Source of the DNA: a virus
Length of the DNA stretch: 34,104 bases
Strand: one strand, 5' to 3'
IMG/VR virus record: IMGVR_UViG_3300030090_001386
Coordinates: 1-34,104 of that record
Shown: one piece after another, positions 1-34,104 of the stretch
Numbering within the stretch: position 1 is the stretch's first letter
How the letters are laid out: the number at the start of each line of letters is the position of its first letter
Program-made: the position numbers and the translations under genes
The notes under the pieces: generated by a model
The model's input: the letters and a program-made list of their open reading frames with translations, nothing else
Told to the model about the DNA's origin: nothing
Databases searched by the model: none

Positions 1-50
1 GATGGCTCAACTGCCCTTTTTTGCTTGTAAAAATATGATGTTAGATAAGG
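1..50. repeat. Contig-end overlap, left copy
   Basis: These 50 bases recur at 34055-34104 with two mismatches (AA at 30-31 here, GG there). The same reading frame crosses both copies, and the mismatches change one residue (Lys to Arg). This is what an assembler leaves when it closes a circle from a population with slight variation. A true terminal repeat is less likely because the repeat is short and lies inside a gene. Confidence 0.85.
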
Positions 51-214
51 ATGCACAAAAAGAAATAGAAAGATTTATGTACGCTAGGCAGTTTAAAATA
101 TCACCATATAAAGGATCTTATGGAGAGCAACCTAAGAAATGGGTACAAAAAAGTTTTATACTAAGCAATTTAGTAGAAAGACAGAAAGCAAAGGCAATGA
201 AAGATGCAAGATGA
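1..214 (+). CDS. Tail assembly chaperone, C-terminal end (continues from 34104)
   Basis: This is the last 70 codons of the frameshift product that starts at 33577. The frame is open leftward across the circular join, so the ATG at 2 is probably internal and not a start. The stop at 212-214 overlaps the tape measure start at 204. A gene directly before the tape measure and expressed by frameshift matches lambda gpGT, whose T part recruits tail subunits to the tape measure. The sequence is rich in Lys and Gln and has no recognisable enzyme motif. The assignment rests on position and on the overlapping-frame arrangement. Confidence 0.75.
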   Translation, partial: MAQLPFFACKNMMLDKDAQKEIERFMYARQFKISPYKGSYGEQPKKWVQKSFILSNLVERQKAKAMKDAR

Positions 215-2249
215 AATAAAAATAAAATTTACAGCAGATGGTGGTAATCTTTTAAAAGAAATTAATAAACTTGATAAAGCTACTAAAAAGTTATTAAATA
301 CACAGGCAAAAATAACATCTTTTAGCAAAAAACAACAAAAAAGCAACGATAAGACTAGAGCTACTATTACAAGGCTTAGAGGTCAATTAGAGCTACAGGG
401 AAAAACTTTAAAAGATTTAAACCTTCCTTTAAGAGTATATAGAAATGCTATAAGAGGGAGTGCTTCTGATTTAGCAAAAATACAGGTTGCAACAAAAAAA
501 CATACAAGATCTTTAAAGGAGCAAAACAGAGGATTGTTGGACACCAATCACAGCACAAGAATACTTGGAGGTGCTTTTTCTGTACTTAGATCTAAGTTGC
601 TCCTTGTTAATTTTGCTTTAGGCTTGGGTATTAGACAATTATCAAAATTTGTGGTTACATCCGCTAAAATAGAATCTATGCAAACTGCTTTTAACACTTT
701 GTCTGGTTCAACTGAAGTTTCTAGCGAAGCATTTGAAAAATTACAAATTGCAACAGATGGTACAATGTCAAAATTTGATCTTTTTCAACAGGCTAATAAT
801 GCTATGATTTTAGGAGTAACTAAAAACTCAGATGAAATGGCTGAAATGTTTGACACAGCTCAAAGATTAGGTAAAGCCCTAGGAAGAGATACAGCATCAT
901 CTGTAGAGTCTTTGATTACTGGTATTGGAAGGCAATCAAGACAAATGCTTGATAATATTGGTATTATAGTTAAATCTGAAGAAGCATACGAAAGATATGC
1001 TAAAAAATTAGAAATTACAACAAATCAGCTTACAGATGCTCAGAAAAAACAAGCATTTCTTGAAGCAACATTAGAGGCAACTAGAGAAGCAGTAGAAAAA
1101 TTACCCGAAGAAGTGGGAGATGCTCAAGATTCGTTTGATAGGTTAAAAGCATCTTCTATGAATTTAGCTGGAGCAATAGGAAGTCAATTATCACCAGCAT
1201 TTTCGGTTTTTTCTGGCTTAACATCTGATTTTTTTGATTTAGTATCAAAATCTTTAAATAAGTTTGTCGGTTTAGAAAAAGCTCAAAAAAACTTAGCTTT
1301 TCAACAAAATCTATTAAATAAATTAACAGAAACAAATTTAGAAGAAAACAAAGGACTTATTGCTCAAACTGAAAAAAGAATAGCTAAACTTAAAGAAGAA
1401 ATTGAAGTTATAACATCATCTGTAGAAGCAGAAAAAGATAAAGAGCTAGCAAAGGAAAAATTAGATAAAGCAAGAGAGCAACAAATAAATAGAATGAATA
1501 AAGTTGGCAATATGATATTAGAGAATGCTAAAAGAAGAAGTATTTTAAACGAATCTATTGCTGAAGAACTAGAACTAGCAAAAACATTATTGGAAATTCA
1601 AGAAGAATCTGAATTAAGACAAAAAACAAAAGAACATAACGATAAAAAAGAATTATTAAATAGTTCACTTTTATTAAAGAAAATAGAAGAAAAAACTATT
1701 GCTCAAAATAAAAATTTTCACAGTTTAGATTTTTTAGATTCTAAACAAAAATTTGCAGTAGATAGTGCAAGAAATTTAAGCTCTGCATTTGCAGATGCTA
1801 CTTTAAATGGTCAAAATATGGGAAAAGCTGTTGTTGCTAGTTTAAAAGCTATTGCATCTGAGTTAATAGCACAAGCTGGAGTGTATGCCCTATTAAATGT
1901 ATTTACTGGAGGAGCATTTGGAGGTGCAACTTCATTTTTTAAATTTGTAACTGGACATACAGGTGGTTTTATAAAAGAAGATGGTAATATACAAAGATTT
2001 GCAACAGGGGGAAGAGTTCAAGGTCAAGACAATGTTCCTATTTTAGCTCAAGCTGGAGAATTTATAATGTCAAAACAAGCGGTAGAGTCTATTGGGCTAG
2101 AGACATTAAATCAAATGAATCAAAGTGGAATGGGTGGTGGTGTAACTGTGAATATACATGGTGGAGTTGTGGATGAAAGCTATGTCTCAAATGAGTTAAT
2201 CCCTGCAATTAATAAAGCAACATCACTAGGAGCTAGGGTAAATGCTTAG
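204..2249 (+). CDS. Tail tape measure protein
   Basis: This 681-aa protein sets tail length and is threaded inside the tail tube. The N-terminal ~110 residues are Lys/Gln-rich and predicted coiled coil. A hydrophobic stretch (LLLVNFALGLGI, about 132-143) follows, then long helical Glu/Lys-rich segments (about 340-520). The C-terminus has the Gly-rich pattern of tape measure proteins (HTGGFI, FATGGRV, a Gly-Glu-Phe-Ile element, then Gly-rich strands). At roughly 0.15 nm per residue it predicts a tail near 100 nm, which is a family rule and not a measurement. The start overlaps the chaperone stop by 11 bases, and the end overlaps the next gene by 8. Confidence 0.9.
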   Translation: MQDEIKIKFTADGGNLLKEINKLDKATKKLLNTQAKITSFSKKQQKSNDKTRATITRLRGQLELQGKTLKDLNLPLRVYRNAIRGSASDLAKIQVATKKHTRSLKEQNRGLLDTNHSTRILGGAFSVLRSKLLLVNFALGLGIRQLSKFVVTSAKIESMQTAFNTLSGSTEVSSEAFEKLQIATDGTMSKFDLFQQANNAMILGVTKNSDEMAEMFDTAQRLGKALGRDTASSVESLITGIGRQSRQMLDNIGIIVKSEEAYERYAKKLEITTNQLTDAQKKQAFLEATLEATREAVEKLPEEVGDAQDSFDRLKASSMNLAGAIGSQLSPAFSVFSGLTSDFFDLVSKSLNKFVGLEKAQKNLAFQQNLLNKLTETNLEENKGLIAQTEKRIAKLKEEIEVITSSVEAEKDKELAKEKLDKAREQQINRMNKVGNMILENAKRRSILNESIAEELELAKTLLEIQEESELRQKTKEHNDKKELLNSSLLLKKIEEKTIAQNKNFHSLDFLDSKQKFAVDSARNLSSAFADATLNGQNMGKAVVASLKAIASELIAQAGVYALLNVFTGGAFGGATSFFKFVTGHTGGFIKEDGNIQRFATGGRVQGQDNVPILAQAGEFIMSKQAVESIGLETLNQMNQSGMGGGVTVNIHGGVVDESYVSNELIPAINKATSLGARVNA

Positions 2250-4626
2250 TTTTGATTCTGGATTATCTGATAGTTTAAAACTAGGCAATACAACTGCATT
2301 TTGGGTGTTAAAACTATACTATGCTGGTGAGTCTGCTACAGATTTTATAGGTGTTAGCGATACCCATAGAGTGGATGGATCTGATATATATTATGGATTA
2401 GTAAAAAATTGGGGTTCTTTAAGTCAATCTGCTGATATATTCAACTTTACCACTAGTGAATACAGTCTTTCAGTTACTTTAATTAATGCAAAAAACTCAA
2501 TACAAGGTCAAAGATTTTCAGATTTATTTTCTTCTAATAATTTTGCAAATAGAAAATGGGAATTATTTTTAAACACCAATTCTGTTTCTACATTTGATAC
2601 AGCAGATAGATTAATTGGAACTGGTTTTATTTCTGGAGATTTGCAATATGATTACGATTCGGTAAGAATTGATTTATTAGACAGTTCTGGGAATAAACAT
2701 ACTAGAATACCTAAGAATATTGTTGATTCATCTACATACGGAAATGCTCCAGAAGAAAATATAAATAAACCTATTCCTATATTTTATGGAGATTGTAGTG
2801 CAGATGAAAACGCTGTAGCTACTGGTACTGCTGGAAACTTTGATCACTACTTTACAAAGGGCAAATTCCCAGCTATTGTAACCGATGAGTGGAACGCTAG
2901 TGAAGCACAAACATTTGCTAAACCAGATTCAGTAGTTTTAAATGCTTTGTCAGCAGACAATGTTTATATGTATAAAAATGGTTACTATATGCAAAAAAAT
3001 AGTGCTGATGTTTCTACTTCTAATGCTAGGGTAGATTTTAGTGGGATTCAGTATAGTGTATATTTACCATTTACTGCTCACAATGACACAAGCAATGTAA
3101 CTAATTGGGCAAATGTAGTTGATGGTGATTTGTCAACTTCTGGAACTATTACAAATGCAACAGCCAACGATGCAAAAACTGCTAAGTTAAGATCTCCAAT
3201 ATTTAACATTGAAGATTTTGGCACATTGGTTTTAAACGGAATGAAGGTAATTGTTTTTTACTCTGGCTTTAACCCCGATTCAGATTCAGCTGTTGGAAGT
3301 TTTACTTTTAAAAATGCTAGTGATGTTTCTGGAACTTTAACCTTTCGCAATGGAGCTGATTCGTATGCTGAAAGAGTGCAGGTTGCAACTGATTTTTTAG
3401 GAACAAGTGGTAATGAATTAAGATTCGTATTAGACTTAAATAGTGCAACTCAAACACATACAGTAGATATTCGTCAAGTTGGTATGGAAATTACATTTAC
3501 TTTAACAGACCAATTTTTTACTAAAACTATTGTAGATAATTACGAAAGACCATCTGTGCCTTTTTTAGATTATGGTTCTGATGATTTTGTCAACAGTTAT
3601 TATAGTGGTCATGTTAGCCGTATTCCAGTTATGAAAAAAATATCACAAACAAGAACTTATAATACAGCAGATGTAGGTCAATATGTATATGTTTCTGGAA
3701 AAGGTAGAGAGTATGGTGCTTGGATTGATGATATATCTGGAGGAACGGATAATAGAGATAGCAATAATGGATCGGCTTCTGATCCAAATTATACTGAAGG
3801 AGCTTTAATAGAAAATCCTGTTTATATTATTGAGGATATTTTAAGGACAGAAGTAGGTTTAGACAGTTCGACTACTGGAGCAGACATTGACTTAGAAAGT
3901 TTTGATTTGGCTGGAACAAATCCATCTTCACATCCATCTTCAGCCCTTACTGGAACTGTTGCTTATGCTCTTAGCGATGGTGTTACAGATATAAAATTTG
4001 CTTTTAGCCAACAAAAATTTATAGACTCAAAAGATTTAATTTCAAAGATTAGTAAACAATGTCTTTCTTTTGTTTGGTCTTCCGCTATTGGCAAATTTAA
4101 AATTAAACCACTTAGAGTACCAGCTAAATACACAGGTGTTTTTGGTTTTTCAGTAGATAAGACAGTAAATTTTAAAGATATAGCAATAAACTCAATTAGT
4201 CAAACTCCATTAACCAATGTAAGAAATCAAATAATAGTTAACTATGCTTATGACTATGCTAGAGATAAGTTTATGAAACAAACCAGTTCTAGTGCAGATA
4301 GTACATCTACAGGAAATGGAGCTAGTGGATACAATCAAACATTTAAGTTGGAGCTAGATGCTGATTGTATATTAGATAAAACTACAGCAGAGTCAGTTCA
4401 AAATGCTTACCTTGCTCATTTTAAAGATAGAAAAATTGTTTTACAATTTAATATTGCTACTCCAAAGTATAACGACTTAGAAATAACTGATTATATAGAT
4501 TTTAGTAACTGGGATTCTGATTTAAAATTATATGGGACTGCATACAACGATGATGTTTTTATAATAACTAAAATATCAAAGAGAGTAAATGGCTGTTCTA
4601 TTACAGCAATAAAGGTAAATTCATAA
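2242..4626 (+). CDS. Putative tail-tip / hub protein
   Basis: This 794-aa protein directly follows the tape measure, where siphoviruses encode distal tail and hub proteins. It is rich in Ser, Thr, Asn and Asp with many short beta-type segments and no membrane span. A segment near 530-545 (YIIEDILRTEVGL) and a Trp-containing segment near 610-630 (CLSFVWSSAIGKFKIKPL) resemble tail-associated hub proteins of the gpJ type as I remember them, but I cannot run a profile search. The stop and the next start overlap by one base (TAATG). The role is inferred mainly from position. Confidence 0.6.
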   Translation: MLSFDSGLSDSLKLGNTTAFWVLKLYYAGESATDFIGVSDTHRVDGSDIYYGLVKNWGSLSQSADIFNFTTSEYSLSVTLINAKNSIQGQRFSDLFSSNNFANRKWELFLNTNSVSTFDTADRLIGTGFISGDLQYDYDSVRIDLLDSSGNKHTRIPKNIVDSSTYGNAPEENINKPIPIFYGDCSADENAVATGTAGNFDHYFTKGKFPAIVTDEWNASEAQTFAKPDSVVLNALSADNVYMYKNGYYMQKNSADVSTSNARVDFSGIQYSVYLPFTAHNDTSNVTNWANVVDGDLSTSGTITNATANDAKTAKLRSPIFNIEDFGTLVLNGMKVIVFYSGFNPDSDSAVGSFTFKNASDVSGTLTFRNGADSYAERVQVATDFLGTSGNELRFVLDLNSATQTHTVDIRQVGMEITFTLTDQFFTKTIVDNYERPSVPFLDYGSDDFVNSYYSGHVSRIPVMKKISQTRTYNTADVGQYVYVSGKGREYGAWIDDISGGTDNRDSNNGSASDPNYTEGALIENPVYIIEDILRTEVGLDSSTTGADIDLESFDLAGTNPSSHPSSALTGTVAYALSDGVTDIKFAFSQQKFIDSKDLISKISKQCLSFVWSSAIGKFKIKPLRVPAKYTGVFGFSVDKTVNFKDIAINSISQTPLTNVRNQIIVNYAYDYARDKFMKQTSSSADSTSTGNGASGYNQTFKLELDADCILDKTTAESVQNAYLAHFKDRKIVLQFNIATPKYNDLEITDYIDFSNWDSDLKLYGTAYNDDVFIITKISKRVNGCSITAIKVNS

Positions 4627-5918
4627 TGAGTACATTTAATAGATTTGCAACACCGAGAGCGTATGTTGATTTAATATCATATCTTTTATCAACAGGATGG
4701 AGAGATTTAAGTAATTTTAGTTTAAGGCAAGATGGATCAGATACTATAAATATTGTAAATGGAGTAGAAGCCAATCTGTACGATATGCGACCTCACGACT
4801 ATCTTGAATTAAATTCAAACAATCAAGCCTTTTATATTCAAATTGATACAGGAGTTACGCTATCATCTCTTACTGAGTCTAGTTTTATAGCAATTCTTAA
4901 TCACAACTTTCAAGAAGCTCAAGCAGTTTTTAAAGTTGAGGTTGCAAGCACAAGTGGTTTTACTCAAATTTCTAGTGATGAGATTGCATTTTCTTCTACA
5001 GGTAATGCGATGCAGGATACAGGAACTAATAATGCTTTTTCATCTCTAACAGCAGGTCAAACTATTGAAATATCTGGTGCATCAAATAGCGGTAATAATG
5101 GAACAAAAACAATAGCCACAAAATCAGATAATAACAATATTACTGTAAGTGAATCTTTAACAACAGAAGGTGCAAGTCAAACCATTGTAATTAAAGCAAA
5201 TACTATAACTGCATCCGCAACTGGGAATCATACAAAATTAATAAATGCTACTGCTGATTCCGTTGCAGATTATATCGAGCCTACAGAGAACGGATGGACT
5301 TTAATAACTTTTCCAAAAATTGAAAATCGGAGTAGGTATGTTAGAATCACTATTCAAGACAAAGATGGATCTGGTTCAGATTTTGCAAGTAACCCTATTA
5401 TAGGTGGTATTTTATATGGTGAATATATAGATTTTCCAGTATCTCCAGAATTGGGAATAAAGACTTCATACGCTTATGACAATACTGTTTTATCTAGCTC
5501 TACTGGTGGAAACACTTTTGCTAATACAACTAATTTTGGTTCTCCTGTTTGGGGGTCAACTCTTCCTTTTATGAATACCAGCTCACCTCATCCTTCAACA
5601 CAAACCTATTTAAAAAGGCATGGTAGGCAGAAATATTCAATGAATTTTTCATACATATCAGATACAGACTTATTTACAACAAATCAATTTGCATCTGTTC
5701 ATGATAATGCAACTCATTTTTATGATGCTGAAACATTGCATAGTAATTTTTATAACAGAATACTAGGACAGCATCAACCATTTCTTTTTTCAATAGATAG
5801 CACATCTACAAGCGAGGGTGATTATGGAATGTATAGAATGGCAAAAGATAGCTTTACAGCAACGCAGGTTGCTAACAGAACATATAATATTGGATTAGAT
5901 TTAGTTGAGACTTGGTAG
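4626..5918 (+). CDS. Putative minor tail / tail-tip protein
   Basis: This 430-aa protein is the last gene of the plus-strand structural operon. Its N-terminus (1-100) looks like a globular beta domain. Residues about 100-195 form a Ser/Thr/Asn/Gly-rich segment with repeated short strands that may be an inserted carbohydrate-type domain. The C-terminal ~150 residues are rich in aromatic residues. No enzymatic motif is visible. By position it should be part of the tail tip or a receptor-contacting protein. It is separated by only two bases from a copy of the dispersed palindrome and then meets the convergent early operon. Confidence 0.55.
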   Translation: MSTFNRFATPRAYVDLISYLLSTGWRDLSNFSLRQDGSDTINIVNGVEANLYDMRPHDYLELNSNNQAFYIQIDTGVTLSSLTESSFIAILNHNFQEAQAVFKVEVASTSGFTQISSDEIAFSSTGNAMQDTGTNNAFSSLTAGQTIEISGASNSGNNGTKTIATKSDNNNITVSESLTTEGASQTIVIKANTITASATGNHTKLINATADSVADYIEPTENGWTLITFPKIENRSRYVRITIQDKDGSGSDFASNPIIGGILYGEYIDFPVSPELGIKTSYAYDNTVLSSSTGGNTFANTTNFGSPVWGSTLPFMNTSSPHPSTQTYLKRHGRQKYSMNFSYISDTDLFTTNQFASVHDNATHFYDAETLHSNFYNRILGQHQPFLFSIDSTSTSEGDYGMYRMAKDSFTATQVANRTYNIGLDLVETW

Positions 5919-5920
5919 AG

Positions 5921-5938
5921 TTTTTAAGGACTTAAAAA
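5921..5938 (+). repeat. Dispersed palindrome copy 1 (between convergent operons)
   Basis: An exact copy of TTTTTAAGGACTTAAAAA (8-base arms, 2-base centre) fills nearly all of the 21-base gap between the end of the late operon and the end of the early operon. It may contribute to transcription termination in both directions, though an A/U-only stem is weak. The AAGGAC orientation matches the upstream plus-strand gene. Confidence 0.85.
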
Positions 5939-5939
5939 G

Positions 5940-6287
5940 TTAACTTTTTGGATCTGGAAGAACTATGTTTAATTGTATGGCACTCCATCGAACTAATCTT
6001 TCAATGAAGTCTGCAAATTCTTTTGTAGATAAACTTTTAGTGCTTTCTATTTCAAAATGATTTTTTATCGTCTGGTGCATTTCTCTTTCTGTGTAGCCGA
6101 GTTCATCTCCTATAATCTTCACAATATTCCAATAGTAATTATTTTGTTGACTAGATCTAACTTTAGTTTCTTTTAACTCTAGGTAGTAATTGCCATCTAA
6201 ATCAGATATGGCATTATTAAATTGCTCTCTGTCTAACAATGTCATTTTCCCACTTTTTATTTTTACTGGGAATCGCAATCTGGGCAT
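5940..6287 (-). CDS. ninB: NinB-like recombination protein
   Basis: This 115-aa protein carries the pattern I associate with the NinB/Orf family: RSSQQNNYYW (about 44-53), then GYTEREMHQ, a Ser-Thr-Lys-Glu-Phe segment and an R-W-near-aliphatic-P-D-P ending (LPDPKS). Lambda NinB (Orf) binds single-stranded DNA and helps load recombinases. I chose the ATG at 6287 because GGAAAG lies 8 bases before it; an in-frame ATG at 6302 has no ribosome site. It is the last gene of the leftward operon. It stands beside other recombination-type genes (SSB-like, HNH), which supports the role. Confidence 0.7.
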   Translation of the reverse strand: MPRLRFPVKIKSGKMTLLDREQFNNAISDLDGNYYLELKETKVRSSQQNNYYWNIVKIIGDELGYTEREMHQTIKNHFEIESTKSLSTKEFADFIERLVRWSAIQLNIVLPDPKS

Positions 6288-6562
6288 ATTTTTTCTTTCC
6301 ATAGTTTAATATCAGATGATCTCCAGAGTTCTCCTTCAAATATATTCCATTTCTTACGACACTTAGGACACCAAGAAAGAGACTCGTCTGCTCTTATATC
6401 ATCAGTCTTATGGTTCTCTCTAAATCTTTTACCTGCAAATCGTTTTTCTAATAAAGGATTATCAAGAGCATCAATAACCCATTGAATAGATCCAAATTTA
6501 TTTGACGATTTCTCCTTCAAATAAATTAATGGAAAATTTACCTTCTTCTTTACCTTCTTCAA
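6263..6562 (-). CDS. Small zinc-ribbon protein
   Basis: This protein of up to 99 aa has two Cys pairs, CPKC and CPDC, about 30 residues apart near the C-terminus, a zinc-ribbon layout. The rest is basic with two Trp-containing segments. The start is uncertain: the first possible codon is a TTG at 6562 preceded by a weak site, and another TTG lies at 6517. The gene overlaps its upstream neighbour by about 65 bases and the NinB-like gene by 25. Function unknown. Confidence 0.55.
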   Translation of the reverse strand: MKKVKKKVNFPLIYLKEKSSNKFGSIQWVIDALDNPLLEKRFAGKRFRENHKTDDIRADESLSWCPKCRKKWNIFEGELWRSSDIKLWKEKICPDCDSQ

Positions 6563-6854
6563 TTATACCGCCTAACAACAATAAATAGTTTCGTGCATCT
6601 TGTATCCTGCCCATTATCCCTTCTTCACTTACTTCTTTTCCTGTAAGAACATAATTTCTTATAGAGTCCATGTGCTTTAATAAATAAACTAAACAAATTT
6701 GTTCTGGCTTTAAGGACATTCTTTCCGCTATGCTTTTAAAGTTTTTGAATTTATCTTCATCAGAAACAGTATATTCCTTGCCCTTAACAAGCATAAGTCT
6801 ATTTTCTTCTTTTTGCATAGACTCTGCCCACTTTATAAAATTACTTACTTTCAT
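6498..6854 (-). CDS. Conserved phage protein, Nmad1/DUF1599-like (tentative)
   Basis: This 118-aa, mostly helical protein contains KGKEYTVSDEDKFKNF followed by LVYLLKHMDSI and a C-terminal IQDARNYLLLLGGIIEE element. This K-Y-D-K-F-NF plus D-x2-NYL pattern is similar to a family of small phage proteins sometimes linked to nucleotide metabolism; I name it from memory and without a search. The start ATG has AAAGGT five bases upstream. It overlaps the 49-aa membrane protein upstream by 14 bases. Confidence 0.6.
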   Translation of the reverse strand: MKVSNFIKWAESMQKEENRLMLVKGKEYTVSDEDKFKNFKSIAERMSLKPEQICLVYLLKHMDSIRNYVLTGKEVSEEGIMGRIQDARNYLLLLGGIIEEGKEEGKFSINLFEGEIVK

Positions 6855-6990
6855 AATGTACCTTTATAAAAAAAGTTATAATAATTAATGAGCCAACGGA
6901 AGCAATTAGAAACAAAGTCCAGAAAAATAAACCAACTCCCAATAGCAGTAGATTAACTATCCATTCTGCTATTTCTGTGTAAATGATCAC
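6841..6990 (-). CDS. Small membrane protein, 49 aa
   Basis: This short gene starts with GTG, overlapping the upstream stop as GTGA. It encodes about 30 consecutive hydrophobic residues (about 11-42, rich in Leu, Ile, Phe, with GVGLFFW), long enough for one span or a tight hairpin, and a short polar tail ending in HYESK. The coupled start and the 14-base overlap with the next gene support it. Function unknown. Confidence 0.6.
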   Translation of the reverse strand: MIIYTEIAEWIVNLLLLGVGLFFWTLFLIASVGSLIIITFFIKVHYESK

Positions 6991-7178
6991 TTATCCCAAC
7001 TTCTAAGTCGCCTAACCCACTTGTCTAAAAAAGTATCTTCCAAATCTACATTAAAATGATGTTGAATAGCATTCAATCTCCTAACTATAAATGTAAAATA
7101 TATAGCTGTACACAATCCTAAAAACAAAGTGTCAAAGTATTGACTTAGTGCTATTTCTTGAAAGTAGTATGGCATCAT
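6987..7178 (-). CDS. Small membrane protein, 63 aa
   Basis: A single hydrophobic segment (about 15-32, LFLGLCTAIYFTFIV) is followed by a basic, amphipathic C-terminus (VRRL, WVRRLRSW), which predicts a membrane-anchored protein with a cytoplasmic tail. The ribosome site AGGAG lies six bases before the first of two adjacent ATG codons. It is coupled to the next 49-aa membrane gene by a GTGA overlap, so the two may act together. Confidence 0.6.
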   Translation of the reverse strand: MMPYYFQEIALSQYFDTLFLGLCTAIYFTFIVRRLNAIQHHFNVDLEDTFLDKWVRRLRSWDK

Positions 7179-7243
7179 TGTTTCTCCTGTTTGTTAATAA
7201 AAAATATGCTCCAAGACAGCCAGTCATTTGTTGTTTTTAACAT
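7175..7243 (-). CDS. Possible 22-aa leader peptide
   Basis: This short frame (MLKTTNDWLSWSIFF then NKQEKQ) ends with a TGA that overlaps the ATGATG start of the next membrane protein, an arrangement that suits translational coupling. No good ribosome site precedes it. It lies between the arms of an inverted repeat. It may be only chance coding. Confidence 0.3.
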   Translation of the reverse strand: MLKTTNDWLSWSIFFINKQEKQ

Positions 7244-7274
7244 ACCAATGGTTATTAATTACAACTTGGAGCAT
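7206..7274. repeat. Inverted repeat, 10-bp arms
   Basis: The arms ATGCTCCAAG (7206-7215) and CTTGGAGCAT (7265-7274) match perfectly, with 49 bases between them. In the leftward mRNA the second arm is followed by a U-rich run, so it could act as a leaky terminator or mRNA structure. The right arm overlaps the end of the 86-aa gene. Confidence 0.6.
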
Positions 7275-7515
7275 TAAATTGTTTTTCCATATCATCTAAA
7301 CAATCCTCACAAGCGTGAGAATCACAAATTGAACATAATTTTACTGAGGTTTTTTTCTTTATTCCCTCTAAATCTGTTGTAATATCGTTAACTATATCGC
7401 CAATAGATTCTAAAAACTTTCTAAGACCTACGGATGAAAAGTCATCTAAATCCATTTCTGTGTAGTTCCATATATTTTCAACTTTATTTTGTATTCTTTG
7501 TATGTCCTTTAACAT
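7255..7515 (-). CDS. Hypothetical Cys-containing protein, 86 aa
   Basis: A helical N-terminus (about 1-57) is followed by a C-terminal cluster of Cys residues (CSIC, then CEDC and a last Cys), a possible metal site. A GGGGG ribosome site lies seven bases before the ATG. I do not recognise the family. It lies between the HNH/NinG-like gene and the small membrane genes. Confidence 0.55.
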   Translation of the reverse strand: MLKDIQRIQNKVENIWNYTEMDLDDFSSVGLRKFLESIGDIVNDITTDLEGIKKKTSVKLCSICDSHACEDCLDDMEKQFNAPSCN

Positions 7516-7524
7516 TGCTACCCC

Positions 7525-7881
7525 CTAGTATTTTTTGTTAATTATCTTTTCTAATATATTTTTGTAATCTTTATCATATATCTTAATTGTAGAGTTCTTT
7601 TTTTTCTTCAACTCTTCATACCATTGGATGCCACGCTTTTCAATCGCCCATTCAACAAATTCTGCTGGAGTTTTGTGTGCAGAAAATTTAGATGAAAAGA
7701 CATGACATCCAACACAGAGACAGAACCCATTATCAACATCCCACCGAATAATTCTTATGGATCGTGAGTAGAAGTGATGTGCATTTAGAGGTTTTAATTT
7801 GTGACATACTTCGCACATTCCATATTCTTTTATTTTGTTTGACCATGCTTTATCTAGCTTATTTGATAATGTTTTCTTCAA
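7525..7881 (-). CDS. HNH / NinG-like endonuclease
   Basis: This 118-aa protein has a CEVC pair (about 23-26), then NAHHFYSR, then CLCVGCH about 20 residues later: the paired-Cys and His layout of small HNH/NinG (Rap-like) phage nucleases. In lambda-like phages NinG processes recombination intermediates. Clustering with NinB-like and SSB-like genes supports a recombination role. The start codon appears to be TTG, directly after the SSB-like stop, so translation may depend on coupling. A general phage HNH nuclease is the main alternative. Confidence 0.65.
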   Translation of the reverse strand: MKKTLSNKLDKAWSNKIKEYGMCEVCHKLKPLNAHHFYSRSIRIIRWDVDNGFCLCVGCHVFSSKFSAHKTPAEFVEWAIEKRGIQWYEELKKKKNSTIKIYDKDYKNILEKIINKKY

Positions 7882-8379
7882 TTAGAAGGGGTTTTCTTCC
7901 GTACTTTCTTCTGTATCTTCTTTATTAGTTCCTTCTAATACACCGAGTAAAGATTTCATGTTAGCCTCAATTATAACTAGCTCCCCTGCTGTAAAAGCCT
8001 TATCAGAAGAACTCATCCTATCTACAGCCAACTTTAGGCAAACTTGTTTGTGAATATCGTGGGTTCTACCATCAATCGTATGCTCTTGACTAGAAGCAGA
8101 TTTCTTAAAACCTGTTCCTTCTTGTGGAATAATATTCCAAGCAAAACGATTGTTTCCAATATCTTCTTTTCTTATATTAACAACATCTCCCCTTCCATAG
8201 TTTTCTAATCTACCATGTAGTGTTTCAGTTGCAAATATAGCTGTCTCTTTACCATCCTTTAGCTTTACTCCGTACAGATACCAATTACCATACGAATTTA
8301 CACCAGTTTTAGGGGTGTCGTACATCAACTCCACAATATTATCGGTATCTGGTTGTATTTTAAGGTTGTCTTGTTTCAC
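7882..8379 (-). CDS. ssb: Single-stranded DNA-binding protein (SSB-like)
   Basis: This 165-aa protein has an N-terminal beta-rich part (about 10-90) with aromatic residues (YGNWYLYG, FAWNI) that fits an OB fold. A helical middle follows, then a very acidic C-terminal tail from about residue 150 ending in ENPF. An acidic tail ending in Phe is the hallmark by which SSB proteins recruit replication and repair partners. It starts at GTG with AGGAG seven bases upstream and lies in the replication/recombination operon. Confidence 0.7.
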   Translation of the reverse strand: MKQDNLKIQPDTDNIVELMYDTPKTGVNSYGNWYLYGVKLKDGKETAIFATETLHGRLENYGRGDVVNIRKEDIGNNRFAWNIIPQEGTGFKKSASSQEHTIDGRTHDIHKQVCLKLAVDRMSSSDKAFTAGELVIIEANMKSLLGVLEGTNKEDTEESTEENPF

Positions 8380-8611
8380 TTTGACTCCTGTTGTTTGTTA
8401 ATGAATCTTTTATAATATCTGTAATATTCTTAATAGACTTCACTTCTTCATGAGAGGCACAAACAACATAAGCCTCTCTATCTTTATATTTTTCTAAATA
8501 ATAATTTGCACCAAATAAAGCATCTTGAAAGTTATCTCTATGAAATGATATTTGACCCTCCGTTAAATCGTCATAACCGTTCCAACCAATAGTTACATGA
8601 AATAAATCCAT
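8360..8611 (-). CDS. Hypothetical protein, 83 aa
   Basis: A small mixed alpha/beta protein with an N-terminal strand (MDLFHVTIGWNGY) and central aromatic residues. A strong GGAGG site precedes the ATG. Its end overlaps the SSB-like start by 20 bases, so the two are likely translated together. No known family recognised. Confidence 0.6.
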   Translation of the reverse strand: MDLFHVTIGWNGYDDLTEGQISFHRDNFQDALFGANYYLEKYKDREAYVVCASHEEVKSIKNITDIIKDSLTNNRSQSETRQP

Positions 8612-8833
8612 TTAATAATCCTCCTCATTCTCTATTTCGATAGTGTATTCAAGATCGTTTAAATCGCAAAATTGAGCAACAAAAGAACATAAAATCTGCT
8701 GATCTTTTTTATTAATGTTTTTTACTCCATACTTACTATCTTTCTTTTGAAACATAGAATAACCTTTACGCTGTATAGACATCGCTAATTTGTCTAGCAT
8801 TTTTTCATCAATATTTTCTATCTTTATTTGCAT
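8612..8833 (-). CDS. Hypothetical protein, 73 aa
   Basis: A small charged protein (many Lys, Glu and Asp) with an acidic C-terminus (IENEEDY). It abuts the next gene exactly. A short AT-rich gap separates it from the metallophosphoesterase upstream. Function unknown. Confidence 0.6.
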   Translation of the reverse strand: MQIKIENIDEKMLDKLAMSIQRKGYSMFQKKDSKYGVKNINKKDQQILCSFVAQFCDLNDLEYTIEIENEEDY

Positions 8834-8869
8834 ATATTAATTTAATAGTTTTTAGGTTAATAAACAATC

Positions 8870-9631
8870 CTAACCTTTTATAACCTCACCCCACAATGAT
8901 GTAGTGCCATTTATAATCTGAACCACATGAACTGTGAAATAACCAGAATTATAAAAATCTACAATAGCAAAAGCGTGTTGCCAATTATGTTCCCTGTTCC
9001 CTAACCACTCGTTTGCATCTGCACTCATATCTTTTAAACATCCGATAGACCAAGCAGATTTAACACCATCAATGTGAGTTATGGATGACTGTTGAATGTC
9101 GTGATGATGTCCATACATTACATTGCCACCAAGTCTTAATAGATGATTTCTAGCATGGGTAATACCACCGAAGTGATGTCCATGATAAAAGTTTAATTTG
9201 CCTATTTTAAGCATCTTTCCTAATCTATGGTACTTGTATCCCCTTTTGTTTAGTTTTAACGATTTAGGCACTATTAAGTCCTTCAAATAGGGGTTTTCTT
9301 CAACAAACCTGTTGAGCCAATCCTCGTGATTGCCTTCAACAAAATGCTTTTCTTTTACATTCACTTTATCTAAAGACTCATCAATAATGTCCATACCCTT
9401 ATTAACTTCTTCAATTTCCTTATGAACGAAAGGTAATTGGTACTCTAAAGGTGGTCTTTTTTTCTTTTTCCATTGCCAATGAGATACTGAACTCCACTCT
9501 CCTGTATCTCCCAAATCAATATATCCATCTGGTTTTATAATTTCTATAGCTTGGCAAACAACACTAATAGCCTTCATATCAGCCAGAGGAAAGTGTTTGT
9601 CTGGAGTTACTATATATCTTTTTACTTTCAT
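8870..9631 (-). CDS. Calcineurin-like metallophosphoesterase
   Basis: This 253-aa protein shows the motif series of the superfamily in order: DKH (11-13), GDTGEW (41-46), GNHEDW (100-105), then a YHGHH element and a GHHHD element. These residues bind the two metal ions and hydrolyse phosphate esters, possibly nucleic acid ends. The start at 9631 is chosen because ATG overlaps the upstream stop (ATGA) and GGAG precedes it; an in-frame ATG at 9652 lies inside the upstream gene. In phages such enzymes usually sit in replication modules, as here. The substrate cannot be told from sequence. Confidence 0.85.
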   Translation of the reverse strand: MKVKRYIVTPDKHFPLADMKAISVVCQAIEIIKPDGYIDLGDTGEWSSVSHWQWKKKKRPPLEYQLPFVHKEIEEVNKGMDIIDESLDKVNVKEKHFVEGNHEDWLNRFVEENPYLKDLIVPKSLKLNKRGYKYHRLGKMLKIGKLNFYHGHHFGGITHARNHLLRLGGNVMYGHHHDIQQSSITHIDGVKSAWSIGCLKDMSADANEWLGNREHNWQHAFAIVDFYNSGYFTVHVVQIINGTTSLWGEVIKG

Positions 9632-9858
9632 ATTTGCTCCGCATTCAGCCACTCATCTAAAGCATCTTCCCACTCTTTAAATGTAGCATTATTTTGTTCA
9701 TACCTTAACCAGACTGCATCGAATTGATCTTCTAGTCTGGAACACATCTTTCTAATACCTCGACTTTGCAAAGAATTATGTTGTATGTTTTTTGTTCTAT
9801 CTAAATAAATTTTCTTCAACTGGTTCGATGTAGGTTTCATAAGTTCCACTTCCGACAT
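9628..9858 (-). CDS. Hypothetical protein, 76 aa
   Basis: A mostly helical charged protein (WLRYEQNNATF, WEDALDEWL). It overlaps the end of the primase-helicase gene by 62 bases and the metallophosphoesterase start by 4. A second ATG at 9840 (MKPTSNQ) is equally possible as the start. Family not recognised. Confidence 0.55.
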   Translation of the reverse strand: MSEVELMKPTSNQLKKIYLDRTKNIQHNSLQSRGIRKMCSRLEDQFDAVWLRYEQNNATFKEWEDALDEWLNAEQI

Positions 9859-11485
9859 TATAATTTAACTTTACTGGAGGTTTTCCAATAGTAGGCTTAC
9901 CATTTTTGTACTGAAATCTAATTTTATTAACATGAACTCCAACATAATCTTCAAATTCATTTCTATGTCTATGGATTGTAATAGCATTATCGCATTTATT
10001 AAACCAGTTTGCTGATCCAGATATATCATAAGGATTAGGCACTACAGGTTTTCTATCAGAATCATTTTCCATTTTTCTAGGATGGGCAACTACCCAAATG
10101 TGCATTTCATTGACTTTAGCAAATGTATTTAATTGCGAAAGAACTCTTGAGATATAATTAGTCTCATTCTCTCCATCTCCATACTTGTGTTCAATGGTGT
10201 TCCACGGATCAACTATTAATCCATTTACACCATACCTGTAATTTAACAATCTAGTCTGCTCTAATATAGACTCAATAGTAACAGACTCTTCTTGAGTGCC
10301 TATGAATTTAACATAATTGTTTAGTGCTTTTAGGGATGATCTCAATGTTTTTTCATCCATCCTCTCTTCGCCCCAAAATGGCTTTCTTGCAAATTTTCCA
10401 GCCAATTTAATTAAGTGATGTTTTACAGGAAAGTTCTCTGCTGAAAAAATAGCAAACTTCCATCCATACAGTTGAATCATATTTACCATCAAAGCATCCA
10501 TCCATTCAGATTTACCCATATTAGGAACACCCGTTACAACTGAAACTTCTGACTTGCTTATTAAATAATTAGGATCAACATCATCCCAACCTGTTGATAA
10601 TCCTTTGTGATCTGGTTGATTATAAAGATCAACCGCATCGTCTTCAACATCCTCAACCAATACAACTCCATCTATTGGATAAGGATAAGCACCACTTACC
10701 ACCTCAACAACTCTTTCTTCCCCGTATTTAACCAAGACATCATTCATATCCTTGCAATCGCTTGGATAGTTGACTCTGCAACACTTCTCCCTACCTATCC
10801 TTCTGGATAGTTCATCTCTTAAATGCTTACCCGCTCCATCAGAATCAGTACATAATATAACTTTTTGAGCATTCATTAAATGTTCTTCAGCCGATAATAA
10901 ATAACTAAATTTCCTATCAGTTGGTTTTGAGTTAGGTGCAGTAGCACCATCTGGAACACTAACTACATTTGCATACCCAGACTGAACCAATGAAAGTGCA
11001 TCCATCTCTCCTTCTGTGATTATAATAGTTTCCATGCCCTTCATAAAATCAAATCTATAAAAACACTTCTCTGCATTTTTTGATTGCCTAAATCTTTTAT
11101 CAGCAGTTCTGGATTTGATATTAACAACCTCACCATCTTTAAAAAATGGAAATTGTATCCACCTGTTTTCGTATCCGATCTTAGCATCGTTAACTATAGA
11201 TCTTGTTATTCCACGATCCTCAAACCATTGATAGACATTATCTGGTAACTCTGTTTTAGGTGGTTCTGGTTTAACTACTGGTTTTGGTAGTGGAGTTTTT
11301 AAGTCCTTAAAAAGTTTTAAAGATCCATTCCAACCACAATGATGACAATTCCAGACTCCATCATCTATGTTTACAGATAAGCATTTATCCCTACTTTTTT
11401 TACGACCATTAGAACACTTTGGACAGGTTGTTTTTTCCTGTCCAGAAGTATGAATTAAAAAGATGCCCTTTTCTTCAAATGTCAT
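9797..11485 (-). CDS. Primase-helicase (T7 gp4 / Twinkle type)
   Basis: This 562-aa protein combines three parts. A zinc finger (C21, C24, C47, C50) and a toprim-type primase domain (TEGE 157-160, DSDGAG 214-219) are followed by a DnaB/RecA-fold helicase (Walker A GVPNMGKS 319-326, Walker B LIVDP 423-427). It would unwind the fork and lay down RNA primers. It is the only large replication enzyme seen; there is no polymerase, so host polymerase is presumably used. Residues 59-65 (FKDLKTP), in the linker between zinc finger and primase, are encoded by a copy of the dispersed palindrome. The start overlaps the 44-aa upstream gene as ATGA. Confidence 0.9.
   Translation of the reverse strand: MTFEEKGIFLIHTSGQEKTTCPKCSNGRKKSRDKCLSVNIDDGVWNCHHCGWNGSLKLFKDLKTPLPKPVVKPEPPKTELPDNVYQWFEDRGITRSIVNDAKIGYENRWIQFPFFKDGEVVNIKSRTADKRFRQSKNAEKCFYRFDFMKGMETIIITEGEMDALSLVQSGYANVVSVPDGATAPNSKPTDRKFSYLLSAEEHLMNAQKVILCTDSDGAGKHLRDELSRRIGREKCCRVNYPSDCKDMNDVLVKYGEERVVEVVSGAYPYPIDGVVLVEDVEDDAVDLYNQPDHKGLSTGWDDVDPNYLISKSEVSVVTGVPNMGKSEWMDALMVNMIQLYGWKFAIFSAENFPVKHHLIKLAGKFARKPFWGEERMDEKTLRSSLKALNNYVKFIGTQEESVTIESILEQTRLLNYRYGVNGLIVDPWNTIEHKYGDGENETNYISRVLSQLNTFAKVNEMHIWVVAHPRKMENDSDRKPVVPNPYDISGSANWFNKCDNAITIHRHRNEFEDYVGVHVNKIRFQYKNGKPTIGKPPVKLNYNVGSGTYETYIEPVEENLFR
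11296..11313 (-). repeat. Dispersed palindrome copy 2 (inside primase-helicase)
   Basis: An exact 18-bp copy, sense to the gene, encodes part of FKDLKTP in the linker after the zinc finger. The other sense frames of this palindrome contain TAA, so only this frame can sit in a gene. Confidence 0.9.
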
Positions 11486-11616
11486 TTTTTACCCCTATGT
11501 AATTTAAGTTTTAAATAACATAAACAACTCGTAAATAAACCACCCCACAACAAGTTTGGATGAGGCTCTCCGCACAAACCCACTAGATGTTTGATGAAGT
11601 GAACCATGCTATCCAT
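11482..11616 (-). CDS. Small protein, 44 aa, with LCGEPHPN motif
   Basis: The start overlaps the initiator stop by 8 bases (ATGGATAG) and the stop overlaps the primase-helicase start (ATGA), so it is tightly coupled on both sides. It contains GLCGEPHPNLLWGG and a hydrophobic Cys-containing segment (LFTSCLCYL). I recall similar small proteins in marine phages but cannot confirm it. Function unknown. Confidence 0.6.
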   Translation of the reverse strand: MDSMVHFIKHLVGLCGEPHPNLLWGGLFTSCLCYLKLKLHRGKK

Positions 11617-12391
11617 TTAAGTACCTGTGTTCTAAATTTGCATATTTAGACATACCATTGGATGATTTATCCCTTAGTGTTCTTAATGAAAATAAAACCT
11701 TAGACCAAAATGGATCTCGTACTGCCCATTGAATTACTTTTTTGATAATTCGATAATCTACTTTATCTTTTTTAATTAGTTGATAGATTGTATTAACTGA
11801 CCCGTTAAATAAATTTAGATCTGACTTCCAATCTGGACTTACCATATTTGGAAATCTAGTGCTTTGGGTTTCGTAAAATTCGTTTAGGATTGGTTTTATA
11901 AATTCCAACTCTTCATCTTTTATTGCCCTATCCATTTTAATCTTATTCTTCTTAACAGAAGATATATATATATTATTATTACTATGTAATAATGTTCCAT
12001 TTTTATCGCTAGGGGTAGAGCCATTCAATCGAGGGGCATCAACCCTTACCCCTTCATTTCTATCTGCATAGGTAAAGTCTAAGTTTTTAAGCACCCCTAA
12101 ATGTTTATCTGTAGGGGTAATGGCAATGTATCGCTTTAAAAACTTGTTTGTGCCTACTTCATTTTCAATGATAACTTTTATAAATCCAGACTCCCTAAGT
12201 GCTTTTATGGAGTTACTAACATTACCAATTGAAAAATTTAAAACCCTAGCAAAGTAGGCGTTAGGCTTAGTACAGACCCCATCTTCATTTAGACAGCAAG
12301 TAATCTCTGTGTAAATTAACTTTTGTCCAGATGTAATTTTTTTGCTATGCCTAACCTCTTTAGGCATAATACCATAATATCCTAAAATCAT
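11609..12391 (-). CDS. Replication initiator / helix-turn-helix protein (lambda O-like)
   Basis: The N-terminal ~80 residues of this 260-aa protein resemble a replication-type winged helix (helix_turn_helix_36 style). They read LTSGQKLIYTEI-like, then NAYFARVLNFSIGNVSNSIKAL, then SGFIKVII. A polar linker (about 90-150) and a helical C-terminal domain with WAVRDPFW follow. This is the layout of lambda O and other initiators that bind the origin and load the helicase. Its gene carries iteron-like repeats and an AT-rich tract in the linker. It starts at ATG with AAGGAG upstream, behind a structured leader. It could instead be a DnaD-like loader or a regulator. Confidence 0.65.
   Translation of the reverse strand: MILGYYGIMPKEVRHSKKITSGQKLIYTEITCCLNEDGVCTKPNAYFARVLNFSIGNVSNSIKALRESGFIKVIIENEVGTNKFLKRYIAITPTDKHLGVLKNLDFTYADRNEGVRVDAPRLNGSTPSDKNGTLLHSNNNIYISSVKKNKIKMDRAIKDEELEFIKPILNEFYETQSTRFPNMVSPDWKSDLNLFNGSVNTIYQLIKKDKVDYRIIKKVIQWAVRDPFWSKVLFSLRTLRDKSSNGMSKYANLEHRYLNG
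11960..12120. other. Candidate replication origin inside the initiator gene
   Basis: Four AGGGGT-core sites lie within 111 bases: 12010-12018 and 12112-12120 on plus, 12046-12054 and 12092-12100 on minus. A weaker one is at 12031. The two plus sites share TTTATC two bases before TAGGGGTA; the two minus sites share GATA further upstream. Next comes an AT tract (about 11962-11993) with a perfect inverted repeat, ATTATTAC / GTAATAAT. Iterons followed by an AT-rich segment inside the initiator gene is the lambda ori arrangement. The function is inferred. Confidence 0.45.
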
Positions 12392-12482
12392 TTTAACTCC
12401 TTAAATTTTGAGGGGGCAGGAAAGGACTTAACTACCCCCTCGTGAGTTCCTATATCAGATAAACTATAGGGGTTGGAACTCA
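12392..12482 (-). promoter_or_regulatory. Structured leader upstream of initiator gene
   Basis: In the leftward RNA, a long hairpin (TGAGTT with AACTCA, continuing as CCTATA with TATAGG, loop of 10, six-base bulge) is followed by a second one, GAGGGGG (plus 12435-12441 complement) with CCCCCTC (12410-12416 complement), loop 18. The ribosome site AAGGAG follows seven bases later. This may be a translation control or attenuation element. AGGGG-type sequences here resemble the iterons in the gene, so protein binding is also possible. Confidence 0.5.
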
Positions 12483-12695
12483 AATTATTGGCTTAACACA
12501 ACGATTATAATAATCGCAACTCTTGCTATCTAAAACTAAGCACCTTTTGTTAACTTTAAACTCATCAATCCATTGATTCAACTTCTTGCCAATCATCACT
12601 CCATCGCACTTCTTGGATGTTGTGTTGAAGTTTGCACAATTCGTTTTTAGGATTGTTTGTGGACTGTTCTGATTTTCTCGGTTTAGTCTCAGCAT
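12480..12695 (-). CDS. Small Cys-rich conserved protein, 71 aa
   Basis: Five Cys residues (about 20, 30, 52, 60, 67) lie in a pattern N-C-A-N-F-x5-K-C-D-G ... R-C-L-V ... C-D-Y-Y-x2-C-V-x-P, suggesting metal binding. The likely start ATG has AAGGAG 10 bases upstream. The gene's end reaches into the hairpin leader of the initiator gene. No function known to me. Confidence 0.5.
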   Translation of the reverse strand: MLRLNRENQNSPQTILKTNCANFNTTSKKCDGVMIGKKLNQWIDEFKVNKRCLVLDSKSCDYYNRCVKPII

Positions 12696-12779
12696 CCTTT
12701 TTAATCTCCTTTTTTGTTTTTTGTTTGAATGGGTAAGGCATAATTGGAACTTACATCAGTTTATAATTACTTGCAAGGA

Positions 12780-13022
12780 TTATTTTATAACCCAGATAGA
12801 ATCAGTAGGGGTCTTAATTTCCTCAACATTTATAAACCCGTCTTGCCTTAACTTTCTAAAAGTTCTTTCATAAGTTGATGGAGATCCTAATCTCCTTCCA
12901 AAAACTTTAACTGAACTTTCTGAAAGTTGCTGAACATCCCTTGTTCTGAATCTACTTTTATCATTTGCATAGTACCAATTATACATCCGCATTATATGAT
13001 TTGCAACAGTAGCTTTTTTCAT
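12780..13022 (-). CDS. Small winged-helix-like protein, 80 aa
   Basis: A basic protein ending in an HTH-like stretch (STYERTFRKLRQDGFINV) and a short beta hairpin (EEIKTPTDSIWVI), similar to a winged helix. It could be a transcription regulator or replication accessory. It starts at ATG overlapping the upstream stop, with GGGGAG nearby. Confidence 0.55.
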   Translation of the reverse strand: MKKATVANHIMRMYNWYYANDKSRFRTRDVQQLSESSVKVFGRRLGSPSTYERTFRKLRQDGFINVEEIKTPTDSIWVIK

Positions 13023-13294
13023 GCTCTCCCCACAATCTCTGTATCTGCATCACATTTAAACTTGAATTTTGATTCAATATACCCAGCTAAATTTGAGTAA
13101 AAATCAACTGAAGAACCTTCTTGATGGTGTTTATAATGACTTACAAGGACATCCATAAACACAATCGGAACGCACTTTTCGATAAAATCCAACTTATCTT
13201 TTTCTGACAATCCATCTGTCCATTCAGAAAGAGTATCAGATAATAAAGAATGCAGATCCTCACAACTTCGTGCAAAACGCTCATCTGTTTTCAT
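13019..13294 (-). CDS. Hypothetical protein, 91 aa
   Basis: A helical, mostly acidic protein with no clear motif. It overlaps both neighbours by 4 bases, as expected in a translated operon. An AAGGTGG-type ribosome site precedes the ATG. Confidence 0.55.
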   Translation of the reverse strand: MKTDERFARSCEDLHSLLSDTLSEWTDGLSEKDKLDFIEKCVPIVFMDVLVSHYKHHQEGSSVDFYSNLAGYIESKFKFKCDADTEIVGRA

Positions 13295-13482
13295 CTGTAA
13301 CCACCTTCCATTTCAAATGTTCTAATCGCATCAATGTTATCTATCTTTTTTTGAATATCCTCATTGACAGACTCTCTACAATCCTTCAACAGATTTAGCA
13401 TCTTAGTGCAAGTCTTGGTGCGAATTATAGTTTGATCAATACCTAATAAATTAGGCGGTGCTTGTTTTTTCTGTTTTCTCAC
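13291..13482 (-). CDS. Hypothetical protein, 63 aa (GTG start)
   Basis: A small basic then helical protein. GTG at 13482 is chosen because GGAG lies exactly seven bases upstream; a TTG two codons earlier would be too close to that site. Function unknown. Confidence 0.5.
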   Translation of the reverse strand: MRKQKKQAPPNLLGIDQTIIRTKTCTKMLNLLKDCRESVNEDIQKKIDNIDAIRTFEMEGGYR

Positions 13483-13756
13483 TTTCAAACTCCTTTATTT
13501 TTATTGTTATTAACTCTGGAATTGTCCTAACGATTTTAAATTCAAAACCTGTACAAACAGGACAATCCATCTTTTCTTTTCCAAAAGTTGGAAAATCTTG
13601 GTAATAAGATATTCTATCTTCTCGAAGTTTTCTTTTAAATTGCCAACAATTATTGCAAACTTGGCAATGCTTAATTGATTCATCAGCATAAACACTATCT
13701 ATTTTGGAGTAAAAATTGCTAGTCTCCCTATAATACGGGTCTTTAGATTTTTGCAT
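13451..13756 (-). CDS. Zinc-finger-like protein, about 101 aa
   Basis: It contains CQVCNNC and, about 35 residues later, CPVC, a four- or five-Cys metal site separated by aromatic, charged sequence. The frame is open to an ATG at 13795, but the ATG at 13756 gives a small overlap with the upstream gene and has a GGA nearby, so I prefer it. The tail is Lys/Glu-rich. Function unknown. Confidence 0.5.
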   Translation of the reverse strand: MQKSKDPYYRETSNFYSKIDSVYADESIKHCQVCNNCWQFKRKLREDRISYYQDFPTFGKEKMDCPVCTGFEFKIVRTIPELITIKIKEFESEKTEKTSTA

Positions 13757-13988
13757 TTTCGGCATCCAACAATTTTTCATTTTCAAAAAAATCATACTTA
13801 ATTATAGTTTTAGGAGTTTTTAAGTCCTTAAAAACTTTTTCTTTTCCTTTGTTCAATGTAAGGCATTTTTGCCTATAATAGTCTAATTTATTATTTGTGA
13901 TATTTAGTTCTGTTTTAAGTACCATTGCATAAATTGATGGCAAACAAATTATCAAACCAAATATAACTGTACTAGTAAATTCAATCAT
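13743..13988 (-). CDS. Membrane-anchored protein with VFKDLKTP insert
   Basis: This 81-aa protein has an N-terminal membrane span (about 6-24, STVIFGLIICLPSIYAMV), a helical charged middle, and VFKDLKTP at 52-59, encoded by a copy of the dispersed palindrome. This resembles small spanin-like or anchored phage proteins only in general layout. It starts at ATG with AGGAG six bases upstream. Confidence 0.55.
   Translation of the reverse strand: MIEFTSTVIFGLIICLPSIYAMVLKTELNITNNKLDYYRQKCLTLNKGKEKVFKDLKTPKTIIKYDFFENEKLLDAENAKI
13817..13834 (-). repeat. Dispersed palindrome copy 3 (inside membrane-anchored gene)
   Basis: An exact 18-bp copy, sense to the gene, again read in the frame VFKDLK. The next bases (CTCCTAAAAC) partly match those after copies 2 and 4, so similarity extends beyond the palindrome. 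Confidence 0.9.
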
Positions 13989-13996
13989 TTTAACTC

Positions 13997-14110
13997 CTAT
14001 TCTGCGATAAAAAAAATAAAACCATTAAAATAAAACCAGATCAAAGTTGACCAGATCCAAATAATTGTAACGATTTTATAAATTGCATCTATTGTTTTAA
14101 ATAATTTCAT
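13997..14110 (-). CDS. Small membrane protein, 37 aa
   Basis: The sequence is almost entirely hydrophobic after a short basic N-terminus (MKLFKTIDAIYK), with IIWIWSTLIWFYF forming a span. The stop lies just before the ribosome site of the next gene. A modest GGTG site lies about 11 bases upstream of the ATG. Confidence 0.45.
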   Translation of the reverse strand: MKLFKTIDAIYKIVTIIWIWSTLIWFYFNGFIFFIAE

Positions 14111-14116
14111 ATCAAA

Positions 14117-14251
14117 TTAACACCTATTAAAACTCATGTCAAGTTTTTTTTCAATTTTATATTGCCAATATAAACATTCATTGCATAAAAATTTATGATT
14201 TGCAATTTCTAATTTATTTCTTTTGCAATTGCATTTTTTACATTTTTTCAT
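14117..14251 (-). CDS. Mini zinc-ribbon protein, 44 aa
   Basis: MKKCKKCNC (Cys 4, 7, 9) and CNEC (23, 26) form a compact zinc ribbon, with a basic helical tail. The ATG lies inside the last codons of the upstream gene (14-base overlap), typical of coupled genes here. Similar tiny ribbons occur elsewhere in this operon. Confidence 0.55.
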   Translation of the reverse strand: MKKCKKCNCKRNKLEIANHKFLCNECLYWQYKIEKKLDMSFNRC

Positions 14252-14444
14252 AATCTTCATTTCTTCTTTTTTTCATTCTTGATTCCCAAGTTTCTATTAT
14301 ATCATTATATAGTATATCGGGTGTCCACGGATTATTTTCATATTTGCTGTTGGCAATATCTCGGAGCGTTTTAGCACCTTCATCCTCACTCCAACCTAGC
14401 CAATACTTTGCCATTTCTAATGTAATTTTTGACTTCTGGCTCAT
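14238..14444 (-). CDS. Hypothetical protein, 68 aa
   Basis: A small helical protein with YWLGW and WESRMKKRR segments. The ribosome site AGGAG lies seven bases upstream. The start overlaps the upstream stop by one base. Not recognised. Confidence 0.55.
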   Translation of the reverse strand: MSQKSKITLEMAKYWLGWSEDEGAKTLRDIANSKYENNPWTPDILYNDIIETWESRMKKRRNEDYEKM

Positions 14445-14704
14445 TATTTATCTCCTTTTATTATTTTGTTGATAGTGTCCAATTTATAAAGTAATGTTTT
14501 GGCATTGCCAGTAACCCCAAAATATTTTTTAACATCTATTAATCTAAAATTTCTATTAGGCTTTATACCTTTAATCCAAAGTTTTAAAGCTCCTATGGTA
14601 GTTATTAAATTATAAATCCCTTTATTTGTACCATTAAAAGCGGTTGAATTAGATTCAATGTCTTTCAAGAATTTACAATCTTGATCAATTTGTATTTTTT
14701 TCAT
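14444..14704 (-). CDS. Hypothetical protein, 86 aa
   Basis: A small basic helical protein starting MKKIQ. Its ribosome site, start and first codons lie in a 33-bp sequence repeated exactly at 14961-14993. Not recognised. Confidence 0.55.
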   Translation of the reverse strand: MKKIQIDQDCKFLKDIESNSTAFNGTNKGIYNLITTIGALKLWIKGIKPNRNFRLIDVKKYFGVTGNAKTLLYKLDTINKIIKGDK

Positions 14705-14721
14705 TTTGTTTAAACTCCTTT
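14689..14721 (-). repeat. 33-bp direct repeat, copy A
   Basis: Identical over 33 bases to 14961-14993. Read leftward it supplies AAAGGAG, a spacer, ATG and the codons for MKKIQ. Confidence 0.9.
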
Positions 14722-14976
14722 TTAATTATTATTTATTACCCTTCTTTGAACGTCTTCATCTACAACCCAAAGGTCGTTACCGACATAATTTACTCGTAAT
14801 TTTCTAATCATTAGATTTTGAGTAACTTTTCTGATATAGTAATAGCGATCCCCTTTATAAACTCCTTTATAAACCATTCTATGTCTTATTCCACTTGATT
14901 TACTCCAAACCCTTTGGAATTTAAAACGTACCTTTTCTGTATTCATTTTGCATTTCTCCTTTTGTATTTTTTTCAT
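14722..14976 (-). CDS. Small basic protein, 74-84 aa
   Basis: A beta-rich basic protein (VRFKFQRVW, YKGVYKGDRYYYIRKV). Two starts are plausible: 14976, served by the duplicated 33-bp ribosome site, and 14946 (MNTEKV), served by its own AAGGAG nine bases upstream. The inner start is probably the older one, with the duplication adding ten residues (MKKIQKEKCK). Function unknown. Confidence 0.55.
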   Translation of the reverse strand: MKKIQKEKCKMNTEKVRFKFQRVWSKSSGIRHRMVYKGVYKGDRYYYIRKVTQNLMIRKLRVNYVGNDLWVVDEDVQRRVINNN

Positions 14977-14993
14977 TTTGTTTAAACTCCTTT
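14961..14993 (-). repeat. 33-bp direct repeat, copy B
   Basis: An exact duplicate of 14689-14721, carrying a ribosome site, ATG and MKKIQ codons. It lies 272 bases away in the same orientation, so recombination between the copies would delete one gene. Confidence 0.9.
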
Positions 14994-15404
14994 ATTGTAA
15001 TGAGATTCTGCATGGCATCGACAACACAAGACAACACATTTTTTAATCTCCTTCAATATATTATCCCAACTGTAGCCATCTCTGATCATATTAGATACAT
15101 TAAACTTTTTATTTTTTTTATGATGATGAAAATCTAAAGCTGTAGGACTAAATCTTGAATGAGTTTTTTTAGAATAAGTGCATCCTTCAGCTTGACAAAT
15201 AAGATTCATTTTATAACTTCTTAATTTTTTTTGCTTTGCCTTTCTGCTACTTGGTAATCCTTTTTTATGCTCCGAATGGCAATTATATTTTTGGCATCTG
15301 TTCCTCTTATAAGGGTTTCCAAATCTATCTAGTTTCCCAACATTGGCAAAATATTTTAAAGGCATTGACCTATCACAGCCTTCACAAGTTCTAAATTTTT
15401 CCAT
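14982..15404 (-). CDS. HNH endonuclease-like protein
   Basis: This 140-aa protein has an N-terminal CEGC zinc motif and a C-terminal part reading ALDFHHHKKNKKFNVSNM, then CVVLCCRCHAESHY about 20 residues later. This matches the small HNH family with D-F-H-H ... L-C-x2-C-H-x2-x-H. Such proteins are often free-standing homing endonucleases; a role in packaging or recombination is possible. Its ribosome site is the AAGGA of a dispersed-palindrome copy. The frame is open upstream through that copy. Confidence 0.7.
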   Translation of the reverse strand: MEKFRTCEGCDRSMPLKYFANVGKLDRFGNPYKRNRCQKYNCHSEHKKGLPSSRKAKQKKLRSYKMNLICQAEGCTYSKKTHSRFSPTALDFHHHKKNKKFNVSNMIRDGYSWDNILKEIKKCVVLCCRCHAESHYNKGV

Positions 15405-15406
15405 AC

Positions 15407-15424
15407 TTTTTAAGTCCTTAAAAA
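15407..15424 (-). repeat. Dispersed palindrome copy 5 (ribosome site of HNH gene)
   Basis: An exact 18-bp copy ends three bases before the HNH start codon and supplies its only AAGGA ribosome site. Read in the HNH frame it would encode VFKDLKS just before Met. Confidence 0.9.
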
Positions 15425-15430
15425 CTATTA

Positions 15431-15514
15431 TTAATCAAATAATTTATTCCCTATGATGGCAAATATAATAAACCCAACCATCATAAAAATAATCTCAAAT
15501 ATTGTTATCCACAT
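15431..15514 (-). CDS. Membrane mini-protein, 27 aa
   Basis: Most of the sequence is one membrane span (ITIFEIIFMMVGFIIFAII). A strong AAGGAG lies eight bases upstream, inside the end of the previous gene. One of several single-span mini-proteins in this operon. Confidence 0.5.
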   Translation of the reverse strand: MWITIFEIIFMMVGFIIFAIIGNKLFD

Positions 15515-15515
15515 T

Positions 15516-15683
15516 TTATTTACTCCTTTTTAGATTATAATAGATTAGAAATAAAGCATTGTCGTTTAATTTATTTAGTTCTTTTAATAAAAGATTCTCA
15601 ACTTCAAATATTGGTGCTTCATCTTTTGGTAAACCATTTTTTACCATTTGGCTAATTATGTTTGTTATAATTATATGTCTCAC
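15516..15683 (-). CDS. Small helical protein, 55 aa (GTG start)
   Basis: It starts at GTG with AAGGAG six bases upstream; the only upstream in-frame sequence is a stop. The protein is helical and Leu/Asn-rich. Its end contains the ribosome site of the next gene, with one base between stop and start. Confidence 0.5.
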   Translation of the reverse strand: MRHIIITNIISQMVKNGLPKDEAPIFEVENLLLKELNKLNDNALFLIYYNLKRSK

Positions 15684-15686
15684 TAT

Positions 15687-15905
15687 TCACTCCTTATTTG
15701 TTGTTATCATCAAACAATCATCACATCGTACATTATCCTCATTGGCATCTAAATGAAATAATCCGAGTTCATTTAATTCAGTTTGTGTAAAACCACCAAA
15801 TCCGTAAAAGTAGCCATCAAAAAAGTTTCCAAGTTTATTACAGACATCGCAAGTACTCCACCCAATTTCATCCTCTGCTAAAACCATTTTATGTAGTTTA
15901 TCCAT
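15687..15905 (-). CDS. Small zinc-binding protein, 72 aa
   Basis: CDVC (about 19-22) and CDDC (about 61-64) flank an aromatic, Gly-rich stretch (FFDGYFYGFGGFTQ). The layout suggests a treble-clef or ribbon site. GGAG lies eight bases before the ATG. Function unknown. Confidence 0.6.
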   Translation of the reverse strand: MDKLHKMVLAEDEIGWSTCDVCNKLGNFFDGYFYGFGGFTQTELNELGLFHLDANEDNVRCDDCLMITTNKE

Positions 15906-15933
15906 TTTATTTACTCCATTTATTATTTATAAG

Positions 15934-15974
15934 TGGGTAGGGGTGGAATCGAACCACCCAAAAACCATTTACCC
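15934..15974 (-). other. tRNA acceptor/T-arm mimic
   Basis: The minus strand contains a canonical T-arm: GGTGG, loop TTCGATT, CCACC, followed by CCTACCC and A, as at a tRNA 3' end without encoded CCA. Ten bases before the T-arm, GGGTA can pair with TACCC, giving an acceptor-like helix with no D or anticodon arms. No full tRNA fits upstream. It may be a captured tRNA end, an att core or a tRNA-like RNA. Confidence 0.55.
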
Positions 15975-15986
15975 AAGTTGAAACGC

Positions 15987-16382
15987 TTATTTAGTAATTT
16001 TATCTAAAAAATAACCAAGTAAATTTTTATATGCGTTTACTCTTTTTTCATACGTTGTAGAGTTCATTTGATTCATTTGTGAAGCTAAATTATCAAACGT
16101 TTTTGTTGTTTCATAATCTATTCTCTTTCCTATTGGGCTATACCCTGTAGATATAATATATGTTTGATTATTGTGTTCAAATTCGTAGTAGTCACATGAC
16201 CAACCATTTACACCGCAAGAATATGCGAATGCATTTTCAAACCTTAATAAGTGCTGTAAATCACAATAACCTACAGAAAATAAATTGTCTGGATGTACAT
16301 TGTCTCTGATTTGTTTTTTTGTTGTTTTTATTTTCACTTTTTTTGTCCTTTTTTTGTTGTTAAATAAATTTTGAAAAGTCAT
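15987..16382 (-). CDS. Conserved-looking hypothetical protein, 131 aa
   Basis: A basic N-terminus (1-25) is followed by a globular part with AYSCGVNGWSCDYYEFEHNN and YIISTGYSPIGKRI, then a helical tail. The G-W-x-C-D-Y-Y and T-G-Y-x-P-x-G elements look like a family motif that I have seen in phages without a function. Its start overlaps the papain-like gene by 23 bases. The tRNA-like element lies directly after its stop. Confidence 0.55.
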   Translation of the reverse strand: MTFQNLFNNKKRTKKVKIKTTKKQIRDNVHPDNLFSVGYCDLQHLLRFENAFAYSCGVNGWSCDYYEFEHNNQTYIISTGYSPIGKRIDYETTKTFDNLASQMNQMNSTTYEKRVNAYKNLLGYFLDKITK

Positions 16383-16878
16383 GTTTAGGACTTTTTACGT
16401 CCTTAAAAACTTTTTTCCTTTTTTCAATTTTCCATATCTCAAAAATTCTCATTTGCCTGTTAACGCTCCAATCCTGTACAGCCCCATTTTTGACCGCCAA
16501 CACATGCCTCCTAATTCCGAAAATATAATCTCCTTTAGGTAAATAGTCCCTAAAATTATTAATTGTTAAAGCTGACTTTGACCGCAAAAAACAAAGGGGT
16601 TGCTCTTTTTTCTTTTCATCTAAAAAAGCGTATTTCTCATTTCTATAATAAAGTTTATAAGTGGTAACTTTAAAGCCTTTTAATTTTCCCATTTCATGGT
16701 ATGCTTGATCGATTTTACCCCATGACAAACCTTTTCCATTTACACGCCCTTTAGATTTTAAAAAAGAATGTGCTTCCTTGTAATCAATTTCAAAGGCAAT
16801 CGAACAAGCAATTACAGTGCAACAATTCGTATCCCCTTTGTAGGCTATCCTTGATATATCTTTGAATGTATTTTTCAT
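16360..16878 (-). CDS. Papain-like cysteine-peptidase-fold protein (putative)
   Basis: This 172-aa protein has GDTNCCTVIA with Cys 19/20 near the N-terminus. It has RRHVLAV with His 125 after a strand, and Asp 136 (AVQDW): the Cys-His-Asp order of papain-fold peptidases and transglutaminase-like proteins. It may process a phage or host protein, or be inactive. The frame runs to 16977, but I place the start at 16878: AAGGA lies seven bases upstream and a terminator lies just before it. Residues 157-164 (VFKDVKSP) near the end come from a diverged dispersed-palindrome copy. Confidence 0.5.
   Translation of the reverse strand: MKNTFKDISRIAYKGDTNCCTVIACSIAFEIDYKEAHSFLKSKGRVNGKGLSWGKIDQAYHEMGKLKGFKVTTYKLYYRNEKYAFLDEKKKEQPLCFLRSKSALTINNFRDYLPKGDYIFGIRRHVLAVKNGAVQDWSVNRQMRIFEIWKIEKRKKVFKDVKSPKHDFSKFI
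16392..16409 (-). repeat. Dispersed palindrome copy 4 (one mismatch, inside papain-like gene)
   Basis: Sense sequence TTTTTAAGGACGTAAAAA differs from the others by one base (T to G). It is read in the same frame, giving VFKDVKSP 16 residues before the end of the protein. Confidence 0.85.
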
Positions 16879-16895
16879 GTTAAGTCCTTTTACCC

Positions 16896-16927
16896 AAAAA
16901 CCCCCGCTATATGAGCGAGGGTTTTTT
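16896..16927 (-). terminator. Rho-independent terminator, leftward (possibly both directions)
   Basis: In the leftward RNA an A-run precedes CCCTCGCT, loop CATAT, and AGCGGGGG, then UUUUU. The eight-base stem includes one G-U pair in this direction but a C-A mismatch in the other, so leftward activity is more likely. It follows the first gene of the early operon and precedes all the others. Confidence 0.8.
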
Positions 16928-16942
16928 ATTGGGCGGTTTGGT

Positions 16943-17518
16943 TTATATTTCTTCGATTCCTCTTTCAATATTGTCAATGGTTGCCTTTAATAGGTCAAAT
17001 TCGTAAAAAGTTAATTCTTTAGCATCTGCCTTAGTTCCTCTGAATAACTGATTCTTTTTCTGGGATCGCATCCATTTCGCCAATTCCTGTGCCAAAGAAA
17101 GATCTTTCTTTTCTTTCTTTTCCATTAACACAACCCTGTAAGAGCCTAGATCAGATTCATTATAGTTGTGTATGTATCTACCATCTTTATTTTCAACCAT
17201 AGATTTATTTACTTTTTTAACGCTCATTAATAGGAAAGAAGCATCCTCTCCAAGTAACTGTTCTTGCGTTGGCTTTTCCTTAATAAGAGTCTGGAGAGAC
17301 TTTCCGACAAACCTTTTAACATCCGCTTTCATTTCTTCATCATCTGATGCCAATATTTTGTCAATGGTTTTTGTGATTTGAGTTTGGTTATTTTCGTCAG
17401 CGTTGCAGACATCTGCAATAATTATTGGAGTAATTTGATCAATTTTACCTTGAAGTGAACAACCAATTTCAAACACTTCGTTGATTTGTTTTTTAGTGGG
17501 TTTTTTAAATTTTTCCAT
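16943..17518 (-). CDS. First early gene, unknown 191-aa protein
   Basis: A charged, mostly helical protein with many Lys and Glu; no motif recognised. The start at 17518 is chosen because AAAGGA lies eight bases before it; an in-frame ATG at 17569 has no such site and would overlap the promoter. The gene lies right behind the leftward promoter and just before a strong terminator, a position occupied in lambda by the antiterminator N; whether it acts so is speculation. Abundant Lys and the SQKKNQLFRG segment could fit nucleic acid binding. Confidence 0.6.
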   Translation of the reverse strand: MEKFKKPTKKQINEVFEIGCSLQGKIDQITPIIIADVCNADENNQTQITKTIDKILASDDEEMKADVKRFVGKSLQTLIKEKPTQEQLLGEDASFLLMSVKKVNKSMVENKDGRYIHNYNESDLGSYRVVLMEKKEKKDLSLAQELAKWMRSQKKNQLFRGTKADAKELTFYEFDLLKATIDNIERGIEEI

Positions 17519-17551
17519 TTTCGTTATCCTTTCGTTAATTGTTATGATTGA

Positions 17552-17580
17552 ATGTAACCAGATGAACAAATACGAGTCAA
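17552..17580 (-). promoter_or_regulatory. Leftward sigma70-type promoter
   Basis: TTGACT, 17-base spacer, TTACAT on the minus strand, reading toward the early operon; the start codon lies about 30 bases downstream of the -10. It shares its surroundings (ATTGACT-S-GTATT ... TACATTC) with the rightward promoter at 17970. Confidence 0.65.
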
Positions 17581-17969
17581 TGTTTTTTTTATGCTCCTTA
17601 AAAAGTTTTTTTAGTTGTATATAGATAAGGAGTAACTACACATTAAATTTCGGCTGATTCAATCACAAAAACTACAATGAGTCTCAGAGCCTCAAAACAA
17701 GTGTTTAAAGGAATCTTTTCATGTAATCGATAGTAAGTACCAAAAAAGCATTTTACAGCCATTTAAGGGCATTCTACAGCTTCACCCTCTAAAGAACGCT
17801 CAAAACGATCCTCATACAACAAAACAACCATTAAAACAAGTATTTTCTAATTTTTTAGCAATCTTTTAATTAGAGTAATTGAACCAATGTCAAGAAGTTT
17901 TTGAATTTAATTTGCCTATACAACCAACCTACCCACAAAATCAAGAACTATTTTAAAAAAAGAATTTCA

Positions 17970-17998
17970 TTGACTGGTATTGTGAATTATTAGTACAT
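17970..17998 (+). promoter_or_regulatory. Rightward promoter matching the leftward one
   Basis: TTGACT, 17-base spacer, GTACAT. Outside the consensus hexamers it shares GGTATT-type spacer sequence and TACATTC with the leftward promoter, so the pair may be co-regulated. It would drive the small terminase or a leader RNA. Confidence 0.5.
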
Positions 17999-18230
17999 TC
18001 CGCCTTTTTTTATTTTTTTTAAAAAAAACCTTGATAGTATGGGGCGGATAGGTTAAATTTGGTTGGTGTTAATCGCTGTTCCCCTCAAAATAAACAATAT
18101 TAAAGTCTATGGGGATTTTATAAAAAAAAATTGAAAAGAAAATCCATATAAAGCTAACGCTTTATTGTTGTATATAGTATAGTAGTAGTAGTGCCTTATA
18201 GTAAATCAGCTCCGATGTTTTAAAAAACTC

Positions 18231-18260
18231 TTGTATAAAAGTCCAAAAGTCCACTATAAT
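18231..18260 (+). promoter_or_regulatory. Promoter of the small terminase gene
   Basis: TTGTAT, 18-base spacer, TATAAT. The spacer is largely two tandem copies of AAAAGTCC (18237-18252), a likely operator; AAGTCC is also the core of the dispersed palindrome on that strand. The gene starts about 29 bases after the -10. Confidence 0.6.
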
Positions 18261-18288
18261 ATACCATCAAATTATAAAAGGATACATT

Positions 18289-18936
18289 ATGAGTCTTAAT
18301 CTTCCAGATAAATGGAAACCAGAAAAAGCATTAGCAGTAGAAATACTCGTATCAAAGCCAGAAACTAGCATCGTATCTGTAGCAGAAAAGGTTGGGGTAT
18401 CTAAGGCTACGATACACAACTGGATGAAAGATCCAGAGTTTGTAGAGGTGTTCTACCAGAAGTATATGGTTACTTTTGGAGCAAAGTTGCCCAATATATT
18501 AAATAGTATGATCAGAGAGGCAGAGGCAGGTAATGTTCAAGCAGGAAGGTTAGTTTTAGAACACTCTGGAAAGTTAATAAAACGAGTAGAAGTGGCAAAC
18601 CATAAAAGTCCATTTGAGAAATTTCTACATTCAGACTCTTCAAAACTTAAAGAAGTAGATGTTGTAGATGCAGAATTTGAAGAAGCAGAAGTAGAAGTTT
18701 TGCCCCAAAGACCTTTTATCCCAAAAAAACAAAAAACAAAAACACAGATTATTAAAGAAAGCAAGAAAAGAGATGCTAAGAATAAAAAAAGAAGAGAAGC
18801 AAGGAACTGGAGATTAAGGGCAGAAAAAGTAGGAGTAGAAAGACCAGAAAGAGGCAGGCAAACTCCATTACAAAGAAAGAAATGGCAAGAAAAAGTTATT
18901 AACAGAGAAAAGGCACTCAATATAAAGCCAAAGTAA
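18289..18936 (+). CDS. terS: Terminase small subunit
   Basis: This 215-aa protein has an N-terminal helix-turn-helix (about 26-50, SIVSVAEKVGVSKATIHNWM) of the kind that recognises the packaging site. A helical oligomerisation region (about 55-95), an acidic linker and a very basic Lys/Arg-rich C-terminus (about 140-215) follow. It would bind phage DNA and deliver it to the large subunit. AAAGGA lies 7 bases before the ATG. Unusually, it is on the opposite strand from the large subunit and about 3.8 kb from its start. Confidence 0.75.
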   Translation: MSLNLPDKWKPEKALAVEILVSKPETSIVSVAEKVGVSKATIHNWMKDPEFVEVFYQKYMVTFGAKLPNILNSMIREAEAGNVQAGRLVLEHSGKLIKRVEVANHKSPFEKFLHSDSSKLKEVDVVDAEFEEAEVEVLPQRPFIPKKQKTKTQIIKESKKRDAKNKKRREARNWRLRAEKVGVERPERGRQTPLQRKKWQEKVINREKALNIKPK

Positions 18937-18938
18937 AC

Positions 18939-18954
18939 ACATTTTATAAAATGT
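18939..18954. terminator. Palindrome between convergent genes (weak terminator)
   Basis: The perfect 16-base palindrome ACATTTTATAAAATGT is followed on the plus strand by a T-rich run. It lies between the small terminase stop and the convergent zinc-ribbon gene. The A/T-rich stem is weak, so a protein-binding site is an alternative. Confidence 0.4.
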
Positions 18955-19104
18955 TTATTTTGGAGTTTCTTTTTTAACGTATCTTTTAACATTAAATGTT
19001 TTGCATTCTGGGCATTGCTCTTCTTTGGCAAGATTAGAGCCTAATATTTCCCAGAGCCAGTTGCACTCCATACATAGACAGATCAGAATAGAAAATTGTT
19101 TCAT
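18955..19104 (-). CDS. Small zinc-ribbon protein, 49 aa
   Basis: CLCMEC (Cys 9, 11, 14) and CPEC (31, 34) form a zinc ribbon; the tail is basic (VKRYVKKE). The ATG overlaps the stop of the MuF-like gene (ATGA), so it is the last gene of the packaging operon. Function unknown; a head or packaging accessory role is possible. Confidence 0.6.
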   Translation of the reverse strand: MKQFSILICLCMECNWLWEILGSNLAKEEQCPECKTFNVKRYVKKETPK

Positions 19105-19574
19105 AATTTAATAATATCATCTGTCTCAAAACCTTCTGGCATTAATTGACAGTAACAATAATCTCTGCATAAACTCCATCCACTACTGGGCAATCCTCTT
19201 GATTCCCATCCTTCAATAGTATCTATCTCCCCAGCTCTACTTTTACAATCACTACATACATTTTTAGAGATTGCTACCCATCTTAACTTTTGCCCCATTG
19301 GTCTTGATCTGCGGAATGCTTGATTAATGCCTCCAATAACTCTTCGTTTAAAGGAGTTTCGTAATTCTCCGAAGATTCTTCCGTTGTTGTTAAAGTCTTG
19401 GCTAAGAACCCCAATAATTGATTGTTCATTAAGACCACTTTCTCTAAACGTCTCAATTTCTCCTCTAAGTCTTTCTGCGAAGATTGTGATGTCGTAAGAT
19501 ATTCTAAGAGCAACTGCACTAAGTAATTTTCTATCTCTCTCATCTAAAGTTTCCTTATTATTTTCTGAGGGCAT
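19101..19574 (-). CDS. Head morphogenesis protein, MuF-like
   Basis: In this 157-aa protein the C-terminal half has the Mu gpF signature: CSDC (107-110), W-x3-G-L-P (123-129), then C136, C140 and C142 in an order C-R-D-Y-C-Y-C-Q-L-x-P. MuF proteins are minor head proteins associated with the portal. This one is short, with only a helical N-terminus before the domain. It follows the portal block in the same operon, as is usual. Confidence 0.75.
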   Translation of the reverse strand: MPSENNKETLDERDRKLLSAVALRISYDITIFAERLRGEIETFRESGLNEQSIIGVLSQDFNNNGRIFGELRNSFKRRVIGGINQAFRRSRPMGQKLRWVAISKNVCSDCKSRAGEIDTIEGWESRGLPSSGWSLCRDYCYCQLMPEGFETDDIIKL

Positions 19575-19983
19575 TTCTAAAATCTTTCATAAATTTCTCA
19601 TTGATTCTTTTTAAATTTTTTAAACCTGTACTAATAAATTTTCTAGCTGGAACTTTTTTATTAGGTATCATTGAATTAGACTTGGTTTGAAAACCTTTGT
19701 TATGCAGTACACCATAGTATTTCATAACCAGCATAGTTCCATCTTTTCTAATGCTATTGTATAAAGCTCCACTTGCCTTTAATGGGGGACTTAATGGTTG
19801 ATCTCTTAAAAATCGTATAGCTTTAGTTGAATCTTCTAAGTCTGGAGATAAGCCAGAGTCAATATTGCTTTTTGACTGTTTAGCTGATCCTTCAGCATAA
19901 TTTTGTAAATAATTATTTTGCAACTGAACAATACTTTTAGATAGTTTGCCAAAATCAAAATTAGTTTCTATCTTCAATTCCAT
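19558..19983 (-). CDS. Virion morphogenesis / HK97 gp10-like protein
   Basis: This 141-aa protein contains S-G-A-L-Y-N-S-I-R, a Y-Y-G-V-L-H-N-K-G segment, and KVPARKFI. These elements (G-x-L-x-N-S-I, H-x-x-G, V-P-A-R-x-F-I) are the signature I associate with the Mu gpG / gp10-like head-tail joining family. AAGGAG lies seven bases before the ATG. It overlaps its neighbours by 17 and 23 bases. Confidence 0.65.
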   Translation of the reverse strand: MELKIETNFDFGKLSKSIVQLQNNYLQNYAEGSAKQSKSNIDSGLSPDLEDSTKAIRFLRDQPLSPPLKASGALYNSIRKDGTMLVMKYYGVLHNKGFQTKSNSMIPNKKVPARKFISTGLKNLKRINEKFMKDFRNALRK

Positions 19984-20188
19984 CCCAAAACTCCTTCCCC
20001 AATGCTTTAGACTCTAAATACTTATCTATGTTATCTTTTACAATTCTATTTGCTTGGCTTTCTGCCCATTTAATAGGATCTTTAATGATTTCTTTGATAT
20101 TGCCCTCAAATTCAAATTCAATATCATTTATTTTATCGAGCTTATTGACGTAATTCAGTAAATATTGATTGGCTGTTTTCTTGTTCAT
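19961..20188 (-). CDS. Hypothetical protein, 75 aa
   Basis: A small charged helical protein between portal and gp10-like genes; CGGAGAG precedes the ATG. It overlaps the portal end by 47 bases. It may be a head accessory protein; no motif visible. Confidence 0.55.
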   Translation of the reverse strand: MNKKTANQYLLNYVNKLDKINDIEFEFEGNIKEIIKDPIKWAESQANRIVKDNIDKYLESKALGKEFWDGIEDRN

Positions 20189-21431
20189 TTACTCTCCGAT
20201 TTTCATCTATGATTTTTTGAGCTTGTTTAATGGTTAGGTCTTTATTTTCACGAGCCATAACTTTTGCTCTAGTGGTTAAGTTGTTTTTTATATCAAATTC
20301 ATCTTTCAATATTTGATCTTGAACTGTTTTTGGGTATTCAACCTCTTGAAAATCTACTCCAAAGTCTCCAGAAATATCAATTCCATTATACTCCGCAATA
20401 GTTTGCTCTATTTGAAAGAAAGACTGTTCGTACATTCTCCACAAAGCAATATCATCATAATAGTCTTCTTTTCTTTCCATATCTTTTATCATTAGTGATA
20501 TACCACTAGGAACTTCTCCACCCGATTCTGCCCATTGCATCCACAAATGATTGTTAGATGCTACAAGTTCTATCTGGAATTTAATATTGTTTATGGCATC
20601 TTCTATGTTACCATCTGGACTTGTTATATTGTATGCTCCTTCTTCTCCCATATCTAGTATTGTATTTGATCCTGCTCTTAACATACTTTGATCTGCTCTT
20701 AGTCCAGTAACCCACGGCTGTCCAAACATATTGAATCTCATTCCAAGATTCATTTCAGTCAAAGCTATATTCACTTGCTCATTGCAATTTACAATATCAG
20801 ATGCCCCCTCTACATAAAAAGAATCTATCTGATCTTCTCTATGTGTAAATACAAATGGCAATATTCCGTAAGGATTTTCTAGCTCTTCTAGTATTTTGCC
20901 ATCCTCATCCATAATACCATACTTTTCTGTATCCCAGTATTCCCATTGTAAATTATCTGTGTTTGACAAGTCTGATGTTTTGTTTAGAAGGGGATACACA
21001 ATTCCTGTTGGTGCAAAAGGATCGTTGTCGAAATATACCTCAAAATAATAAATAGGTCTGTACTCAAAAAAATCACCCATCCAATAAACACGATTAGCAA
21101 TACTACCTAATAACCTAGTCATTCTTTCAGAGTGTTTCATACGAACATCTTTTCTAGGTATTAAAGATAAGTACCTTTCTGGATTGTTTGATACATTTCG
21201 TTTAGCACCCAGACTGTATATTCTACTTATTTTATTAATAAACTTTCTGGTAAAATTAGTTAAGCTAGGAGGAATTTCAGAAAAAGCATCTCCGCTAAAA
21301 TAATTATTAATATATTGCTCTGTTGAAACACCAGAGTAATAATCTAAGTGTTTTCTGATCTCATTTCTTCTGCCATGAGACATCATTAACTTAGTTTCCA
21401 TCAATTTATCTTTTAACATTTTTTCAATCAT
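20142..21431 (-). CDS. Portal protein
   Basis: This 429-aa protein has a helical N-terminus and a long alpha/beta body containing YYFEVYFDND and YGILPFVFTHRED. An extended helical segment (about 215-330, NCNEQVNIALTEMNLGMRFNM) is where the stem and clip of portals lie, and the C-terminus is charged. It is translated in overlap with the large terminase (4 bases) and followed by morphogenesis proteins, the canonical portal position. The portal forms the ring through which DNA enters and leaves the head. Confidence 0.8.
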   Translation of the reverse strand: MIEKMLKDKLMETKLMMSHGRRNEIRKHLDYYSGVSTEQYINNYFSGDAFSEIPPSLTNFTRKFINKISRIYSLGAKRNVSNNPERYLSLIPRKDVRMKHSERMTRLLGSIANRVYWMGDFFEYRPIYYFEVYFDNDPFAPTGIVYPLLNKTSDLSNTDNLQWEYWDTEKYGIMDEDGKILEELENPYGILPFVFTHREDQIDSFYVEGASDIVNCNEQVNIALTEMNLGMRFNMFGQPWVTGLRADQSMLRAGSNTILDMGEEGAYNITSPDGNIEDAINNIKFQIELVASNNHLWMQWAESGGEVPSGISLMIKDMERKEDYYDDIALWRMYEQSFFQIEQTIAEYNGIDISGDFGVDFQEVEYPKTVQDQILKDEFDIKNNLTTRAKVMARENKDLTIKQAQKIIDENRRVNEQENSQSIFTELRQ

Positions 21432-22741
21432 CTTTGAATCCTTTTCATTTCTTGATTTCTCATTGGGAATCTATTTAAAATAAAATACCTAAAAGCATCG
21501 TTCCCGTGATCATGGAAACCATCTTTAAAGGGTTCTTCTTTTATTGGTTTTCCATCTTCTGCCTCTGGATACCTATATTCTTCAAAATCTTCAATTATTT
21601 CAACGCATTTGCTATCTACATGGACTCTTCTTACACCATCGGCACTTTCAAAAAATCCTCTAGTATAAGAAACACTATTTACTATATTTCTACTAATCCT
21701 ATCTCTTGTGGATAAAACTCTGATACCACTTCTTCTAAATATCTCCATATCTCCTGCTCCAGACTGTCCTTGAACATTTGATCCTGCTGGATCTCCATAG
21801 TAAGACATTATCGGGTATCCTTTTGTTTTAATCATTTTGATTAAATCTTCTGTTTTAATATTTTTTTTATGTAAAATAGAATCAAATATTTTGATATGCT
21901 CTATCTCCCCATCCCAATAAGTTTGTAAAAATAAAACTGCTGGCTGTCTGTAGCCAAAGTCTATAGAGCAATAAGTAGGCAAATCTGGATCGTATGGGAA
22001 GTCTCCTGTATCTTGTTCTCGGTTAAAGTTCCAAACTTTTCCCTCAAAAACAGAAAACTCTGCACCAAATTCTTGGGCAAAAAGTTCTTTGGACATATTT
22101 CGCTTTCTTTCGATTATAGCTGGATCTTCTATGCCCAATGGAAACTCATATTGATTAATCCAAGAAGGAGAAGTATGGTTTTCCCATAATGGATCTTCAT
22201 TACCAAGTTTAAATAAATCATAAATCCAATTTCTTCCTTCTGGTGTTGTAATAAAAATAACCTTTCCTTTTCTTCCAGATACAGATGGGGATAAATACAT
22301 ATCCCATATTTTTTTATTCATTTTGGCAACTTCATCAATTACCAATAGGTCTAAACCTTCCCCGACCAAACTTGAAGGATTATCAGCAGACATTCCCTCA
22401 ACAGTAGTCCCCCACTTAAATCGAATATACATATCTTTCTCAGATGCTTTATCAATATCGTCTGGATGCCCTATTACCATCCTTTGCCAGATTTCTCTAA
22501 AAATTAATCTAGCTTTTTTGTAGGACATTCCAACAACCCATATTCTTTTATTAGGTTGTGAGGCTACATAAGTGGCTTCCATTGCACTTGCCCAAGTCTT
22601 GCCAAACCTTCTACCACAAACAACAACTTGAAACCTAGCATCATGTTTTACAGGGTAGTGCAAAGGTAGTTGCCCATTGTGAGGTTTGTACCCTAAATAT
22701 TCAAACCACTTTTTCTTAAATTCGTAATTTTTTTCTTGCAT
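21428..22741 (-). CDS. terL: Terminase large subunit
   Basis: This 437-aa protein has the ATPase motifs CGRRFGKT (Walker A, 42-49), LLVIDE (Walker B, 132-137) and ITTPEG (coupling, 164-169). A nuclease domain follows with CSIDFGYRQP (D261), YYGDPAGSN (about 317-325) and GFHDHGNDAF near the C-terminus. It is the packaging motor and cuts concatemers. The start ATG has only a weak ribosome site. The gene lies on the minus strand, opposite to the small subunit and the capsid genes. Confidence 0.92.
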   Translation of the reverse strand: MQEKNYEFKKKWFEYLGYKPHNGQLPLHYPVKHDARFQVVVCGRRFGKTWASAMEATYVASQPNKRIWVVGMSYKKARLIFREIWQRMVIGHPDDIDKASEKDMYIRFKWGTTVEGMSADNPSSLVGEGLDLLVIDEVAKMNKKIWDMYLSPSVSGRKGKVIFITTPEGRNWIYDLFKLGNEDPLWENHTSPSWINQYEFPLGIEDPAIIERKRNMSKELFAQEFGAEFSVFEGKVWNFNREQDTGDFPYDPDLPTYCSIDFGYRQPAVLFLQTYWDGEIEHIKIFDSILHKKNIKTEDLIKMIKTKGYPIMSYYGDPAGSNVQGQSGAGDMEIFRRSGIRVLSTRDRISRNIVNSVSYTRGFFESADGVRRVHVDSKCVEIIEDFEEYRYPEAEDGKPIKEEPFKDGFHDHGNDAFRYFILNRFPMRNQEMKRIQR

Positions 22742-22827
22742 TAGCGTACTTTACTAACTTACATTATGATATATCTTTAATGCAAGATGTATTCTTGCAT
22801 ATTTAATAACTCACTCAAGAGGTAAAA
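22742..22827. promoter_or_regulatory. Divergent promoter region, terminase versus scaffold
   Basis: 86 bases between two divergent operons. TATGAT at 22765-22770 is a possible rightward -10 without a convincing -35. A perfect operator-like palindrome follows. Weak promoter matches suggest that late transcription may need an activator or altered polymerase. Confidence 0.45.
22780..22800. promoter_or_regulatory. Operator-like inverted repeat
   Basis: ATGCAAGA and TCTTGCAT are perfect 8-base arms with a 5-base spacer (TGTAT), just downstream of the possible -10. A third half-site, TCTTGCAT, lies at 22734-22741 over the large terminase start. It could be a regulator site or an RNA hairpin in the scaffold leader. 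Confidence 0.55.
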
Positions 22828-30570: not shown

Positions 30571-30951
30571 ATGTACAAATTCGGCAAACGGAGTCTGGAA
30601 AGGCTAAAAGGTGTTGATTCTAAGTTGGTAAATGTTTTGAATGAATTGGTTAAGATTATGGATGTAACAGTTATTGAAGGACTCCGTTCTGCTGATCGTC
30701 AACAAGAGTTACTAAAAAAAGGTGCTACTAAAGTAAAGTATTCTAAACACATGGAAGGCAAAGCAGTTGACATAGCCCCATATCCTATTGATTGGGAAGA
30801 CAGGGATAGGTTTCACTACATGGGTGGAATGATTAGAGGCATTGCCAAACAGTTAAATATTTCTGTAAGATGGGGTGGGGATTGGGATTCTGATGGGGAA
30901 ACTAAAGATAATAATTTTGACGATTTGGTTCATGTGGAGCTTAGAGGATAA
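30571..30951 (+). CDS. Endolysin, peptidase M15 (VanY/L-Ala-D-Glu type)
   Basis: This 126-aa protein has the M15 zinc site: SKHMEGKAVD (H60, D67) and LVHVEL with H121, plus the GLRSADRQQELL element (37-48). It cleaves the peptide part of peptidoglycan at the end of infection. There is no signal peptide, so it needs the holins for release. It lies after the holin candidates. Confidence 0.85.
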   Translation: MYKFGKRSLERLKGVDSKLVNVLNELVKIMDVTVIEGLRSADRQQELLKKGATKVKYSKHMEGKAVDIAPYPIDWEDRDRFHYMGGMIRGIAKQLNISVRWGGDWDSDGETKDNNFDDLVHVELRG

Positions 30952-30952
30952 T

Positions 30953-30967
30953 TGTTAAAATTTAACA
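30953..30967. promoter_or_regulatory. Inverted repeat before the connector gene
   Basis: TGTTAAA and TTTAACA are perfect 7-base arms around a single base, within a 55-base gap. It may be a promoter-proximal operator; TATATA follows at 30979 but with poor spacing to any -35. Confidence 0.35.
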
Positions 30968-31006
30968 TTGTAACAAAGTATATAGAGAAAGTAAATTAGG
31001 TAAGAT

Positions 31007-31957
31007 ATGGCATATTGTACTACTAGAGATTTAAAAGATATTTTTCCATCTATTGATGAGTTTGACACTAAAACACCATTATATAGCTTTACTGCATCCT
31101 CTGGGGATAGATATGTGGCTAATAATGTTGGTTTAGTTACTCAATTATTTGCTAATGGAGAAAATTTAGGGGCAGGACAAAGTAGTGTATCTGATGTTAA
31201 CTCTAATGGTAAATGGTACTACGATGACTCCAATGATGCTGTTTACTATTATAATAGTGCTACCAATCCAAACGATATGCTCATTGAGTCTGGTGATGAC
31301 TGGGATACTTTAAGGACTCGATATATATCAAATGCTGAAAAATACCTTGATTCTAGGTTAGATGGCAGACTGCCCCGAAAACAATTCAAAGACAAAGATG
31401 GCAACTATGATTACATGATAGTTAGAACAACTGCATTACTAGCTTGTGCATTTTTAGTAAGAGCTAGTGATCCTATTTCTGAAATAGCAAATGCTTTATT
31501 TGAAGAAGCTGATATGAATATTAAATCTTTAAATGAAGGCAGTACAAAACTATCTTGGCAGGTAACAGGAGATTCTTCACAGGGAGTTATCAGAGAAGTT
31601 TCTGTAAGTGGATCTTTAAGAATTGTAGATACAAGAGGTCAGTATCACGATATTTATGATAGGGTTGGAGTAAAGATTACTACAGCAGGTGCTTTAGGTA
31701 CTGCGAAGTATTCTGTTTGGGAAAAGGATGGAGATAGAATAGGTGCTGAAAGAATGAATAGCGGAGAAACAGCTAGTTACGTCCAAGTAATTAATGGGCA
31801 ATATCAACCTTTAACTGGCGGTGTTGATATAAGATTTGCAGGTGATACAGCCGATACTGCTACCCTCAATGATAAGTGGGAAATAGAGTTTTTTGGAAAA
31901 AATGAATCTGTACTTGATGCTGGTATGCCCTTTTCTATTAGGATGACTCGTAGATAA
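31007..31957 (+). CDS. Head-tail connector (adaptor) protein
   Basis: In this 316-aa protein the N-terminal ~170 residues (MAYCTTRDLKDIFPSI, then NAEKYLDSRLDGRLP, TTALLACAFLVRASDP) have the helical layout of gp6/gp36-type connectors, with an inserted Ser/Asn/Gly segment. The C-terminal ~130 residues are beta-rich and may be a decoration. It precedes the tail terminator and major tail protein, as expected. Confidence 0.6.
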   Translation: MAYCTTRDLKDIFPSIDEFDTKTPLYSFTASSGDRYVANNVGLVTQLFANGENLGAGQSSVSDVNSNGKWYYDDSNDAVYYYNSATNPNDMLIESGDDWDTLRTRYISNAEKYLDSRLDGRLPRKQFKDKDGNYDYMIVRTTALLACAFLVRASDPISEIANALFEEADMNIKSLNEGSTKLSWQVTGDSSQGVIREVSVSGSLRIVDTRGQYHDIYDRVGVKITTAGALGTAKYSVWEKDGDRIGAERMNSGETASYVQVINGQYQPLTGGVDIRFAGDTADTATLNDKWEIEFFGKNESVLDAGMPFSIRMTRR

Positions 31958-32391
31958 TGGCAATTACATTTGTCAATATATGGGAAACAAAGATTTTGGA
32001 TACTATCCGAACTTTTTTAAATAATGAGTTTGCAGGTAGTATCCCAGTTTATACAGGAAATTTTAAGGATATGGGCAATCAGTCCATAAGACTTAACCCT
32101 ATAGGTTCTGATTTAGTTGAGTATAATGCAACAGCAGAAACTAGGGAGTACATTTTAGATGTGTCGTACACATTTAAAGAAAAAATGGTAAAAAAAGATA
32201 CTTGGGAACATATACTTCGCCAAGCATCTCATATAGAAGCCTTGTTTTTTAACAATCAAAACAACACCTTTCACAATGGAAGATTTGAAATAGCTAGGAT
32301 AAATCAAAAAGAAGAGGCTGAAGAAACTATAGAAGGATTAAATGTTGTTAGATGGGAATGGCGAGGTTCTTATATGGGTAACATATCTTAA
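31957..32391 (+). CDS. Tail terminator / completion protein
   Basis: This 144-aa protein begins with a helix (TKILDTIRTFLNNEF), then strands, and ends in EGLNVVRWEWRGSYMGN. Size, fold pattern and its position before the major tail protein fit the gpU-like tail terminator that caps the tube. One-base overlap with the upstream gene. Confidence 0.6.
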   Translation: MAITFVNIWETKILDTIRTFLNNEFAGSIPVYTGNFKDMGNQSIRLNPIGSDLVEYNATAETREYILDVSYTFKEKMVKKDTWEHILRQASHIEALFFNNQNNTFHNGRFEIARINQKEEAEETIEGLNVVRWEWRGSYMGNIS

Positions 32392-32408
32392 AGAAATAAG
32401 GGAGAGAT

Positions 32409-32582
32409 ATGAAAGTTAAATTAAAAGATAAATCAAATAAATTGCCGAATTGCTGGAAAGAATGTGGATGCTCATTTGAAGATTGGCAAGAACTTCAAAA
32501 AGGCAATAGCGTAGAAGTAAGCAATTTGAATAACTTGGAACATTTATTCGATGTTCCTAAATCCAAAAAAGGAGATAAATAA
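32409..32582 (+). CDS. Small protein, 57 aa
   Basis: A charged protein with Cys 15, 19 and 21 (NCWKECGCSFEDW), a possible metal site. GGGAGA lies four to five bases before the ATG. It is joined to the major tail gene by a TAATG overlap. Function unknown. Confidence 0.55.
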   Translation: MKVKLKDKSNKLPNCWKECGCSFEDWQELQKGNSVEVSNLNNLEHLFDVPKSKKGDK

Positions 32583-33577
32583 TGGCAGTAGTAGGACACG
32601 CTTTTTCGCCAAAAGAATTTCAAGTATTTATAGGATCGGATGCAACTAATGCAGGAAGTACAGGGATTCATGCTTCTAATATGTATCAACTTGATGTTGA
32701 TTCTGTCAGTATGCCAACTTTAAATGTAAATCAAGTATTAGATGTTCGTAGTGGAGTAGGCAGAACCTTGAAAGATGAAGATTTTTTTCAAGATAATGTA
32801 TTAAGAGTCGTTGAACTTAGCCTTAGTGGAACAATACATATGGATGGCGGTCATCAGCTTTTATTGCAAAATATTTGCAATGATGTTAGCGGTGATATAG
32901 CAGTAGCAAGTGGTTTTGCACCTGCAAGTCAGCTTTATGGATCAGCAGTTGCTAATTCAGCATCATCTTTAACTGTTGTAATTAAATCTTCAGATCATAC
33001 AAATCAACGATCTTTAGAAATGCCAGGATTAGTGGTTACAAATTTTTCTTTATCAGCAGATGCTACAGCTGAAGGTGGAAGATATAAGTTTTCTGCAACT
33101 CTTCAGTCTGGAGTTAAGCCAGATCTTAATGAAAGTTCTACTTCTGCTGGAAGCAATGTGTATGCCAATACAACTACCTGTTCTTTAAATGATGCAAGTG
33201 GAATTAAAGTTTTTAATACAGATGTTATTTTACAAAGCTTTACAACAACAGTAGAAAGCCCAGCAGTTTTTACGGGTTTTTCTTCTACTGGCTATCAAGG
33301 AGTGCATAGAGGTGCTGAAATTTCAGTAAATGCTGAAGCAACTGTAAAATACGATGGAAATACAAAAGGGTTTATAAATTCTTTTGATACTCAAACATCA
33401 GCACAAAGTGGCAATATGTTTGTAATAGTTAATAATAATGCTTATGGGGTTGATATGCAAAATGGAGTATTTACAGAAGTTGCATATAATGAGGGTGATA
33501 TAATGATGCTCGATTGCTCAATAAAATCAGTTGACGATGGTACGGATGCTTTAGTTACTTTTGATGTAACATCATAA
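32582..33577 (+). CDS. Major tail protein
   Basis: This 331-aa, beta-rich Ser/Thr/Val protein starts at AFSPKEFQVFIG. Placed immediately before the frameshifted tail chaperone and the tape measure, it is the tail tube subunit. It is longer than many tube proteins, with a possible C-terminal Ig-like extension (about 185-331). No cleavage or signal site is visible. Confidence 0.75.
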   Translation: MAVVGHAFSPKEFQVFIGSDATNAGSTGIHASNMYQLDVDSVSMPTLNVNQVLDVRSGVGRTLKDEDFFQDNVLRVVELSLSGTIHMDGGHQLLLQNICNDVSGDIAVASGFAPASQLYGSAVANSASSLTVVIKSSDHTNQRSLEMPGLVVTNFSLSADATAEGGRYKFSATLQSGVKPDLNESSTSAGSNVYANTTTCSLNDASGIKVFNTDVILQSFTTTVESPAVFTGFSSTGYQGVHRGAEISVNAEATVKYDGNTKGFINSFDTQTSAQSGNMFVIVNNNAYGVDMQNGVFTEVAYNEGDIMMLDCSIKSVDDGTDALVTFDVTS

Positions 33578-33831
33578 TGAAGTTATCTACAGGAAAAGAG
33601 GTTAAATTAAAAGAAATGTCTGTAGATGACATTGATTACTGCAATGATATTCCCCAAATGAGATACGAAGGAAATGAAATCGTAGCTATTACAAATCTTG
33701 CAAAAGCAAGGACAGCATGGATACGAAAAGGTGTAGAGGGTGCTGATGATAAATTTATCAAATCTCTTACTGAGGATGAAAAGAATGAATTATCTTTGGG
33801 AGTTCAAGAGCATCAACGCTTGGGGGAGTAG
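33577..33831 (+). CDS. Tail assembly chaperone, short form (gpG-like)
   Basis: This 84-aa protein begins MKLSTGKEVKLKEMSV, is mostly helical and has a D-D-I-D segment. It is the product made without frameshifting. Its start overlaps the major tail stop by one base. At TTTGGGA (33795-33801) some ribosomes may shift back one base and enter the longer frame. Confidence 0.75.
   Translation: MKLSTGKEVKLKEMSVDDIDYCNDIPQMRYEGNEIVAITNLAKARTAWIRKGVEGADDKFIKSLTEDEKNELSLGVQEHQRLGE
33795..33801 (+). promoter_or_regulatory. Programmed -1 frameshift slippery site
   Basis: T TTG GGA has the exact X XXY YYZ form in the frame of the upstream gene (codons TTG, GGA), and both tRNAs can re-pair after a -1 slip (TTT, GGG). 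It lies in the 42-base window where both frames are open (33789-33831). Confidence 0.75.
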
Positions 33832-34104
33832 AAACCCTTACACTCGAAGCAAACTTCTTAATAGATCAGAGATGTGAGGGGTGTATGTATCACGAGTACC
33901 CTTATGAGGCTCAAATTCCTATCTTAATTGAGGGTAAATACGAAACTCGTACATTCACATCAGATAAACAAGTTTGGGATGTTATTCATCTAATTATAGA
34001 TGAAACAAAAGAACTGATAAAACAGGGCAGTAATTTGAATGTCGCACAAGCTGTGATGGCTCAACTGCCCTTTTTTGCTTGTAGGAATATGATGTTAGAT
34101 AAGG
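33801..34104 (+). CDS. Tail assembly chaperone, frameshift extension (gpGT-like)
   Basis: This frame, one base behind the short form, is open to the window end and continues from position 1 to 214, giving a fusion of about 230 residues. The sequence after the shift reads SSRASTLGGVETLTLEAN; further on it has CEGCMYHEY. The G/GT pair guides tube assembly on the tape measure. The feature is split by the circular join. Confidence 0.75.
34055..34104. repeat. Contig-end overlap, right copy
   Basis: 48 of 50 bases match positions 1-50. Joining the copies removes 50 bases, leaving a circle of about 34,054 bp. Confidence 0.85.

Follow-up and report, generated by a model that had tools for sequence, protein, structure and literature searches.

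Several RNAs are known that reproduce part of a tRNA. In mitochondria, intergenic tRNAs or tRNA-like structures (t-elements) are proposed to release mRNAs by way of the tRNA-processing enzymes, a principle referred to as tRNA punctuation. The eukaryotic mascRNA of MALAT1 is a tRNA-like element at which an RNA end is formed by RNase P and RNase Z, and the bacterial Y RNAs (YrlA), which also occur in some phages, combine a mimic of the T-loop/D-loop elbow with a Ro-binding stem. Plant RNA viruses (TYMV type) mimic the top half of a tRNA at the end of the viral message, and the tRNA-like domain of tmRNA is made up of an acceptor, a T-arm and a D-loop without a D-stem. RNase P also cleaves small model substrates, the phage M3 and C4 RNAs and mRNAs (PMC11143913), the McClain/Altman AT1-type acceptor/T-arm substrates being anticodon-less minihelices of approximately 12 stacked bp.

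Here we describe a family of phage elements, the mini-tRNAs, which resembles each of these systems in part. They share their minihelix with the AT1-type substrates; the latter, however, are designed, whereas the mini-tRNAs are natural, numerous, intergenic and provided with a D-loop-like linker containing GG. From mitochondrial punctuation they differ in being a uniform anticodon-less family of bacterial DNA phages with a hairpin on the downstream side, their processing being putative. Unlike the plant virus structures, they lie between the genes of DNA phages, have no pseudoknot and are very short. Compared to tmRNA, they are without an mRNA-like domain or pseudoknots, measure 40-48 nt and match tmRNA models only below threshold. 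An anticodon arm, retained in reduced form by mascRNA, is absent altogether, and, in contrast to YrlA with its Ro-binding stem, the mini-tRNAs have no Rfam match.

The Element and Its Genomic Context

The window, i.e., the whole stretch of DNA that was analysed, is a 34.1-kb IMG/VR virus record with a GC content of 27-40% along its length. PHROGs assignments of its ORFs include a primase-helicase, a terminase large subunit, a major head protein, a tape measure protein and an endolysin; none of the ORFs scanned was identified as an integrase, in agreement with the initial annotation. Positions 1-50 and 34055-34104 form a 50-nt direct repeat (96% identical), which suggests a complete, terminally redundant or circular genome. 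The palindrome TTTTTAAGKMCTTAAAAA occurs six times in the window (at 5921, 11296, 13817, 15407, 16392 and 28888; chance expectation 0.01). At 13817, 15407, 16392 and 28888 the palindrome lies immediately 5' of a listed start codon; its core, AAGGAC or a close variant when read on the gene strand, resembles a Shine-Dalgarno site.

The element occupies 15934-15975 on the minus strand, as delimited by the fold and by matches to a descriptor and a covariance model (see below). Reading from 15975 to 15934, its 42 nt consist of the acceptor 5' strand TGGGTA (15970-15975), the D-loop-like linker AATGGTTTTT (15960-15969), the T-stem 5' strand GGGTGG (15954-15959), the T-loop TTCGATT (15947-15953), the T-stem 3' strand CCACCC (15941-15946), an unpaired C at the junction between T-stem and acceptor (15940, a mismatch position) and the acceptor 3' strand TACCC followed by A at the discriminator-like position 73 (15934-15939). 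The 3' flank CTTA (15930-15933), read against the family pattern N-C-notC-A, has C at the equivalent of position 74 and does not encode CCA. The full T-arm and tRNA-like 3' end of the initial annotation are thus borne out by sequence and fold, and the acceptor-like helix proposed for GGGTA is TGGGTA/TACCCA, with 6 bp in the minimum-energy fold. This earlier description as a T-arm and acceptor without the rest of a tRNA is right as to the missing anticodon arm but overlooked the linker, in which AATGGTT holds a GG as in a D-loop, so that the tRNA elbow is probably retained.

The element lies, as had been noted, downstream of a gene stop, beginning 11 nt past the stop of an upstream gene on the same strand (15987-16382, minus strand, 131 aa). 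The downstream gene (15687-15905, minus strand, 72 aa) starts 28 nt past the element and is preceded by a Shine-Dalgarno-like GGAG, read from the sequence, at 15914-15917 (minus strand). Neither protein has a PHROGs or Pfam match, and no hairpin is evident on either side of the window copy.

The minimum-energy fold comprises 6 bp of acceptor and 6 bp of T-arm at -15.7 kcal/mol, an unexceptional folding energy (z = -1.19; 30 of 200 shuffles fold equally well). As evidence, this single-sequence fold is weak and by itself uninformative; the support for the element beyond chance comes from comparison. A strict descriptor, which asks for at least 5 acceptor bp, a GG-containing linker, a 5-bp T-stem and the T-loop, matches once in the window and not at all in shuffled windows, and the covariance model R1, built from actinophage copies, matches 15931-15974 (minus strand) over its full length with 19.6 bits (E=0.064).

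A Widespread, Covarying Family

The primase of the window led to 80 related viral loci, three of which (L002, L003 and L081) contain the element with stem changes that compensate each other, e.g., GGGCAA/TTGCCC and GGGTG/CACCC, two of them (L002 and L081) in two copies apiece. The position corresponding to the unpaired C is paired in L002 (GGGCAA/TTGCCC), and AATGGTT is common to all three. A family pattern composed of this linker and the T-arm, AATGGTTN{1,12}GGTTCGATTCC, with the acceptor left unconstrained, retrieved at least 120 stretches in a viral scan, seven loci that overlapped or adjoined ARAGORN tRNAs being dropped (in several of these AATGGTT is part of a real tRNA). The five bases 5' of the linker pair at all five positions with the strand following the T-arm in 111 of the 127 unique elements listed, compared to 5.3% when partners are permuted, and the acceptors comprise 98 distinct 5-mers among the matches listed. 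For an independent AACGGTT pattern the acceptor pairs in 82 of 111 cases among the matches listed, vs. 8.9% upon permutation, and a third pattern, beginning with CTGGCAGA, gave 111 stretches in all.

The strict descriptor gave 479 non-redundant matches in 268 loci (counted before ARAGORN filtering), none when the 5.3 Mb of all loci were reversed and none in the mono-shuffled sequence of an earlier 4.15-Mb set. In an earlier descriptor set of 405, 17 matches overlap real tRNAs, and 345 non-redundant elements were left after their removal. Many loci were picked by pattern match, and family counts are therefore not a measure of prevalence.

The common layout is a coaxial helix of acceptor and T-arm of approximately 11-13 positions (3' strand length 10-13), in which a short D-loop-like linker replaces the D-stem, anticodon arm and variable loop. 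In a gap-free alignment (A3) of 56 copies, 98.7% of the cells are paired vs. 31-49% in slid controls, a percentage that is partly circular for descriptor-selected alignments; the permutation tests are free of this circularity. Two-sided changes occur in 11 of the 12 pairs, which indicates selection on the short structure, and RNAalifold arrives at these helices without prompting. All 56 actinophage-class copies have the linker GG, and the T-loop core is nearly invariant (GTTC.A). An additional covarying pair within the linker (columns 7-13; C-G/A-T/G-C) closes a five-base loop round the GG, which fits a retained D-loop/T-loop elbow in which the tertiary contact itself would be preserved. Judged from these sequence comparisons, the element of the window is a member of a widespread, covarying phage family and not a lone tRNA fragment.

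Cultured carriers include the Mycobacterium phages Papyrus (12 copies), Cuke (11) and Predator (7) and the Streptomyces phage Joe (at least 8). Direct BLAST of elements of 46-71 nt against named phages mainly returned true tRNAs, yet pointed to mycobacteriophages. Phage phiC31, considered as a candidate carrier, was rejected as no element was found in it. In host genomes the element is rare: the pattern detected it in 4 of 296 genomes of one family and a covariance model in 3 of 301 of another. Approximately half of twenty genome loci inspected encode clear phage proteins (MuA/MuB-like transposition proteins, terminase, Sak4-like protein, exonuclease). In six loci from bacterial genomes (L227, L268, L275, L294, L302 and L316, several of which are titled Bacteroidota) MuA- or MuB-like genes lie near the element, which suggests that Mu-like prophages commonly carry it.

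Relation to Annotated RNA Classes

ARAGORN predicts no tRNA at the window element, and nothing reaches the Rfam gathering threshold in the window or in the relatives. At E<=5, Rfam reports no tRNA around the window element, only weak matches, to Plastid-ycf2 and to tmRNA, that fall far short of their cut-offs. The former concerns the antisense of the element (15933-15974, plus strand; 20 bits, cut-off 65.7) and the Rfam Plastid-ycf2 5'UTR RNA, whose consensus resembles the antisense of a T-arm/acceptor. For Joe, Cuke and two further loci, Rfam lists only two true tRNAs, both in Cuke, and none of the 11 mini-tRNAs of that phage; no mini-tRNA is annotated as an RNA in the records of Joe, Cuke, Papyrus or Predator.

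When compared with tRNA (RF00005), the elements deviate from the cloverleaf by the absence of a D-stem and of an anticodon arm between acceptor and T-arm, but they agree with its top half in the stack of approximately 12 bp of acceptor and T-stem, the T-loop TTCRA and the G18G19-like D-loop. With t-elements and other tRNA-like structures they share an intergenic placement on the sense strand. A tmRNA was rejected in view of the 42-nt size and the negative ARAGORN and Rfam (gathering threshold) results, and an intrinsic terminator because no U-run follows the element or its downstream hairpin. A coding reading was likewise rejected: although the second copy in both L002 and L081 is spanned by a short in-frame peptide, neither the frame nor the length of the linker is conserved. 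Our literature search, confined to an open-access library, found no description of the element. The mini-tRNA family is probably new and apparently undescribed, and it seems to have escaped annotation because tRNA finders demand an anticodon.

Placement between Genes

A stop codon on the same strand lies within 250 nt upstream of 115 of 120 pattern-selected elements, at a median of 8 nt before the acceptor, and a same-strand start within 160 nt downstream of 91 (median 34 nt; same-strand distances counted in both cases); only four of the 120 fall inside a large ORF. By crude ORF calling many copies are scored as "inside ORFs" or antisense, which we tentatively attribute to poor ORF calling in GC-rich DNA. 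Naive calling is unreliable in GC-rich contigs and orientation was, therefore, scored on annotated phages, where all 38 listed copies of Joe, Cuke, Papyrus and Predator share the strand of both flanking genes. In these phages the copies fill successive gaps between small genes, mostly 6-15 nt past the stop; four overlap with an annotated ORF, in three cases close to its start. Those of Papyrus are scattered through the early genes rather than gathered at one att locus, and acceptor stems vary from copy to copy within a single phage.

Within 34 nt downstream, 85% of 39 copies from the four annotated phages have a hairpin of 6 bp or more, vs. 29% of other gene starts and 25% of random segments of the same phages; this hairpin usually begins 3-5 nt past the acceptor. 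Family-wide, an unusually stable downstream segment occurs in 54.5% vs. 12.4% at the distance control. Enrichment on the upstream side is weak (38% vs. 25-29% in the annotated phages; 31.7% vs. 17.4% at the distance control family-wide).

One locus has a different arrangement: at L106:1082-1778 (minus strand) five tandem mini-tRNAs and a degenerate sixth lie in a gene-free region packed with short AAC-rich repeats.

The Flanks Compared with Those of Phage tRNAs

The loci contain 337 real phage tRNA genes, of which 178 are without CCA. These CCA-less genes have C74 in 97%, C75 in 2% and A76 in 56% of the cases, and the mini-tRNAs have C74 in 65%, C75 in 6% and A76 in 49%, in a register blurred by the varying acceptor length; CCA is encoded in only four of 344 mini-tRNAs. 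Their 3' flank, N-C-notC-A, is thus of the type found in CCA-less phage tRNA genes, which suggests the same maturation route. The 5' side is different. Position -1 is A in 63% of the mini-tRNAs vs. U in 69% of the real phage tRNAs, and many mini-tRNAs have 11 stacked positions, not 12; consequently, 5' cutting by RNase P is possibly poor or absent. Of the two putative cuts, that on the 3' side is better supported.

Possible Function of the Mini-tRNAs

We favour, with moderate confidence, the interpretation that the mini-tRNA is a cis-acting punctuation mark of polycistronic phage mRNA that is cut by host tRNA-maturation enzymes. These would take its elbow for that of a pre-tRNA; an RNase Z-type cut would follow the discriminator, and a cut by RNase P on the 5' side is possible although less certain. 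Such cuts would separate neighbouring cistrons, so that the downstream mRNA would begin with a stable 5' hairpin just ahead of the Shine-Dalgarno site, and the upstream mRNA would end soon past the stop codon or carry the mini-tRNA as its end, to which CCA could be added. We infer, then, that the elements are transcribed and cleaved, by enzymes of this kind, to some benefit of the phage. Less easily reconciled with this reading are the A at position -1 and the stacks of 11 positions, the weak enrichment of upstream hairpins, the missing hairpins of the window copy and the many copies that crude ORF calling places inside ORFs or antisense. The suggestion in the initial annotation of a small tRNA-like RNA recognised by tRNA enzymes holds insofar as there is a covarying minihelix family with a CCA-less tRNA 3' flank; recognition by the enzymes is, in our reading, presumed. 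Whether phages of many bacterial phyla use dedicated, undescribed anticodon-less mini-tRNAs as portable mRNA punctuation, comparable to the mitochondrial tRNAs, is a wider proposition that we put forward tentatively.

The element begins approximately 8-10 nt past the stop codon, the strong hairpin is confined to the downstream side and position -1 is A rather than the U typical of tRNA leaders, all of which would also agree with an RNase Z-type 3' cut alone. The mini-tRNA would then remain attached to the upstream mRNA and form a CCA-tailed 3' end that resists exonucleases or enhances translation, like the tRNA-like structures of plant viruses. However, a free acceptor/T-arm helix resembles the model substrates of RNase P (PMC11143913), so that 5' cleavage would be expected unless specifically avoided, and we consider this variant rather unlikely. 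The tandem arrays of L106 in a gene-free region do not fit punctuation and, together with the tRNA-type 3' flank and the mimicry of the tRNA top half by the D-loop GG and invariant T-loop, would suit a released, CCA-tailed and perhaps aminoacylated small RNA acting in trans, for example as a sink for tRNA enzymes or as a decoy for host defences that modify or cleave tRNAs or target the 3' CCA. Yet the fixed sense-strand site just past stops and before starts points to a role in cis, the downstream hairpin is coupled to the element, and many phages seem to have a single copy. Moreover, the stem is different at each copy within one phage, as would be expected of a structural signal in cis rather than of a small RNA that acts through its sequence, and a trans-acting role thus seems improbable to us.

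The strict position between stop codon and Shine-Dalgarno site could also be that of a folded intergenic spacer or insulator (for ribosome release, decoupling of translation or blocking of decay) that is never processed by tRNA enzymes. A plain hairpin, however, would need neither the conserved T-loop TTCRA nor the GG of the linker nor the N-C-notC-A flank, and this explanation is very unlikely. The initial annotation had also proposed the captured end of a host tRNA, i.e., an attachment core. Here the resemblance is genuine, since a 25-nt part of the window element is identical to the 3' ends of real tRNAs on two large phage contigs. Nevertheless, a captured end, or a decayed tRNA gene, is hardly credible: the element possesses a linker and a compensatory 5' acceptor strand of its own, a single phage may contain as many as 12 copies that differ in their stems, the two-sided changes reveal selection on the short structure, the Papyrus copies are spread over the early genes rather than marking a single att locus, and the window ORFs scanned include no integrase.

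The mini-tRNAs number in the hundreds, with members in well-studied cultured phages, and form a structured RNA family that annotation seems to have overlooked. Should they be processed, tRNA maturation would be put to use by bacterial viruses in shaping their transcriptomes. The elements would in that case also provide RNase P, RNase Z and CCA-adding enzymes with natural substrates of minimal size, and would offer a possible compact tool to separate genes in synthetic operons and a target for the annotation of phage genomes. Direct testing is feasible since cultured phage-host pairs carry them.

Further Observations

In Corynebacterium phage PSonyx a mini-tRNA (L324:10825-10864) lies directly upstream of gene 91 (L324:9603-10781), which encodes an RtcB-like RNA ligase; this ligase might act on RNA ends made at mini-tRNAs.

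A second, longer RNA of approximately 145-172 nt is present in viral contigs, including two of the primase relatives (L008:5835-6004, L025:6365-6535 and L564-L577); two examples tested gave no Rfam family above threshold. It has a tRNA-like acceptor of 7 bp (GAGCCGA/TCGGCTC, GTGCCGG/CCGGCGC or GCCCTAG/CTAGGGC) and a T-arm, placed round a conserved insert, AAAAGTAAATCTATGGAAATG ... AATAGAGCC.
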